NCBI GenBank assembly: GCA_016278505.1
Contig: JADQBQ010000017.1
Location: 163,357-227,356, forward strand
Reading direction: 5' to 3'
Source: Clostridiales bacterium
GTDB lineage: Bacteria > Bacillota > Desulfotomaculia > Desulfotomaculales > VENG01
DNA: 64,000 bases
Below are positions 1 through 64,000 of this stretch, piece by piece. Position 1 is the first letter of the stretch; the number at the start of each line of letters is the position of its first letter. The position numbers were made by a program, and so were the translations under genes. The notes beneath the pieces are model-generated. The model saw only the letters and a program-made list of their open reading frames with translations, made no database searches and was not told where the DNA came from.

Positions 1-887
1 GCTTCTTCCAACAGCTGAGTTTCGCTTTCAACTTGAACAAGGATTTCGGTTCCCCATAATAATAAATTCAAATCTTTTTCCCGTTCCAACGCGACTTCGC
101 GCATTTCGTATTCATGTACCAGGGATGCTGCCAGAGGACCCAATTGATTAAGCCATAACGTTGTACTACCGTCAAAAGCCCTAGAATCAGTGGTAAACAG
201 CCCTAGAATTCCAAGTTCCTCTCCAAAATGACGCAGCGGGAAACTGAGAAAGTGTTTAAAACCTGGGCTGTCAAATTGGTTATATAACACAGATAACAAC
301 CCTTCGGCGGGTTGATCTGATAACTCATTGGATTGTGAATACATAACATCATTAACATCCATTTCATGCAAAAATCTTTCATCTTGAAGGTTTTCCCCGC
401 TTTTGGCCAGTAAGTAATATTTCTCTGATCGTACTACCCAAATGGCAGCCATCTGACAACCGAACAACTTTAAACAGCCCTGGACAAAAATCTGCAATGC
501 TGCCTCAACATTCGTTTGACCGTTTATTTTTTGAATTAACGTTGTAATTTCCCCGGTTTGCTCTGCCAAGGGGGCATTATCCACCCCATACAATAATACA
601 TAGCTATCATCCGTATCTTCAACTTCCAGTGATACAGCTACCACTTTAGTACTAACTAATTGATCATGGTGCCAAGTTTGATATTCTTCCGTAAAGTTTC
701 TTTTACTATTCAAAGCCTTGCGCATAAGCGGGTGTTCCATCACTTGTTGCCCGAATTGAATACCCAATTTACGTTCCGCATCAGGCGAGGCATAAATCAC
801 TGAAGTTTTATTAGCAACTAACCAATACACCTTATTATTTGGCCATTGAGAAAAAATTTCCTCAAGCTCAGTTAGCCTTAATCCCAT
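1..887 (-). CDS. GAF-domain signalling protein, C-terminus cut by window edge
   Basis: Translating the minus strand from an ATG at 887 gives an open frame of about 295 codons that runs off the left edge, so the C-terminus is missing. The protein begins MGLRLTELEEIFSQWP. The first ~100 residues look like a PAS-type sensory region (VYWLVANKTSVIYASPD). Residues ~120-280 read like a GAF domain (NVEAALQIFVQGCLKLFG, then FPLRHFGEELGILGLFTTD), followed by a helical linker that could lead to a second GAF, histidine kinase or output domain. No transmembrane segment is visible, so it is probably cytoplasmic. A GGGGGGAGG sequence lies upstream; an in-frame TTG at 896 is too close to it, which favours the ATG. 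The output function is unknown because that part is outside the window. Confidence 0.65.
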   Translation of the reverse strand, partial: MGLRLTELEEIFSQWPNNKVYWLVANKTSVIYASPDAERKLGIQFGQQVMEHPLMRKALNSKRNFTEEYQTWHHDQLVSTKVVAVSLEVEDTDDSYVLLYGVDNAPLAEQTGEITTLIQKINGQTNVEAALQIFVQGCLKLFGCQMAAIWVVRSEKYYLLAKSGENLQDERFLHEMDVNDVMYSQSNELSDQPAEGLLSVLYNQFDSPGFKHFLSFPLRHFGEELGILGLFTTDSRAFDGSTTLWLNQLGPLAASLVHEYEMREVALEREKDLNLLLWGTEILVQVESETQLLEE

Positions 888-1052
888 TGGATTCAATGCC
901 TCCCCCCACCCAACTAAACACATAAACATAATCAATGTGGATTTGCCTTTAGCAATATAATAATTTTATCATAACTATAGTTTAGCTACTAGCATGTAAA
1001 TCCAAATATCGACAAATGTGTAAAGGGTATTGCAGTCAAGAAGCCACTTCCT

Positions 1053-1130
1053 CCGGCTAAAGTGCTGGCTGTAGCGAATGTTAAGCTTAAAAAAGACTAA
1101 GGAGTTATCACTTAAAATGATTTGGCAAGG
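1053..1130. repeat. Degenerate direct repeat, left copy
   Basis: This stretch aligns with 2581-2660. Shared blocks are CGGCTAAA, GGCTG, TTAAGC, AAAAAAGAC, AAGGAG and TATC, in the same order and spacing. The right copy contains an intact terminator hairpin; here the second arm has decayed. The two copies bracket the gene at 1218-2489. Confidence 0.6.
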
Positions 1131-1158
1131 GGTAAGGTATTTTTTTAAGATACCTTGT

Positions 1159-1187
1159 GTCATATTATGGCATAAATACATATTTAT
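1159..1187 (+). promoter_or_regulatory. Possible sporulation sigma (SigE/SigK-like) promoter
   Basis: GTCATATT at 1159-1166 resembles a SigE -35 element, and CATATTTAT at 1179-1187 resembles the CATA-type -10 element of SigE or SigK promoters. The 12-nt spacer is shorter than usual for SigE, so this is tentative. No good SigA promoter is seen before the gene. Confidence 0.25.
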
Positions 1188-1217
1188 GTTGTAAAAATAG
1201 AGGGAAGTGATCTATTT

Positions 1218-2489
1218 ATGTCAGATGAAAGCTTGAATTTTTATGAATTTCCCAACAATGTTACAGGTGGCGCCGCGGTTCCCATTCTCGGGATCCCCAC
1301 CCCTCTGGCTGCCTTAACTGTCAGAGCGGAAGCCAACGTTGCTGTCTCGCTCAGGGCAACTGTAGGATGGACTGCGAAAAGCCGAAGTGTCAATTACACA
1401 CCAATTATTTTTAAAATCTGGCGCGGCGCGCCAGTAACCGGTGTGCTGGTAGTAAGTGTGCAGGACAGCGGCGAAAGCATTTTTGATCGTAATAAAGTCA
1501 CAACTTTTTACGGCGTGGATTCTGGCTTTACCCGCCCACAGGATGTCACATACGTACTTACCGCCGAATTGCCCGGTGCAGGCACCGCAGCACAGGTCAT
1601 CGGAGGGCTTACTTTTACAGCCGTGCCGCTTGAACTGGATATTCCCAACAGGGGATTCTTCTTTACCACGTTGCCCAACAACACGGTAGGAGGTGCCTCA
1701 ATCCCCGTTACCACAACGCCGACACCTCTATCTTCCCTCTTAACCAGAGTTGACGCTAATGATACTGTTTTTTTAAGGGCCACAATAGGATGGACGGCCC
1801 AATCGCGTTTATCAAAAGTTTTATTTAAGATATGGCGTGGCGCACCATTTACAGGTGAGTTGGTCGTGAGCGTTCTAGATAGTGGAGAGTCTGTTGTTGT
1901 GGACGGAGAGTTTGTTGCTGACAGGAACAAAGTAACATCCTTTAGCGGCGTAGACACCGGTTTTACTTCTGAGCAGGATGTCGTTTATGTCTTGACTGCC
2001 GAAACAACCGATACTGAAACCTCGGCCGAGGTTGTCGGCGCGCTGACGGTGACTGCCGTAAGATACCCACAGATTAGTCCGATATTCAGTTACTACACAT
2101 TACCTGACAATACGGCTGGAAGCGTTTTAATACCCATCACCACAACGCCTCAACCAATTGCATTGATTAATATTGGAGTTAATACTAATGATGAAGTAGT
2201 CTTAAGAGGCACAGTCGGGTGGCTGATTACGAAACCCGGTATCGCTTTTCTAATTACTGATGTTGTTTTTAAACTATGGCGCGGCGCTCCTGTTACAGGT
2301 GAACTGATTTTCAGCGTGGAAGACAGCAGTGATTTTGATAAGAACAAAGTAACTTCATTTGCACATGTCGATACGGGCTTTTCTGGTTCACAGGAGGTAA
2401 CATACGTACTGACCGCTGAGGTGGCTGATGAAAGGCAATCGGCGGCCGTGATTGGGGCTCTTACGCTTACAGCTGTCGCAAGACTTTAA
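1218..2489 (+). CDS. Three-fold repeated beta-rich protein, function unknown
   Basis: The 423-residue product consists of three tandem copies of a domain of about 137 residues, starting near residues 8, 148 and 288. Each copy keeps the same landmarks in order: LPNNT-GG--IP, TTPTPL, a LRATVGW block, FKIWRGAPVTGEL, DRNKVTSF, VDTGF, VTYVLTAE, and a final GALTLTAV. The alternating hydrophobic pattern, many Thr, Val and Gly, and absence of Cys suggest all-beta jelly-roll-like modules. There is no signal peptide or membrane segment. It stands alone on the plus strand, against the local gene direction. I do not recognise the family with certainty. By composition and a possible sporulation promoter, a spore surface (coat or exosporium) protein is one guess. 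A weak ribosome site (AGGGAAGTG) precedes the ATG. Confidence 0.7.
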   Translation: MSDESLNFYEFPNNVTGGAAVPILGIPTPLAALTVRAEANVAVSLRATVGWTAKSRSVNYTPIIFKIWRGAPVTGVLVVSVQDSGESIFDRNKVTTFYGVDSGFTRPQDVTYVLTAELPGAGTAAQVIGGLTFTAVPLELDIPNRGFFFTTLPNNTVGGASIPVTTTPTPLSSLLTRVDANDTVFLRATIGWTAQSRLSKVLFKIWRGAPFTGELVVSVLDSGESVVVDGEFVADRNKVTSFSGVDTGFTSEQDVVYVLTAETTDTETSAEVVGALTVTAVRYPQISPIFSYYTLPDNTAGSVLIPITTTPQPIALINIGVNTNDEVVLRGTVGWLITKPGIAFLITDVVFKLWRGAPVTGELIFSVEDSSDFDKNKVTSFAHVDTGFSGSQEVTYVLTAEVADERQSAAVIGALTLTAVARL

Positions 2490-2580
2490 GCATGTAACTT
2501 ATCCTATCAATAAACTATTAAACAGGTTAAGGGGGCAAAAGTCATCGGTCCCTTATTAGGCGACTAAATGGCGACTATCG

Positions 2581-2660
2581 TCGGCTAAACCGTCGGCTGC
2601 GGCTAATTTTAAGCACAAAAAAAGACCAAGGAGCTATCGCTAAAGACGATAGCTCCTTGG
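2581..2660. repeat. Degenerate direct repeat, right copy
   Basis: Partner of 1053-1130. This copy ends in a perfect 14-bp terminator hairpin, whereas the left copy keeps only the first arm. The pair brackets the three-domain gene. Confidence 0.6.
2626..2660. terminator. Bidirectional intrinsic terminator
   Basis: A perfect 14-bp stem (CCAAGGAGCTATCG with a 7-nt loop) has TTTAT on the plus side and a run of seven A (T on the minus strand) on the other. It can end both the plus-strand gene at 1218 and the minus-strand tRNA-Ser. Confidence 0.85.
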
Positions 2661-2674
2661 TTTATATAAATATC

Positions 2675-2767
2675 TGGCGGAGAGAGTGGGATTCGAACCC
2701 ACGTGGCAGTGTTAGTGCCAACTCGATTTCGAGTCGAGCGCCTTCAGCCGGACTCGGCCATCTCTCC
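2675..2767 (-). tRNA. tRNA-Ser (CGA)
   Basis: A full cloverleaf with the long variable arm of serine tRNAs is visible on the minus strand. The acceptor arm begins GGAGAGATGGCCGAGTC. The anticodon loop CTCGAAA gives anticodon CGA, which reads UCG. The T-loop is GGTTCGAATCC and the CCA end is encoded. It lies 11 bp after tadA on the same strand. Confidence 0.95.
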
Positions 2768-2778
2768 TTGTTATACTA

Positions 2779-3240
2779 TTAATCTTTTGAATTACGAAGC
2801 TCCCTAAAGAACTGCTGAATAATTGCCCTGCATTCCTCTTCCAGAATACCTGCAATGACTTCCACCCTGTGATTAAACCTGGGATTGCGCACAACATCAA
2901 TAACGGAATCCACTGCCCCGGCTTTCAGGTCCGGTGCACCGTAGACAAGCCTGTCCACCCTGAACTGTACAATGGCACCACCGCACATGGTACAGGGCTC
3001 AATGGTAGAATAAAGGGTCGTACCGGTAAGTCTCCAGTCACCCAACTTCTTAGCCGCTTCTCTCATGGCCATTATTTCTGCGTGGGCTGTACTGTCATGC
3101 AGTATCTCGCGCAAATTATATCCCCGGGCAATAATTTCACTGTCCTTGACAATGACTGCACCAATGGGAACTTCACCGAGGGCATATGCTTTACGCGCCT
3201 CTGTCAAAGCTTCACGCATGAATTTTATATGCTCATTCAC
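2779..3240 (-). CDS. tadA: tRNA-specific adenosine deaminase TadA
   Basis: This 153-residue enzyme deaminates A34 to inosine in tRNA-Arg(ACG). Its target tRNA is encoded in this window at 6272-6348. The cytidine/deoxycytidylate deaminase zinc motif is complete: His53-Ala-Glu55 (HAE, with Glu as proton shuttle) and PC83TMC86. The length matches the family. The start is a GTG at 3240 with GAGG seven bases upstream. It is followed by tRNA-Ser, an association also found near tadA in Bacillus. Confidence 0.95.
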   Translation of the reverse strand: MNEHIKFMREALTEARKAYALGEVPIGAVIVKDSEIIARGYNLREILHDSTAHAEIMAMREAAKKLGDWRLTGTTLYSTIEPCTMCGGAIVQFRVDRLVYGAPDLKAGAVDSVIDVVRNPRFNHRVEVIAGILEEECRAIIQQFFRELRNSKD

Positions 3241-3379
3241 AGCAAACCTCGCATAAAAAACTTAAAAGACTAAAAGTACAAAAGGCTAAAAGTACAAAGA
3301 AAAGTATAACATAAAACATATCGCCTTGGCAATCTTACTGAAACCCTTCCTCCGTGGGCCCTAACTTCCAGTCGCCATA

Positions 3380-3419
3380 AAAAAGCGCGCTAAATCAGTT
3401 CCCTGAATGCGCGCTTTTT
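3380..3419. terminator. Intrinsic terminator, copy 1 of a repeated terminator
   Basis: An 11-bp stem (AAAAAGCGCGC and its complement) encloses a loop containing ATCAGTTCCCT. It lies behind the mcp stop codon and works on either strand. The loop and the trailing ATACTTTACACCTT are nearly identical at 8329-8382, and a third relative lies at 17036-17064. Confidence 0.8.
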
Positions 3420-3469
3420 GATACTTTACACCTTTGTTCTTTCCAGGTATAAACTAGGACAACCTTAGC

Positions 3470-5416
3470 TTATTCCTTCATTTCCTCGGATGTATTCATA
3501 TCACTTTGGTCAACAGTATTTGTTATTTCATCCGTTACTTCAACTTTGAATTTAATAACCTCATTTTGCAAGTCATCTGCAATATTTGCCAGCTCTTGAG
3601 CTGCCCCGGATACCTGCTGCACAGTGGAAGTGATCTGTTCATTGGAGGCGGAAAGCTGCTGCATACCTTCATTGGCCTGCTGTATTCCTGATGTTAAATC
3701 CTGTATCACCGCGGTGTTTTTATAGATAGCCTTGCTGATCTGCTCTAATGAAGCACCGGCATTGTTGGCTACCTGAACTCCGTCTTCTACTTCCGACACT
3801 CCGTTATCTATGGCCGTGACAGCTTCACCGACTCCCACCTGTATTTTTTCAATTAACCCTGTAATTTGGTTGGCAGCTTCTGAAGATTGTTCGGCAAGCT
3901 TGCGCACTTCCTCTGCCACCACGGCAAACCCACGTCCGTGTTCTCCGGCCCGGGCTGCTTCAATAGCTGCATTTAAAGCCAATAGGTTGGTTTGATCGGC
4001 TATATTGGTAATGGTATTAATAATTTCTCCGATTTGATGGGACTGGTCACCCAGGTTTCTGATGGCTGTGGCAATATTTTGTGACGCATGAGAGATAGTA
4101 CTCATTTTTTCTACAGTTTCTTGAACAGCACGATTACCCTCTTCGGCCACTTGTTGCACTTGCTCTGATTCTTTAGCCGCAGCCTCCGCGTTTTCAACTC
4201 CCTGGCCGGAGGTGGCTGCAACTTCATTTGTAGTGCTGGCCACTTCTTCAACGGTGGCACTGACTTCTTCACTGGAAGATGCCAACTCTTCACTATGGGA
4301 GACCAGCTTCTCAGAATTTCCTTTGACACTGGCCAGCATGGATTTTAAGTTTTCAATCATTTTTTCAAATGAATCAGCAAGGGTGCCAATCTCGTCTTTA
4401 CTTTTATGCCCAATATTCACTTTCTGAGTCAAGTCACCCTGGGCAACAGCTTCTGCTGCCTGGCTCAATTTTATTAACGGCTTAGCTACAAAACTAGCTA
4501 TAAGCAGTGAAATAACCAACATAACCAACATTGCTATCATGGCTACGGTAACGTTTGTGTTGCGGATTACACTTAATGGTGACATCACATCAGCCATATC
4601 TGCCGATTGGGCAACAGACCAATCGGTGCTCTGAACCTGTCCGAAAGCAAGCATTTTATCACTGCCCTGATAGGAATAAACACCATATCCTTTTTCCTCT
4701 TCGGACATGCGGCTAAGCAATACAGAGAGCCTGTCATCACCCGCATTAATTATTTTGCTGTTACCTATCCACTCATCATCCTTATGAGCAATTGTAAGCA
4801 TGTCCGAATCTTGTATGAAGCCGTATCCGTAACCGTTAATATTCATTTCCGCAACCAATTTTTTCAGATAGTCCAGCGTAACAGTAACTCCTACCAGACC
4901 TGTAGGTGAGGTAGCATCCTCCTTATATGTAGGTGCTGCAATTACAATAATTTGTTTTCCGGTTGCCTTGCTGATAACCGGGTCGGAAACAACGGTATGC
5001 CCCGTTTTTATAATTTCCCGGTAGTAATCCCGGCTCGTTATGTTGAAAGTTGTATCGTTACTGCCTATACAATTCCCTTCGGCATCCGAAACATAGGCCA
5101 GTTCATAATCATTGTGCATTTCAGCAACACTTTTTAAATCCGGTAGGCTTTCAATACCGGCAGCACTTATTTTTTCGTCCAACGCCAGTGTATTAACTTC
5201 ATTTTTGATACCCTGCAGCCATTGGTCCACAATTCGGGCGTTGTACCCTGCACTGTTGGCAGCAGCGTTAAACACCTGCTCCTCAAGAATGACGGAGGCT
5301 TTATTATAACTTAAATAAGAGACGGTCCCTAAAGCCATTACTGTAGCAACAACAATTATAAATACCAGTTTGATTTTAATAGTGTTTAATCTTAGTCCTA
5401 GTTTAATACCCCGCAT
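3470..5416 (-). CDS. Methyl-accepting chemotaxis protein with double Cache sensor
   Basis: From the ATG at 5416, with GGGAGGG seven bases upstream, this encodes 648 residues. An N-terminal membrane helix (about residues 15-35) is followed by an extracytoplasmic Cache-type sensor region (about 40-285) and a second membrane helix (about 290-312). Then come a HAMP domain ([21 protein letters not shown]) and the long helical signalling domain. The signalling hairpin tip ([20 protein letters not shown], with flanking residues) is intact. The C-terminus is Asp/Ser/Glu rich and lacks a CheR-tethering pentapeptide. It lies 30 bp behind a CheW-type gene, so the two probably work together. Ligand unknown. 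Confidence 0.9.
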
Positions 5417-5446
5417 ATAGTAGCCCTCCCATACCCTAATCAAACA

Positions 5447-5863
5447 TCAGGCAGTCATTCTATCTAAATCCAAAAGCAGAATCATACTATTATCCTGATG
5501 AATAACACCTTTAATAAATTGATCTTTACCGCTCACAGAGTCAGATTCTTCCACCTGTTCTGGTGAAAACTGGCTCACTGCATAAACACTGTCCACGGTT
5601 AAACCCAATTTTTCCCCGTTTTGCTCCACCACAATAATTCTTGAATCCTTACTTAGCTCATGTTCCTCTAATCCTAGACGTAAATTTGAACTGATAACAG
5701 GGACAATAGAACCTCTGAGATTAATTATCCCTTTATAAAAAAAATTCATATTTGGGACTTCAGTTATCTCCATTACCCTTATGATTTCTGATACATTACT
5801 TATCGGTAAAGCATAATGCTGTGCATTTAAGCCAAAAATTACTATTTGGTCATTTTGAGCCAA
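5447..5863 (-). CDS. CheW-like chemotaxis coupling protein
   Basis: The 138-residue protein is a single CheW domain, beginning DQIVIFGLNAQHYALPISNVSEIIR. It includes the signature segment YKGIINLRGSIVPVI and the later GLTVDSV and KGVIHQDNSMILLLDLD strands. CheW domains link chemoreceptors to CheA. It starts with TTG at 5863 behind a GGGGTG element and precedes the receptor gene with a 30-bp gap. No cheA is in the window, so the kinase partner must be encoded elsewhere. Confidence 0.88.
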   Translation of the reverse strand: MAQNDQIVIFGLNAQHYALPISNVSEIIRVMEITEVPNMNFFYKGIINLRGSIVPVISSNLRLGLEEHELSKDSRIIVVEQNGEKLGLTVDSVYAVSQFSPEQVEESDSVSGKDQFIKGVIHQDNSMILLLDLDRMTA

Positions 5864-5965
5864 TTAATTTCACCCCTGTTAAGAATATTCATTATTTACT
5901 TCTTTAGGATATATTCTATCACCCATCAATAATTTAGCTGAGTAGCACCTCACTTCCCATATCAA

Positions 5966-6006
5966 AAAAAGGTAATTATAATGAACGTTAATAAAATTTA
6001 CCTTTA
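5966..6006 (-). terminator. Possible AT-rich terminator hairpin
   Basis: On the minus strand AAAGGTAA ... TTACCTTTTTTT forms an imperfect stem with a T-run, between the tRNA cluster and cheW. It may be a second stop for tRNA cluster transcripts. Confidence 0.4.
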
Positions 6007-6100
6007 CCTAAACTACAATATTCTTCATAAATTTTCCTCCTTAAAGTTAATAATCTCAATTTTCAGATAACAGACAATAAGCGACAAATCTTTTGTAAAC

Positions 6101-6127
6101 AAAAAGCACCGCCAAAAATGGCGGCAC
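6101..6127 (-). terminator. Terminator of the tRNA cluster
   Basis: On the minus strand GTGCCGCC-ATTTTT-GGCGGTGC is followed by TTTTT, immediately after tRNA-Arg(CCT). Confidence 0.85.
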
Positions 6128-6132
6128 TTAAT

Positions 6133-6208
6133 TGGTGCGCCCGGAGGGAATCGAACCCCCGGCACGTGGTTTAGGAAACCACTGCTCTATCCCCTGAGCT
6201 ACGGGCAC
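6133..6208 (-). tRNA. tRNA-Arg (CCT)
   Basis: The cloverleaf begins GTGCCCGTAGCTCAGG. The anticodon loop TTCCTAA gives CCT (reads AGG). The T-loop is GGTTCGATTCC, the acceptor closes with CGGGCGC, and CCA is encoded. Confidence 0.94.
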
Positions 6209-6228
6209 AAGTTAAAATGATTAATAGA

Positions 6229-6270
6229 AAGATGTTAGATGCGCGTCACAGCTGCGCATCTAACATCTTT
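6229..6270 (-). terminator. Strong hairpin between two tRNA-Arg genes
   Basis: A 15-bp stem of AGATGTTAGATGCGC and its complement has a 6-8 nt loop. On the minus strand it follows tRNA-Arg(ACG), with AAAAA (plus TTTTT) on one side. It can act as terminator or processing signal within the cluster. Confidence 0.65.
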
Positions 6271-6271
6271 T

Positions 6272-6348
<77 letters not shown>

Positions 6349-6355
6349 ATATTTA

Positions 6356-6449
6356 TGGCGGAGAGAGAGGGATTCGAACCCTCGAGACAGCTCTAAACCG
6401 TCTACTCGCTTAGCAGGCGAGCGCCTTCAGCCGACTCGGCCATCTCTCC
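6356..6449 (-). tRNA. tRNA-Ser (GCT)
   Basis: A class II tRNA with a long variable arm. It begins GGAGAGATGGCCGAGTCGG, the anticodon loop CTGCTAA gives GCT (reads AGC/AGU), and CCA is encoded. Confidence 0.95.
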
Positions 6450-6466
6450 GTATAACTATTTACTTG

Positions 6467-6556
6467 TGGCGGAGGGAGTGGGATTCGAACCCACGGAACC
6501 CGCGAAGGTTCAACGGTTTTCAAGACCGCCTCCTTAAACCGCTCGGACATCCCTCC
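6467..6556 (-). tRNA. tRNA-Ser (TGA)
   Basis: A class II serine tRNA beginning GGAGGGATGTCCGAGCGG. The anticodon loop CTTGAAA gives TGA (reads UCA), and CCA is encoded. It is the first tRNA of the cluster, 116 bp behind serS on the same strand. Confidence 0.95.
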
Positions 6557-6671
6557 AGCTAACTTTCTAACCAGAGGTAATAAAAAGTTTAGCACGAGTA
6601 ATGTTCACTGTCAATACCCTTTGCCTAGCCCGTGGCCGTTGGCTTGCGACCACGATCTTGATTATAACAAA

Positions 6672-7940
6672 CTAACCTATCTGAGTCAAGCCACCAAAGT
6701 ATGGCTGCAACTTGGACGGTATGGTCACTGTGCCGTCTGCCTGTTGATAATTCTCCAATATGGCAGCTGCAGTACGCCCAATAGCAAGCCCGGAACCATT
6801 TAGTGTATGGACAAACTTGGGCTTACCTTTACCTTCCTTATATCTTATATTAGCTCGGCGGGCCTGAAAATCAACAAAATTACTACAGGAAGAGATCTCT
6901 TTGTACGCTTGGTAACTGGGCAACCATACTTCAATGTCATACGTTTTGGCTGCACTAAAGCCTATATCACCGGCGCAAAGATTAATAACCCTGTACGGTA
7001 ATCCCAATAGTTGAAGAATCCTTTCTGCATTCGCAGTTAGCTTTTCCAGCTCATCCCAGGAGTCTTCCTGTCTGGAGAACTTTACTAATTCCACCTTGTT
7101 AAACTGGTGCTGGCGGATTAACCCCCGGGTATCCCTTCCTGCCGCTCCTGCCTCTGCGCGGAAACATGCACTGTAGGCACAGTGGTAAATGGGCAGTTTG
7201 TTCCCGTCTAAAATTTCCTGCCGGTATAGGTTAGTCACCGGTACTTCCGCCGTGGGAATTAAATAGTAGTCCAAATTCTCTAACTTAAACATATCCTCAG
7301 CAAACTTAGGCAACTGACCGGTTCCGGTCATTGAATCTGCATTTACGATAAAAGGAGGGAAAATTTCCACATAACCGTGTTCGCGTGTATGCATATCCAG
7401 CATAAAGCTCATCAAGGCACGCTCCAGCGCAGCACCAAGTCCCTTATAGAAACTAAAGCGGGCACCGGTAACCTTTCCTCCCCGTTCAAAGTCCAAAATA
7501 TCCAGTGATTCACCCAATTCCCAGTGAGGCTTAGGCTCAAACCCAAAATTAGGTACCTCTCCCCAACGTCTTAGTTCAATATTATCGCTTTCATCTTTGC
7601 CTGCCGGGACAGAATCATCCGTAATATTAGGGATGCCCAACAGGAAACTATCAATTTCTTCCTCCAGAGCTCGCAATTCTTCGTCCATTTCCTTCACCTG
7701 ATCGGATACCTGGCGCATCTGCTGTACCATTTCCTGTGCATCTTGGCCTGCTTTTTTTAGACGTCCTATTTGTTCAGATACTACATTCCTTTTATTTTTC
7801 AATTGCTCTGTTTCCGTTATTAACTTTCTGCGGCGTTCGTCCAATCTGAGAAAAGGCTCTAAGCTAATGTTACTACCTCTTTTTTTGAGCGCTTCTTGTA
7901 CAGCTTCAGGATTATTGCGCACAAACTTTATATCCAGCAC
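6672..7940 (-). CDS. serS: Seryl-tRNA synthetase
   Basis: SerRS charges tRNA-Ser with serine; four tRNA-Ser/Arg genes lie just downstream. The 422-residue protein begins [15 protein letters not shown] and has the antiparallel coiled-coil tRNA-binding arm (about residues 28-100). The class II catalytic core shows motif 2 ([20 protein letters not shown]) and motif 3 ([18 protein letters not shown]). The GTG at 7940 is chosen because GGAGGT lies six bases upstream and the N-terminus then matches the family. Two upstream in-frame codons would overlap the ribosome site. I see no T-box leader before it. Confidence 0.96.
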
Positions 7941-8036
7941 GACCACACCTCCTGCCGGTATTTATAGTATAATTATTTCCAATAATAGTAAAATTTAAAA
8001 TTTGAAAGGGATTTTCAAGACTCAGAATATACAAAT

Positions 8037-8054
8037 GCCGGGCATTCACCCGGC
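8037..8054. repeat. Palindromic hairpin, left copy
   Basis: GCCGGGCATTCACCCGGC occurs here and again, identically, at 8488-8505, on either side of the long repeat element. The minus-strand reading is followed by ATTTGTATATT, so it could be the original serA terminator. Confidence 0.75.
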
Positions 8055-8066
8055 GAAATTAATGAC

Positions 8067-8461
8067 AACCTGGCTTTTGTGCATAGCGAATAAATTGAAT
8101 CGAGCAGCTGCCAGGCTTAGCGAAGTCGATAAGCGGAAGCGGGGCCGAGCACAGGACGTGCGAGGCCGCCCCCTGAGCCATGGATGGCGGACGGCAATGG
8201 CATCACGAGTATTTTCGGAATACCAATTCCTATCTATGCCATTGCGAAAACAGCTGGTCTTATAGATGGAGCTTAGTAATTAGGGTACCCCGCTGGAGCG
8301 TGAGACTGAGCTTTAGCCTGGCCTGAAACAAAGCGCGCTCTATCAGTTCCCTTAGCGCGCGCTTTGTTATACTTTACACCTTAGCCCTTGCCATATATAT
8401 GGCAAGGCATGGTTTCTTAAAGTGCGAGATGAATTTAATGAGCGGGCGCAAAAGGCAGGTT
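8067..8461. mobile_element. MITE/REP-like element, long copy behind serA
   Basis: The left end is AACCTGGCTTTTGTGC and the right end is GCGCAAAAGGCAGGTT, its imperfect inverse. The interior holds a 45-bp block (about 8131-8180) nearly identical, in inverse orientation, to one in the element at 14316-14558. It also has a palindromic pair GCAATGGC ... GCCATTGC and a terminator repeat. It has no coding capacity and so, if mobile, would depend on a transposase encoded elsewhere. Confidence 0.7.
8329..8366. terminator. Repeated terminator, copy 2
   Basis: A ten-base stem CAAAGCGCGC / GCGCGCTTTG with loop TCTATCAGTTCCCTTA. The loop and the following ATACTTTACACCTT match 3380-3434. It lies inside the long repeat element. 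Confidence 0.65.
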
Positions 8462-8487
8462 AACTACACAGCTTTGTTAATAACCTG

Positions 8488-8505
8488 GCCGGGCATTCAC
8501 CCGGC
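8488..8505. repeat. Palindromic hairpin, right copy
   Basis: Identical to 8037-8054 over 18 bp. It lies 35 bp behind the serA stop codon. Confidence 0.75.
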
Positions 8506-8540
8506 AAAAGTATACCACATTGGAATATCCTTGTAAAACA

Positions 8541-10130
8541 TTACAGCTTTATAAACTTAACTCTTTCTACTCCATCCAAACCGGCAATTGCATTTAGTGT
8601 TTCTTCCGGAACTTCAGCATCCACAGCAAGAAGCATTACCGCCCTGCCGCCAATTATTTTTCTACCCACCTGCATACTGGCAATATTAACATTATGATCC
8701 CCTATTAATGTACCCACCGGGCCAATAATCCTGGGCTTATCAGTATGTGGTACGTAAAGCATGAATCCTTCGGGCACGGCATCAATCCTGTAGCCATCAA
8801 TCATCACAATATGGGGGGCATTTTCCCGGAAAAGTGTCCCGGATACGGAACTTTCCATTTTATCTGTGGTAACATTCACCGTTATCAAACTGGCATAGCC
8901 GTTCGCTTGGCCGTTGACAGTTTGCACCACTTGAATGCCACGTTGTTTGGCCAACATAACTGCGTTTACATAATTTACCCTTTCCTGGAGAATAGGGTCT
9001 AACATACCTTTTACCATGGCGGTGGTTATGGTAGTCACTTCATGTTTGGTCAATTCCCCATTGTAAATTATTTCCAATTTCTTAACTCTTCCGTCTACCA
9101 ATTGGGCCTGGAACTTTCCTAGCTTTTCGGCAAGATTTAAATAAGGTTTGATTCCTGCCATTACTTCCGGTTTAACAGATGGAATATTTACAGTATTTTT
9201 AACTACGTCACCCCGGAGAGCATCTATTATTTCTTCTGCTACATCCACTGCAACATTAAGCTGTGCCTCACAGGTAGATGCCCCTAAGTGGGGTGTGGCA
9301 ATAAAATTATCCAGTTTATGCAGCGGGCCTTCGGTATTGGGCTCATTTTCAAAAACATCAAGAGCGGCGCCTGCAACCTTACCCGATTTCAAAGCATGAT
9401 ATAAGGCTTCTTCGTCAATAATGCCACCCCGGGCACAATTAATAATACGCACACCGTCTTTCATCAAGCTAAACGCTTTTTCATCAATTAAATGATAAGT
9501 TTCTTTGGTTTTGGGCATATGACAAGTAATAAAATCAGCTTGTTTTAATACTCCTTCCAGGGGCATCACGGAAACACCCATGTCAGCTGCTTTTTCTTCG
9601 GTAAGATATGGATCATAAGCAACTATTTTCATTTCCATGGCCCGGGCCCTACGGGCAACATTGGTTCCAATACGCCCGAGTCCTATTACACCCAATACTT
9701 TATTCCGGAGTTCAACACCTAAAAATGCTTTTTTGTCCCATATTCCGTCTTTAATTTTACGGACAGCCTGTGGAATATTACGGGCCAGGGACAGCATCAT
9801 GGCCATTGTATGTTCGGTTGCGGCTATGGTATTTCCGTCCGGTGCGTTAACCACCAGGATACCGTTTTCAGTGCAGGCATTCAAATCAATATTATCTACG
9901 CCCACTCCGGCACGGCCGACAACCTTAAGTTTAGAAGCATGCTCTAACAGATTAGGGGTGACCTTGGTGGCACTACGAACTATCATGGCATCATAATCAC
10001 CGATTATTTTTATTAATTCTTCTTCTGTCATCTTTCCACCATAGACCACTTCTATATCTTTGTCATTACGAAGCGGAGCTAATCCTTCTTCTGAAACATT
10101 GTCCATTGCTAGAACTTTAAAATCAGCCAT
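8541..10130 (-). CDS. serA: D-3-phosphoglycerate dehydrogenase
   Basis: SerA oxidises 3-phosphoglycerate to 3-phosphohydroxypyruvate, the first step of serine synthesis. The 529-residue protein is the long form: substrate and NAD domains (1-~315), an allosteric substrate-binding-like domain (~320-450) and a C-terminal ACT domain (IGPVGTLIGDHNVNIASMQVGR) that senses serine. The Rossmann motif VIGLGRIGTNVARRA is intact. So are the catalytic Arg (NCARGGIIDEEAL), Glu (FENEPN) and His (TPHLGAST). Its ATG overlaps the TAA of the upstream aminotransferase (TAATG), so the two are translationally coupled and share the T-box leader. Confidence 0.96.
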   Translation of the reverse strand: MADFKVLAMDNVSEEGLAPLRNDKDIEVVYGGKMTEEELIKIIGDYDAMIVRSATKVTPNLLEHASKLKVVGRAGVGVDNIDLNACTENGILVVNAPDGNTIAATEHTMAMMLSLARNIPQAVRKIKDGIWDKKAFLGVELRNKVLGVIGLGRIGTNVARRARAMEMKIVAYDPYLTEEKAADMGVSVMPLEGVLKQADFITCHMPKTKETYHLIDEKAFSLMKDGVRIINCARGGIIDEEALYHALKSGKVAGAALDVFENEPNTEGPLHKLDNFIATPHLGASTCEAQLNVAVDVAEEIIDALRGDVVKNTVNIPSVKPEVMAGIKPYLNLAEKLGKFQAQLVDGRVKKLEIIYNGELTKHEVTTITTAMVKGMLDPILQERVNYVNAVMLAKQRGIQVVQTVNGQANGYASLITVNVTTDKMESSVSGTLFRENAPHIVMIDGYRIDAVPEGFMLYVPHTDKPRIIGPVGTLIGDHNVNIASMQVGRKIIGGRAVMLLAVDAEVPEETLNAIAGLDGVERVKFIKL

Positions 10131-11281
10131 TACTTCTGCCTCCCTAAAAACACTTCTTGTGCTGCCTTTACTCCCTTACCTAACTCTACCTTATGTCCAA
10201 CTTTAGCCAGCGCCATTTCCAATCCGCTTATGGCTAACAATACATCCATTTTATCAGCAAATCCCATATGAGCAATACGGAATATTTTGTTCTTTAACTT
10301 AGCCTGCCCGCCGGCAAAAGTGATATCGAAATCTTGTTTTAAAACCTTGCGAATATCATCTGAACCTATGCCTTCAGGTGCATATACGGATGTGATTACC
10401 GGTGAAGCATAAGAGTCTTGTGTCATTAACTCTAAACCAAGGGCTCCTATGGCAGCACGGGTGGCATCCCTCAATAATTTATGCCGGGCATAAACATTAT
10501 CTAAACCTTCCTCCAGCATCATATCCAGGGATGCATCTAAACCGACGAATAAAGACACCGCAGGAGTGTAGGCAGTATTCCATTTTTCCATGGACTTTCT
10601 TGCTTTTACAAGATTGAAATAATACCTCGGTGATGTATTGTTTTCAATCTTATCCCATGCTTTGGAACTTACACTTATCACACCAAGCCCGGGCGGCAGC
10701 ATTAAAGCCTTTTGAGACCCGGTAACCAATATATCAACATTCCATGCATCGGTTTTAATCTCTATACCGCCTACTCCACTGACACCATCCACCACAAACA
10801 GAGCAGGTGTTTTGGCTATCAGTTTACCTAAACCTTCAATATCATTAAGGACACCGGTGGATGTTTCATTGAAAGTGGCAAAAACAACCTTAATATCAGT
10901 ATTTGCATTAAGGAGCTCTTCAACCTTCTTTAAGTCCACCGGAGTACCCCATGCAAAATCTTCTTGTAAAACTTCGGCCTTGTAAGCCGTGGCTAATTCA
11001 GACCAGCGCTCCCCGAATTTACCGCCTACCAGGGTCAAGACTTTATCCCCGGGGCTTACAATGTTGGCCACTGCTGTTTCCATGCTGCCCGTACCGGAAT
11101 TAGTTAGTACAAAAAGGTCATTTGTTGTTTGAAAAACCTTCTGCAGTTTACCGATAATGTCTTTATGCATGGCGGCGAACTCTTCACTCCGGTGACCGAA
11201 CATGGGCCTGGACATTGCATTCATGACCGACGGCGGTACCGGAGTAGGGCCGGGAATCATCAAATATTCTTTACCTTGCAT
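10130..11281 (-). CDS. Class V aminotransferase (serine/alanine-glyoxylate type) of the serine operon
   Basis: This 383-residue PLP enzyme belongs to the class V family that includes serine-pyruvate and alanine-glyoxylate aminotransferases. It begins MIPGPTPVPPSV after a short leader, has the substrate motif FGHRSEEF, and carries the PLP lysine in TGSQKALMLPPGLG. Being coupled to serA behind a T-box, it most likely supplies the second step of serine synthesis (transamination of phosphohydroxypyruvate) in place of a classical SerC. That role is inferred from context, since the family also acts in glyoxylate and purine breakdown. The PLP made by the neighbouring pdxST genes is its cofactor. Confidence 0.88.
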   Translation of the reverse strand: MQGKEYLMIPGPTPVPPSVMNAMSRPMFGHRSEEFAAMHKDIIGKLQKVFQTTNDLFVLTNSGTGSMETAVANIVSPGDKVLTLVGGKFGERWSELATAYKAEVLQEDFAWGTPVDLKKVEELLNANTDIKVVFATFNETSTGVLNDIEGLGKLIAKTPALFVVDGVSGVGGIEIKTDAWNVDILVTGSQKALMLPPGLGVISVSSKAWDKIENNTSPRYYFNLVKARKSMEKWNTAYTPAVSLFVGLDASLDMMLEEGLDNVYARHKLLRDATRAAIGALGLELMTQDSYASPVITSVYAPEGIGSDDIRKVLKQDFDITFAGGQAKLKNKIFRIAHMGFADKMDVLLAISGLEMALAKVGHKVELGKGVKAAQEVFLGRQK

Positions 11282-11343
11282 TATAAAAGCCTCTCCCTTC
11301 GACTGTCTTTTTGTTTAATGATTTTTAACGGTTTTTAAAAATA

Positions 11344-11606
11344 GAAAAACCCCTCGCTCCCTGATTATATAAAAACAGGGACGAGAGGTTACTCCCGCGG
11401 TGCCACCCCGGTTGATTCGACAAAAGCCAAATCCCCTTAATTAATCAAAATAACGGCTTTACCGTGCCTACCTACTACTGTTTTCAGTAGACCCTCTCCG
11501 GGGAGCCTTTTCACCTGTCGCATCCACCGGTTCACAGCAACCACCGGCTCTCTGAAGAATTACAACGGGTTATTTTACCCCTTCACTGAGTTTCTTGAAA
11601 TGTCAA
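11344..11606 (-). promoter_or_regulatory. T-box riboswitch leader of the serine operon
   Basis: On the minus strand the T-box core GGGGTGGCACCGCGGG lies at 11409-11394. It is preceded by an AGAGAGCCGGTGG Stem I start (about 11555-11543) and followed by an intrinsic terminator (CCTCTCGTCCCTG ... CAGGGAGCGAGGGG then TTTTT, 11390-11344). Uncharged tRNA would pair with the TGGCA bulge and allow read-through into the aminotransferase and serA genes. A serine specifier is expected from the genes; a TCC in the distal Stem I sequence (GGCTCCCCGG) is a candidate, but I could not fold the specifier loop with certainty. TTGACA at about 11606-11601 (minus) may be the -35. Confidence 0.93.
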
Positions 11607-11649
11607 GTTGTTAAAGATATTACTATATGTTGAACCAATTTGCAATAGG

Positions 11650-12234
11650 TTATATGCACTTTGGTTCAATATTTACTATTTCTAAAAATTTCCTGTGCAG
11701 TCTAATATCTTCCGTTAACTCCGGATGAAAGGCAGCGGCCAATAAATTATCTTGCTTTACACATACTATTTTACTGTTGTATTCTGCCCAGATATCAACA
11801 CCCGGACCCACATCCACTACATAAGGCGCTCTAATAAATATTCCCTGAAATGGTTTTGCACCTAATGGGGGTATATCCAGTTCACTTTCAAAGCTAAAAA
11901 CTTGCCGCCCAAAGGCGTTGCGCTCAACCTTTATATCCATAAGCCCTAACCTGGGCTGGTCGGAACCAATTATATCTTTTGCTAACATTATCAAGCCCGC
12001 ACATGTACCAAATATAGGCATTCCTTTGCGGCCAAGATCAGCTATGGCATCCAGTAACTTAAATTGTAATAATAATTTACCCATAGTAGTACTTTCGCCG
12101 CCGGGGATAACTAACGCATTTAATTCATCCAGTTGTTCCGGTTTACGCACTTGCACAGTATTAACTCCGCAAGCTTTCAGTGCTTTTTGATGTTCCCTAA
12201 AGGCGCCCTGCAGTGCCAGTACACCTACTAACAT
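11650..12234 (-). CDS. pdxT: Pyridoxal 5'-phosphate synthase glutaminase subunit PdxT
   Basis: PdxT hydrolyses glutamine and channels ammonia to PdxS for PLP synthesis. The 194-residue protein is a class I glutamine amidotransferase domain. It shows the oxyanion strand PGGESTTMG, the nucleophile Cys78 in FGTCAGLIML, and the catalytic His-Glu pair in AAFHPELTED. It follows pdxS by six bases, the usual two-gene operon. Confidence 0.96.
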   Translation of the reverse strand: MLVGVLALQGAFREHQKALKACGVNTVQVRKPEQLDELNALVIPGGESTTMGKLLLQFKLLDAIADLGRKGMPIFGTCAGLIMLAKDIIGSDQPRLGLMDIKVERNAFGRQVFSFESELDIPPLGAKPFQGIFIRAPYVVDVGPGVDIWAEYNSKIVCVKQDNLLAAAFHPELTEDIRLHRKFLEIVNIEPKCI

Positions 12235-12240
12235 AATCTT

Positions 12241-13125
12241 TTACCACCCTCTGTCTTGCATACGTTGCTCTGGTACGATAGAGGATATTTCTATGCCGGG
12301 CATTGCCTCACCTAAATCTCTGGATATTTCCGCCAACACCTGTGGATCATTGTAGTGCGTAGTTGCTGATACAATGGCCTTGGCCCTGGCAGAGGGATTA
12401 TTAGACTTGAAGATACCGGAACCAACAAAAATACCGTCACAGCCCAACTGCATCATCATGGCACCATCAGCCGGAGTAGCTATTCCACCGGCAGCAAAGT
12501 TAACTACGGGCAAACGTCCCTCTTTGGCTACTTCCAAAACTAGGTTATACGGCGCACCCATTTCTTTAGCCGCGTGCATAAGCTCTTCCTTAGGCATATT
12601 CTGCAGCCTACGAACTTCACCCATTACTTTTCTCATATGCCGTACAGCTTCAACCACATTACCGGTTCCAGGTTCTCCCTTGGTGCGAATCATAGCCGCC
12701 CCTTCACCGATACGTCTTAACGCCTCACCTAAATTGCGGCAACCACATACAAAAGGCACTTTAAACTCATGTTTATCAATATGGTGTTCATCATCCACCG
12801 GTGTAAGAACTTCACTTTCGTCTATGTAATCCACACCTAGTGTTTCTAATATTTGAGCCTCTACAAAATGACCAATACGTGCCTTGGCCATTACCGGAAT
12901 AGTTACTGCATCCATAATACGTAATATCACGGACGGGTCAGCCATTCTGGCTACACCACCTGCGGCCCTTATATCAGCCGGTACCCTTTCTAAAGCCATC
13001 ACCGCACATGCCCCGGCTTCTTCAGCAATTTTAGCCTGCTCCGGGGTAGTCACATCCATTATGACGCCGCCTTTTAACATTTCAGCCAGACCTTTTTTCA
13101 CGGTCCAGGTTCCTTGTTCAGCCAT
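12241..13125 (-). CDS. pdxS: Pyridoxal 5'-phosphate synthase subunit PdxS
   Basis: PdxS is the (beta/alpha)8 barrel that builds PLP from ribose 5-phosphate, glyceraldehyde 3-phosphate and ammonia. The 294-residue protein begins [20 protein letters not shown]. It keeps the motifs [31 protein letters not shown] and [25 protein letters not shown] stands seven bases before the ATG at 13125, with another ATG directly before it; the longer frame to 13173 lacks a ribosome site. Confidence 0.96.
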
Positions 13126-13277
13126 CATTACGCCTCCATTCAGCTTATCAATACTTATTATCGTTTCTAACAAAACAATAGATTATTAGTCTTATATCAG
13201 CATAAGATCTATCAGATAATTTTACTGTATTATACCACGAAAGACAAGATCTATAGAATTTAAAAAAAAGCATCTAA

Positions 13278-13312
13278 AAAATTACCCCCGGAAAAATCCA
13301 GGGGTAATTTTA
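13278..13312 (-). terminator. Intrinsic terminator upstream of pdxS
   Basis: The stem AAAATTACCCC / GGGGTAATTTT has a 12-nt loop and A/T runs on both sides. It ends a minus-strand transcript coming from beyond 13320 and not pdxS itself, so something is transcribed in the spacer. Confidence 0.75.
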
Positions 13313-13846
13313 AATTCCTTGGGGAACCGATTTTACGCTGCAGCCCTTAACCCGCAGCAATCCGCTATCGATTATTTAAGAGTTGCGGTAATTTAAACAA
13401 GTTTAACTTAGTGAAAAGGTTACCGTCCACCTTTCTGTTTATGATAACAGCCTCTTACATTTAAACGCTACCCCTTTAGTCTCGATAATCCAGCTTTATC
13501 TGAAGGAGTTCACTTTTCTGTATCTGCTTTTATGCCATTACCAAGTAAGTCTCAAAATCAAGATATTCTTTTATATGTCACCAATTGGTTGTTTGTTTGG
13601 TACCAATATTTAGGTCTTAAATTGCTCATAAATAAGCTTCACTCAAGAAGATTACAATATTTCTGTCACCTTTATAATGTCCGAATTAGGGTATCTTTTT
13701 TAAAGCAAATATAAACAGTATATCTCAGAGATTTCAATACTCTTGAGTAATCCTGATTAGGATTTATTGCGGCCATAAGCCGGTCTTAGCATTTCAATAT
13801 TTAATTGTAAAACTACCTGTGCCAACAAACCCTCCCCCTTGCAGAG

Positions 13847-13888
13847 GATGTTCGAAAAGTACGTCTATGGTGCTCCTTTTCGAACACT
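13847..13888. terminator. Hairpin behind the small gene at 13892
   Basis: TGTTCGAAAAG and CTTTTCGAACA form an 11-bp stem around a 15-nt loop. It lies directly after the stop codon on the minus strand, but no clear T-run follows, so it may be an RNA-stabilising hairpin. Confidence 0.5.
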
Positions 13889-13891
13889 TAT

Positions 13892-14104
13892 TTAAACTAA
13901 ATTGTCGGGCCCTCTGGGAATCCGAAGGTTCTCTTTTAACAGGAATGTACTTCCTTTGGGTTTGTTATCATTATCTAAACCAGAGAACACAACGGTAACC
14001 GTTGACTCACCATGACCAGCAGTTGCAACTTTTTTTCTTGTACTGGCCAAAAAAGGGATTGCATGGGCATAAAATTCAATTATGCCATTAACCTCATTCA
14101 CCAT
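13892..14104 (-). CDS. Small hypothetical protein (70 aa)
   Basis: The ATG at 14104 has GGGGGG nine bases upstream and gives 70 residues, MVNEVNGIIEFYAHAIPFL onwards. The longer frame (to 14179) has no ribosome site. The sequence is soluble and basic in the middle (STRKKVATAGHGES), with a hydrophobic strand VTVVFSGLD. No Cys, no membrane helix. I do not recognise a family. The good ribosome site and the hairpin after its stop codon support a real gene. Confidence 0.55.
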   Translation of the reverse strand: MVNEVNGIIEFYAHAIPFLASTRKKVATAGHGESTVTVVFSGLDNDNKPKGSTFLLKENLRIPRGPDNLV

Positions 14105-14261
14105 TTTAAATTTCCCCCCTTTTACAGTAGCGGGTACCCACTGGTATCTTTTACCTATTATAATACCATAATATACCAAATGGTAAATACTACCATAGTG
14201 GTTTAAATTTTTATATTATCTCTTTGATTTATATTCGTTCTCCATTTTAGACAGATTTGCG

Positions 14262-14288
14262 CAAAAAAAGCCGTGAAAAATTCACGGC
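14262..14288 (-). terminator. Intrinsic terminator distal to gyrA
   Basis: On the minus strand GCCGTGAATTTTTCACGGC is followed by TTTTTTT. It lies beyond the repeat element, about 300 bp from the gyrA stop. A decayed version of the same hairpin sits right at the gyrA stop (14571-14592). Confidence 0.85.
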
Positions 14289-14315
14289 TGAGGTTGTTGA
14301 CAAAGCTGTATAGCT

Positions 14316-14558
14316 AACCTGGCTTTTGCGCCCGCTCATTAAATTCATCTCGTCGTCCTGGCTCAGGGGGCGGCCTCGCACGTCCTGTGCTCGTCCCCGC
14401 TTTATTACAGGCTTTGGCTTAATGTTAAACTTTGTTTTGCAATGGCTAAAGCAAGAATTCGGACTTATGATATGAGTCTGGTAGCCATTGCAGTCCGACT
14501 TCGCTAAGCCTGGCAGCTGCTCGATTCAATTCATTCGCTACGCGCAAAAGCCGGGTTT
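14316..14558. mobile_element. MITE/REP-like element behind gyrA
   Basis: The left end is AACCTGGCTTTTGCGC and the right end is GCGCAAAAGCCGGGTT. The inner sequence includes a block (about 14358-14402) that is nearly the reverse complement of 8131-8180 and a palindrome built on GCAATGGC ... GCCATTGC (about 14439-14494). Non-coding. It separates two related hairpins, 14270-14288 and 14571-14592. Confidence 0.7.
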
Positions 14559-14570
14559 GTCATTAGTCTG

Positions 14571-14592
14571 GCTGTAAAAAAAATCCACGGTT
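14571..14592. repeat. Decayed copy of the gyrA terminator hairpin
   Basis: GCTGTAAAAAAAATCCACGG followed by TT aligns with GCCGTGAAAAATTCACGGCT at 14270-14289. It overlaps the gyrA stop codon. The pair brackets the repeat element. Confidence 0.5.
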
Positions 14593-17014
14593 ATTTAGTG
14601 TTGACCACCCGAGCCACTGCCACAACCCGGTCATCTTGGCCTAATTTCATAAGTATCACACCTTGGGTTGATCTTCCCATGACAGGGATATCGCCCACGC
14701 GCAGTCTGATCATGACTCCCTCGGCACTTATCATCATTATTTCTTCATCTTTCTTTATTATCCTCACCGATACAACATATCCATTGCGGGGAGTACATTT
14801 TATGTTTCGAATACCCATTCCGGCCCGGGACTGCACTCTGTAGTCCTTAACCCTACTGCGTTTACCGTAACCGGCACTGGTAAGCACCAGTAAATCACCG
14901 TCGCTTCGTATCTTATCCATAGATACAACTTCATCGTCATCCCGTAGTGTTATCCCCCTCATACCCCGGGTGACTCTTCCTATGGGACGTGTTTCGGTTT
15001 CATGAAACCGAATGGCCTGTCCCGCCTTGGTGGCTAAAATAATTTCCTGGTCTCCATCCGTAAGAGTCACATTCATCAATTCATCGTCTTGATCCAAATT
15101 AAGAGCTATAATGCCGTCCGTACGGGAAGAATCATATTCATCCAGCGAAGTCTTTTTAATAATACCTTTTTTAGTGGCCATAAATAGATAATTATGGGGA
15201 ACAAATTCCTTAACGGGTATCACAGCAGTAATATGCTCATCATTATTAATAAGAATTAAATTGATGATGGCTGTTCCCCGGGCTGTTCTTCCTGCCTCCG
15301 GGATTTCATGTACCTTTAAGCGGTATACCTTTCCCTGGTTGCTGAAGAACAGGAAATAATGGTGTGTAGAAGTAATGAAAAGGTGCTGCAGGAAATCCTG
15401 CTGCTTAATTCCGGCAGCATGAATCCCCCTGCCGCCGCGGTGCTGACTTCTATAAGTATCCAGCGGCATACGTTTTATATATCCCTTATTGGTGATGGTT
15501 ATAACCACATCTTCTTGCGCTATCAAGTCTTCATCTTCCAACTGGTAGTTCTCATCACTAATTTCCGTCTTGCGTTTATCCGCATATTTATCTTTTAATT
15601 GCAGTATTTCATCTTTAATAATGGCGAGAACTTTTTGTTCATCAGCTAAAATAGCTTTTAAATACTCTATCTTTTCGCTTAATTCTTTATACTCTGCTTC
15701 CAGTTTCTCTCGCTCCAGCCCTGTAAGGCGCTGAAGCCGCATGTTTAGAATTGCTTCAGACTGTTTTTCCGATAAATCAAATTTCTCCATTAGGGCGTTC
15801 TTAGCTATTTCAGTGGTCCGGGAAGAACGAATAGTACTGATCACTGCATCTAACTTATCAAGAGCTATACGCAGCCCTTCAACTATGTGTGCCCGGGCCT
15901 CGGCTTTATCCAATTCAAATTGACTGCGGCGAACAATTACTACTTTTTGATGTTCCAGATAATGAGATAATACTTCCTTAAGGTTTAATTCTTTAGGCTG
16001 CCCATCTACCAGAGCCAGCATAATAATACCAAAACTGTCTTCCAATTGCGTGTGCCTGTAAAGTTGATTTAATATTACCTTTGGCCGAGCCTCTCGTTTT
16101 AATTCTATAACAATCCGCATTCCTTTGCGGTCTGATTCATCTCGTAAGTCTGATATGCCTTCTATCTTTTTGGCCTTTACCAGGTCGGCTATTTTTTCTA
16201 TCAGTCTAGCCTTATTGACCTGGTAAGGAATCTCATTAACAATTATTCTACTTTTGCCACCCGTGGTTTGAATATCGGATTTAGCCCTTACCCGGATCGA
16301 GCCACGCCCGGTATAATAAGCCTTTCTTATACCGTCTTTACCCATAATTGTAGAACCTGTGGGAAAGTCAGGACCTTTTATAATCGATATTAAATCTTCG
16401 ATTTCAACGTCGGGATCATCAATTAACTTGACTACCCCATCAATAACTTCGCCAATATTATGAGGCGGAATATTAGTGGCCATACCTACTGCTATACCGG
16501 CCGAACCGTTTATTAATAAGTTGGGGATCCTGGCCGGAAGTACTACCGGTTCTTTTTCAGCACCATCGTAGTTAGGAATAAAATCTACAGTATTCTTATC
16601 AATGTCTTTTAGTAACTCTGTAGATATTTTTGCCATACGCGCTTCTGTATACCGCATGGCTGCAGCGGAGTCCCCGTCAACCGACCCAAAGTTTCCGTGT
16701 CCGTCCACTAAACAATACCGGCAGGAAAAATCCTGTGCTAACCTTACCATGGTATCGTAAATGGCTGAATCACCATGGGGATGAAATTTAGCCATTACTT
16801 CACCGACAATATAAGCCGATTTACGGTGTGGTTTATCCGGGGTGACTCCAAGCCCATGCATGGCATACAGAATACGCCGGTGAACAGGCTTTAAACCGTC
16901 CCGGACATCAGGAAGAGCACGTCCGACTATGACACTCATGGCATAATCCAGGTAAGAATGCCTCATCTCTTGATTTATATCAATGGGTACTACTTTTCCT
17001 AGCATTTCCGGCAA
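14591..17014 (-). CDS. gyrA: DNA gyrase subunit A
   Basis: GyrA is the breakage-reunion subunit of DNA gyrase, which introduces negative supercoils. The 807-residue protein has the winged-helix/tower domain with catalytic Tyr122 ([10 protein letters not shown]) and the C-terminal beta-pinwheel with the GyrA-box (QHRGGRG). The quinolone-resistance region reads [13 protein letters not shown] with Ser83 and Asp87, the usual susceptible residues. The start is TTG at 17014, GGAG nine bases upstream. It follows gyrB, from which it is separated by 67 bp holding a terminator-like repeat. Confidence 0.97.
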
Positions 17015-17035
17015 ATCATTTCACTCCTATAAAAT

Positions 17036-17064
17036 AGCGCGATAAATCAGTTCCCTTAGCGCGT
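17036..17064. repeat. Repeated terminator-like sequence, copy 3
   Basis: AGCGCGATAAATCAGTTCCC followed by TTAGCGCG matches the loops of the terminators at 3380 and 8329. The stem is weaker here. It lies in the gyrB-gyrA gap and may reduce read-through from gyrB into gyrA. Confidence 0.55.
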
Positions 17065-17081
17065 TTGTTTTTCTGGATTTC

Positions 17082-19007
<1,926 letters not shown>

Positions 19008-19040
19008 TTATCCTGATTACACTAAAGTGTTAACTTAAAG

Positions 19041-19063
19041 AGAACCGTATATATCACGGTTCT
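19041..19063. terminator. Hairpin overlapping the remB stop codon
   Basis: AGAACCGT and ACGGTTCT form an 8-bp stem with a 7-nt loop and the remB TGA lies inside it. On the minus strand CTTTAAGTT follows, so at best it is a weak terminator. Confidence 0.4.
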
Positions 19064-19329
19064 GTACTAAAAACTTTTTCTGATATACCCGAAAAAGAAT
19101 TGGACCGTTTTTTTAACGTTGTACAAGATATTGGTGACAAAAAAATCTGGTCGTTGGTGATGATAAAAGACTTAGCTTTTTCTTTTGGTACAATAGTTTT
19201 AATAAATCCTTCATCCGTGGCAATCTCTAAAAACTCTTGGGTTATAGGTAATTTTTTAGTTTCAACGTCTAGGATGGCAATTATTTCCCGCTTAGATACT
19301 ACAGTACTCCCGCCCAAATGTAAAAACAT
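19054..19329 (-). CDS. remB: Extracellular matrix regulator RemB-like (DUF370)
   Basis: The 91-residue protein starts MFLHLGGSTVVSKREIIAILD, the DUF370 signature, and lies between recF and gyrB exactly as remB (yaaB) does in Bacillus. In Bacillus RemB is linked to biofilm matrix expression. Here only the family and position are visible. Its second half (residues 60-91) is less conserved. Confidence 0.88.
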   Translation of the reverse strand: MFLHLGGSTVVSKREIIAILDVETKKLPITQEFLEIATDEGFIKTIVPKEKAKSFIITNDQIFLSPISCTTLKKRSNSFSGISEKVFSTEP

Positions 19330-19332
19330 TGT

Positions 19333-20448
19333 TTATTCCTCCTGACCCAATTTTCCCCCGGCTACTTTGATAACATTATTAAGATTATCACTAAATTGCT
19401 TTATTTCTCTTTCCGAACTGGTGGTTATAAATGTTTGCACTTGGCCTTGAATCTTTTTAAATAAAAAACTTTGTCTGCCAGCATCCAATTCTTGTAGTAC
19501 ATCATCCAACAAAAGGATGGGGTAATCATCTGTTTCCTTTTTCCACAGCTCAATTAAAGCCAGTTTGAGGGCTAAAACAATTGTTCTCTGTTGTCCCCTG
19601 GACCCATACTGCCTTGCTTCGGTACTGTCAATATAAAAAATTAATTCATCCCGGTGTGGACCTTTCAAGCTTAGACCCCGGGCACATTCTTCTGCCTTAA
19701 TTGCGGCAATCTCATGAAAGAATAAATTTGAAATTTGATCATATTCCATATTTAAACTTATTTTAAGGGATGAATAATACTTAATCTCAAGCCCTTCTCC
19801 CCCACCCGTTAATTGTAAAAATAAGTCCTTTACTAATGGCACCAGTTTTTTTAATAACTGTAGTCTTTTGTATATTAACCGGCTACCGGTATCTATAAGT
19901 TGATGATTCCAAATTTCCAAAAGATCGTTATCAATATTTCTGCTCTTTGCTCTTTTTAGCAGGTTATTACGCTCGTAAAGTGCTTTCTGATATTGTTGGT
20001 AATAATAACGGTATGAGAAGTCAAGTAAACCAAGTTCAAAGTCTATATATTTTCTGCGCCGGGCCGGGCTGCCCTTTACAATATCTAAATCATCGGGAGT
20101 GAACACAATGGCCGCAGGAAATGGCAGTGATTTACCAGGGTTTACCTTTTGTCCGTCAACCATTATCAATTTTTTTCCATTGGAATTTAGCTCAAAAAAA
20201 ACCGAAAATGTACCTCCGGCGGTGTTAAAAAGATAACTAATTTTGGTATTTTCGCTTTGCCGATTAATTGTTTCTGTAAATCGATTGGTTCGAAAAGTAT
20301 TACCTGCCGTACCCACATAGATGGCTTCCAGCAAATTTGTTTTTCCTTGTGCATTCCTGCCTGTAATTAAATTAACATGCTGATCAGGCAAAAATAGTTC
20401 ATGGGCGTAATTCCTAAAATTATAGATCTCAGTTTTTATAAGATACAC
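19333..20448 (-). CDS. recF: DNA replication and repair protein RecF
   Basis: RecF is an SMC-like ATPase that loads RecA at gaps with RecO and RecR. The 371-residue protein shows Walker A (GRNAQGKTNLLEAI), the signature motif region (YGSRGQQRTIVLALKLA) and Walker B (PILLLDDVLQELD). The first residues YLIKTEIYNFRNY match the family. Start GTG at 20448. It lies in the conserved dnaN-yaaA-recF order. Confidence 0.96.
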   Translation of the reverse strand: MYLIKTEIYNFRNYAHELFLPDQHVNLITGRNAQGKTNLLEAIYVGTAGNTFRTNRFTETINRQSENTKISYLFNTAGGTFSVFFELNSNGKKLIMVDGQKVNPGKSLPFPAAIVFTPDDLDIVKGSPARRRKYIDFELGLLDFSYRYYYQQYQKALYERNNLLKRAKSRNIDNDLLEIWNHQLIDTGSRLIYKRLQLLKKLVPLVKDLFLQLTGGGEGLEIKYYSSLKISLNMEYDQISNLFFHEIAAIKAEECARGLSLKGPHRDELIFYIDSTEARQYGSRGQQRTIVLALKLALIELWKKETDDYPILLLDDVLQELDAGRQSFLFKKIQGQVQTFITTSSEREIKQFSDNLNNVIKVAGGKLGQEE

Positions 20449-20533
20449 CGGCTTAACAACTCCTGTTTAGCCGTATCACACTGGTAATTATCACATGCTT
20501 TATACGGTTCCTGGTTTTACGCTGTCATTTGAT

Positions 20534-20752
20534 TCACTCTTTAATTATTACTTTATAACTAGATTCATCAAACACTTGCACTACATCGCCATTATTTAGT
20601 TTTTTCCCTCTTCTGGTTTCCGGGTATCCGTTAACTTTTACTTCCCCGTCTTGAATCAAGGCCTTTGCCATCCCGCCTGTACCTACTACACCAGCCCATT
20701 TTAGAAATTGGTCCAATCGTATAATACCGTTTACTATTGTTTCTACACACAC
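20534..20752 (-). CDS. yaaA: S4-domain RNA-binding protein YaaA
   Basis: The 72-residue protein is a single S4 domain: IRLDQFLKWAGVVGTGGMAKALIQDGEVKVNG followed by RRGKKLNNGDVV. It sits between dnaN and recF as in Bacillus, where YaaA has a role in ribosome assembly. The start is a GTG; the ribosome site is weak. Confidence 0.92.
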   Translation of the reverse strand: MCVETIVNGIIRLDQFLKWAGVVGTGGMAKALIQDGEVKVNGYPETRRGKKLNNGDVVQVFDESSYKVIIKE

Positions 20753-20777
20753 TTTATAAACACCTACTTTTATTTAT

Positions 20778-21887
20778 TCACTGCTGTGGTATAGCAGGAA
20801 CAAGCACCGATATATATTCATCTTGCCCTGCAGGTTTTAAAAGTGCAGGAGTAGTGGGCCCGGTAAATTTGAAGTGCAGTTGTTCACTGTTTATCGTTTT
20901 TAAGGCATCCATCAAGTAACGGCCATTAAATCCAATGTCCATTTGATCACCGGTAATATTAACCTGTAAATCTTCCCTGATGCGCCCCGTTTGCGCATTT
21001 AAAAAGACTGTTAAAGTGTTTTCTTGGAGTTGAAAAAATACTGTTTGCCTGCCGGGACTGGAAAGTAAAAAAGCTCTGTCCACAGCTTCTAGTAATTCTT
21101 TGGTATCCAAAGTTACATCACAAGAAGTATGCTGCGGTATCACCAGGTTGTAATTGGGATAATTTCCAGCCAGAAGCCTAGTAACGATCTGTACTTCATT
21201 TAATAAAAAGAAAATTTGGTTCTCAGTAACATAGATAGAGACTTCAGAGTCTTCTTTTACCAGTAATTTAGACAGTTCATTTAGAGTTTTTCCTGGAACA
21301 ATAACGTTTATAAGTTTACTGGGTTGTGTATCCAATAAAGTTGAACGTAATGCAAGCCTGTGGGTGTCTGTTGCGACTACATTGAGTTTTTCATTGGTAA
21401 ATTCAAATAAAACTCCTGTAAAAACCGGCCGGTGTTCTTCTGTCGAAACTGCATATAAAACCTGTTTAAGCATTTTTCTAAGCTGCTGTTGAGGAAGGTT
21501 AATTAGATTTTCCTTAGGTAGTTCCGGCATTGTTGGATATTCGTCGGGAGAGAAACCGTGTAATGTAAGTTCAGATTGTGCATAATTTATTACTGTTGTA
21601 TTAGTTTGCCCGTCCGTTTGTATTTTAACAATAGAGGTATCATGTAAACGGCGGGCCAGTTCAGTTATTTCTCGGGCCGGCAGTACTGCAGCCCCAGGTT
21701 CTTCGATGGTAGCTGAAACATAGGTGCAAATACTATGCTCTAAGTCTGTTGCTGTTATATACAGTTCATTTTCTTTAGTTTCAAAGAGAATACCTGTCAG
21801 TATGGGAAGAGGAGTTCGAGGGGGTACTGCCCTGTATACAGTGAGTAATGCATTAAGTAGATTTTCTGCCGGTAGAGAAATTTGCAT
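20778..21887 (-). CDS. dnaN: DNA polymerase III sliding clamp (beta subunit)
   Basis: The 369-residue protein has the three repeated clamp folds. It begins MQISLPAENLLNALLTVYRAVP and ends in VLVPAIPQQ, close to the canonical clamp ending. It contains PVFTGVLFEF, VATDTHRLAL and PGKTLNELSKLL. The clamp tethers DNA polymerase and recruits repair proteins. The ATG has GGGGTAG upstream. It lies about 250 bp downstream of dnaA. Confidence 0.97.
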   Translation of the reverse strand: MQISLPAENLLNALLTVYRAVPPRTPLPILTGILFETKENELYITATDLEHSICTYVSATIEEPGAAVLPAREITELARRLHDTSIVKIQTDGQTNTTVINYAQSELTLHGFSPDEYPTMPELPKENLINLPQQQLRKMLKQVLYAVSTEEHRPVFTGVLFEFTNEKLNVVATDTHRLALRSTLLDTQPSKLINVIVPGKTLNELSKLLVKEDSEVSIYVTENQIFFLLNEVQIVTRLLAGNYPNYNLVIPQHTSCDVTLDTKELLEAVDRAFLLSSPGRQTVFFQLQENTLTVFLNAQTGRIREDLQVNITGDQMDIGFNGRYLMDALKTINSEQLHFKFTGPTTPALLKPAGQDEYISVLVPAIPQQ

Positions 21888-22137
21888 AAGTCTACCCCCT
21901 TTGTGTATTTATGGGAAATATACAATTCCGCTTTTCACTCGTCAATGTATAAAAGTTATCCACTTTTACTCTCTGGATATAAGTAGTTTTTGCAGCTTAA
22001 GCTATAGTTATTATAAAGATAAATTTTATAGTAATAGTAGTAATAAGGGCTGTGAGTTTGTGTAAAACCATTTCCAGACGATAAGACACGGGCTTTGTGT
22101 CATTTAATAATATGTGCAATTTGTTGTGTGTAATTGT
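21888..22137. other. dnaA-dnaN intergenic region, possible part of oriC
   Basis: 250 bp of AT-rich sequence with a DnaA-box-like TTATCCACT at 21956-21964 and an inverted TGGATATAA nearby. Several TGTGT/TGTGTC runs lie closer to dnaA. Bacillus-type origins are bipartite around dnaA, so this may be the second half of the origin. Confidence 0.5.
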
Positions 22138-23487
22138 TTACTGGTGCTTTATTTTTTCAGTTAACTCTTTAACAATATTTTGTAGTGAGGGATCGGTTTG
22201 CAGTTCCCTGGATATTTTGTCGTGAGCATGGATGACTGTAGTATGGTCCCTTCCTCCAAATTGCTCACCTATTTTGGGTAAAGAAAGGTCTGTAAGTTCC
22301 CTGGTTAGATACATTGCTATTTGTCGAGGGTAAGCCACCGCTCGAGTTCTTTTTTTGGTCTTAAATTCCTCGGGACGAATATTAAAGTATTGTGCTACTG
22401 TTTGCTGAATTAATGGTACCGTGATAGGTTTAGGTTTTGTTGCCGGAATAATATCTCTAAGTGCCTCGTCAGCTAGTTCTGCCGTTACTTCTTGGTTATT
22501 TAAAGAAGCCATGGCAATTACCCGTATCAGTGCCCCTTCTAATTCTCTTATATTGGACTGAATACGGTTAGCAATGAAGGTTAAAGTTTCGTCCGGGACA
22601 ATAAGAGATTCTAATTGGGCCTTTTTTCTTAAAATAGCTATCCGTGTTTCTAAATCGGGCGCTTGAATATCAGTAATCAACCCCCATTCAAAACGAGAGC
22701 GCAGCCTATCTTCCAAAGTTGGGATTTCTTTTGGAGGGCGATCACTGGATATAATCAACTGTTTATTTGCTTCATAAAGGGTGTTAAAAGTATGAAAAAA
22801 CTCCTCCTGAGTCCTTTCTTTACCTGCCAAAAATTGGATGTCGTCAATTAATAGTATGTCCATACTGCGGTATTTTGTTCTAAATTCCACAGTTCGATCG
22901 TCTCGAATGGCATTTATGAGGTCGTTGGTAAATTTTTCCGAAGTGACATAGGCAACAGTTGAATTGGGGTTGTTGTCGCGTATGTAGTGACCAATAGCGT
23001 GCATTAAATGTGTTTTCCCTAATCCAACCCCACCATATGTAAACAATGGATTATAGGCTTTGGCCGGAGATTCGGCAACGGCAAAGCAGGCAGCATGGGC
23101 AAAACGATTACTGTTGCCGACCACAAAAGTATCGAAAGTGTATTTAGGGTTGAGGTAAGAATACCTTAGGTCGTTGAGGTTAGTAGGATCGTATGCCTTT
23201 TTATGAATGGGTTGGGATGTATTGGGAGGTTGTTCCCCTTGGAGTAAAAATTTTATATCAACTTTTCTATTTAATGTTTCGCGTAATGAGCTTTTGATCA
23301 GGGGAGTATACCTATCATTTAACCAGTCACGGGAAAAATGGTTAGGAACTTGTATGTATAGTATGTCTTCCAAAAAAGCCAGTGGTTGCATGGATATGAT
23401 CCAAGTGTTAAAGGAATGGTAACTGATTTTCTCTTTTAGTACTTCTACAGTCTCCTGCCATGCTTGATCTATATTATTTTTCAACAA
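22138..23487 (-). CDS. dnaA: Chromosomal replication initiator DnaA
   Basis: DnaA binds DnaA boxes and melts oriC. The 449-residue protein (from TTG at 23487, GGAGGT six bases upstream) has domain I ([20 protein letters not shown]) and a short variable linker. The AAA+ core has Walker A ([15 protein letters not shown]), Walker B ([14 protein letters not shown]) and the arginine-finger segment ([10 protein letters not shown]). The C-terminal helix-turn-helix has the signature [15 protein letters not shown]. The longer frame to 23556 lacks a ribosome site. Confidence 0.97.
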
Positions 23488-23834
23488 ATCTTTACCTCCC
23501 AGACAATAAGTTTGATTAGAATTTTTAGTTTGTCCGAGCAGGTGTTTTACATGCAATCATGCAATAATGAAATCCACCCACAAATATAAACAGCACGTTA
23601 ACAAGGTTAATAACAAACTTATCCAAATCTTGTGGATTACGGTCTAACCAGTGAGTAAATAATACCAGATTTTGTAGGGGTTATCAACAGATCTTTTTAT
23701 ATGTGTATACAGGTTATTTGGTATAGGTTATTTCTTGACGGGGGATAGTCAATACTATATAATAGTTATGGTTCGTCTAGTATTTTCCAATCTATAATAA
23801 TTTAATGGTTTGTAGACACTAAGGGGGTGTGATT
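23488..23834. other. oriC: Putative origin of replication (oriC) between dnaA and rpmH
   Basis: Gene direction flips here. DnaA-box-like sequences are TTATCCAAA (23619-23627), TGTGGATTA (23631-23639, inverted) and TTATCAACA (23681-23689). None is the perfect TTATCCACA. AT-rich DNA that could unwind follows at about 23690-23735. Which side of dnaA unwinds cannot be told from sequence alone. Confidence 0.7.
23735..23763 (+). promoter_or_regulatory. SigA-type promoter of rpmH
   Basis: TTGACG (23735-23740), 17-bp spacer, TATAAT (23758-23763). It is followed about 70 bp later by the rpmH start. Confidence 0.85.
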
Positions 23835-23969
23835 TTGAAACGGACGTTTCAGCCTAAGAGGCGCAAAAGACAAAAGTTGCATGGTTTTCTAAAGCGGATG
23901 TCAACAAAGTCCGGTAGAAGAATTGTTGGAAGCAGAAGAAAAAAAGGAAGAAAAAGGTTGACAGCTTAA
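23835..23969 (+). CDS. rpmH: 50S ribosomal protein L34
   Basis: A 44-residue, very basic protein, [19 protein letters not shown] onwards, with the family's [15 protein letters not shown] core and KGRKRLTA end. It starts at TTG 23835 with GGGGGTG upstream. This is the conserved first gene on the right-hand side of the origin. Confidence 0.97.
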
Positions 23970-23995
23970 GGCCGCTTAGTCTGAGTGGCCTTTTA
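23966..23995 (+). terminator. Weak hairpin after rpmH
   Basis: AAGGCC ... GGCCTTTT forms a 6-bp stem with a short T-run. It probably only attenuates, as rnpA follows on the same strand. Confidence 0.4.
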
Positions 23996-24062
23996 ATAAT
24001 TTTAATAATTGTATAAGGTGGTTTTCTGTTGGGTAATATGCTACAAACCAATATTAGGTAAG

Positions 24063-24407
24063 ATGATCATGTCTAAATTAAAGGTTATCAAAAAGAGTAA
24101 TGAATTTAATAAAATTTTCGCCCGCGGTCGCTCTGTAGCTGACGATAGGTTTGTATTGATAGCCCGAAAAACCGGAACTGATAGTATCAGGTTTGGTTTT
24201 TCAGTGAGTAAAAAGGTAGGAAAAGCAGTAACCCGTAACAAAGTAAAGCGGTTGTTAAAAGAAGTGTGCCGGTTGGATATGCAGATTTTTGTTCCTGGTT
24301 ACGATTATATGATTATTGCGCGTAAAGGTAGCGCGGATTGTGAATTTAATAATATCAAGGCAAGAATGGCACGCCTGGTTTACCGGCTGCGTAAAAAAAT
24401 CCTTTAA
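24063..24407 (+). CDS. rnpA: Ribonuclease P protein component
   Basis: RnpA is the protein cofactor of RNase P, which trims tRNA 5' ends. The ~115-residue product contains FNKIFARGRSVADDRFVLIA, FGFSVSKKVGKAVTRNKVKRLLKE (the RNR motif) and the YDYMIIARKG strand. Two ATGs at 24063 and 24069 are possible. AGGTAAG fits the first; the longer frame to 24009 has no support. Confidence 0.95.
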   Translation: MIMSKLKVIKKSNEFNKIFARGRSVADDRFVLIARKTGTDSIRFGFSVSKKVGKAVTRNKVKRLLKEVCRLDMQIFVPGYDYMIIARKGSADCEFNNIKARMARLVYRLRKKIL

Positions 24408-24431
24408 TTTTTAATCCCTTGTTTTTAAAGG

Positions 24432-24653
24432 TTGGTGTTTAAAATAAGCCGGTTTTTGGTATTAATGATATTACTTTATCGAAAGTTAATATCGCCTTTT
24501 CTTTTACCGCGGTGTCGGTTTTATCCTACGTGTTCGGAATATGCACTACAGGCATTATATAAATATGGTGCTTTAAAAGGATCGTGGCTTACAATAAAAA
24601 GGGTTTGCAGGTGTCATCCTTTTTCCCCTGGAGGGTATGATCCTCTTGTCTAG
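24432..24653 (+). CDS. yidD: Membrane protein insertion efficiency factor YidD
   Basis: The 73-residue protein has an amphipathic N-terminal helix and the family core [24 protein letters not shown] ending [16 protein letters not shown], with conserved cysteines. YidD assists YidC, encoded 20 bp downstream. The start is TTG 24432 or GTG 24435. Confidence 0.95.
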
Positions 24654-24673
24654 GTAGTTAAGGAGGCGATGGT

Positions 24674-25357
24674 TTGGGTTTGGGTAGTTTATTCGGCTCT
24701 CTTGTTGACGCTATGACATCTCTCATTAATTGGCTTTATGGCGTCACCGCAACTATGGGTGTCCCTAGTTATGCCCTGGCGATAATTATTTTGACTGTAT
24801 TGATAAAAGTAGTGCTGTTTCCCCTTACGCAGAAACAGATGACATCAATGAAAAAGATGCAGGCAATACAGCCTAAGATTAAAGAGATGCAGGAAAAGTA
24901 TAAAAAGAAAGACCCGCAAAAATTGCAGCAAAAAACGATGGAACTATACAAAGAGCATAATGTTAATCCCATGGCCGGGTGTTTGCCTATTTTAGTACAA
25001 ATGCCTATATTGATTGCTTTGTTTCGAGCTTTAAGCAATGAAAAATTTCCATTTATTGATCCTAGCCATGCAGGGTTTTTTTGGATTGAAAAATTAACAT
25101 ATGTGGACCCCTTTTACATCTTGCCTGTTTTGGCTGCAGTAACAACTTACATGCAGACTAGTTTGACAACTTCGCCCACCGATCAAACACAAAAAATTAT
25201 GTTGTATACTATGCCTTTATTTATTGGGTGGATTAGCACCACTGTGCCTGCCGGCTTGGTATTATACTGGGTAATGTTTAATACTTTGGGTTATGCCCAA
25301 CAACTGCTGGTTAATAAGCAGACAGAGCAAGCAAAGGAAGGTGTGGCGGAAAAGTGA
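24674..25357 (+). CDS. yidC: Membrane protein insertase YidC/Oxa1 family
   Basis: The 227-residue integral membrane protein inserts and folds membrane proteins. It shows the first core helix with a positively charged residue in the groove (IIILTVLIKVVLFPLTQKQ) and the cytoplasmic helical hairpin (QAIQPKIKEMQEKYKKK). NPMAGCLPILVQMPILIALFRAL and the last helices (PAGLVLYWVMFNTLGYAQQ) follow. No lipobox is present at the N-terminus, unlike Bacillus SpoIIIJ. TTG start with GGAGG seven bases upstream. Confidence 0.95.
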   Translation: MGLGSLFGSLVDAMTSLINWLYGVTATMGVPSYALAIIILTVLIKVVLFPLTQKQMTSMKKMQAIQPKIKEMQEKYKKKDPQKLQQKTMELYKEHNVNPMAGCLPILVQMPILIALFRALSNEKFPFIDPSHAGFFWIEKLTYVDPFYILPVLAAVTTYMQTSLTTSPTDQTQKIMLYTMPLFIGWISTTVPAGLVLYWVMFNTLGYAQQLLVNKQTEQAKEGVAEK

Positions 25358-25974
25358 CAGACGTCGAAAAAACTGGTAAGACTATTGACGAGGCTGTGGA
25401 AAAGGCATTAACTGAGCTCAGGGTTTCGAGAGATGAAGTAGAGGTTGAAATATTAGAGCAGCCAAGCAAGGGTTTATTTGGTTTCCTTGGTTCTAAACCC
25501 GGGAAAGTTAAAGTAAGTGTAATTGAAAACCCGTCACTAAAAGCTAATGATCTGTTAGAAAAAGTATTGGATGTTATGGATTTGGAAGTTGAGATAGATG
25601 TTAAGCAAGATGAGCATGGTATATTTATTAGTATGCAGGGACCTGATTTGGGTATCTTAATAGGTAGGAGAGGCGAAACGCTTGATGCACTACAATATTT
25701 AGTAAACCTTTCCTCTAATAAGGATCAGGAGCACAAACAAAGGATTATTCTTGATGTTGAGGGTTATCGTAAAAGAAGAGAGGAAACGCTGCGAGGGTTG
25801 GCCATAAAACTTGCCGAGAAGGCAAAGCAAAAAGGTCGCAATGTTGTTTTGGAGCCGATGAATTCGCAGGAAAGGCGTATCATTCATACAACATTGCAGT
25901 CCCGAAATGATATTTATACATTTAGTGAGGGTGAGGATCCTTACCGCAAAATTGTTATTTCGCCGAGAAAATAA
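25354..25974 (+). CDS. jag: RNA-binding protein Jag/KhpB
   Basis: The 206-residue protein has a Jag-N domain (1-50, with VEVEILEQPSKGLFGFLGSKPGKV), a KH domain (about 70-135, IGRRGETLDALQYLVNLSSN) and an R3H domain (about 145-206, EPMNSQERRIIHTTLQ). Its GTG start overlaps the yidC stop by four bases, the standard coupling. In other Firmicutes it binds RNA with KhpA and influences cell elongation. Confidence 0.94.
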   Translation: MTDVEKTGKTIDEAVEKALTELRVSRDEVEVEILEQPSKGLFGFLGSKPGKVKVSVIENPSLKANDLLEKVLDVMDLEVEIDVKQDEHGIFISMQGPDLGILIGRRGETLDALQYLVNLSSNKDQEHKQRIILDVEGYRKRREETLRGLAIKLAEKAKQKGRNVVLEPMNSQERRIIHTTLQSRNDIYTFSEGEDPYRKIVISPRK

Positions 25975-26011
25975 ATAGTGTTCGCAGTTATGGAAAAAAA
26001 TTTGACACATA

Positions 26012-26043
26012 CCCAGCCCAGTTAACTGTGGCTGGGTTTTTTT
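26012..26043 (+). terminator. Terminator of the rpmH-jag unit
   Basis: CCCAGCC / GGCTGGG, an 11-nt loop and seven T. It ends jag transcripts just before mnmE. Confidence 0.9.
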
Positions 26044-26064
26044 AAAAAAGTATGGGGTGAAAGC

Positions 26065-27447
26065 ATGATTGAAGATACAATAGCAGCCATCTCTACTCCG
26101 TTGGGGGAAGGTGGAATAGGTATAATACGTGTTAGTGGAAACGATGCTTTCCAAATAGCCCGTAAAATTTTTAAACCGGCAAAAGCAGACAACCTGTACT
26201 CAAATAATGGCCACAGGTTAATTTACGGATATGTCTATGACCATAATCAAAAAGTGGTTGATGAGATTTTGTTAGGCATTATGCATGCTCCTCACACTTT
26301 CACCAGAGAAGATGTAGTTGAATTTAACTGCCATGGTGGCCTGGTGCCCCTACGCAAAACATTGGAATTACTGTTAGAGCACGGAGCCCGTTTGGCTGAA
26401 CCCGGTGAATTTACGAAACGGGCGTTTTTAAATGGAAGGTTGGATTTAGCGCAGGCGGAGTCAATAATTGATGTGATTAGGGCTAAAACAGATGCGGGTT
26501 TAGATGTTGCTCTAAATCAGTTAAAGGGAAGGCTGTCTTCACGGGTGGGGTTACTACAGGAAAAGCTTTTAGCAATTATGGCCAATATTGAAGTAAGCAT
26601 CGATTTTTCTGAGGAAGAGTTAGGAGAGGCATCCACTGCGGATTTAAAAAGGCAAGTTATCAATTCTCTAGAAGAAATTGAGAGTCTATTGGAAAGTGCT
26701 AAAGTAGGTAAGATTTATCGTGAAGGAATACATACTGTAATTGTTGGTAAGCCGAATGTTGGAAAATCATCCTTATTAAATGCGCTTTTGCGGGATAAAA
26801 GAGCCATTGTAACAGAAATTCCGGGAACAACCAGGGACGTTATTGAGGAAGTATTAAATATTCGGGGAATACCGTTGCGTTTAGTTGATACCGCGGGACT
26901 AAGAACTACTGAGGATGTTGTGGAACGTATCGGGGTAGAGCGTTCAACAGAATTAGTAAAACAAGGAGAGCTTATTCTTTTGGTGTTGGATGCTTCCGGG
27001 AAATTGGATGCTGAAGATAAAGAAATTATGGATTTGGTTAAAGATAAAAAAGGAATTATAATTTTTAATAAAATTGATATTCAAGGATTTAATATTATTA
27101 ATTCCAAATTGCCGCCATTATTAAGTGATTGGCCGGTGGTGGCAATGTCGGTATTGCAGGGCAAAGGACTTAATAAATTAGAGGATAAAATTGAGCAACA
27201 AATAGTAGGGTCAAATATTTCTGCCTCAGATTCTATTTTAATCAGTAATGCAAGACATAAGAATGCCCTTTCCAGGGGACGAAAGCATTTAAAAGATGTA
27301 TTAAATGGGATGGAAGAGGGTGTCCCGATAGATTTACTGTCTATTGACGTCCGGGGGGCCTGGGAAGTTTTAGGGGAAATCACGGGGGAAACTGTTACCG
27401 AGGATTTGGTGGACAAGATTTTCAGTGACTTTTGCGTTGGAAAATAA
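26065..27447 (+). CDS. mnmE: tRNA modification GTPase MnmE
   Basis: With MnmG this enzyme makes the (carboxymethyl)aminomethyl modification at wobble uridine 34. The 460-residue protein has the N-terminal tetrahydrofolate-binding domain (DTIAAISTPLGEGGIGIIRVSG) and a helical domain. The inserted G domain shows GKPNVGKSSLLNALL, DTAGLR and FNKID. It ends in FCVGK, carrying the conserved C-terminal cysteine. The start is the ATG with GGGGTGAAAGC upstream. Confidence 0.96.
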   Translation: MIEDTIAAISTPLGEGGIGIIRVSGNDAFQIARKIFKPAKADNLYSNNGHRLIYGYVYDHNQKVVDEILLGIMHAPHTFTREDVVEFNCHGGLVPLRKTLELLLEHGARLAEPGEFTKRAFLNGRLDLAQAESIIDVIRAKTDAGLDVALNQLKGRLSSRVGLLQEKLLAIMANIEVSIDFSEEELGEASTADLKRQVINSLEEIESLLESAKVGKIYREGIHTVIVGKPNVGKSSLLNALLRDKRAIVTEIPGTTRDVIEEVLNIRGIPLRLVDTAGLRTTEDVVERIGVERSTELVKQGELILLVLDASGKLDAEDKEIMDLVKDKKGIIIFNKIDIQGFNIINSKLPPLLSDWPVVAMSVLQGKGLNKLEDKIEQQIVGSNISASDSILISNARHKNALSRGRKHLKDVLNGMEEGVPIDLLSIDVRGAWEVLGEITGETVTEDLVDKIFSDFCVGK

Positions 27448-27486
27448 AGGTAATTTAATGCCAGCGGAATATGAGAGGTGAATTTA

Positions 27487-29373
27487 GTGCGATATACTGC
27501 AGGTGAATATGATGTTGTTATTATTGGTGCCGGGCATGCCGGGTGTGAGGCCGGGCTCGCAGCGGCAAGGTTAGGGTGTAAGACCCTGGTAACGACATTG
27601 AATTTAGATAATGTTGCTCTTATGCCGTGTAATCCGGCCATGGGGGGACCCGCCAAGGGACAATTAGTAAGGGAAATTGATGCCCTTGGGGGTGAAATAG
27701 GATTAAATACAGACCGTGCAGCTATTCAAATGCGTATGCTTAATACCGCAAAGGGACCGGCTGTACATGCTTTAAGAGCTCAGGCTGATAAGAAAAGATA
27801 CCAGGCAAATATGAAAGAAGTGCTGGAAAATGAACCAGGGTTAGATTTAAAACAGGTGTTGGTAGAAAGTATTGAGGTGTCCGCCGAGAGGGTTTGTGCG
27901 GTGGTTGGTAGTACCGGTGCGGTGTTTCCATGCCGTGCAGTGGTAGTCACCACCGGTACGTATTTACGGGGTCGTGTTATTATAGGTGATCTTTTTACAT
28001 CAGGTGGCCCTAGCGGTAATTTTCCTTCCATTGGGTTAGCTGCTTCTCTTAAAGAATTGGGTTTAAAAATGGGCAGGTTTAAAACCGGTACGCCTGCGCG
28101 TGTTGACCGTAAAAGTATTGATTTTAATAAAATGGAAATTCAGCCGGGAGATGAAAAGTTGCATAACTTTTCTTTTATTTCTCCTCAGCAAACAAGACAG
28201 CAAGTGCCGTGTTGGCTTACATACAGTAATGAAAAAACCCATGGCATTATTAAAGAAAACTTACATCGTTCACCTTTGTACAGCGGTAAAATTGAGGGGC
28301 GTGGACCAAGATATTGCCCGTCAATTGAGGATAAAGTGGTGCGTTTTGCGGACAAGCCGGCTCACCAGATCTTTGTTGAGCCGGAAGGGTTGAATACAAC
28401 CGAGATGTATGTTCAGGGAATGTCAACAAGCCTACCCGAAGATGTCCAATTGGCCATGCTGCGTACTATCCCCGGACTGGAGAAAGTTGAAATTATGCGA
28501 CCCGGTTATGCCATTGAATATGATTATATTGATCCTACAGAGTTAAAGTTATCTTTGGAAAGCAAGGCCATTGGCGGGTTTTTTTCCGCTGGTCAAATAA
28601 ACGGCACTTCGGGTTATGAAGAGGCGGCGGCACAAGGTATTATAGCAGGAATTAATGCTAAAAAGTATATAAGAGATGAAGAGCCCTTTATTGTTTCCCG
28701 CTCTGAAGGTTATATGGGAGTACTTATTGATGATTTAGTTACTAAGGGAACCAGCGAACCATATAGGCTGTTAACATCGCGTGCTGAATATAGGTTATTG
28801 CTGCGTCATGATAATGCTGACCTGCGTTTTACCGAAAAAGGACGGCAATTAGGGCTGATTTCTGATGACCGGTATCGTTCTTTTACTGATAAAAAAAATG
28901 ATGTAGAAAACGAAATGATAAGGTTGGAGCGAGTAGTAGTACCGGTAAATGAAGAAACAAAAAACATTTTACAAGAGGTAGGATCGGTTGATATTAAAAA
29001 ACCTACCAGTTTAGCCGGGTTATTGCGCAGGCCTGAATTAAATTATGAAGATATTGCAAAACTACCGGGAGAGTACCCTTCTCTTTCCGATGAAGTTAAG
29101 GAAGAAGTTGAAATTCAAATAAAATATGAGGGTTATATTAAAAAGCAGTTGTCGCAAGTAGAGAAGTTTGACCGATTAGAGAGAAAGCGCATTCCGGAAA
29201 ATATAGACTATGATTTAATCAGGGGTCTGGCCGTGGAGGCCCAGCAAAAACTAAAGGAAATCAGACCACAGTCCATCGGGCAGGCTGCCAGGATAGCAGG
29301 TGTTAACCCATCAGATATTTCAGTTTTATTAATTTATATGGTGCAGCAAAAGCGTGGTGTCAAGAATGAATGA
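27487..29373 (+). CDS. mnmG: tRNA uridine-5-carboxymethylaminomethyl(34) synthesis enzyme MnmG
   Basis: MnmG is the FAD- and NADH-dependent partner of MnmE. The ~628-residue protein shows the FAD site [21 protein letters not shown] and the family motifs [40 protein letters not shown] and [16 protein letters not shown]. The GTG at 27487 lies six bases behind AGAGGTG, so I prefer it to the GTG at 27478. About 40 bp separate it from mnmE. Confidence 0.95.
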
Positions 29374-30094
29374 TAATGCCGAAATGATTCATTATTTAAA
29401 TCAAGGAACTGAGGAACTGGGTTTCGAACTATCAACCGTACAAACAAATCTGTTTGTACGGTATTATAATGCGCTGGTGGAAAGTAATAAGAATGTAAAT
29501 TTAACTCAGATAACCGGAGCTAAAGATGTTGCCTTAAAACATTTTATAGATTCTTTAGCTTGTGCTTCTATTATTGAGTTTGATAAAATAAATAATTTTA
29601 TTGATATAGGCACCGGCGCCGGCTTTCCAGGCATTCCGATAAAAATCATGTATCCCCGTTTAAGAACTGTATTAATGGACTCTCAACAGAAGAGAGTGAA
29701 TTTCTTGCGTAAAATAGTAAGTGACCTTTCTTTGGAAAGTATTGAAATATATCACGGGAGAGCTGAATTATTTGGCAGGGAGAGTAGTCGTCGGGAGCAA
29801 TATGATTTATGTGTAAGCAGGGCTGTTGCAGCTTTGAAGGTTTTATGTGAGCTTTGTTTGCCCTTGGTAAAAGTGGGTGGTTTTTTTGTTGCCTTAAAGG
29901 GACCTGATATTGATCAAGAGGTTTTAGAAGCACAAAATGCAATTGAAATTCTTGGTGGTAAAACCATCCAAATCACCAAACTAAATTTACCAATTATTGG
30001 GGATGGAAGAAGTATTGTTGTTATAGAAAAAATGGAGCTAACACCCCAAAAATATCCCAGGCGGCCTGGGATTCCTACAAAACGCCCTTTATAA
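29366..30094 (+). CDS. rsmG: 16S rRNA (guanine527-N7)-methyltransferase RsmG
   Basis: The ~242-residue SAM-dependent enzyme methylates G527 of 16S rRNA. It shows [21 protein letters not shown], the SAM motif [16 protein letters not shown], and [19 protein letters not shown]. The ATG at 29366 overlaps the mnmG end; an alternative GTG lies at 29354. Translation is probably coupled to mnmG. Confidence 0.95.
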
Positions 30095-30222
30095 AGGGGC
30101 AGTAGTGAAAATAATATAGTCAATTAGTTATCGTAACTGAAGGAGTTTAGAAAAAACTGTGGAATAAATTTGTAATATATATGTTATTCTTTATAGGTTA
30201 ATCTAGGGTGAGGTGCTTTCTA

Positions 30223-30984
30223 GTGGCTAAAACAATTGCAGTTGCCAATCAGAAAGGGGGAGTGGGCAAAACCACCACGGCAGTTAATTTGGCAGGGTGG
30301 CTTGCTTTGATGAATTATAGAGTACTGCTGGTTGATATTGACCCGCAGGGTAATGCAAGCAGCGGTGTTGGTATTAATAAAGATGGACTGGAAAATTGTA
30401 TCTATGACGTTATTATTAATGAAATAGAAGTGAATAAAATTATACTTCATCAAATCATGGATAATTTAGATGTTGTACCGTCAAGTATTGAGCTGGCCGG
30501 GGCCGAAGTGGAACTTGTAGCCCGCGAGGGGCGTGAAGCCGTGTTGAAGGCAGCTCTGCAATCCGTGCAAGAAAAATATAGTTATATTATTATTGATTGT
30601 CCGCCGTCCTTAGGTCTTCTCACTATTAATGCCTTGGTTGCCGCAGATTCTGTTTTGGTGCCTATTCAATGCGAATATTATGCTCTGGAAGGTGTCGGAC
30701 AACTAATGAATACTGTGCGCCTTGTACAGCAAGGTTTAAACAAGGAGTTAAAATTGCAGGGTATTGTACTTACCATGTTTGACGGAAGGACAAATCTTTC
30801 TATTCAGGTTGTGGATGAAGTAAAGAAGCATTTTAGGGGAAAGGTTTACCGAAGTATAATTCCTCGGAACGTCCGGCTTAGTGAGGCTCCCAGTCACGGA
30901 AAGCCGGTGATGGTTTATGATAGACGGTCTCGGGGGGCTTCCGTTTATGAGGAGTTGGCTAAGGAAGTGATTGGAGTTGGCTAG
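30223..30984 (+). CDS. parA: Chromosome partitioning ATPase ParA (Soj)
   Basis: The ~253-residue protein is a deviant Walker ATPase of the ParA/MinD class: KGGVGKTTTAVNLAGWLA, DIDPQGNASSG, and DCPPSLGLLTINALVAAD. It ends with the membrane/DNA-binding helix region. With ParB it segregates origins and regulates DnaA. The GTG at 30223 has GGTGAGGTG seven bases upstream. Confidence 0.96.
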   Translation: MAKTIAVANQKGGVGKTTTAVNLAGWLALMNYRVLLVDIDPQGNASSGVGINKDGLENCIYDVIINEIEVNKIILHQIMDNLDVVPSSIELAGAEVELVAREGREAVLKAALQSVQEKYSYIIIDCPPSLGLLTINALVAADSVLVPIQCEYYALEGVGQLMNTVRLVQQGLNKELKLQGIVLTMFDGRTNLSIQVVDEVKKHFRGKVYRSIIPRNVRLSEAPSHGKPVMVYDRRSRGASVYEELAKEVIGVG

Positions 30985-31858
30985 TAAAAAACGTGGATTG
31001 GGTAGGGGATTGGGGGCATTAATTCCTGCTGACCCGGAAAATAGTAATTATGACGGAGAGCTTAAGGATATTAAAGTTACTCAAATCATCCCCAATCCCA
31101 GTCAACCACGGATGCTTATTGATACGGATAAACTGCAAGAATTAATGGAGTCCATTAAAGAACATGGTGTTGTGCAGCCTGTGGTGGTAAGGCCGGTGAA
31201 GGGAGAGAAATATGAGCTCATTGCCGGGGAAAGGCGCTGGAGGGCTTGCAGGGGACTTAAAAAAGAATATATTCCGGCTTTAGTTAAAAGTTATAATGAT
31301 TTTGAAGCCTCTGCTATCGCGCTTATTGAGAATATCCAGCGGGAAAACCTTAATGCTTTAGAGGAAGCTCAAGCTTATAATAAGCTTATGGATGAGTACG
31401 GCCTTACCCAAGAGGATATTTCAAAAAAGCTGGGTAAAAGCAGGCCTTTCATAGCTAATATGGTTAGGCTTTTAAACTTACCGGAAGAAATTAAGGATAT
31501 GGTCATAGACGGATCTTTAACTGCCGGTCATGCCAGATGTTTAATCGTCATTAAAGACAGAGACAAACAAATGGCTGCGGCTTTAAAAATTGTGCGGGGC
31601 AACTTGAATGTTCGCCAAACTGAGCAAATGGTGAAAAAGATGATCGAAGAGAAAGATGAAGATAAGGCTTTAAAAGAGAGAGACCCATCCATCGAATTTT
31701 CGGAAGAGGAAATGGGTAAAATTCTTGGTACTCAGGTGGCGATAAATAAAGGGAAAAGTGGTAAAGGAAGGATTGTAATTAAGTTTAAAGACGATGAAGA
31801 GTTACAAAAGGTTGTGTCTATATTGAGTTATAATGTTTCACGTGAAACATCTACATAA
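30977..31858 (+). CDS. parB: Chromosome partitioning protein ParB (Spo0J)
   Basis: ParB binds parS, clamps DNA using CTP and loads SMC. The ~293-residue protein has the GLGRGLGAL N-terminal ParA-contact peptide and the CTPase motifs (ELIAGERRWRAC, IENIQRENL). The helix-turn-helix is LTQEDISKKLGKSRPFIANMVRL. The C-terminal dimer domain ends VSRETST, encoded by a parS site. The start overlaps the parA stop; TTG 30977 fits the AAGGAAG site better than TTG 30971. Confidence 0.95.
   Translation: MASKKRGLGRGLGALIPADPENSNYDGELKDIKVTQIIPNPSQPRMLIDTDKLQELMESIKEHGVVQPVVVRPVKGEKYELIAGERRWRACRGLKKEYIPALVKSYNDFEASAIALIENIQRENLNALEEAQAYNKLMDEYGLTQEDISKKLGKSRPFIANMVRLLNLPEEIKDMVIDGSLTAGHARCLIVIKDRDKQMAAALKIVRGNLNVRQTEQMVKKMIEEKDEDKALKERDPSIEFSEEEMGKILGTQVAINKGKSGKGRIVIKFKDDEELQKVVSILSYNVSRETST
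31834..31849. promoter_or_regulatory. parS: parS site 1, inside the parB 3' end
   Basis: TGTTTCACGTGAAACA, the perfect 16-bp Bacillus-type parS palindrome. It codes for part of the last residues of ParB (VSRET). Confidence 0.97.
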
Positions 31859-31862
31859 AAAA

Positions 31863-31878
31863 TGTTTCACGTGAAACA
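31863..31878. promoter_or_regulatory. parS: parS site 2, directly after parB
   Basis: A second perfect TGTTTCACGTGAAACA begins 13 bp after site 1. It is preceded by A-runs and followed by TTTTTTG, so the palindrome probably also serves as the parAB terminator. Confidence 0.95.
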
Positions 31879-31908
31879 TTTTTTGTTTTGGTACTAAGAC
31901 TGACGGTA

Positions 31909-31963
31909 AACCTGGCTTTTGCGCATAGCGAATGAATTAATAAGCAGTTGCAAAAGCCAGGTT
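31909..31963. repeat. Short copy of the dispersed MITE/REP-like repeat
   Basis: AACCTGGCTTTTGCGC ... TTGCAAAAGCCAGGTT, 55 bp. Both ends are present and the interior is deleted. It lies between parB and larC 3' ends. The downstream TAACTACACAACTTAGG matches the right flank of the copy at 8461. Confidence 0.75.
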
Positions 31964-31987
31964 AACTACACAACTTAGGTCAATAAC

Positions 31988-32024
31988 AAAAGACAGCCCG
32001 TAAATGATTACGGGCTGTCTTTTT
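31988..32024. terminator. Bidirectional terminator overlapping the larC stop
   Basis: AAAAGACAGCCCGTAA / TTACGGGCTGTCTTTT, a 16-bp stem with a 4-nt loop. The larC TAA is inside the stem. Confidence 0.9.
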
Positions 32025-33198
32025 GTTCCCGGCCGTGCTCTATTTCTCTTGTCGCCAATTTATATATTTCTTTAAGAGGAATATTATATGCAAGTGATGC
32101 CTTTTTGCAATCCTCAAATTCTGGCGCATATTGAGGTTCAGAAGAATGGTCAAGTTTACTCACTTTAACCCCAATTTTACCGTACGGGGTAGGAACTTGA
32201 ATAATATTGCGCTGCGCTAAAAATCTATTTTCGGTCCTGTAGCGAATTCCAAGGGTAGTACTCTCCCGGAAAATTAAGTTTATTAACTTTTCCCGCAGTG
32301 CAGGCACGCAGACAACTTTTATTTCAATTCCCGAGCGCCCTTTTTTCATACCTATATTTTGTATATATACATCCAGCGCCCCCTCTTTTAGTAATCTTTC
32401 CTGTAGATAAGGAGTAATTTCTGGATTCATATCATCGATGTTACACTCCAAAATATTAATTTCTTGCTTTGTAAGTGAAGAGTCTTCTTGAACTGTACCT
32501 AATAATACCCTGAGCGCATTGGGAATCTCTAATTCTCTGCTCCCAAATCCATATCCTATCTGGTCAACGTGCATAGGCGGGAACTTGAACTCATCAACAA
32601 AGGTTTTAACTATTGCCGCACCGGTGGGGGTAACCAATTCATTATTGACGGGCCCCATTTTTACCGGCATACCTTTTACTAACTCCACAGTTGCCGGTGC
32701 TGGAACCGGTATAGTACCGTGCTGACACTTTACATATCCACCACCCAGCGGAAGTGTGCCGCAATAAACTTTTTGAGGTTTCAACAGGTGAAGAGCAGTG
32801 GCGGCACCAACTATGTCCAATATCGAATCTACTGCCCCAACTTCGTGAAAATGTATTCTATCCACCGTTAATCCGTGTACCTTAGCTTCCGCCTCGGCTA
32901 AATATCTAAAACACACCATAGATTTCTCTTTAATAAAATGAGGTAGTGTACTCTGCCGGATCACTTTTTCTATGTCTTTTAAATGACGGTGGGGCTGAAT
33001 ATCGCTAACATTGATTTTAACCCGGGTTCCCGTGATAGAATGACTATTGATAGAACTAACCGTAAACTCATAGTTATCAATATTAATAAGCTTAAGGTGT
33101 TTTAATAACTCCCTGCGGTCAAGCCCTGCATCCAATAATGAGGATAAAAACATATCACCACTAATGCCTGCAAAACAGTCTAAAAATAGAACCCTCAT
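32008..33198 (-). CDS. larC: Nickel-pincer cofactor nickel insertase LarC
   Basis: LarC is the CTP-dependent cyclometallase that inserts nickel into the pyridinium bisthiocarboxylate cofactor of lactate racemase-type enzymes. The 396-residue protein begins RVLFLDCFAGISGDMFLSSLLDAGLD and has FHEVGAVDSILDIVG and TPTGAAIV. The C-terminal half (NILECNIDDMNPE) is in the same frame, so it is a single polypeptide, unlike the frameshifted gene in Lactobacillus. It overlaps larB by one base. Neither larA nor larE is in the window. Confidence 0.93.
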   Translation of the reverse strand: MRVLFLDCFAGISGDMFLSSLLDAGLDRRELLKHLKLINIDNYEFTVSSINSHSITGTRVKINVSDIQPHRHLKDIEKVIRQSTLPHFIKEKSMVCFRYLAEAEAKVHGLTVDRIHFHEVGAVDSILDIVGAATALHLLKPQKVYCGTLPLGGGYVKCQHGTIPVPAPATVELVKGMPVKMGPVNNELVTPTGAAIVKTFVDEFKFPPMHVDQIGYGFGSRELEIPNALRVLLGTVQEDSSLTKQEINILECNIDDMNPEITPYLQERLLKEGALDVYIQNIGMKKGRSGIEIKVVCVPALREKLINLIFRESTTLGIRYRTENRFLAQRNIIQVPTPYGKIGVKVSKLDHSSEPQYAPEFEDCKKASLAYNIPLKEIYKLATREIEHGREQKDSP

Positions 33199-33953
33199 TA
33201 TGTTACCCCCAATCTAAATATGGAACGTGCTAGTGCAGCTGCCCCAAAGCCGTTATCAATATTTACCACGCCCACACCCATGGCACAACTGTTGAGCATG
33301 GCCAGTAATGCGGCTAACCCGCCGAAGCTAGCACCGTACCCCACACTGGTAGGAACAGCTATCACAGGTTTATCTGTCAAACCTCCTACCACACTGGCCA
33401 GAGCCCCTTCCATTCCGGCTACCACAATTATTACTTCAGCATTTTGCAGTGATTCCCGGTTGTTTAAAAGCCGGTGAATTCCGGCCACTCCTACGTCAAA
33501 TAATCTTTTAACCGGACACTTCATAACTTCCGCACAAAAAGCCGCCTCTTCAGCAACAGGTGAATCAGCGGTTCCCGCACTCACTACTAAAATATACTTA
33601 TTTTTAATTTCAGCAGAGGAATGTCCAATGGTAATACAACGTGCCTCACTGTTGTATTGTGCTTCGGGGCATCTTCTTTGTACGGCAAGAAAGGCCTGGT
33701 TATCGGCGCGGGTTGCTAAAATGGGGGAATGATGCAAAGAGAGGTGGTAAAAAATCTCCGCTGTTTGTTCCGGTGTTTTCCCCTGACAAAAAATGACCTC
33801 CGGAAAACCGGAGCGAATATGACGATGATGATCAATCTTTGCAAACTCTAAATCCTGATAGGGTAAAAATTCTAGCTGCTTTAAGGCTTCCTCAGTACTA
33901 ATGCTTCCCTCAGCTACTTTTTTTAGTAAGTCCGTCCAAAAATTTTTATCCAT
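33198..33953 (-). CDS. larB: Nickel-pincer cofactor biosynthesis protein LarB
   Basis: LarB carboxylates and hydrolyses nicotinic acid adenine dinucleotide in the first step of the nickel-pincer cofactor path. The 251-residue protein has an N-terminal helical part and a PurE-like domain (VVSAGTADSPVAEEAA, VVAGMEGALASVVGGL, PTSVGYGASFGGLAAL). It is coupled to larC. Confidence 0.93.
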   Translation of the reverse strand: MDKNFWTDLLKKVAEGSISTEEALKQLEFLPYQDLEFAKIDHHRHIRSGFPEVIFCQGKTPEQTAEIFYHLSLHHSPILATRADNQAFLAVQRRCPEAQYNSEARCITIGHSSAEIKNKYILVVSAGTADSPVAEEAAFCAEVMKCPVKRLFDVGVAGIHRLLNNRESLQNAEVIIVVAGMEGALASVVGGLTDKPVIAVPTSVGYGASFGGLAALLAMLNSCAMGVGVVNIDNGFGAAALARSIFRLGVT

Positions 33954-34025
33954 GATTGTCCCCTCTGTCCATTTATCATTAAAATTTTATTATCATTGCA
34001 ATAATAAAGTCAATCCTGTTAAAAA

Positions 34026-34104
34026 GAGCCAAGATTGTCATTCTGAGCGCAGCGAAGAATCTGAGATTCAGAATGACACGAATCTGAACTTTTTCAGCAG
34101 TCCC
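34026..34104. repeat. Direct repeat with GTCATTCTGAGCG hairpin, copy 1
   Basis: Contains TGTCATTCTGA ... TCAGAATGACA, an 11-bp inverted repeat around GCGCAGCGAAGAATCTGAGA. It differs from copy 2 (34461-34539) at about three of 79 positions. The GTCATTCTGAGCGNAGCGAAGAATCT core is a repeat I know from many unrelated bacterial genomes. Confidence 0.85.
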
Positions 34105-34171
34105 GGACGAGTCCTATTGCTTCCTTGCTTAAAAGTATTGTTTGGGTCTTGGCTTATGGGTCTTTTCCTTT

Positions 34172-34196
34172 GACAGGATTACAGGATTTGCAGGAT
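34172..34196. repeat. ACAGGATT-type tandem repeat, forward
   Basis: GACAGGATT-ACAGGATTTG-CAGGAT. Its inverse complement recurs at 34323-34348. Confidence 0.7.
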
Positions 34197-34322
34197 GCTT
34201 TAATGTAGTGCATTGGGGTCTTAAAAAACATTTTTAAATTATTTGTTTAATATATTGGACTGGTCCATGTGCTCTGTTTAGGTGATAAAGATTTTCGAAT
34301 ATATTTTTGTATTTTTTTAACA

Positions 34323-34348
34323 ATCCTGTTGATCCTGTTAATCCTGTC
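34323..34348. repeat. ACAGGATT-type tandem repeat, inverted
   Basis: ATCCTGTTG-ATCCTGTTA-ATCCTGTC, the inverse of the motif at 34172-34196, with an intervening 126 bp. Confidence 0.7.
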
Positions 34349-34460
34349 TAAAAAAATTGTTTACCCCAAAGGCCTCACATGCAAAGCCTTTTACCCCGCT
34401 TATCAAAAAAAGAATCCAAAGAAATGCGAGACCAGTGAAAAAGTCAAAAAATATAGCAAA

Positions 34461-34539
34461 GAGCTAAGATTGTCATTCTGAGTGCAGCGAAGAATCTGAG
34501 ATTCAGAATGACACGAATCTGGACTTTTTCAGCAGTCCC
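34461..34539. repeat. Direct repeat with GTCATTCTGAGTG hairpin, copy 2
   Basis: Near-identical partner of 34026-34104. It ends 22 bp before the phosphoribosyltransferase start. Confidence 0.85.
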
Positions 34540-34560
34540 TAGAAAAGGAGAAATCTTTTT

Positions 34561-35190
34561 ATGTTTAAAGACCGAAATGATGCTGGAAATAAACTAGCCA
34601 TAGAATTGCTCAATAAAAATATAAGCAGCGGCCTGATTATGGCTATTCCCCGTGGTGGAGTGGTACTTGCTGCAGCAATATCAAAGCAATTAAAACTGCC
34701 GATGGATGTAATTATACCTAAAAAGATAGGGGCACCTTTTAACCCTGAACTGGCCGTAGGAGCAGTTACACAGGATGGTGTGGTAATATATGACAATTAT
34801 ATTCTAGATATGTTAGGACTACAAGAAGACCAAATGCAAAATGTTGTGGAGGAAAAAATAAATGAAATAAAACGCCGCATGCTCCTCTATCGGGATAGTA
34901 TAAATTATCCCAATTATACAGGAAAAGAGATAATATTGGTAGATGACGGAGTGGCCACCGGTTACACAGTACTGGCAGCAATTAAATCCCTTTACCATTT
35001 ATTTGAACCCAAGCGCCTATTATTGGCAGTGCCCGTAGGACCGCCCGATGTGATACAAAAATTAACCAAGCAAGTGGACGAGATGTTATGTTTGTTGGAG
35101 CCGAAGCAATTTCATTCCGTGGGACAATATTTTGATAACTTTGACCAGGTTGAAGATGAAAATGTAATCAAATTACTACAGAACCAATAA
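34561..35190 (+). CDS. Phosphoribosyltransferase-like protein
   Basis: The 209-residue protein has the type I PRTase fold. MAIPRGGVVLAAAISKQLKLPMDVIIPKKIGAP comes first, then the PRPP-binding loop VDDGVATGYTVLAAI. The family (predicted phosphoribosyltransferases, COG1926) has no established substrate. The start ATG follows AAAGGAGAAA. A repeat-rich spacer precedes it, so its promoter may lie within or after the repeat. Confidence 0.85.
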   Translation: MFKDRNDAGNKLAIELLNKNISSGLIMAIPRGGVVLAAAISKQLKLPMDVIIPKKIGAPFNPELAVGAVTQDGVVIYDNYILDMLGLQEDQMQNVVEEKINEIKRRMLLYRDSINYPNYTGKEIILVDDGVATGYTVLAAIKSLYHLFEPKRLLLAVPVGPPDVIQKLTKQVDEMLCLLEPKQFHSVGQYFDNFDQVEDENVIKLLQNQ

Positions 35191-35273
35191 TTTTTGATCT
35201 GAAATAATCTGTATATTAAGATTGATTTTGCCACAAAATAAGGGCGAGCGGAAACTGAGGAGGTAAGGCATCC

Positions 35274-35513
35274 ATGAAAAAGAAAATAGCCGTTGATGAA
35301 TCTCTTTTTAATGTAAAAAAGAAATTGAGCGAGGAAGGTTACGATGTGGTTAATGCCATGAATTATGAGATGGCAGATGCTCTGGTTGTAACAGGAATGG
35401 ATAACAATATGATGAACATGCAGGAAACAGACACTAAAGCACCGGTTATAGATGCCAGTGGGAAAACTACCAACGAAATTTATTCCGAAATAAAAAGTAA
35501 AGTAGAAATTTAA
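35274..35513 (+). CDS. UPF0180 (YkuS-like) protein
   Basis: The 79-residue protein reads KKIAVDESLFNVKKKLSEEGYDV, then DALVVTGMDNNMMNMQETDTKAPVIDASG, the UPF0180 pattern (GxDxNxMGxxDTxTKAPVIxASG). Function unknown; common in spore formers. GAGGTAAGGCATCC precedes the ATG, and the stop codon touches a strong terminator. Confidence 0.88.
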   Translation: MKKKIAVDESLFNVKKKLSEEGYDVVNAMNYEMADALVVTGMDNNMMNMQETDTKAPVIDASGKTTNEIYSEIKSKVEI

Positions 35514-35542
35514 AGGTCCGGGGGGGGTACCCCCGGACCTTT
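35512..35542. terminator. Bidirectional terminator between convergent genes
   Basis: AAAGGTCCGGGGG / CCCCCGGACCTTT, a 13-bp stem shared by the UPF0180 gene and yyaC. Confidence 0.92.
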
Positions 35543-36167
35543 AAATTTCTTGTGCTTCCTTTTGAAATTCACTGCCGTTGTATAAGGCTATAGTATCATG
35601 AAATCCTTTAACTATAGTATCAGCAATACGCATTACAATGTTTAAACGAGTATTCTGCAGCACAATATATTCCATAAAACCCCCTACATTAACAATTCCG
35701 GTGATGTGGATATGACCCACAGGCGGAAGACGTTTATTGACACCCGCCCCGGGTTGAAGAGACCCGTCACCAATGGTAATGCACCCAACATTATCCAGAT
35801 TGCCCAGGCACGCGTCAAGGGCAATAATGAAGGGGTCTTGATAGTTATCTTGTATCTCCTTTAGCTTCCCCCCCAAGTTACTGGCATGCACAGGTTGATC
35901 CAGTGTACCGAATACTTTAAAAAATTCTTGGCCCGAAGTCGACATTTTTGACCCTACCAAAGGACCGAGACAGTCTCCGGTGGAACGGTCGGTGCCTATA
36001 CATAATAATATTACCGGCCTTGTCTTATTCACCGCGTGATCCATAAGACGCCTGGATAATTCATGACAAAACCACCCTGAGGCCATGGGCTCGTCTATAT
36101 GAATTCTTACTTTATCGGATAGTCCATTATCCGTTAAGTTTAATTCAATAGGATTGACAGCAGTCAT
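35541..36167 (-). CDS. yyaC: Sporulation protein YyaC (spore protease family)
   Basis: The 208-residue protein shows CIGTDRSTGDCLGPLVGS and IIALDACLGNLDNVG, the YyaC signature; it is a relative of the germination protease GPR. In Bacillus yyaC also lies near parAB and is sporulation-linked. AGGAGG seven bases before the ATG at 36167 fixes the start (MTAVNPIELN). Confidence 0.9.
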   Translation of the reverse strand: MTAVNPIELNLTDNGLSDKVRIHIDEPMASGWFCHELSRRLMDHAVNKTRPVILLCIGTDRSTGDCLGPLVGSKMSTSGQEFFKVFGTLDQPVHASNLGGKLKEIQDNYQDPFIIALDACLGNLDNVGCITIGDGSLQPGAGVNKRLPPVGHIHITGIVNVGGFMEYIVLQNTRLNIVMRIADTIVKGFHDTIALYNGSEFQKEAQEI

Positions 36168-36364
36168 ATTAAAACCTCCTCGCAAAAACAAAACTAATAT
36201 ATATATTTCCAAATAGACGGCCAATTATTCTAAAAATCTTTATTTAATTAGTAAAAAGATTAAATAGTGAATAAAAATAGTAGAGACACTTGAGGAATTA
36301 TAATAAGGGAGGTGTTTAATTTAAAGTAATAAATGTCATAACGGTACACTTTAAAGTAATAGCC

Positions 36365-37384
36365 ATGTATATCGGTTCGGTAATCGGAGCCGGTTTCGCT
36401 TCCGGACAGGAGATTCTGCAGTTTTTTATTATGTTTGGCGACAAGGCTGTTTATGGTGTACTGTTGAGCATGATATTATTTTGCTATTTGGGGGCTGTTG
36501 TCTTATACATCTCAGGCAATCTGAAAACTGAAAGTTATATGTTACTCTTTAGATATGCACTGGGATCAAGGATTGGTAAATTTATGGATGCAATAAGCCT
36601 CTTTATGTTGGTAGGTGGCTTGGTAATTATGTTTGCCGGCAGTGGGGCAGTTTTCTCGGAGCACCTGGGATTACCTAAGCAATTAGGGGTTATAATGGCG
36701 GCAGGGATTACTTGCCTTGTGATTTGCGGCGGGCTGCAAAGGGTTTTAATGGCTAACGCTTTTTTGGTGCCGGTAAAATTACTGGTTATTATAGTCGTTT
36801 GCCTTTGGGCTTTAACTTCAGGCGGGCCTGCCACGGAGAATATTTATGAAGCATCTACGGCAAGTAAAGTAACAGGGCATTGGGCCTGGTCTGCAGTGTT
36901 GTATGTTTCTTATAATATGATTGTTTCCGTGGCAGTTTTATCATCTTTGGGTACAACTATAACCGGCAAACAAGGTATTGTTTGTGGTATCGCGGGCGGC
37001 GTTGGACTAGGGTTAACAGCGGGAATCATAACACTGGCCGGGTTGTCTTATTATCCTTTAATTACTGAGTATCAGGTGCCTCTGTTATATTTGGCTTCTC
37101 AAATAGGTGTATTCTGTAAAAAAATATTGGCATGTTTGATCTGGCTGGCCATTTTAACTACGGCTATAGCAAATGCGCATGGTTTTGCAAGCAGACTGGC
37201 ACCACCTAACAGTAAAAATTACAAAATAATAGGCGTTACAATTACTTTAATTACTATACCTGCTGCGGGATTGGAATTTACCCATTTGGTTAGAAGTCTA
37301 TATCCCATTTTTGGCTATGCCGGTTTTATAATGGTAATGGCATTAATAGTTTCACCCGTGTACAGGCGTTTTTTTTCACCTTAA
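36365..37384 (+). CDS. YkvI-family membrane protein, start uncertain
   Basis: The ~339-residue product is an integral membrane protein with about ten helices. It begins with the family signature YIGSVIGAGFASGQEILQFF, the first broken helix of an LeuT/APC-like fold, so it is probably a transporter of unknown substrate. The ATG at 36365 lies directly at this signature and lacks the usual preceding residues and any ribosome site. The frame is open upstream to 36317 without ATG, GTG or TTG, while GGGAGGTG stands at 36308-36314. See findings. Confidence 0.8.
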   Translation: MYIGSVIGAGFASGQEILQFFIMFGDKAVYGVLLSMILFCYLGAVVLYISGNLKTESYMLLFRYALGSRIGKFMDAISLFMLVGGLVIMFAGSGAVFSEHLGLPKQLGVIMAAGITCLVICGGLQRVLMANAFLVPVKLLVIIVVCLWALTSGGPATENIYEASTASKVTGHWAWSAVLYVSYNMIVSVAVLSSLGTTITGKQGIVCGIAGGVGLGLTAGIITLAGLSYYPLITEYQVPLLYLASQIGVFCKKILACLIWLAILTTAIANAHGFASRLAPPNSKNYKIIGVTITLITIPAAGLEFTHLVRSLYPIFGYAGFIMVMALIVSPVYRRFFSP

Positions 37385-37413
37385 ACCTGCCGGAAAGCAG
37401 GTTTTTCTTTTTA
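37385..37413 (+). terminator. Terminator after the YkvI-like gene
   Basis: AAACCTGCC-GGAAA-GCAGGTTT followed by TTCTTTTT, just after the stop codon. Confidence 0.8.
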
Positions 37414-37461
37414 TAGAGAGGAAATATGTGTTTTAAAAATATAAATATAAGGGTGAGTACA

Positions 37462-38103
37462 TTGAACTGGCTGGATTGGCTATTCATTATAGTTATCGCT
37501 ATATCGGTAATCAAAGGTTTGCGAAATGGGTTCATGGCCGGGGCTGCGGGTATAGTGGGCTTATTAGGAGGTATATGGGCAGCAGTTAATTTCCACGCCC
37601 AACTGGCTTCATATTTGGCATCCCAATGGGGCTGGGACAAGAAAATTTCGGATTATCTAACGTCTCTGGCCCAAACAAATAATGTCGACAGCACATTCAT
37701 ATCTCCTGCCGATGTAGTGAGTTCTATTATGCCTGCCATTAGTCTATCTACCGGTACTGTCTTGAACATGGTAGCCTTTGCTTTAATTGTGATCATTATA
37801 TATGCCATTTTAGGCACAACATTAAAATTATTAGCCAAGGCTACTTCCCGAACAATATTTTCACCTTTTGACAAACTGGCCGGGGGTATTCTTGGATTAG
37901 CAAAGGGAATCCTTTTTGCTTCAATAATATTGGTCATAATTTTTTCGCTAAAAATACCCTTAACCTTATTATCAGCAGGTGATGGACCCGGGGCAATTGC
38001 TCTAGCAGTACAAAAGAGCCAGTTAACCCCTTTTCTGTTAAACTTAATCAGCATACTAAATTTACCGATACCTGTGTTAAACGTGAACACGGCCGCTGTG
38101 TAA
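37462..38103 (+). CDS. CvpA-family membrane protein
   Basis: From TTG 37462 (GGTGAG upstream) the 213-residue protein begins MNWLDWLFIIVIAISVIKGLRNGFMAG, the CvpA start. It has four hydrophobic helices: ~5-20, ~22-45, ~105-125 and ~150-172. The GGILGLAKGILFASIIL segment is typical. CvpA proteins are linked to colicin V production and envelope stability elsewhere; the role here is unknown. Confidence 0.85.
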   Translation: MNWLDWLFIIVIAISVIKGLRNGFMAGAAGIVGLLGGIWAAVNFHAQLASYLASQWGWDKKISDYLTSLAQTNNVDSTFISPADVVSSIMPAISLSTGTVLNMVAFALIVIIIYAILGTTLKLLAKATSRTIFSPFDKLAGGILGLAKGILFASIILVIIFSLKIPLTLLSAGDGPGAIALAVQKSQLTPFLLNLISILNLPIPVLNVNTAAV

Positions 38104-38192
38104 GTGAGTGCTTAATATTAAGAATTAGTACTAATTGTATTAGGGCAATACTATAGGGAAATGGATGTAAAAAAATATTGCGAGGTGGATTG

Positions 38193-39611
38193 ATGAATAG
38201 CTTAAATCTAAAATACGGGAGAACAAATGTGTGGTCAAAGGTTAACGAACAGGAAAAAGAAGGCATTATGCGGTTTGGGGAAGATTACAAGAGGTATTTA
38301 AATAAAGCAAAAACCGAGCGAGAAGCAGTAGATGTTTCTGCCTCTCTGCTTATCGGTGCCGGTTTTAGTGAGATAAGTAAGATGCAGGGGCAATTAAAGC
38401 CGGGTGACAAGATATTTACTACAATTAATAATAAGGCTCTGCTGGCTGTTGTGGTGGGTTCCCGGCCCTTGCATGAGGGTTTCAATCTGGTCGGTGCACA
38501 TGTTGACAGCCCCCGGCTGGACCTAAAGCCACAGCCAATAGCAGAAGAGGAAGAATTAGCGGTTTTAAGGACCCATTATTACGGCGGCATAAAAAAATAC
38601 CACTGGCTGTCAATGCCCCTTTCATTACACGGAATTGTGGTCAGGGGTGACGGCAAGACCATACCTATTACAATCGGAGAAAACCCTTCCGACCCCGTCT
38701 TCACCATTGCAGATTTACTGCCACACCTGGCCAAGGACCAGGCGGATAAGAAAATGTCCGAAGTTTACACCGGTGAAGACCTGCGACCACTTTTGGGTAG
38801 TATGCCTCTGAAAGTAGACAAAGAAAGTAATGGTGAAAGCAAAGAGGATAATGTAGTCAAGATGACAGTTCTGGACATCCTGCACAGTACTTATGGGATT
38901 ATTGAGGAAGATTTGATTAGCGCGGAATTGCAGCTGGTGCCTGCCTGGCCGGCGCGGGACGTGGGTTTCGACCGAAGTATGATTGGCGCCTACGGGCAGG
39001 ATGACAGGGTCTGTGCATACACAGGATTGCGGGCTATTGTCGAGCAAAGCTTACCACAGAGAACCGCTGTTTTGTTATTAGCAGACAAAGAGGAGATTGG
39101 CAGTGTTGGAAACACAGGTATGGAAAGTAATCTACTGGCGAATGTAATGGCAGAAATAATGTATATGGTGACGGGAAATGAATCAGGTTTAACGCTGCGC
39201 CGGATGCTCACCAATTCCCGGGCTTTATCTGCTGATGTGAATGCCGGTCTTAACCCCAATTTTGCGGACGTAATGGAAAAAGACAATGCCGCGAGGATTG
39301 GGTGTGGTGTAACAATAACTAAATACACGGGCTCAGGTGGAAAAAAAGGAGCTAATGATGCTCATGCTGAATTTATGGGCCTGGTTCGCAGCATATTCAA
39401 CAGTAACAAAATAGTATGGCAAACAGGTGAGTTAGGTAAAGTGGATCAAGGTGGCGGTGGAACCATCGCTTACATGCTTTCAGAATATGGTATGAACGTG
39501 GTAGACTGTGGAGTAGCCCTTTTGGGAATGCACTCACCAATGGAAATCGCCAGTAAGGCAGACGTTTTTATGGCTTACCGCAGTTACAAGGCTTTTTTTG
39601 ATTCCATGTAA
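38193..39611 (+). CDS. M18-family aminopeptidase
   Basis: The 472-residue protein is a dinuclear zinc aminopeptidase of family M18. The metal motifs are visible: NLVGAHVDSPRLDLKPQP (His, Asp), YGQDDRVCAYTGL (Asp), ADKEEIGSVGNTGM (Glu-Glu) and the C-terminal CGVALLGMHSPMEIASK (His). It should release acidic or neutral N-terminal residues from peptides in the cytoplasm. The ATG at 38193 is preceded by GAGGTGG. Confidence 0.9.
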   Translation: MNSLNLKYGRTNVWSKVNEQEKEGIMRFGEDYKRYLNKAKTEREAVDVSASLLIGAGFSEISKMQGQLKPGDKIFTTINNKALLAVVVGSRPLHEGFNLVGAHVDSPRLDLKPQPIAEEEELAVLRTHYYGGIKKYHWLSMPLSLHGIVVRGDGKTIPITIGENPSDPVFTIADLLPHLAKDQADKKMSEVYTGEDLRPLLGSMPLKVDKESNGESKEDNVVKMTVLDILHSTYGIIEEDLISAELQLVPAWPARDVGFDRSMIGAYGQDDRVCAYTGLRAIVEQSLPQRTAVLLLADKEEIGSVGNTGMESNLLANVMAEIMYMVTGNESGLTLRRMLTNSRALSADVNAGLNPNFADVMEKDNAARIGCGVTITKYTGSGGKKGANDAHAEFMGLVRSIFNSNKIVWQTGELGKVDQGGGGTIAYMLSEYGMNVVDCGVALLGMHSPMEIASKADVFMAYRSYKAFFDSM

Positions 39612-39637
39612 CTGTATGATAATAGGAGGTTCTTTAA

Positions 39638-39832
39638 ATGGCTGTCAGGTATAGTGTGGGTGATGTGGTTAAAATGCGCAAACCCCACCCGTGTGGAGGA
39701 GAGGATTGGGAAATAATGCGCACTGGAGTAGATTTTAGAATTAAATGTCAAACTTGCGGCAGGGTACTTATGCTGCCACGACCCAAGTTTGAAAAGGCAG
39801 TTAAAAGAAAGATAGAGACAACCAATACTTAA
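39638..39832 (+). CDS. DUF951 protein (YyzM-like)
   Basis: The 64-residue protein VRYSVGDVVKMRKPHPCGG ... IKCQTCGRVLMLPR is a complete DUF951 domain with three conserved cysteines likely to bind zinc. These genes usually stand directly before rpsF, as here. Function unknown. AGGAGG is the ribosome site. Confidence 0.9.
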   Translation: MAVRYSVGDVVKMRKPHPCGGEDWEIMRTGVDFRIKCQTCGRVLMLPRPKFEKAVKRKIETTNT

Positions 39833-39833
39833 C

Positions 39834-39862
39834 TTGTCATTTTCCAACTTCCGTGCTATAAT
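39834..39862 (+). promoter_or_regulatory. SigA-type promoter of rpsF-ssb-rpsR
   Basis: TTGTCA (39834-39839), 17-bp spacer, TATAAT (39857-39862), about 85 bp before rpsF. Confidence 0.85.
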
Positions 39863-39894
39863 CATCCGGGTATTAATGATATATTGTTATCCCC

Positions 39895-39930
39895 CTGCTC
39901 TACCTTTAGGGGTAGGGCCGTACGTCCATA
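39895..39930 (+). promoter_or_regulatory. Hairpin in the rpsF leader, possible S6:S18 autoregulatory site
   Basis: CTACC-TTTAG-GGGTAG followed by GGCCGTACGTCC lies just before the ribosome site. Many bacteria carry an S6:S18-binding hairpin in this leader. I could not confirm its consensus here. Confidence 0.35.
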
Positions 39931-39947
39931 GGAGGAGGTGAATTGCA

Positions 39948-40238
39948 ATGCGACAGTATGAGTTAATGTATATTCTTAAATCTGACCTGGAGGAAGAAGC
40001 TGTAACATCCATCATGGAGAAATTTAAGGGTATAGTCGAACAGTACAACGGTGAAATTGTTGACTTAGACAAATGGGGCAAAAGAAGGCTCGCTTATGAG
40101 ATCGAGGACTATAAAGACGGTCTATACATCTTAATGCATTATAAAGGTACTTCTGAAATCTCCAATGAGCTCGATCGGTTACTTAAAATCAATGAATCTG
40201 TACTGCGGCATATAATTATTCGAGAAGACGAAAAATAA
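39948..40238 (+). CDS. rpsF: 30S ribosomal protein S6
   Basis: The 96-residue protein MRQYELMYILKSDLEEEA ... VDLDKWGKRRLAYEIEDYKDGLYILMHYKG is a full-length S6. It binds 16S rRNA with S18, encoded two genes downstream. AGGAGGAGGTG precedes the ATG. Confidence 0.97.
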   Translation: MRQYELMYILKSDLEEEAVTSIMEKFKGIVEQYNGEIVDLDKWGKRRLAYEIEDYKDGLYILMHYKGTSEISNELDRLLKINESVLRHIIIREDEK

Positions 40239-40306
40239 GACAAGCTGCCAACCGAAATCAGAGAGAGAATTTTTTTGGGGATAGAATTCTAAAGGCGGTG
40301 AAATAT

Positions 40307-40753
40307 TTGTTTAACCGGGTAATATTAATCGGTCGCCTTACCCAAGATCCGGAATTAAGACATACCAGCAGTGGAGTGCCGGTGGCTAGTTTTGCGCTGG
40401 CAGTTGAGCGTGGCTTTACCAACAACCAGGGCGAACAGGAAGTTGATTTTATTAATATTGTGGCCTGGCGTAAACTGGGAGAAACCTGTGCCAATTATAT
40501 TTCCAAAGGCAGCCTTGTTGCCGTAGAGGGTAGACTCCAAATACGGTCCTATGATGATAGTCAGGGTGTTCGCCGTAAAGCATCTGAAGTTGTTGTCAGC
40601 AGAGTTAAATTTCTTGATAGTAAAAAAGACTCAGCCCAGTCAAAAGGGTCTGTAAATTCGGGTGGTCCATCCGGTCCGGAAAAAGATAATTCCAATGACT
40701 TTGGCGATTTCGGCAGTGAGATAAGTTTTAATCAGGATGACGTTCCGTTTTAA
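40307..40753 (+). CDS. ssb: Single-stranded DNA-binding protein
   Basis: The 148-residue protein begins MFNRVILIGRLTQDPELR and has the OB fold (residues 1-105). A flexible Ser/Gly/Asn-rich tail ends in DDVPF, the acidic partner-recruiting tip. TTG 40307 lies four bases after GGCGGTGAAATA; a GTG at 40298 would overlap that site. Confidence 0.96.
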   Translation: MFNRVILIGRLTQDPELRHTSSGVPVASFALAVERGFTNNQGEQEVDFINIVAWRKLGETCANYISKGSLVAVEGRLQIRSYDDSQGVRRKASEVVVSRVKFLDSKKDSAQSKGSVNSGGPSGPEKDNSNDFGDFGSEISFNQDDVPF

Positions 40754-40765
40754 GGAGGGTTAATA

Positions 40766-40996
40766 GTGAGACGTGACAGAGGACGCCGTGGTAAGAAGCG
40801 TGTATGCAACTTCTGTGTGGATAAAGTAGAAGCTGTTGATTATAAAGACGTTTCTCGCCTTAAAAAGTTTGTTACAGAGCGCGGAAAAATTCTTCCGCGT
40901 AGAATATCCGGTAATTGCGCACGCCACCAGCGTATGCTTACCAGATCAATAAAAAGGGCTAGAAATATGGCTTTGTTACCGTTTAGTATTGAATAG
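40766..40996 (+). CDS. rpsR: 30S ribosomal protein S18
   Basis: The 76-residue protein begins [20 protein letters not shown] and contains [35 protein letters not shown]. It keeps the cysteines of a zinc-binding S18 variant (CNFC and C50). GTG start, AAGGAGGG upstream. Confidence 0.97.
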
Positions 40997-41017
40997 TATT
41001 AAGCGGGGTTAATGACA

Positions 41018-41048
41018 AACCTTGCTTTTGCGCATAGCGAATGAATTA
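41018..41048. repeat. Half copy of the dispersed MITE/REP-like repeat
   Basis: Only the left end (AACCTTGCTTTTGCGC ATAGCGAATGAATT) remains. It lies between the rpsR stop and its terminator, 7 bp before the hairpin. Confidence 0.7.
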
Positions 41049-41055
41049 CAACACG

Positions 41056-41083
41056 GGGAACGCTTTAGGGCGTTCCCTTTTTT
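41056..41083 (+). terminator. Terminator of rpsF-ssb-rpsR
   Basis: GGGAACGC-TTTAGG-GCGTTCCC then six T. Confidence 0.92.
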
Positions 41084-41171
41084 AAAGCTAACCATGCAGG
41101 AAATGCCGGTGCTCTTGCCGAAACAATATGGAGTTTATATACAATTTTACCATGAAGAAGGAGGCCTTTTT

Positions 41172-41489
41172 ATGTTTCCGGCTGATCAAAAACCCGGAAT
41201 AGCTAAGAATATTAAGGTTATTGAATGGCTCAAGGCTGATCTTATGGCCTCTACATCTTCCTTGTTCAAAGCGATGCTTAGCGGCAGTGAAGAAAAACTC
41301 CTTGATGCGCTGGCCAGTATGGTGTTAACTTGTTATGTGTTAGGTAAAAGGCTGGGTATAAATTTTTCTCGCCTGGACTTAAGGGTGGAAGCAAAATTGA
41401 GGCAAGGTATTGACGATGATCATGAAGTGGAAAAATGGTATAAAGACCTTTCCAGTTTGCTGAAATATTTTATTGACAAAAAGAGGTGA
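41172..41489 (+). CDS. MazG-like helical protein
   Basis: The 105-residue protein from ATG 41172 (GAAGGAGG upstream) is all-helical: IAKNIKVIEWLKADLMASTSSLFKAML, then SEEKLLDALASMVLTCYVLGKRLGINFSRLD and DDDHEVEKWYKDLSSLLKYF. This arrangement resembles the MazG-like proteins found beside rpsR and DUF2232 genes in related Clostridia. The MazG-type acidic metal-binding motif is not complete, so nucleotide pyrophosphatase activity is doubtful. The longer upstream frame overlaps the rpsR terminator. Confidence 0.65.
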   Translation: MFPADQKPGIAKNIKVIEWLKADLMASTSSLFKAMLSGSEEKLLDALASMVLTCYVLGKRLGINFSRLDLRVEAKLRQGIDDDHEVEKWYKDLSSLLKYFIDKKR

Positions 41490-41493
41490 TTTT

Positions 41494-42450
41494 TTGCAGT
41501 TGGGTACAGGTAACCCTGCCTGGAGGGAATTTTTTTGGTTGACGCTGGCAGAGGTAATGTTAGCCCTTTTAGCCTTATACGTACCTGTATTGCAGTTGGT
41601 GGCAACACTACTTTTCCCGCTGCCGGTTGCGTTGATGGTACGCAGGCATCACCTTGCCATAGCCTTATGGACCCTGTTCGTGGTAATAATTGTAGCACTT
41701 TTGGTTTTTGGCAATACATTTGCAGTGCTTTCTTTTGTTTTACAGGCCGGGGTAATTGGAATCGTTATGGGTCTTTTATTCAAAAACTCTGTTTCTTCCG
41801 GCAGGAGCTTAAAAATATTAGTTATTCTTTCGATAGTTATTGTTTTATTGATGTTAGTCTTTGCCTACATGGTAAATGGCACTAATCCCTTTGATATAGA
41901 TAAAAAAATCTTTGGTGATTTGGACCAAATCAACCAGTGGTATCAAGACACCGGTGTATTAAGCGCTGAAGAGGAACAATTGGTTAGGCAGCAGATCCAA
42001 AGTGCAATAGACCTTATGATTTCGCTTATACCGGGAAGTTTGTTGATCTGGGCTGTTATACAGACCTTTGTCAGTTATCTGTTAGCCCGTAAAATTTTTT
42101 ATCGTTTAGGTTATAAAGTTCAGGCCATGCGTACTTTTACCGAGTGGCAATACCCTTGGTATGTAATTTGGGGCTTGATTACTGGTCTGGTATTGCTTCT
42201 CGCAGGTGATGAGTGGAATTTGATATCACTGAGTGATGTTGGAAAAAACTTTTTATATGTTATGTCTTTTTTCATCATGGTACTGGGGATTTCCGTTTTT
42301 ACCCACTTTATAAAAAAATGGAAAATATCCGGTTTTATAAAAGGCATTATTATTTTCATTGTGTTCCTTTACTGGCCGCTGGGAATTGGTTTAATATTAA
42401 TCTTAGGGTTGTTGGATCCTGTGTTGAATTTGCGACAATTAAATAAATAA
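41494..42450 (+). CDS. DUF2232 (YybS-like) membrane protein
   Basis: The ~318-residue protein has about eight membrane helices and the final motif IGLILILGLLDPVLNLRQ typical of YybS-like DUF2232 proteins, which lie before rplI-dnaB as here. Function unknown. TTG 41494 with GAGGTG upstream is preferred; the ORF could extend to 41473, overlapping the previous gene. Confidence 0.85.
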   Translation: MQLGTGNPAWREFFWLTLAEVMLALLALYVPVLQLVATLLFPLPVALMVRRHHLAIALWTLFVVIIVALLVFGNTFAVLSFVLQAGVIGIVMGLLFKNSVSSGRSLKILVILSIVIVLLMLVFAYMVNGTNPFDIDKKIFGDLDQINQWYQDTGVLSAEEEQLVRQQIQSAIDLMISLIPGSLLIWAVIQTFVSYLLARKIFYRLGYKVQAMRTFTEWQYPWYVIWGLITGLVLLLAGDEWNLISLSDVGKNFLYVMSFFIMVLGISVFTHFIKKWKISGFIKGIIIFIVFLYWPLGIGLILILGLLDPVLNLRQLNK

Positions 42451-42468
42451 ACAAGGGGGTGTATTACC

Positions 42469-42915
42469 GTGAAGGTAATACTGCTGCAGGATGTGAAAAA
42501 ATTAGGTCAGAAAGATGATATTGTAAATGTTGCTGACGGACATGCTCATAACTATTTGATACCGAAAGGCCTTGCTGTCGAGGCCAATAAAGGAAAATTG
42601 ACGGAAATAAAAAAGCAAAAAGACAGGAAATTGGAAATGCAGGAACAAGAGGAAAAGAAGGCTAAAGATTTAGCGGAAAAGCTCAAGCAGGTTAAAGTAA
42701 CTATCCCGGTTAAGGTAGGGGACGCGGGAAAGTTGTTTGGAGCAGTCAGTAATAAAGATATAGCACAGTTATTAAATCAACAGCACAAAATTAACCTGGA
42801 TAAAAAGAAAGTCGTTCTTAAAGACCCCATTAAGACCCTTGGCACTTACCAGGTTACGGTAAAACTGCATCCTAAAGTACATACAAAGCTGGATGTGGAG
42901 GTTGTGGGAGAATAG
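42469..42915 (+). CDS. rplI: 50S ribosomal protein L9
   Basis: The 148-residue protein has the N-terminal domain (KVILLQDVKKLGQKDDIVNVADGHAHNYLIPKG), the long connecting helix and the C-terminal rRNA-binding domain. GTG start after AAGGGGGTG. It is joined to dnaB without a gap. Confidence 0.97.
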   Translation: MKVILLQDVKKLGQKDDIVNVADGHAHNYLIPKGLAVEANKGKLTEIKKQKDRKLEMQEQEEKKAKDLAEKLKQVKVTIPVKVGDAGKLFGAVSNKDIAQLLNQQHKINLDKKKVVLKDPIKTLGTYQVTVKLHPKVHTKLDVEVVGE

Positions 42916-44250
42916 GTGAATGACATGTTAGAAAAAATTCCGCCCCATAGTATTGACGCAGAGCAATCGGTACTGGGTGCAATATTAATAGATAAACAGT
43001 CAATAAATGAAGTGACTAAATTCCTTCAGCCGGAGGATTTTTATCTCCAATCTCACAAAACTATATTTGAAGCCATGTTAGATTTGGACGAAGCCGCGGA
43101 GCCGCTGGACTTGCTTACAGTAACAGAACATCTAAGGAAAAAAGGTGATCTGGATAAAATCGGTGGGGCGGCATATGTTGCTTCTCTTACTAATGTGGTA
43201 CCCACGGCTGCCCATATAGAGTATTATGGCCGCATGGTGGAAGAAAGCGCTCTGCTGCGAAATTTAATTCAGCTGGCTACACGTATTTCTACCAAGGGTT
43301 ATCAAGGTGAGGAAGATGCTGAGCGCCTAATGCTGGAAGCTGAGCGCATGCTGGCGGAATTGGGAAATAAAAGAGCCTCCGCCGTGTTTGCATCGCTGCG
43401 GGAAATCATTGTCAGCAGTCTGCAAAATTTACAGTATATATATGAGCATAAAGGTGAAATAACGGGTGTACCCACAGGATTTAAGGATTTGGACAAAATG
43501 TGTTCCGGCCTTCAGTCCGGGGATTTAATCATTGTGGCGGCGAGGCCTTCCATGGGTAAAACCAGCCTGGGTATGCAGGTTGCCTTTCAGGCGGCCCAAG
43601 GGCTGCAAAAAGGAGTAGCGGTTTTCAGCCTGGAAATGTCTAAAGAACAGCTGGTCCAACGTATGCTATGTTCCGAGGCAGGGGTGGATCTGCACAAACT
43701 GCGTTCAGGTGGCCTCAATGAGGATGACTGGGGCATACTGATGAATAAAAGCCGGGAAATGGCCAAGATACCTCTTTACATAGATGACTCAGCAGTTTTG
43801 AGTGTAAGGCAGATTAAAGCGAAAGCGCGGAGATTGCAGGCTGAAAAAGGTATTTGTCTGATTGTTATTGATTACCTGCAATTGATGCACAGCGGCGGCA
43901 GGGTGGAAAACAGGCAGCAGGAAATAGCGGAGATATCCCGCTCCTTGAAGGGCCTGGCCAAGGAGATGAACGTACCGGTAATGGCACTGGCCCAGTTGAG
44001 CCGATCAGTGGAGCAGCGTCAGGATAAGAAGCCAATTATGTCAGACTTGAGGGAAAGCGGGAGCTTAGAGCAGGATGCCGATGTGGTAATGTTTATTTAT
44101 CGTGACGACTACTACAACCTTGAATCTGAAAAAAAAGGGATTGCTGAAATAATTGTGGGTAAGCAGCGTAACGGGCCGGTAGGAATAGCAGAGCTGGCTT
44201 TTGTCAAAGAATATACCAAGTTCTTAAACCTTTCTAAGCGGGAGGAATAA
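42916..44250 (+). CDS. dnaB: Replicative DNA helicase DnaB
   Basis: The 444-residue hexameric helicase has the N-terminal domain (PPHSIDAEQSVLGAILID) and the RecA-like core with Walker A (ARPSMGKTSLGMQVA). It also shows H1a (SLEMSKEQLVQRML), Walker B (LIVIDYLQLM) and LSRSVEQRQDKKPIMSDLRESGSLEQDAD. It is called DnaC in Bacillus. No intein. The GTG start directly follows the rplI stop codon. Confidence 0.97.
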   Translation: MNDMLEKIPPHSIDAEQSVLGAILIDKQSINEVTKFLQPEDFYLQSHKTIFEAMLDLDEAAEPLDLLTVTEHLRKKGDLDKIGGAAYVASLTNVVPTAAHIEYYGRMVEESALLRNLIQLATRISTKGYQGEEDAERLMLEAERMLAELGNKRASAVFASLREIIVSSLQNLQYIYEHKGEITGVPTGFKDLDKMCSGLQSGDLIIVAARPSMGKTSLGMQVAFQAAQGLQKGVAVFSLEMSKEQLVQRMLCSEAGVDLHKLRSGGLNEDDWGILMNKSREMAKIPLYIDDSAVLSVRQIKAKARRLQAEKGICLIVIDYLQLMHSGGRVENRQQEIAEISRSLKGLAKEMNVPVMALAQLSRSVEQRQDKKPIMSDLRESGSLEQDADVVMFIYRDDYYNLESEKKGIAEIIVGKQRNGPVGIAELAFVKEYTKFLNLSKREE

Positions 44251-44298
44251 GTTAGTAATTGGCAGTTTTCTATATACAAAATATTACAGTCCCTGATC

Positions 44299-44327
44299 TT
44301 GACAATTTACCAGGGGTTTGATATTAT
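44299..44327 (+). promoter_or_regulatory. SigA-type promoter downstream of dnaB
   Basis: TTGACA (44299-44304), 17-bp spacer, TATTAT (44322-44327). It drives transcription into the 430-bp region before purA. Confidence 0.75.
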
Positions 44328-44406
44328 GCACTTGTTGTCACAATAGGTTAATTCTGTTTCAGGTGGAAAGGAGTATTTTAAAATTATAGTAAATATAACT
44401 GGTTGA

Positions 44407-44450
44407 CTAACTCAAATAGTACTCGAGGGTTCTGTTTGAGTTATTTTTAT
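44407..44450 (+). terminator. Hairpin with T-run in the purA upstream region
   Basis: AACTCAAA ... TTTGAGTT followed by ATTTTTAT. With the promoter at 44299 it would define a transcript of about 110 nt, a possible leader attenuator or small RNA. Confidence 0.5.
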
Positions 44451-44635
44451 GGGGATTGCATAATAACAACAAAGCTTAATAACACTGTATGCAAATGTTG
44501 TTAATATGAAGCATTAACCCGGGTTTTTTTACGAGGCTAAGTTTATATATTATGCTAAGGCTTTTAACGATAGGGTGTGCACTTTTAGTTGAATCCTAAA
44601 GTAAAGTAGTCATGAAAAATGCGGAAGTTAAGTAG

Positions 44636-44755
44636 CAATCTAGAAACATAAATAAAAACCTATTTGCAGCCGGAGACGGTGTAGGGGTGACCAGGGGACT
44701 GGCTCAAGCATCTGTCCCGGTATTAGCCGCCCGGGAAATTCTTGCGAGATTCTAA
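44636..44755 (+). pseudogene. Remnant of an FAD-dependent dehydrogenase (COG2509-like) C-terminus
   Basis: Directly before purA the plus strand encodes NLFAAGDGVGVTRGLAQAS followed by VPVLAAREILARF and a stop. This is the conserved last FAD-binding segment of a family of FAD-dependent dehydrogenases (GDGAGxTRGLxQA). Only about 33 codons remain; the frame is closed upstream by TAG at 44633-44635 and no further homologous sequence is visible. The protein type is recognised by motif, the decay is inferred. Confidence 0.7.
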
Positions 44756-46051
<1,296 letters not shown>

Positions 46052-46064
46052 GTTCAGATTTCCT

Positions 46065-46112
46065 TAGCCTGGCCTGCGAGATGAAATGAATGAGTGGGCG
46101 CAAAAGACAGGG
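46065..46112. repeat. Right-half copy of the dispersed MITE/REP-like repeat
   Basis: TTAGCCTGGCCTG (also at 8314-8326 inside the long copy) is joined to CGAGATGAAATGAATGAGTGG and GCGCAAAAGACAGG. This looks like an internal deletion of the long form. It lies between the purA stop and its terminator. Confidence 0.65.
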
Positions 46113-46130
46113 GGATTATGCAACAACCCA

Positions 46131-46162
46131 GGGGCATTTGCTATAAGCAAATGCCCCTTTTT
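46131..46162 (+). terminator. Terminator of purA
   Basis: GGGGCATTTGC-TATAA-GCAAATGCCCC then TTTTT. Confidence 0.93.
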
Positions 46163-46237
46163 ATATACAATATTTGCACGTAGTTTTACACGAGCTTGTG
46201 AGAAAGAAAAATAATTTTTACTTGTAGAACTTTGTTG

Positions 46238-46266
46238 TTGACTGTTGAAGTGATTTATTGTAAGAT
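46238..46266 (+). promoter_or_regulatory. SigA-type promoter of the tRNA pair
   Basis: TTGACT (46238-46243), 17-bp spacer, TAAGAT (46261-46266), 46 bp before tRNA-Lys. Confidence 0.75.
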
Positions 46267-46311
46267 ATAAAATCGTAAGGCGTAAATAAACGCTTACAGA
46301 CTAAGTGATGC

Positions 46312-46388
46312 GGGCCATTAGCTCAGTTGGCTAGAGCACCTGACTTTTAATCAGGGTGTCCCAGGTTCGAGTCCTGGATGGCTCACCA
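46312..46388 (+). tRNA. tRNA-Lys (TTT)
   Basis: Cloverleaf GGGCCATTAGCTCAGTTGG; the anticodon loop CTTTTAA gives TTT; T-loop GGTTCGAGTCC; CCA encoded. UUU at the wobble position is a substrate of MnmE/MnmG encoded upstream. Confidence 0.95.
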
Positions 46389-46391
46389 TAC

Positions 46392-46467
46392 GGCCCCATG
46401 GTCAAGCGGTTTAAGACACCGCCCTTTCACGGCGGTAACCCGGGTTCGAATCCCGGTGGGGTCACCA
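46392..46467 (+). tRNA. tRNA-Glu (TTC)
   Basis: Cloverleaf GGCCCCATGGTCAAGCGG; the anticodon loop CTTTCAC gives TTC; CCA encoded. Three bases after tRNA-Lys, so co-transcribed. Confidence 0.95.
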
Positions 46468-46469
46468 GT

Positions 46470-46505
46470 AAAAAGACTCTGCCTTTTCAGGCAGGGTCTT
46501 TTTAT
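46470..46505 (+). terminator. Terminator of the tRNA-Lys/Glu unit
   Basis: AAAAGACTCTGCC-TTTTCA-GGCAGGGTCTTTTT. Confidence 0.9.
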
Positions 46506-46627
46506 GTCTTATAGATTGTCTGACAATTAATATATAACATTTTGCCCCCTTGTTTTTGCCCGTTCACCGTTTTTTTGCTGCATCATAAGGCGGAAAATAG
46601 TAGTATAGAATAAAGGGGGCTGAGAAT

Positions 46628-47143
46628 ATGGTTGACACCTGTTATATACTTAAAGCTATGGTAGAGGTAGTGCAAAGGGTGTCTTCTAGCTTTCGCGGCC
46701 ATAACCTGAAGATTGTTTACCAAGTAAAAAATGAAAGTAAAAATATGGAGCAGGATATACGAATCATTGCCGTTAACCAGCAGGCTAATCACCTTGAAGA
46801 GGCCAGACAGAGTATGGAGCAATTGCTGGACGCTTTGGAATATAAGATTGTTAACGGTATTTTGTTCAGTGACAAGGCATTGCAAGAGATGACCTTTTTA
46901 TTTGAGGGGTTATCCGGTCACTTGGTTAATACCAAAGACTGGTTAATTACCGGAAACAAGTTGTTGCAGGAACAGGTGAAAAAAGACTCCCATACATATG
47001 CTATTCACTGCCAAGATTTTGCTACAATGCATGAGGAAAGGTTAATTGCAGGAGTTTGTATGGCACAATCTTCGGGTATCTATTTAAATATGCTGGACGG
47101 TGTGCGGGGATTATTTTATAATACCGGTCTGTTGGTGGGCTAG
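46628..47143 (+). CDS. Hypothetical helical protein (171 aa)
   Basis: I do not recognise this protein. It has no signal peptide or membrane helix. Long helices are predicted by eye, including a coiled-coil-like segment (residues ~50-85, NQQANHLEEARQSMEQLLDALEY). It ends in a hydrophobic stretch. AGGGGGCTGAGAAT precedes the ATG. It stands alone between the tRNA terminator and the SCIFF promoter; link to the ranthipeptide genes is not shown. Confidence 0.65.
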   Translation: MVDTCYILKAMVEVVQRVSSSFRGHNLKIVYQVKNESKNMEQDIRIIAVNQQANHLEEARQSMEQLLDALEYKIVNGILFSDKALQEMTFLFEGLSGHLVNTKDWLITGNKLLQEQVKKDSHTYAIHCQDFATMHEERLIAGVCMAQSSGIYLNMLDGVRGLFYNTGLLVG

Positions 47144-47168
47144 TAGCAGTGAGGTGCACAGAAATCCC

Positions 47169-47197
47169 TTGCATAATCTATGCAGTAATCTTATAAT
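47169..47197 (+). promoter_or_regulatory. SigA-type promoter of the SCIFF operon
   Basis: TTGCAT (47169-47174), 17-bp spacer, TATAAT (47192-47197), 70 bp before the SCIFF start codon. Confidence 0.8.
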
Positions 47198-47267
47198 TTT
47201 TGTAGGATAGATCATAAAGGATTTTTAATTTAATAGGCATTTAATTAAAAATTTAGGAGGGAACTAC

Positions 47268-47420
47268 TTGCCTAAGCACATTCGTACTTTAAACCCTGTT
47301 TCGTTCCAGCACCGGACGGAAAAGACCGGGTGCGGGGAATGTCAAACTTCCTGCCAATCCGCATGTAAAACTTCTTGTACTGTGGGCAACCAAGTTTGCG
47401 TAAATAAGAGCAAAAAGTAA
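47268..47420 (+). CDS. scfA: SCIFF ranthipeptide precursor (six-cysteine peptide)
   Basis: A 50-residue peptide starts at TTG 47268, seven bases behind AGGAGG. It reads MPKHIRTLNPVSFQHRTEKT and then a cysteine-rich core with six Cys (22, 25, 29, 33, 37, 44) in the pattern CGEC-x3-C-x3-C-x3-C-x6-C. This is the SCIFF (six cysteines in forty-five residues) family, near-universal in Clostridia. The maturase encoded downstream joins a Cys sulfur to a carbon of another residue to form thioether rings. The mature product's role is not established, although related peptides have been tied to quorum-like regulation in Clostridium. Confidence 0.95.
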   Translation: MPKHIRTLNPVSFQHRTEKTGCGECQTSCQSACKTSCTVGNQVCVNKSKK

Positions 47421-47430
47421 ATAAGTGCAA

Positions 47431-47473
47431 AAAAAGCCTGATCCTTAGCGGGATGAGGTCTTTTTTTGAGATG
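47431..47473 (+). terminator. Leaky hairpin between SCIFF and its maturase
   Basis: GCCTGATCC-TTAGC-GGGATGAGGT is followed by CTTTTTTT, with a second GATGAGGTCTTTTT copy just behind. The stem has a mismatch, which should let some transcripts through and favour precursor over maturase. Confidence 0.6.
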
Positions 47474-47501
47474 AGGTCTTTTTCTGTGGGGGAGGAAATT
47501 T

Positions 47502-48866
47502 ATGATTCACAGCTTTACCTTTGACGATTTAAATATTGTGTTGGATGTACACAGTGGTGCGGTTCATATCGTTGACGATGTCACCTGTAAAATATTGGAA
47601 TACTATCCGGAAGAAAGTATGAGTATAATTATGGAAATGCTGTCCCCTTTATTTGGGCACCAACAAGTAAAGGGCGCTTTGACCGAAATAGAACATCTGG
47701 TGTCTAAGGGATTACTTTTTAGTGTTGATAATGTGGGCACTGAGTATAAGTCCGTTGGCAGCCCTGTAATTAAAGCCATGTGTCTCAATTTAGCCCATGA
47801 TTGTAATTTGCGCTGTCGCTATTGTTTTGCAGGCCAGGGACCATTTGGGGGAGACCGTAGTTTAATGTCTTTTGAGGTAGGGGCAGCGGCACTTGATTTT
47901 TTAATAAAGCATTCCGGTCCCCGCGAGCACGTGGAAGTAGACTTTTTTGGCGGAGAGCCTCTTTTAAATCTTGAAGTGTTGAAAAAACTGGTTAGTGATG
48001 GTAAGGATAAGGCGGCAGGGGTTGGAAAAAAAATAAAATTCACGGTAACGACCAATGCCCTTTTACTGAATGAACAAACTGCCCGCTATCTGGTTGATGA
48101 AGGTCTTAATGTTGTGCTCAGCCTGGACGGGCGCCCGGAAGTTCATGATGCTATGCGTCCTTTCCCCTCAGGCAGTGGTAGTTACGGCATTGCCGCTGTC
48201 AATATAAAAAAGTTCATTGAAAGTTATAACTTTGATAATTATTATGTAAGAGGAACCTTTACCAGGCATAACAGAGACTTTGCTGAAGATGTATTACATA
48301 TGGCCCGATTGGGCCTGAAGCATCTTTCCATTGAACCAGTAGTTGGTGGGCCAGGCGAGGATTATTCTCTGCAGGAATCAGATATGCCGCAGATTTACTC
48401 TGAGTACGAAAAGCTAACCAGGCATTTACTGGCTTTAAAGGAAAAAGGACGTGAAATTGATTTCTTTCACTTTAACATTGACTTGGAGGGCGGTCCATGT
48501 CTTAAAAAAAGGATCTCTAACTGCGGGGCAGGCAATGAATATGTTGCCGTTACTCCCAGTGGGGAGATTTATCCATGTCATCAATTTGTTGGGCAGGAAG
48601 GTTTCCGGCTGGGGGACGTCTTCCAGGGTATTTCCAATGAAAAAGTTGTAAGGGATTTCCAGAACTCTTACATTTATAATAAGGAACAATGTCCTGAATG
48701 TTGGGCTAAGTTTTTTTGCAGCGGCGGGTGCCATGCCAATGCTTACTTTTTTAAGGGCACCATTAACAGTCCTTATGAGACAGGTTGTAAGTTAATGAAA
48801 AAGAGATTAGAGTGTGCCCTTTATTTAAAAGCGAAGGAAATGCTGGGTTGCGCTGAACAAGGATAA
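47502..48866 (+). CDS. scfB: SCIFF peptide maturase, radical SAM/SPASM protein
   Basis: The 454-residue enzyme forms thioether links in the SCIFF precursor. An N-terminal peptide-recognition region (residues 1-90) precedes the radical SAM core with CX3CX2C at Cys101, Cys105 and Cys108 (CNLRCRYC). DFFGGEPLLN and the SPASM domain with auxiliary clusters follow (SNCGAGNEYVAVTPSGEIYPCHQ, CPECWAKFFCSGGCHANAY and a late Cys in ETGCKLM). GGGGGAGG precedes the ATG. The pairing with scfA directly upstream makes the call secure. Confidence 0.95.
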   Translation: MIHSFTFDDLNIVLDVHSGAVHIVDDVTCKILEYYPEESMSIIMEMLSPLFGHQQVKGALTEIEHLVSKGLLFSVDNVGTEYKSVGSPVIKAMCLNLAHDCNLRCRYCFAGQGPFGGDRSLMSFEVGAAALDFLIKHSGPREHVEVDFFGGEPLLNLEVLKKLVSDGKDKAAGVGKKIKFTVTTNALLLNEQTARYLVDEGLNVVLSLDGRPEVHDAMRPFPSGSGSYGIAAVNIKKFIESYNFDNYYVRGTFTRHNRDFAEDVLHMARLGLKHLSIEPVVGGPGEDYSLQESDMPQIYSEYEKLTRHLLALKEKGREIDFFHFNIDLEGGPCLKKRISNCGAGNEYVAVTPSGEIYPCHQFVGQEGFRLGDVFQGISNEKVVRDFQNSYIYNKEQCPECWAKFFCSGGCHANAYFFKGTINSPYETGCKLMKKRLECALYLKAKEMLGCAEQG

Positions 48867-48897
48867 GTTGTCCACAGGTGAATAAAGGAGTGGGATT

Positions 48898-50283
48898 GTG
48901 TCTCCATCAATGGATACGGCGCAGGGTGTGTATAAAAGAGCCGGCAGTATTGTAACCGGAATTATGGGCATGGGACGCGTTTATCTCGGCGCCTCATCGG
49001 TTCTGGTTATATCTGTGTTTGCCCTTATCATTAGTCAATTTATATTTTTCACTGTTTCCATAGACGGAACTCCAACGATGCTTGTGGAAAATCGTGGTAC
49101 GGCCAAGAAAGCCATTGTACTGTTACTTGAAAAAGAGGAAAAACGCCGTGGCTATCCTGTTTATTGGCAACAAGTTATTGAAATTAACCCGGTTTGGGGT
49201 AACGATGGCAGGCGCTGCTATAAATCCGTTGAGAATGTTGCCGGGGTTCTCCGGCGAAAGCTTCAATTTGTCACTGACGGTGTTGCTGTTATGGTAAATA
49301 AGGAAGAAAAGTTATATATGCGTAATATTGAGGTTGCCAGGCAAAGCTTAGGCCTGATCAAAGATAAATTCCGCCCTCGCGGGGCGCTGAAGGTAAGCTT
49401 TGAAGAGGATGTGCAAATTGTTAATAAAACTGTTTCCGTTGAACAATTGGTGGACAGAGATAATGCCATAGGCATATTGATGACCGGTGTACAGAAAATT
49501 GAGAATTATGAGGTGGAAAAAGGAGATACCCTCTGGGGCATTGCCCGGAGGGAAGGACAAGATATAAAAGAGCTGATGGACATTAACAAGGGCGTGAAGC
49601 CTCATTTATTGCAGATTGGACAAAAAATAATGTTAAATAAGCAACAGCCTTTGCTTAATGTAATCAGCAGCTATGAAACTGTGGAACTGAAAGATGTGCC
49701 CTATACCATCGTAGAGGCCGGAAGGGACCCCAGTCTTAATTACGGGGAAGTAAAGGTTATTCAGCAGGGTGTTCCGGGCCGGATGGAGATTACTTATCGT
49801 GTGGTGGAAAGAAACGGGCAAAGAATAAAAAAATACCCGGTGCACAAGACAATTAAAAGTGATCCGCGCCCACAGGTAATAGTTACCGGTAGCGAGATGC
49901 TCATGGCGTCTCGCTCGGGAAGGACAATATATAGGCCTGTGGTAGGCACAGTTTCTTCTAATTATGGGGTGCGTGGCGGTGGTATGCACAGTGGTATTGA
50001 TTTTGCCGCCGATTACGGTAATCCGGTGGTAGCCCTGGCGGCTGGGACGGTAAAATTTGCCGGTTACCGAGGTGGTTATGGGTTAGCCGTGGATATTGAT
50101 CACGGGCAGGGAATGATAACCAGGTATGCCCATCTTTCCAAGGCTGTTGTTTCCACGGGACAAAAGGTTAAAGGCGGGCAGTTGATTGGTCGTGTGGGTG
50201 CCACGGGTAACACCACCGGGCCGCATCTACATTTAGAAGTAAGGATAAACGGGGAGACCCGGGACCCCGCAAGTTTACTCTAA
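48898..50283 (+). CDS. Membrane-anchored M23 peptidase with LysM and G5 domains
   Basis: The 461-residue protein has one N-terminal membrane helix (about 34-56) and an extracellular region (60-200). A LysM domain (about 202-247, YEVEKGDTLWGIARREGQDI) and a G5 domain (about 255-330) follow. The C-terminal M23 metallopeptidase keeps its zinc ligands: HSGIDFAADYG (His, Asp) and TGPHLHLEVR (His). It should cut peptidoglycan peptide bridges outside the membrane. Such proteins act in growth or sporulation. GTG start with AAGGAGTGG upstream. Confidence 0.92.
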   Translation: MSPSMDTAQGVYKRAGSIVTGIMGMGRVYLGASSVLVISVFALIISQFIFFTVSIDGTPTMLVENRGTAKKAIVLLLEKEEKRRGYPVYWQQVIEINPVWGNDGRRCYKSVENVAGVLRRKLQFVTDGVAVMVNKEEKLYMRNIEVARQSLGLIKDKFRPRGALKVSFEEDVQIVNKTVSVEQLVDRDNAIGILMTGVQKIENYEVEKGDTLWGIARREGQDIKELMDINKGVKPHLLQIGQKIMLNKQQPLLNVISSYETVELKDVPYTIVEAGRDPSLNYGEVKVIQQGVPGRMEITYRVVERNGQRIKKYPVHKTIKSDPRPQVIVTGSEMLMASRSGRTIYRPVVGTVSSNYGVRGGGMHSGIDFAADYGNPVVALAAGTVKFAGYRGGYGLAVDIDHGQGMITRYAHLSKAVVSTGQKVKGGQLIGRVGATGNTTGPHLHLEVRINGETRDPASLL

Positions 50284-50301
50284 AACAAAGTATCGAGGAT
50301 A

Positions 50302-50349
50302 AACCTGTCTTTTGCGCATAGAGAATGAATTGAATCGAGCAGCTGCCAA
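50302..50349. repeat. Left-half copy of the dispersed MITE/REP-like repeat
   Basis: AACCTGTCTTTTGCGC ATAGAGAATGAATTGAATCGAGCAGCTGCC matches the left part of the long copy at 8067; the right end is missing. It starts 18 bp after the M23 gene stop codon. Confidence 0.7.
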
Positions 50350-50434
50350 AGATAGGATTGGATGCCTTCCTTGCTGAATATACAGTGATATATTATACTA
50401 TATGGTATGTGAATTATAGTAAGGAAGTGATGTT

Positions 50435-51025
50435 ATGAGTTTCTTTATTAATGCAACGAAAAATCGCAAGAAGCAGAAGTTAATATTTTTGGTAACGGCT
50501 ATTTTTCTGGCGGCAGGTTTGGTAGGGTCAACTTTGATTGGTGTCTTTGGGAGCCGTCAACAAGAAAACGCCACAGCTGCCCAGACACCGCAGAGTATCA
50601 GTGAAAAGGTGGCTGAACTGGAAAATCAGGTGGAGGAAAATCCCAAAAATGCTGCTGTCTTGGCTCGCCTGGCCCAGGCCTATTACCAAAATGACCAGGT
50701 AGATAAATCCCTTGAGACTTATCAAAAGGCGCTCAATATTGATCCCGGCAACAGTGATTTTCGCACCTCCCTGGCAACAACCTATTTTTTAGAGAACCAA
50801 TTTGATAAAGCCGTGGCTGAAATGAAAAATGAGATAAAAAATAACCCGGATAATGATGAGGCTCATTATTACCTGGGGGTGTTTCTAGCCTACGGGCAGG
50901 GTAAATACAGTCAGGGTGTTGAAGAGCTCAAGGTATTTGTAAATGAAGCGGATGCAGAGGCAAACGCCGTGGAATTAGAGAAGGCAAAGCAAATGATAGA
51001 ACAAATTCAGAATATGGATAAGTAG
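50435..51025 (+). CDS. Membrane-anchored TPR protein
   Basis: The 196-residue protein has an N-terminal signal-anchor helix (about 17-38). A coiled linker (SISEKVAELENQVEENPKNAA) and about three TPR units follow (residues ~60-190, including AQAYYQNDQVDKSLETYQKALNIDPG). It is likely exposed outside the membrane and mediates protein contacts. AAGGAAGTGATGTT precedes the ATG. Specific role unknown. Confidence 0.85.
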   Translation: MSFFINATKNRKKQKLIFLVTAIFLAAGLVGSTLIGVFGSRQQENATAAQTPQSISEKVAELENQVEENPKNAAVLARLAQAYYQNDQVDKSLETYQKALNIDPGNSDFRTSLATTYFLENQFDKAVAEMKNEIKNNPDNDEAHYYLGVFLAYGQGKYSQGVEELKVFVNEADAEANAVELEKAKQMIEQIQNMDK

Positions 51026-51046
51026 TATTTTATTTAACTTTACCCA

Positions 51047-51083
51047 AAAAGAGTCAGGTTCCTTGTGATCTGGCTCTTTTTAA
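51047..51083 (+). terminator. Terminator after the TPR gene
   Basis: AAAAAGAGTCAG ... CTGGCTCTTTTT with T-run. Confidence 0.88.
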
Positions 51084-51175
51084 TTAAAAATTTTAAAAGC
51101 TTAATCATTGTATTAGTTACTAAATTAGTTGCTTAGATTAATTGCTTAGATTGATTACTTAAGGAAGGTGTACTT

Positions 51176-52081
51176 ATGCCAGAGCCAACGACTTCTTATG
51201 GTTACCGGCAGCCTGGGGAAACTCCAACCGGCCAAAGAAAATTACTACATCTTTTGGCAGTGGTGATGCTGGTTACATCTTTTATGGTGATCCGTTTTCC
51301 CGGAGGGGCGAAGGGTTTTCTGTACGTTGTATTCCGTGAAGTGGTCAAGCTGAACATGATGGTTAAAACCAGTGGTTGGAACAGCGTGGAGAGCGAATAT
51401 TTTTTGGTTCGTTATAAGCCGGGGCCCGGGAATGAGAAGAATGCAAAACTGGTCTTAAATACCGCGGAATCTTTTTTGGAGCCCATAGCGCAAAGGTATG
51501 ATTATAAAATTAAGGGCAAAATACCGGTTATTCTTTATTCTTCAAGGGAAGAGCTGAATGCCAGTTTCGGCTGGCCTGCCAGCGAAAGGGCAATGGGGGT
51601 GTACTGGGGAGGAGCCATACGCGTTCTTTCCCCCGATGAATGGATTGACTATGATAAGTTTGAAGAGAAAAAAACTATTTTCGAATCATGCGGTCCCATG
51701 GCTCACGAAATTACACACTTAGTAATTGATTACAGAACAAAGGGTAATTATCCCAGGTGGCTTACGGAAGGGCTCGCGCAGTACGAAGAATACATGCTTA
51801 CGGGATTTAGGTTTACTGACCCTGCAGGTAGCCTTGACCAAGACTTGTACCCGTTAAGTAAGATGGACAAAGAATTTGACTCGTTACCCAACCAGTCATT
51901 AGCATACCGCCAGTCCCTGTCAGCCGTGGATTACATTATGAAAGTCTACGGAAAAGAAAAAATGCATATGATTATTAATGATTTGTCTCAAGGGCGATCC
52001 GTAAATCGTTCCTTTTCAAATTCCTTGGGTGTTGATATGATTAAATTCGAACAGGAGTGGCAGCATTGGCTTTCTTTATAG
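51176..52081 (+). CDS. Membrane-anchored gluzincin peptidase (peptidase MA-like)
   Basis: The 301-residue protein has an N-terminal membrane helix (about 22-41). The zinc-peptidase motif is HEITH (residues 177-181), with the distal Glu in WLTEGLAQYEE about 18 residues later, the gluzincin arrangement of peptidase MA-like proteins. The catalytic domain is probably extracellular. Substrate unknown. GGAAGGTG precedes the ATG. Confidence 0.85.
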   Translation: MPEPTTSYGYRQPGETPTGQRKLLHLLAVVMLVTSFMVIRFPGGAKGFLYVVFREVVKLNMMVKTSGWNSVESEYFLVRYKPGPGNEKNAKLVLNTAESFLEPIAQRYDYKIKGKIPVILYSSREELNASFGWPASERAMGVYWGGAIRVLSPDEWIDYDKFEEKKTIFESCGPMAHEITHLVIDYRTKGNYPRWLTEGLAQYEEYMLTGFRFTDPAGSLDQDLYPLSKMDKEFDSLPNQSLAYRQSLSAVDYIMKVYGKEKMHMIINDLSQGRSVNRSFSNSLGVDMIKFEQEWQHWLSL

Positions 52082-52180
52082 ACTTCCATTTTTACATGCA
52101 GGATCTTATATAAAAACGTTGAATTATTAGTTTGCAGCTAGATTAATCGCGATATTTGTAGGGAGGAAAAAATAACAATT

Positions 52181-53443
52181 ATGAATAGATTGTTTGTTGC
52201 CGGAGGCAGGCCGTTAAAGGGAAAAGTTCGCGTTTCCGGTGCCAAGAATGCTTCGTTGGCACTTCTCTGCGCAGCCGCCATGTCACGGGATTCGGTAATA
52301 CTGGAAAATATTCCTGATATAAGCGATATAAATGTAATGAGTGAAATAATGAAAGAAATGGGATTTAAAACAAAACGGGAGGCAAGTGGGGCCTTAGAGA
52401 TATGTGCGCCGTTAAAGCTCAATGCGCAGCCTCCCTATCACATGGTCAAGCAGCTTCGTGCTTCCAATCTTCTATTGGGACCTCTGCTGGCGCGTTTTGG
52501 TGAGGCCGAAGTGGCCCTGCCCGGGGGATGTAATATAGGTGTGCGGCCCATGGACCTTCATTTCAAAGGCCTTTCAGGGTTAGGTGCCCAGGTGTCTATG
52601 AAACATGGTACCGTAAGTGCCAAAGCAGATAAATTGGTGGGTAACAGGATTTATCTGGACTTTCCCAGTGTAGGTGCCACAGAAAATATAATGATGGCCG
52701 CCTGTTTGGCAGAGGGACAAACAATTTTGGAAAACGTTGCTAAGGAACCGGAAATTGTTGATTTAGCCAATTTTTTAAATTGCTTGGGCGCAAAAGTGCG
52801 GGGAGCCGGCACTGACATTATTAAAATCGAAGGTGTTCAGGAACTGGGAGGCTGTTTGCGTTACCCGGTTATTCCGGATCGTATTGAAGCCGGCACGTTC
52901 ATGGTCGCCGCCGCTGCCACCGGCGGCGATGTGGAATTGGAAAACGTTATACCTCACCATATGGAGCCTATTTGCGCCAAACTGCGCGAGGCAGGAGTGG
53001 AAATAATAGAAGGTGAAGAAGCTCTAAGAGTTGTAGCCGGTGGAAAATTGAAACCCATTGATTTAAAGACCCTCCCTTATCCAGGTTTTCCCACTGATAT
53101 GCAGTCGCAGTTTATGGCCATGTTGTGTACTATTGCCGGTACCAGCGTGATTATTGAAAATATTTTTGAAAACAGGTTTCAAATAGCGGATGAATTGAAG
53201 AGGATGGGTGCAAACATAAAAGTGGAAGGGCGTATTGCCGTAATTGAAGGTGTAAATGAACTTCACGGCACCCACGTCAAAGCGACCGATCTGCGGGCCG
53301 GTGCGGCGCTGGTCATTGCCGGATTTATGGCAGAGGGGACCACTGAGATATCCAATGTTAAATATATAGACCGGGGGTACCATTTGTTGGAAGAGAAAAT
53401 GAAAACTCTTGGGGCGCAAGTATGGAGAAAAGACAGCCGGTGA
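52181..53443 (+). CDS. murA: UDP-N-acetylglucosamine 1-carboxyvinyltransferase
   Basis: MurA transfers enolpyruvate to UDP-GlcNAc, the first committed peptidoglycan step. The 420-residue protein shows PLKGKVRVSGAKNASLALL, the catalytic Cys in LPGGCNIGVRPMD (so fosfomycin-sensitive type), and GYPGFPTDMQSQFMA-like PYPGFPTDMQSQFMAML. RAGAALVIAG near the end also fits. The ribosome site GGGAGG is 14 bases before the ATG, longer than usual. Confidence 0.95.
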   Translation: MNRLFVAGGRPLKGKVRVSGAKNASLALLCAAAMSRDSVILENIPDISDINVMSEIMKEMGFKTKREASGALEICAPLKLNAQPPYHMVKQLRASNLLLGPLLARFGEAEVALPGGCNIGVRPMDLHFKGLSGLGAQVSMKHGTVSAKADKLVGNRIYLDFPSVGATENIMMAACLAEGQTILENVAKEPEIVDLANFLNCLGAKVRGAGTDIIKIEGVQELGGCLRYPVIPDRIEAGTFMVAAAATGGDVELENVIPHHMEPICAKLREAGVEIIEGEEALRVVAGGKLKPIDLKTLPYPGFPTDMQSQFMAMLCTIAGTSVIIENIFENRFQIADELKRMGANIKVEGRIAVIEGVNELHGTHVKATDLRAGAALVIAGFMAEGTTEISNVKYIDRGYHLLEEKMKTLGAQVWRKDSR

Positions 53444-53461
53444 CGGTAAAGGGGTGCTGGT

Positions 53462-53941
53462 GTGCGGGTTTCCGTTGTGGCGGTGGGTAAATTAAAGGAA
53501 AAATATCTTCTTGAAGCTCAAAGGGAGTACTTAAAGCGCCTGCGTCCTTACGCGCGCATGGAAATAACCGAGGTCGCGGACGAGAGTTGCAGTGAAAAGG
53601 ACCCGGAAAGTATACTTGAAAAAGTGAAAATTAAGGAAGGCCAAAGAATAATTAAGACCCTTAAGCCGGACAGTTTTATAATTGCCCTGGACAGGCAGGG
53701 GCAGCAAATTGATTCTGAGAGCTTGGCCCGCAAAGTAAGTGACCTCAGCCTACAAGGGAAAAGTTACATTACCTGTGTGATCGGAGGCTCTTTAGGTTTA
53801 AGCGAGCAGGTTTTGCAGCAGGCGGACTGGAAGCTTTCTTTTTCCTGCCTTACATTCCCTCACCAATTAATGCGGGTAATTCTATTGGAACAGATATACC
53901 GCTGTTTTAAAATAATCCGACATGAGCCTTACCATAAGTGA
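53462..53941 (+). CDS. rlmH: 23S rRNA (pseudouridine1915-N3)-methyltransferase RlmH
   Basis: The 159-residue SPOUT methyltransferase shows VAVGKLKEKYLLEAQREYLKRL, IALDRQGQQIDSESLA, the knot FVIGG-type loop (CVIGGSLGLSEQVL) and the end FPHQLMRVILLEQIYRCFKIIRHEPYHK. It methylates pseudouridine 1915 of 23S rRNA. GTG start after GGGGTGCTG. Confidence 0.96.
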   Translation: MRVSVVAVGKLKEKYLLEAQREYLKRLRPYARMEITEVADESCSEKDPESILEKVKIKEGQRIIKTLKPDSFIIALDRQGQQIDSESLARKVSDLSLQGKSYITCVIGGSLGLSEQVLQQADWKLSFSCLTFPHQLMRVILLEQIYRCFKIIRHEPYHK

Positions 53942-54224
53942 ATAAAGATACTGGAAGATTGTTACCATGGAACACCTATGGACTAGTTCTGAATAATTAG
54001 TTAAAATAGATGCGAGGTCATTTTTAGGACAAGTGTGTATTTTTATAATAAGATGTAAAAAAAATCACATTAATGACGGGGGCGGCTTGGCGGATTGAAA
54101 ATGTTGCCTATTTTTTGCGGACAAAAGTAAAAAAAAACGGTGCGCCGGGAGGATTTAAGCCTCAAAGTCCCGAATAGTCACATGTTTATGTTTTTTGATG
54201 CATTATTAATTATGTTTTTTCAAA

Positions 54225-54256
54225 CTAACGAAATTCCAAAAAGTAATATTCGTTAG
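54225..54256. promoter_or_regulatory. Inverted repeat upstream of dsrA, candidate operator
   Basis: CTAACGAA and TTCGTTAG are a perfect 8-bp inverted repeat 16 bp apart, 110-140 bp before the dsrA start. A third TAACGAA half-site follows at 54276-54282. Confidence 0.55.
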
Positions 54257-54285
54257 GAAGGAATAATGAAAAATATAACGAACTA
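54257..54285 (+). promoter_or_regulatory. dsr shared bipartite motif, dsrA copy
   Basis: GAAGGAATAAT-N7-ATAACGAA-C-TA. The same motif with the same spacing is at 60389-60417 before the ferredoxin-dsrMK unit: 19 contiguous-block matches plus TA. Confidence 0.65.
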
Positions 54286-54366
54286 ATTCAAAGGGGGTGG
54301 CGTAGGGCTGAGTAAGGAGCAAATCTTTGGCATTGAATTTATACCCAACAAAAGGAGGTATTGTTA

Positions 54367-55785
54367 GTGGCTTTTGAACCCAAAAATGAGCAAAAAGAAC
54401 TCAAGTATGAAGAGCTGCGAATTTACACTGATGAAGAACTAAATAATTACACAGAAGAAGAGCTTAAAAACTTTAAGTTCAAGCATGATGTACCCGACTT
54501 GGATGACCTGGAAAAAGGCCCGTGGCCTAGCTTTGTTTCCGATGCCAAACAAGAAGCCCTGCATAGACACAAACTCGCCGATGATAGGTTAATGACTGCT
54601 AAGGACTCTGTCGATGATTTGATGGGTGCCCTGCAGCTGTCTTTTGATGACGGTGAAACACACTGGAAGCATGGTGGTATTGTTGGTGTTTTCGGTTACG
54701 GTGGTGGCGTTATCGGTCGTTATTCCGACGTTCCTGAGAAATTCCCCGGCGTAACCCATTTCCACACTATGCGTGTTAACCAAACTTCCAGTAAGTTTTA
54801 TGACACTGATTTCCTGCGCTCCCTGGCAGACCTTTGGGAGTATCGTGGAAGTGGTATTTTGAACATGCACGGTTCTACCGGTGACATTGTTTTCTTAGGT
54901 ACTACCACTGATCAGTTAGAGCCCATTTTTTATGATTTAACTCATGAGTTGGGTGTTGACCTTGGTGGTTCAGGTTCCAACCTGCGCACACCTTCCTGCT
55001 GTGTTGGTAAGGCCCGTTGTGAGTATGCCTGTATTGACACTCAGGACCTGTGTTACGAAATGACCCAGTTCTATCAGGATGAATTGCACCGTCCCATGTT
55101 CCCTTATAAGTTCAAATTTAAGTTTGACGGCTGCCCCAATGGCTGCGTTGCATCCATTGCCCGTTCCGATATGTCCTTTATTGGAACTTGGAGAGACGAT
55201 ATTCGTATTGATCAAGAGGCAGTAAAGGCTTATATTGCCGGTGAATCTGCACCGAACGCAGGCGCACATGGCGGTAGAGACTGGGGTAAATTTGATATTC
55301 AAAAAGAAGTTATTGATCTTTGTCCTACCAATTGTATGTGTTATGAAGATGGCGAGTTAAAGATTGATAACTCTGAATGTACTCGTTGCATGCACTGTAT
55401 CAATGTAATGCCCAAGGCCCTGCGCCCTGGTAAAGATACCGGTGTTACCATTCTTTGCGGCGCCAAGGCACCTATCTTGGAAGGTGCTCAAATGGCCACT
55501 ATGATCGTTCCCTTTATGAAAGCAGAAGCGCCTTATGACAATATTAAGGAATTAATTGAGAAGGTTTGGGATTGGTGGATGGAAGAAGGTAAGAACCGTG
55601 AGCGCCTTGGTGAACTTATCCAGCGTTTCTCCTTACCTAGATTCCTTGATATTATGGAACTTCCGCCCGCACCGCAAATGGTTAAAGAACCTCGTTCCAA
55701 CCCGTATATCTTCTGGAAAGAAGAAGATGTTAAAGGCGGCTGGAATAGGGATATCAATGATTACAGGTCCAGACACAAGAGATAA
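54367..55785 (+). CDS. dsrA: Dissimilatory sulfite reductase subunit alpha
   Basis: DsrA with DsrB reduces sulfite, the terminal step of sulfate respiration. The 472-residue protein shows the siroheme-[4Fe-4S] ligands CC..C...C (Cys211, 212, 218, 222) and FDGCPNGC (Cys256, Cys260). The inserted ferredoxin domain reads CPTNCMCYEDGELKIDNSEC and continues TRCMHC. GTG 54367 is eight bases behind GGAGGT; the TTG at 54361 is too close. Basic features fit the reductive (bacterial sulfate reducer) type, since dsrD follows. Confidence 0.97.
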   Translation: MAFEPKNEQKELKYEELRIYTDEELNNYTEEELKNFKFKHDVPDLDDLEKGPWPSFVSDAKQEALHRHKLADDRLMTAKDSVDDLMGALQLSFDDGETHWKHGGIVGVFGYGGGVIGRYSDVPEKFPGVTHFHTMRVNQTSSKFYDTDFLRSLADLWEYRGSGILNMHGSTGDIVFLGTTTDQLEPIFYDLTHELGVDLGGSGSNLRTPSCCVGKARCEYACIDTQDLCYEMTQFYQDELHRPMFPYKFKFKFDGCPNGCVASIARSDMSFIGTWRDDIRIDQEAVKAYIAGESAPNAGAHGGRDWGKFDIQKEVIDLCPTNCMCYEDGELKIDNSECTRCMHCINVMPKALRPGKDTGVTILCGAKAPILEGAQMATMIVPFMKAEAPYDNIKELIEKVWDWWMEEGKNRERLGELIQRFSLPRFLDIMELPPAPQMVKEPRSNPYIFWKEEDVKGGWNRDINDYRSRHKR

Positions 55786-55800
55786 GGAGGTTAGAAAGTA

Positions 55801-56988
55801 ATGGCATTATCCACAGGTAAACTTGGTAGTTATAATCCAGATAAACCACAAGAGGGTAGGGAAACTGACCTTGGTCCACGTCATTTTTGGCAGTATTTCC
55901 CGCCTGTGATTCAGAACAACTATGGTAAATGGGCTTATCATGACATTCTTGAGCCAGGGATCATAGTTCACGTTTCTGAGACCGGGGATAAAGTGTTCAC
56001 CGTAAGATGCGGCGGAGCACGGTTTATGAGTTCAGAACTGATTCGGGAAGTCTGTGAAGTTGCAGACAAGCATTGTGACGGCTATGTTCGTTTCACCACC
56101 CGTAATAATATTGAATTTATGACAGATAGCAGTGACAAATTGGAAAACCTCAAGCAGGATCTTCAGAGCCGTAAGTTTGTTAGCGGCAGTTACAAGTTCC
56201 CCATTGGCGGAACCGGTGCCGGTGTAACCAACATCGTTCATACTCAGGGTTACATTCACTGCCATACTCCGGCTACTGATGCTTCTTCCATGGTTAAGGC
56301 TGTAATGGACGAGGTCTTTGGCCACTTTACCGGTATGGAACTGCCGGCTAAGGTCAGAATCTCCATGGCATGCTGCCTGAACATGTGCGGAGCTGTTCAC
56401 TGTTCGGATATCGCCTTGTTGGGTTATCACAGAAAGCCGCCTATCGTTGACCACGAAGTGATCGATGCTATCTGTGAAATCCCGCTTGCTGTATCCTCCT
56501 GTCCTGTAGGTGCAATTTCGCCTGCTAAGACCGAGGACGGCAAGAAGACCGTTAAAATTAAAGACGAGCGCTGCATGTTCTGTGGTAACTGTTATACCAT
56601 GTGCCCGGCACTGCCTCTTTCCGATAAAGAAGGTGACGGTGTAACTATCCTGGCCGGAGGTAAGCTTTCCAACAGGATCAGCATGCCCAAGTTCTCTAAA
56701 GTGGTTGTACCCTGGGTTCCCAACAACTTCCCCAGATTCCCCGAAGTTGTGGAGAACGTGAAGAAGATCTTGAACGCTTATGCTAACGATGCTAACAAAT
56801 ATGAGCGTCTTGGTGACTGGGCTGAGCGTATTGGCTGGGAGAAATACTTCGAGAAGTGCGATATTCCGTTTACGGAGCACCTCATTGATGACTATCGCCT
56901 GGCTTACGATACTTTCCGCACCAGCACTCAGTTCAAGTTTACCCAAGCTGCATGGGATGTATCAAAAGCAGCAGGTGGGATAGAATAA
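55801..56988 (+). CDS. dsrB: Dissimilatory sulfite reductase subunit beta
   Basis: The 395-residue beta subunit contains the active siroheme site in the DsrAB heterotetramer. Visible motifs are [35 protein letters not shown], the cluster ligands in [15 protein letters not shown] and VSSCPVGAI, and the ferredoxin ligands [12 protein letters not shown]. It follows dsrA by 15 bp with AAGGAGG as ribosome site. Confidence 0.97.
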
Positions 56989-57018
56989 TACTCACCTTGA
57001 GTAAGGGAGAGGTTATAA

Positions 57019-57249
57019 ATGGAAGATTTTAAGAAAGCCATTTTGGAGCACGCAGAAGGCAGTAAGAAAACCAAGTTTTATTTTAAAGACTTGGAGAAGG
57101 CAGTTAAAAAGACTTACCCGGATGCCAAGTCTAGAATGATCAAAAAAGCTGCAACCGAGTTGGTTAATGAAGGCACCTTGATTTATTATTCCACCGGCAG
57201 CAGCACCATGTATGGTCTGAAAGGCAGAGGTATAACTGAAGACCATTAA
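57019..57249 (+). CDS. dsrD: DsrD
   Basis: The 76-residue winged-helix protein (KKTKFYFKDLEKAVKKTYPDAKSRMIKKAATELVNEGTLIYYSTGSSTMYGL) is the small third gene of dsrABD operons of sulfate reducers. DsrD has been described as an activator of DsrAB and marks the reductive pathway. GGGAGAGG precedes the ATG, 30 bp after dsrB. Confidence 0.96.
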   Translation: MEDFKKAILEHAEGSKKTKFYFKDLEKAVKKTYPDAKSRMIKKAATELVNEGTLIYYSTGSSTMYGLKGRGITEDH

Positions 57250-57344
57250 GGTAAATTATAAATAGTTATCCTTAAGAGAGGTTACTGTCCTGATAAGGAG
57301 GTAGCCTCTCTTTCTCTTACACCATTAATAGAAAGGCTGATACT

Positions 57345-57974
57345 ATGCCGCAAAAACCACAAAGTTCCGAGAAGTTTATCCAGGAACAAATAAATATGCT
57401 TAAGGAAAATCCGGAGTGCGCCAATTCGCAGTATAATTTGGGCGTAGCCTGTATGGAGCAGGGTAAGTTGGACGAGGCTATAGAAATGTTCCAGGAAGCA
57501 GTATCTAATAGCGGCCGTATGTTTGAGGCCTATGTAAATTTGGGATATATCTACTTCCAAAAGGGTGATTTGGAAGAGGTAGTATCCATGAATAAGAAGG
57601 CAGTTGAAATTGAGCCCAGGTACGCCCGTGGGTACGCTAACCAGGGTTTTGCTTACTTACAAATGGGACAGGCAGATGAAGCTGTGGAAGCACTGGAAAA
57701 GGCCATTGAACTGAACCCTGATATTGCGCAGGCCTGGAGTAACCTCATTAATGCTTATATTCAAAAAGGGGATATACAAAAAGCAGTTGAGGTGGGCATA
57801 AAACTAACCGAGTTTGCACCTGACTTCCCTCTTGCCCATAACAATCTGGCTGTTGCTTATTATTCCGCTGAAAATTATGAGCAGGCCATTAAGCACTTGG
57901 ATCGTGCGGTTGAATTGGGTTTTCAGGCGCACCCTGAATTTGAGAAACAGTTAGAGCCATACAGGAACAAATAA
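57345..57974 (+). CDS. TPR-repeat protein in the dsr region
   Basis: The 209-residue cytoplasmic protein has about five tetratricopeptide units (NSQYNLGVACMEQGKLDEAIEMFQEAV, then AYVNLGYIYFQKGDLEEVV, and so on). No signal peptide. It probably acts as a protein-binding or assembly scaffold. Position between dsrD and other dsr-linked genes suggests a link to sulfite reductase, but this is inference. Confidence 0.85.
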   Translation: MPQKPQSSEKFIQEQINMLKENPECANSQYNLGVACMEQGKLDEAIEMFQEAVSNSGRMFEAYVNLGYIYFQKGDLEEVVSMNKKAVEIEPRYARGYANQGFAYLQMGQADEAVEALEKAIELNPDIAQAWSNLINAYIQKGDIQKAVEVGIKLTEFAPDFPLAHNNLAVAYYSAENYEQAIKHLDRAVELGFQAHPEFEKQLEPYRNK

Positions 57975-57992
57975 AATTGACGGGTGACTATA

Positions 57993-58619
57993 ATGATTGA
58001 TACTGATTTGTTTAAAGAATACCAGGAATTTGCCCAAAAAGCTGATTATGCCTTTAACCAGGTAGAAAAGGAATATTCTACCTGCGTAAATTGTGAAATT
58101 GGATGTACGGATTGCTGTTACTCGGTGTTTGGTTTATTCCCCATAGAAGCGGTATATGTAAAGTATCATTTTGACCAATTGGAACGGGGAGAACGGCGGG
58201 AAGCTGTTTTAAGGGCAAAAAAAGCTGATAAAAAGCTGCAGAAAATAGAACAAAAGCTGCAGCAATATGAAGATGATCCTCGCGCAAGAGCGCTGGTAGC
58301 GGGAAAGGAACGTATAAAGTGCCCGTTACTAAAGGACAGTGGAAAATGTATGCTGTATTTCCATAGACCAATTACATGCAGGGCTTATGGTATACCGACG
58401 GTAGCCGGAGGCAGTGCGCATGTTTGTTATAAGGCGGGATTTGAGGGCGGGGAATCTTATCCCACCTTCAACCTGGATACTGTTTTTAAGGAGCTTTACG
58501 CGATGTCGTGCAGACTTTTAAAACAGTCCGGCCAGCAGGGTAAAGAGCATGCAGCGTCTCTTTTATCTTTGTCCAAGATTATCAAGACACCTGTCCAAAA
58601 CCTAATTGAGGGCGAATAA
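57993..58619 (+). CDS. YkgJ-family cysteine cluster protein
   Basis: The 208-residue protein has the UPF0153/YkgJ pattern: CVNCEIGCTDCC near the N-terminus, then CPLLKDSGKCMLYFHRPITCRAYGIP. These cysteines probably bind zinc or an iron-sulfur cluster. Biochemical role unknown. GGGTGACTATA precedes the ATG at 57993; a GTG at 57984 is possible. Confidence 0.85.
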   Translation: MIDTDLFKEYQEFAQKADYAFNQVEKEYSTCVNCEIGCTDCCYSVFGLFPIEAVYVKYHFDQLERGERREAVLRAKKADKKLQKIEQKLQQYEDDPRARALVAGKERIKCPLLKDSGKCMLYFHRPITCRAYGIPTVAGGSAHVCYKAGFEGGESYPTFNLDTVFKELYAMSCRLLKQSGQQGKEHAASLLSLSKIIKTPVQNLIEGE

Positions 58620-58636
58620 GGGATGTTGGCGGAAAA

Positions 58637-58666
58637 AAAGGCACTCCTTTTCATTGGGAGTGCCTA
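58637..58666. terminator. Hairpin between convergent genes
   Basis: AAGGCACTCC-TTTTCATT-GGGAGTGCCT; A-run on the plus-strand 5' side serves as T-run for the minus-strand gene. Confidence 0.75.
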
Positions 58667-58680
58667 CCGATATGATACGA

Positions 58681-59778
58681 TTATATTCTTTCCAATGCTT
58701 CGTCAGCAAGCTGACCGATACTTTTTTCAAATGTTCTTCCGGCATCATACAGCTTGATTTTGGTATGATCGTCTTTTACCGCCTCCAGATCATTTTTGAC
58801 CCCGGCAGCTCCCAGAAGACCAAGCAGCCATACTGTGTAACCCCTCACATAAGGATCCGAATCCTTAAGGTAGGGAACAAAATATTGTGCTGTCTTTTGG
58901 ACATATTCCGGCCGTGTACCGGCTATATTTACAATAGCACGTAAAGCACTGGCCCGTAATGTCTTCTCACCAAGAAATTGGTATAATGTAGGGATGTACC
59001 CAGCGAAGATATCCGGTATATTGGCAATAATTGCTCCAATAGCGTCAACCGCTCCCCAGCTTGAGGAAGCAGTAAATTCAAAGGAAGAAAACAATCCCTG
59101 TAAAAGCTTGGTCACCGGGGCCGGATCCTTGCGAACAATGACAGCTGAGACCTTCCCCAAGATATCCACGCTTTTCAGCCGGAGCAGCTCGTCATCTGAA
59201 TACAGAAGGCGCTGCAGGTCCCTGATAATTCTTTTATCCTCTTCGGCGATCTCTTGTGCTTTTTCAACCTGGAATTGATCTACTATCTCATTTAGTTCTA
59301 CGCGGGTATATTTTCTTTTGCCGGTGTGCCATTTAACCGGTGACCGGCTGGCCGTGTCCACCGGAGAGGCTCTTTTAATCCTCTTCTGTACACCCTCGGC
59401 AGTGACTTCTTGAATATCAAAATGGGGCCTAATAAAATAAAGTGCCCCGGCTACTCTCCTGCCGTCCAAATTACCTTCCGGCACTATTAAATGGCTTTCC
59501 AGGTCGTAGTTTTCGACTAGCTTTTCCAAGTAATCTTCTTCGGGTAATAAGCCCCATGCCAGGTCCCAGTCCATGTCACAGGCAAAAACAAGTGCCTCGC
59601 TAAAAGCAGGCCCCAAATTATGTCCGGTAACATCATAAGCGTAAACCGCACCGCAGGCACATGACCCTACCGGCATCTCGCCCAGTCTTTTGGTCTCTAA
59701 TTCCTGCGGCCTTTCGATATCAAGTCCGCAAAAAGGGCACATCGGTTTTTTCCCGGGGGATTTTCTGTATCTAATCAT
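58681..59778 (-). CDS. HEAT-repeat protein with zinc ribbon (DVU0298-like)
   Basis: The 365-residue protein starts with a zinc-ribbon-like segment (CPFCGLDIERPQE ... GSCACGAVYAYD). A mixed region and C-terminal HEAT-like helical repeats follow (about 190-365, for example LLRLKSVDILGKVSAVIV, RASALRAIVNIAGT, DPYVRGYTVWLLGLLGAAG). It resembles the DVU0298-type proteins that are restricted largely to sulfate reducers and sit near dsr genes. Function unknown. It is divergent from the ferredoxin unit and forms a pair with the next gene. Confidence 0.75.
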   Translation of the reverse strand: MIRYRKSPGKKPMCPFCGLDIERPQELETKRLGEMPVGSCACGAVYAYDVTGHNLGPAFSEALVFACDMDWDLAWGLLPEEDYLEKLVENYDLESHLIVPEGNLDGRRVAGALYFIRPHFDIQEVTAEGVQKRIKRASPVDTASRSPVKWHTGKRKYTRVELNEIVDQFQVEKAQEIAEEDKRIIRDLQRLLYSDDELLRLKSVDILGKVSAVIVRKDPAPVTKLLQGLFSSFEFTASSSWGAVDAIGAIIANIPDIFAGYIPTLYQFLGEKTLRASALRAIVNIAGTRPEYVQKTAQYFVPYLKDSDPYVRGYTVWLLGLLGAAGVKNDLEAVKDDHTKIKLYDAGRTFEKSIGQLADEALERI

Positions 59779-59798
59779 GAGCGGCTCTGACCGTCCTT

Positions 59799-60053
59799 TC
59801 AGTCACCCGCGCCCGGCAATTCCAGGGTTGTACAACTATTCCCCGGGCTGCAAGATTTTACGGTGGACTTAGACTTTTTCTCGCCGGCTTTCTTTGAGCC
59901 CGGGTCCATGTTAAAATTAGTTGCGCTCATTACACGCTCAAATTCTTGGGACTTGCATTCCGGACACTTTATTTCCACCTGCTCATCGGTCTTAATAATG
60001 AGCTTTTCAAATAATTCGCTGCACTTGGTACACCTGAATTCATAAATAGGCAT
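59799..60053 (-). CDS. FmdB-family zinc-ribbon protein
   Basis: The 84-residue protein begins MPIYEFRCTKCSELFEKLI and continues IKCPECKSQEFERVMS, the FmdB zinc ribbon with four cysteines. A Lys/Ser-rich tail with CSPGNSC follows. Such ribbons are proposed regulators. It precedes the HEAT-repeat gene by 20 bp. Confidence 0.88.
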   Translation of the reverse strand: MPIYEFRCTKCSELFEKLIIKTDEQVEIKCPECKSQEFERVMSATNFNMDPGSKKAGEKKSKSTVKSCSPGNSCTTLELPGAGD

Positions 60054-60238
60054 TTTGCATCTCTCCTCATATATTGATCATTCATACATGATCCACATAC
60101 ATTGATCCGCATAAAATATAGAGCAACTATATATAATGGTTACCTTCCTTAATATATCAACCGAATTGGATACATGTCAAATATTTTGGTAGAGTGCACG
60201 TGAGCGAGATATTGGAAAAGGTAATCATGTACCTTCTG

Positions 60239-60268
60239 TGGACAACACCGGTAAAGTTGAAGTATAAT
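60239..60268 (+). promoter_or_regulatory. Possible SigA promoter of the ferredoxin-dsrMK unit
   Basis: TGGACA (60239-60244), 18-bp spacer, TATAAT (60263-60268). It would give a leader of more than 300 nt, so another promoter near 60420-60500 is also possible. Confidence 0.5.
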
Positions 60269-60388
60269 ATGTTACGAAGAAGTAACAATACCAAATCAGG
60301 AAATGCCTAATTCTGTAAGGCGCTGTACTTAAAGAGTAGCCGTATTTAAAGAACAAATGTAAAGTTTTATGCAAATAGCGCCAAGTAA

Positions 60389-60417
60389 GAAGGAATAATA
60401 TAAACGATAACGAATTA
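60389..60417 (+). promoter_or_regulatory. dsr shared bipartite motif, ferredoxin copy
   Basis: GAAGGAATAAT-N7-ATAACGAA-T-TA, matching 54257-54285 before dsrA in both blocks and spacing. It overlaps the inverted repeat at 60410-60440. Confidence 0.65.
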
Positions 60418-60595
60418 GGTATTGTTTATGAATAATTCGTCTCCCGTGAGCGTTATTTTTAGTCAAGTACTTAATTGCACAAAAAATCAATCAAATAAGC
60501 TATGAGCATCCCTGTTTAGGAGAGGAGACATCCGTAAATAGGGTTGCTGCATTAAATTAAATAAAAGAACAAAAAATTTAAGGAGGTGAACATTT

Positions 60596-60781
60596 ATGTT
60601 CAAGGTAGAAATTGATGCTGAGAAGTGTGAAGGTTGTGGTGAATGCGTTGACAACTGCCCGGCTGAGGTATTGGAAATGAAGGACGACAAGGCTGTTGTA
60701 GTTGATCCTGATGAGTGCCTGGGCTGTGAGAGCTGTGTCAGCGTTTGCCCTAACGGTGCTGTAACATTGAATGAGGTATAA
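60596..60781 (+). CDS. 2[4Fe-4S] ferredoxin
   Basis: The 61-residue protein has two perfect cluster motifs, CEGCGECVDNCP and CLGCESCVSVCP. It is an acidic bacterial-type ferredoxin and a plausible electron carrier for sulfite reductase or DsrMK. AAGGAGGTGAAC is the ribosome site. It is separated from dsrM by about 160 bp on the same strand. Confidence 0.95.
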   Translation: MFKVEIDAEKCEGCGECVDNCPAEVLEMKDDKAVVVDPDECLGCESCVSVCPNGAVTLNEV

Positions 60782-60939
60782 GCACTCATATGTTGGAAAG
60801 GTATAATTGCACCGGAACAGCGGGTTAACCGGATGATGAACGGTTTCCCGCTGCATTTGGTGCATTTTGTCAGGATGTTTCGATAACACCGGAGGGCTGT
60901 GTTAGAAATAACCCATCCCGGGCCGGAGGAGGTGCTTGT

Positions 60940-61770
60940 GTGAAGCTGTTAATTGGTCAAATTCTTCCCTTTATTACGATAACAATTTTTGTATTGGGAG
61001 TTTTCTACCGCCTTGGCCGCTGGGTAGGAGCACGTATTGTGCATAATGTTACCCTATCAGACCCTTGGCTGAAGAGTGGGGGGGAAGTGGCGGTAAAAAT
61101 CGGTACAGAAGCCTTTTTGTTTAGGAGCTTGTTTAAGTTTGATAAAGCCCTGTGGGCAGGGGCATTTATTATGCATTTTGCGCTCTTGAATGTACTGGGA
61201 GGACATGTTGTAGGTTTTGGCTTGTTAGGTGAACAATTTGCATACATTCCCGGCATCACTGCCGAAATGAGTAAAGATGCATCCAACTTATTGGGTACAG
61301 TTTTTGGAATTGTTCTATTCCTTTCTATTGCTTATCTGCTTATCAGACGTTTTAGCATAAGCGAAGTAAAATCCATTAGCAATTCCAGTGATGTTGTGTG
61401 GTTGGTATACCTTTTATTAATCGTTGGCGTGGGCAATATCATGCGTCTTTTTCACCAGTTTCACATTGAATATGAACCGGTACGTGATTATATAGTGGCC
61501 TTATTTACTTTACAGCCGGTTGTAGGCATGGAACTGCTGGAAAGTTACTTTTTCTTGACTCACTTTTTGTTGGTGCAGATACTGCTGATTGTATTCCCCT
61601 TCAGTAAACTTATGCACCTGTTTGGCATGTTTGCCGAGCGCTGGATTGTTAACCGTGTATACCATGATCCCGCTCCCGGAATGCCCAACATCGATATTCC
61701 CGCTGCCCGCAAAGCCGGTTTGGGGTTACCGTCCGGTGGCGGTGGCGAATCTGCTTCGGAGGGGGTGTAA
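60940..61770 (+). CDS. dsrM: DsrM, membrane cytochrome b subunit of the sulfite reductase-linked complex
   Basis: The 276-residue protein has five to six membrane helices and resembles the NarI-type cytochrome b fold. It has conserved His in MHFALLNVLGGH and in RLFHQFH as candidate heme b ligands. It passes electrons from menaquinol toward DsrK. GTG start with GGAGGTG upstream, four bases before dsrK. No dsrJOP genes follow, the Gram-positive arrangement. Confidence 0.94.
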   Translation: MKLLIGQILPFITITIFVLGVFYRLGRWVGARIVHNVTLSDPWLKSGGEVAVKIGTEAFLFRSLFKFDKALWAGAFIMHFALLNVLGGHVVGFGLLGEQFAYIPGITAEMSKDASNLLGTVFGIVLFLSIAYLLIRRFSISEVKSISNSSDVVWLVYLLLIVGVGNIMRLFHQFHIEYEPVRDYIVALFTLQPVVGMELLESYFFLTHFLLVQILLIVFPFSKLMHLFGMFAERWIVNRVYHDPAPGMPNIDIPAARKAGLGLPSGGGGESASEGV

Positions 61771-61773
61771 AGT

Positions 61774-63156
61774 ATGGCTGAATATAAAGGTATGGCACAA
61801 CCAAGCAGGGCCGGCGAAAAGGATATGCGGAAGATCCATATGGAGCCTATTCCCGATGAGCTAAAGCCCGAAAAGGCTTTAGAGTATTTGGATGAGTACC
61901 GCAAAAAGTTTCGTTCCTTTGTAATGGCCATGGAGTCATGTACTAAGTGCGGCCAGTGTGCTGAAAACTGTCATACGTACCTCGGCACGAGAGATCCTAA
62001 CAATATTCCCACCAATCGTGCTGAATTAATTAGAAAAATATACCGGCGCTACTTTACCTTGGAAGGTCGCTGGTTTGGTAATTTAGTAGGGGCGGAAGAT
62101 ATCAGCTTAGATGTAATCGAACAATGGTACTCCTACTTTTGGCAGTGCAGTGAGTGCCGCAGGTGTGCTCACGTTTGCCCCTTTGGCATTGACACCTGTG
62201 AAGTTACCATGGCAGGCAGGCAGATACTGCACTGGCTGGGTATAACACCTAAACTACACGCCGATGTTGGCGGCGCCATGGAAAAGGTGGGTAACCATAC
62301 CGGACTACCCAAGCCGGGTATCATCGATACCTTGGAATTTATGGCCGAGGAATGTATGGATGAGTTCGGTATTGATATTGAATTCCCTGTGGACAAACCG
62401 GATGCCGACATCATGTATGTGCCGTCATCGGCGGACTTCCTTTTAAACCCGTATACACTTATGGGGGCCGGGATGTTCTTTAAGTATATAGGCGCCAACT
62501 GGACAATTCCCAGTACCGTAACAGAGGCGGGTAACTTCGGGTTGTTGTTTGACCAGCGCTACACCCAGCGGCATAACGTGATGCGCTTATTGAACGCCGC
62601 TCAAAATTTGAATGTGAAAAAGATCGTCTGGGGTGAGTGCGGACACGGCTGGCGTGCTGCTAAAATGTACGTGCCCAGTCTAGCAGACCGGCCCATACGC
62701 TGGGACATTACACACCTGCACGATGAAGTGGCTTATTTAATTAATACCAATCAGTTAAAACTGGACCCCAGTAAGAACAGCAAACCCACTACATTGCACG
62801 ATCCATGTAACTATGTACGCGCCTGCGGTCTGAACGACAATATGCGCACCTGCATAAAGGCCAGTGTGGCTAATTACGTGGAAATGTCTCCTAACGGGGC
62901 CGATAACTTCTGCTGCGGCGGTGGTTCCGGTATACTATTTGATGATAAAGAAATGTACCAGAAAAGAATTGAACTGAGCTGGAAAAAAGCAGAACAAGTG
63001 CGGGCAACCGGCATTGGTAAAGATGGTAATGGTATTCTATGCGCACCATGCTCCATTTGTAAGGCCCAGCTTTACCCCATGGTTGAAGAACATGATTTGG
63101 GCGTGGAAGTTAAAGGGCTTATTGACCTGGTTGGTATGGCCTTGGATTTCAAATAA
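61774..63156 (+). CDS. dsrK: DsrK, HdrD-like iron-sulfur subunit
   Basis: The 460-residue protein carries two cluster motifs (CTKCGQCAENC, and CSECRRCAHVCPFGIDTC) and the C-terminal CCG-type region (LHDPCNYVRACG, NFCCGGGSG) with a final CAPCSIC. This is the heterodisulfide reductase-like arrangement proposed to reduce the DsrC trisulfide. The cytoplasmic subunit pairs with DsrM. dsrC is not in this window. Confidence 0.95.
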   Translation: MAEYKGMAQPSRAGEKDMRKIHMEPIPDELKPEKALEYLDEYRKKFRSFVMAMESCTKCGQCAENCHTYLGTRDPNNIPTNRAELIRKIYRRYFTLEGRWFGNLVGAEDISLDVIEQWYSYFWQCSECRRCAHVCPFGIDTCEVTMAGRQILHWLGITPKLHADVGGAMEKVGNHTGLPKPGIIDTLEFMAEECMDEFGIDIEFPVDKPDADIMYVPSSADFLLNPYTLMGAGMFFKYIGANWTIPSTVTEAGNFGLLFDQRYTQRHNVMRLLNAAQNLNVKKIVWGECGHGWRAAKMYVPSLADRPIRWDITHLHDEVAYLINTNQLKLDPSKNSKPTTLHDPCNYVRACGLNDNMRTCIKASVANYVEMSPNGADNFCCGGGSGILFDDKEMYQKRIELSWKKAEQVRATGIGKDGNGILCAPCSICKAQLYPMVEEHDLGVEVKGLIDLVGMALDFK

Positions 63157-63193
63157 AACAGCTCAGGAAAACTCTGATTTGTTTACAACCTAC

Positions 63194-63216
63194 ACGGGCG
63201 GTGATAGCTGCCCGTA
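63194..63216 (+). terminator. Hairpin after dsrK, first copy
   Basis: ACGGGC-GGTGATAGCT-GCCCGT with poor T-run. The same pattern recurs at 63309-63336. Confidence 0.55.
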
Positions 63217-63229
63217 TAAACACTAGATA

Positions 63230-63286
63230 AACCTGTCTTTTGCGCATAGCGAATGAATGAATGAATGAGGGCGCAAAAGACAGGTT
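63230..63286. repeat. Short copy of the dispersed MITE/REP-like repeat
   Basis: AACCTGTCTTTTGCGC ATAGCGAATGAATG ... GCGCAAAAGACAGGTT, 57 bp with both ends and an ATGA-reiterated middle. It is placed between two similar hairpins. Confidence 0.75.
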
Positions 63287-63308
63287 AGAAAAACAGCTAA
63301 CAACCTGA

Positions 63309-63337
63309 CACGGGTGGTGGTAACCGCCCGTGTTTTG
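63309..63337 (+). terminator. Terminator after dsrK, second copy
   Basis: ACACGGGTGG-TGGTAA-CCGCCCGTGT followed by TTTGC. The flank AACCTGACACGGG matches AACCTACACGGG of the first copy. Confidence 0.7.
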
Positions 63338-63509
63338 CATATTAGAGGTGAACTGTACCTACCTTTCCAAAGACGTACTATGGACAAAGACACTTGGGGT
63401 AAGATAAAATAAATTATATAAGGGAATCAGGCGGTGGGGACCAACTCCCACCGCTTATCTAGTCTTCTTCATGTTTGTGATTGTTTTAGTTAGGAAGAAG
63501 GGATTTAAA

Positions 63510-64000
63510 ATGCAGCAACTAGTTAATATACCTCGCCTTGTGGTAGGTGCACCGCAGGGGAGATCAGGCAAAACTACATTTACCATGGCTCTGTTAAGCG
63601 GGCTGGTGAAAAAAAACATGGTAGTACAGTCCTTCAAAAAAGGACCGGACTTTATAGATCCCAGTTGGCATGCGCGGATAACAGGGCGTCCCTGCCGTAA
63701 TCTGGACAGGTTCATAATGGACGAGGAAACCATCAAACAATCCCTGGCCAAAGGAATTAAAGGTGCAGAGATTGGGGTTGTGGAAGGTGCCATGGGGCTC
63801 TTTGACGGGGTGGACCTGGAAGGAAGCGGCAGTACAGCAGAAATTGCAAAAATTATCGGAGCACCGGTTGTCCTGGTGGTAAATACAACAAGGATGACCA
63901 GAAGTGTCGCTGCCATAGTAAAAGGATGTATAGAGTTTGACTCTGAAGTAAAAGTAAGCGGTGTTATTCTGAACAAAGTGGCACGTTCCAGGCACGAAAA
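63510..64000 (+). CDS. dsrN: Cobyrinate a,c-diamide synthase family amidase, DsrN-like, cut by window edge
   Basis: An open frame of 163 codons runs from ATG 63510 (GAAGGG upstream) past the right edge. It begins MQQLVNIPRLVVGAPQGRSG and has the P-loop GRSGKTTFTMALLSG, SFKKGPDFIDPSWH and VVEGAMGLFDGVD, the CobB/CbiA synthetase domain. In dsr loci this homolog (DsrN) amidates siroheme for sulfite reductase. A cobalamin role cannot be excluded without the rest of the gene and its neighbours. Confidence 0.85.
   Translation, partial: MQQLVNIPRLVVGAPQGRSGKTTFTMALLSGLVKKNMVVQSFKKGPDFIDPSWHARITGRPCRNLDRFIMDEETIKQSLAKGIKGAEIGVVEGAMGLFDGVDLEGSGSTAEIAKIIGAPVVLVVNTTRMTRSVAAIVKGCIEFDSEVKVSGVILNKVARSRHE

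Follow-up and report, generated by a model that had tools for sequence, protein, structure and literature searches.

The closest described systems are CteA/CteB of C. thermocellum and Tte1186a/Tte1186 of Caldanaerobacter subterraneus. In both precursors a thioether runs from the fourth cysteine to a threonine, a bond that has been reassigned from an alpha to a C-gamma link, and the maturase CteB holds the leader on its N-terminal RRE domain (PMC8326336); the acceptor residue in CteA is itself disputed. SCIFF genes are easily missed, yet the family model TIGR03973 recognises them readily (PMC5300114). A role for SCIFF in quorum sensing and sporulation of C. beijerinckii has been reviewed (PMC8102284), and signalling roles are known only from distant Clostridium species.

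The locus described here lies in a 64,000-nucleotide stretch of contig JADQBQ010000017.1 from a Clostridiales bacterium (hereafter the window, whose positions serve as coordinates throughout). Its genes, scfA and scfB, encode members of the same precursor and maturase families as CteA and CteB. Compared with CteA, the leader and tail residues of ScfA differ and the gene starts with TTG; in the present locus, 81 nt lie between the two genes and include a hairpin whose sequence is conserved. The core threonines of Tte1186a, also a SCIFF peptide, occur in ScfA too. PapB (NF047865), the maturase of freyrasin, is likewise a radical SAM/SPASM enzyme making non-alpha thioethers; ScfB scores 254.5 bits with its model, below the cut-off of 340, and freyrasin links Cys to Asp (PMC8326336), whereas the ScfA core has Thr, without Asp.

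The precursor and maturase genes

A preliminary description of this DNA had claimed a complete SCIFF unit, in which a 50-codon, TTG-start gene for a six-cysteine precursor adjoins a radical SAM/SPASM maturase gene, and had named the family models for both products. Both open reading frames are present exactly as described, and both models match above their curated cut-offs, supporting the proposed unit. The features of the locus are as follows:

47169–47197, plus strand: likely sigma-A promoter of scfA, TTGCAT-17 nt-TATAAT (read directly; −10 box 6/6, −35 box 3/6)
47255–47261, plus strand: ribosome-binding site AGGAGGG, about 6 nt before the TTG start of scfA (read directly)
47268–47420, plus strand: scfA, SCIFF precursor, 50 aa, TTG start, six cysteines (TIGR03973 and PF13165 matches)
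47431–47470, plus strand: terminator-like hairpin and T-run, CCTGATCC-loop-GGATGAGG-T tract (folding, relatives, covariation)
47451–47484, plus strand: 3′ arm of the hairpin and T-run, repeated once in tandem, GATGAGGTCTTTTT, 18-nt period (read directly)
47502–48866, plus strand: scfB, SCIFF maturase, radical SAM/SPASM, 454 aa (TIGR03974, Pfam and 5wgg matches)

The ScfA peptide (MPKHIRTLNPVSFQHRTEKTGCGECQTSCQSACKTSCTVGNQVCVNKSKK) has its cysteines at residues 22, 25, 29, 33, 37 and 44 of 50, showing the SCIFF trait of six cysteines within about 45 residues. TIGR03973 was its sole NCBIfam match, at 80.4 bits against a cut-off of 50 (E 6.6e-23), and the Pfam SCIFF family PF13165 matched at 81.0 bits against a cut-off of 27. 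A PDB match to epoxyqueuosine reductase (E 0.016) was rejected as a weak chance match of a cysteine-rich sequence.

The second SCIFF trait, a position next to the maturase, is also seen, as scfA lies 81 nt upstream of scfB, an ATG-initiated frame of 454 codons whose product has TIGR03974 as its best NCBIfam match (593.8 bits, cut-off 425, E 2e-178). These family-model matches of the two products are far beyond chance. Pfam placed Radical_SAM, Fer4_12 and SPASM domains in ScfB. The nearest solved structure, PDB 5wgg/5why (E 9e-153), aligns over residues 1–447; its database title is ‘Radical SAM domain protein’, and we take it to be CteB of C. thermocellum. All cluster-region cysteines are common to both proteins, comprising the CxxxCxxC motif (Cys101/105/108) and, in the SPASM region, the cysteines at 333, 341, 359, 397, 400, 406, 410, 429 and 438. 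The N-terminal part of ScfB aligns with the RRE-bearing part of CteB, and Pfam gave no RRE domain model match.

It could be argued that ScfB is instead an ScfB-related orphan enzyme with another target (NF040492, ‘not_ScfB’), and that the small open reading frame beside it is a coincidence or a remnant, since NF040492 matches ScfB over its whole length. That match reaches 521.2 bits, short of a cut-off of 855, whereas TIGR03974 passes its own; the adjoining frame encodes a full-length SCIFF peptide with all six cysteines; and in an earlier survey, 234 of 234 radical SAM genes less than 500 bp from a SCIFF gene scored well above the TIGR03974 cut-off (PMC5300114), making the orphan assignment extremely improbable. 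We put the probability that 47268–47420 and 47502–48866 are a SCIFF precursor/maturase pair at about 0.95. The pair is a complete, standard and ordinary SCIFF ranthipeptide locus, belonging to a system that is already known.

Start codon and promoter of scfA

The TTG of scfA is the only ATG, GTG or TTG start upstream of the core in an open frame of 63 codons. At the homologous place in 89 distinct related loci the start codon was TTG in 39, ATG in 39 and GTG in 7, and from this spread and the distribution of the gene in relatives, neither the TTG start nor the small size is peculiar to the present genome.

The same preliminary description had given scfA a strong promoter of its own. A promoter is likely, with a perfect −10 box on the plus strand and enrichment in relatives, while its strength is unproven, the −35 box matching at only three of six positions. 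The site at 47169–47197 was absent from the results of a consensus promoter scan of the window, and within the window alone promoter-like sites were no commoner than in shuffles. When the 180-nt stretches preceding scfA in the 89 related loci were taken together, 31 sites matched at 10 of 12 positions against 2.4 expected, and the mean promoter-like score was 8.9 compared with 7.6 in shuffles, the control being a rough one, a shuffle by dinucleotide blocks. It is because of this enrichment that we consider a sigma-A promoter upstream of scfA likely.

The hairpin between scfA and scfB

Within the gap between the genes lies a hairpin of about 39 nt followed by a T-run, and the folding energy of the entire gap is −24.6 kcal/mol (z −2.25). 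The tandem repeat of the 3′ arm was noticed in none of the relatives' gaps that were read. A search of 47100–47560 against Rfam returned no family above its gathering threshold; the best match, Thr_leader (15.9 bits against a threshold of 55), was rejected as far too low and as reflecting a generic form of A-tract, stem and T-tract.

The arm pattern recurs shortly 3′ of scfA in 67 of the 89 related loci. The commonest arms, CCTGATCC and GGATGAGG, were found in 23 loci with their G–G mismatch kept, and the next commonest pairs (CCTTGTCC/GGATAAGG, CCTTGTCC/GGACGAGG, CCCGATCC/GGATTGGG and CCCGGTCC/GGATTGGG) complete a set whose members are compensatory or wobble variants of each other. To test for covariation, 43 hairpins were aligned with MAFFT by sequence alone; in this alignment 96.3% of cells were paired and six of ten pairs had changed on both sides, pairing counts that lean upward because the set was chosen by an arm pattern allowing limited variation. 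Double-changed cells numbered 32 compared with 11 in shuffles, the covariation score was reached by 0 of 500 shuffles, and sliding the partner arm by 1–3 columns abolished the signal.

The strict pattern has one match in the present genome, at the scfA locus, and in relatives nearly all full CCTGATCCC/GGGATGAGG matches sit at scfA. The second-best hairpin match in the genome (ACCCTGTACC...GGTACAGGGTTTTTT, contig C26) proved on reading to be an ordinary terminator and was set aside. As a control, every hairpin-like stretch in 40000–54000 was scored for recurrence of its arms in 20 relatives, and the scfA hairpin region held the two best non-coding stretches, ahead of tRNA stems. The hairpin at 47431–47470 scores 46.8 bits (R1), and the covariance model finds it outside the order in sister families (L120, L123, L126, L127, L129, L133, L134, L141 and L147).

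On balance, we favour the view that this hairpin is a leaky terminator, owing to which more ScfA than ScfB would be made. At several loci the T-run abuts the ribosome-binding site of scfB (in L006, for example, the gap is 51 nt), leaving no room for a promoter between them. Expression of scfB there must therefore depend either on read-through or on a promoter located 5′ of the hairpin; such a promoter for scfB could lie inside scfA.

How much the conserved sequence adds to this is a separate matter. There is an even chance that the hairpin is a plain intrinsic terminator, with a sequence kept by descent and ending most scfA transcripts as its sole role, as its stem and T-run have that form, the covariance model also matches ordinary terminators at low score, and most loci in the rest of the phylum, outside the order, have a hairpin of unrelated sequence at the same place. 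This account has to accommodate arms that are conserved in many families to a degree that, elsewhere in the region, only coding sequence and tRNA stems attain, as well as a G–G stem mismatch retained at all loci with the commonest arms, which is unexpected under free drift. Such conservation suggests something beyond termination. A more speculative proposal, which we think would probably turn out wrong, makes the hairpin a regulatory RNA element of a kind not yet described, one that acts through its specific sequence to fix or shift the precursor:maturase ratio of the SCIFF system across the order and some sister families; a protein, a nuclease or the peptide circuit itself would then act at this site. 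We found no paper in the open-access literature that describes a terminator of this kind between the genes of a SCIFF locus.

Distribution, neighbourhood and possible role

The present genome has a single SCIFF gene. Across the class, 103 of 113 genomes, all belonging to the same order, carry one copy each, representing 52 of 55 genera; a SCIFF gene was likewise found in 246 of 299 genomes sampled across the phylum, and in 0 of 14 control genomes. As the gene is near-universal in the order, a SCIFF pair is to be expected here. In a separate observation, one relative (genome G031; locus L101, and contig C140) gave two SCIFF matches, one of them short and confined to the core.

The pair is flanked by purA, tRNAs and an M23 peptidase gene. 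The order dnaB-purA-scfA-scfB-M23 peptidase-TPR protein-peptidase-like protein-murA-rlmH is wholly or largely kept in most of the 14-kb regions from relatives, the names other than M23 being assigned from sequence. The LysM-G5-M23 peptidase gene directly 3′ of scfB (48898–50283) occupies this position in most of the order, as well as in several outside families, an M23 gene following scfB within a few kb at L161, L168, L170–L173 and L175. Judged by gene order, this neighbourhood is conserved synteny, from which we draw no functional link. Upstream, a 171-aa open reading frame precedes scfA (46628–47143); it matches no NCBIfam model, nor any Pfam model above cut-off, and relatives, including a genome of the same family (L033), showed no counterpart at the same place. 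Farther along the window, two adjoining frames at 54361–56988 resemble, as judged from the sequence, dissimilatory sulfite reductase subunits, and if they are such, the organism would be a sulfate or sulfite reducer.

By comparison with the known systems, transcription of scfA would start at a promoter of its own, and translation from the TTG would yield a precursor of 50 aa with a leader motif, KHIRTLN, that would bind the predicted N-terminal RRE domain of ScfB. The radical SAM cluster of ScfB would then generate a 5′-deoxyadenosyl radical, which would abstract hydrogen from a threonine in the core; a non-alpha thioether would form between this threonine and the sulfur of Cys33, the fourth cysteine. 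Alignment with Cys32 and Thr34/Thr37 of CteA, from which this cross-link chemistry is predicted, points to Thr35 or Thr38 as the acceptor. The hairpin would end most transcripts after scfA, so that precursor would be made in excess of enzyme, and a read-through minority would express scfB.

The mature peptide may serve the organism's own regulation as a signal and not be an antibiotic, a role for which we see roughly balanced odds. An antimicrobial, bacteriocin-like product might be considered because related radical SAM products, the sactipeptides, are often antimicrobial, as is generally known (see also PMC8326336). The core is, however, near-universal, single-copy and strongly conserved across the class, and the open reading frame list and Pfam revealed no recognisable transporter or export, leader-cleaving protease or immunity gene next to scfA-scfB; PMC8326336 argues likewise from distribution, and we regard an antimicrobial function as very unlikely. 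A single copy in nearly every genome of the order is easier to reconcile with a housekeeping signal than with an antibiotic.

The locus adds one member to a SCIFF family that is near-universal in these bacteria. If borne out, the conserved hairpin would allow the peptide gene and the gene of its modifying enzyme to share a promoter and yet differ in the amount of product made. Debate continues over what the peptide does biologically, and the conservation of the hairpin sequence may point to a regulator of this peptide.
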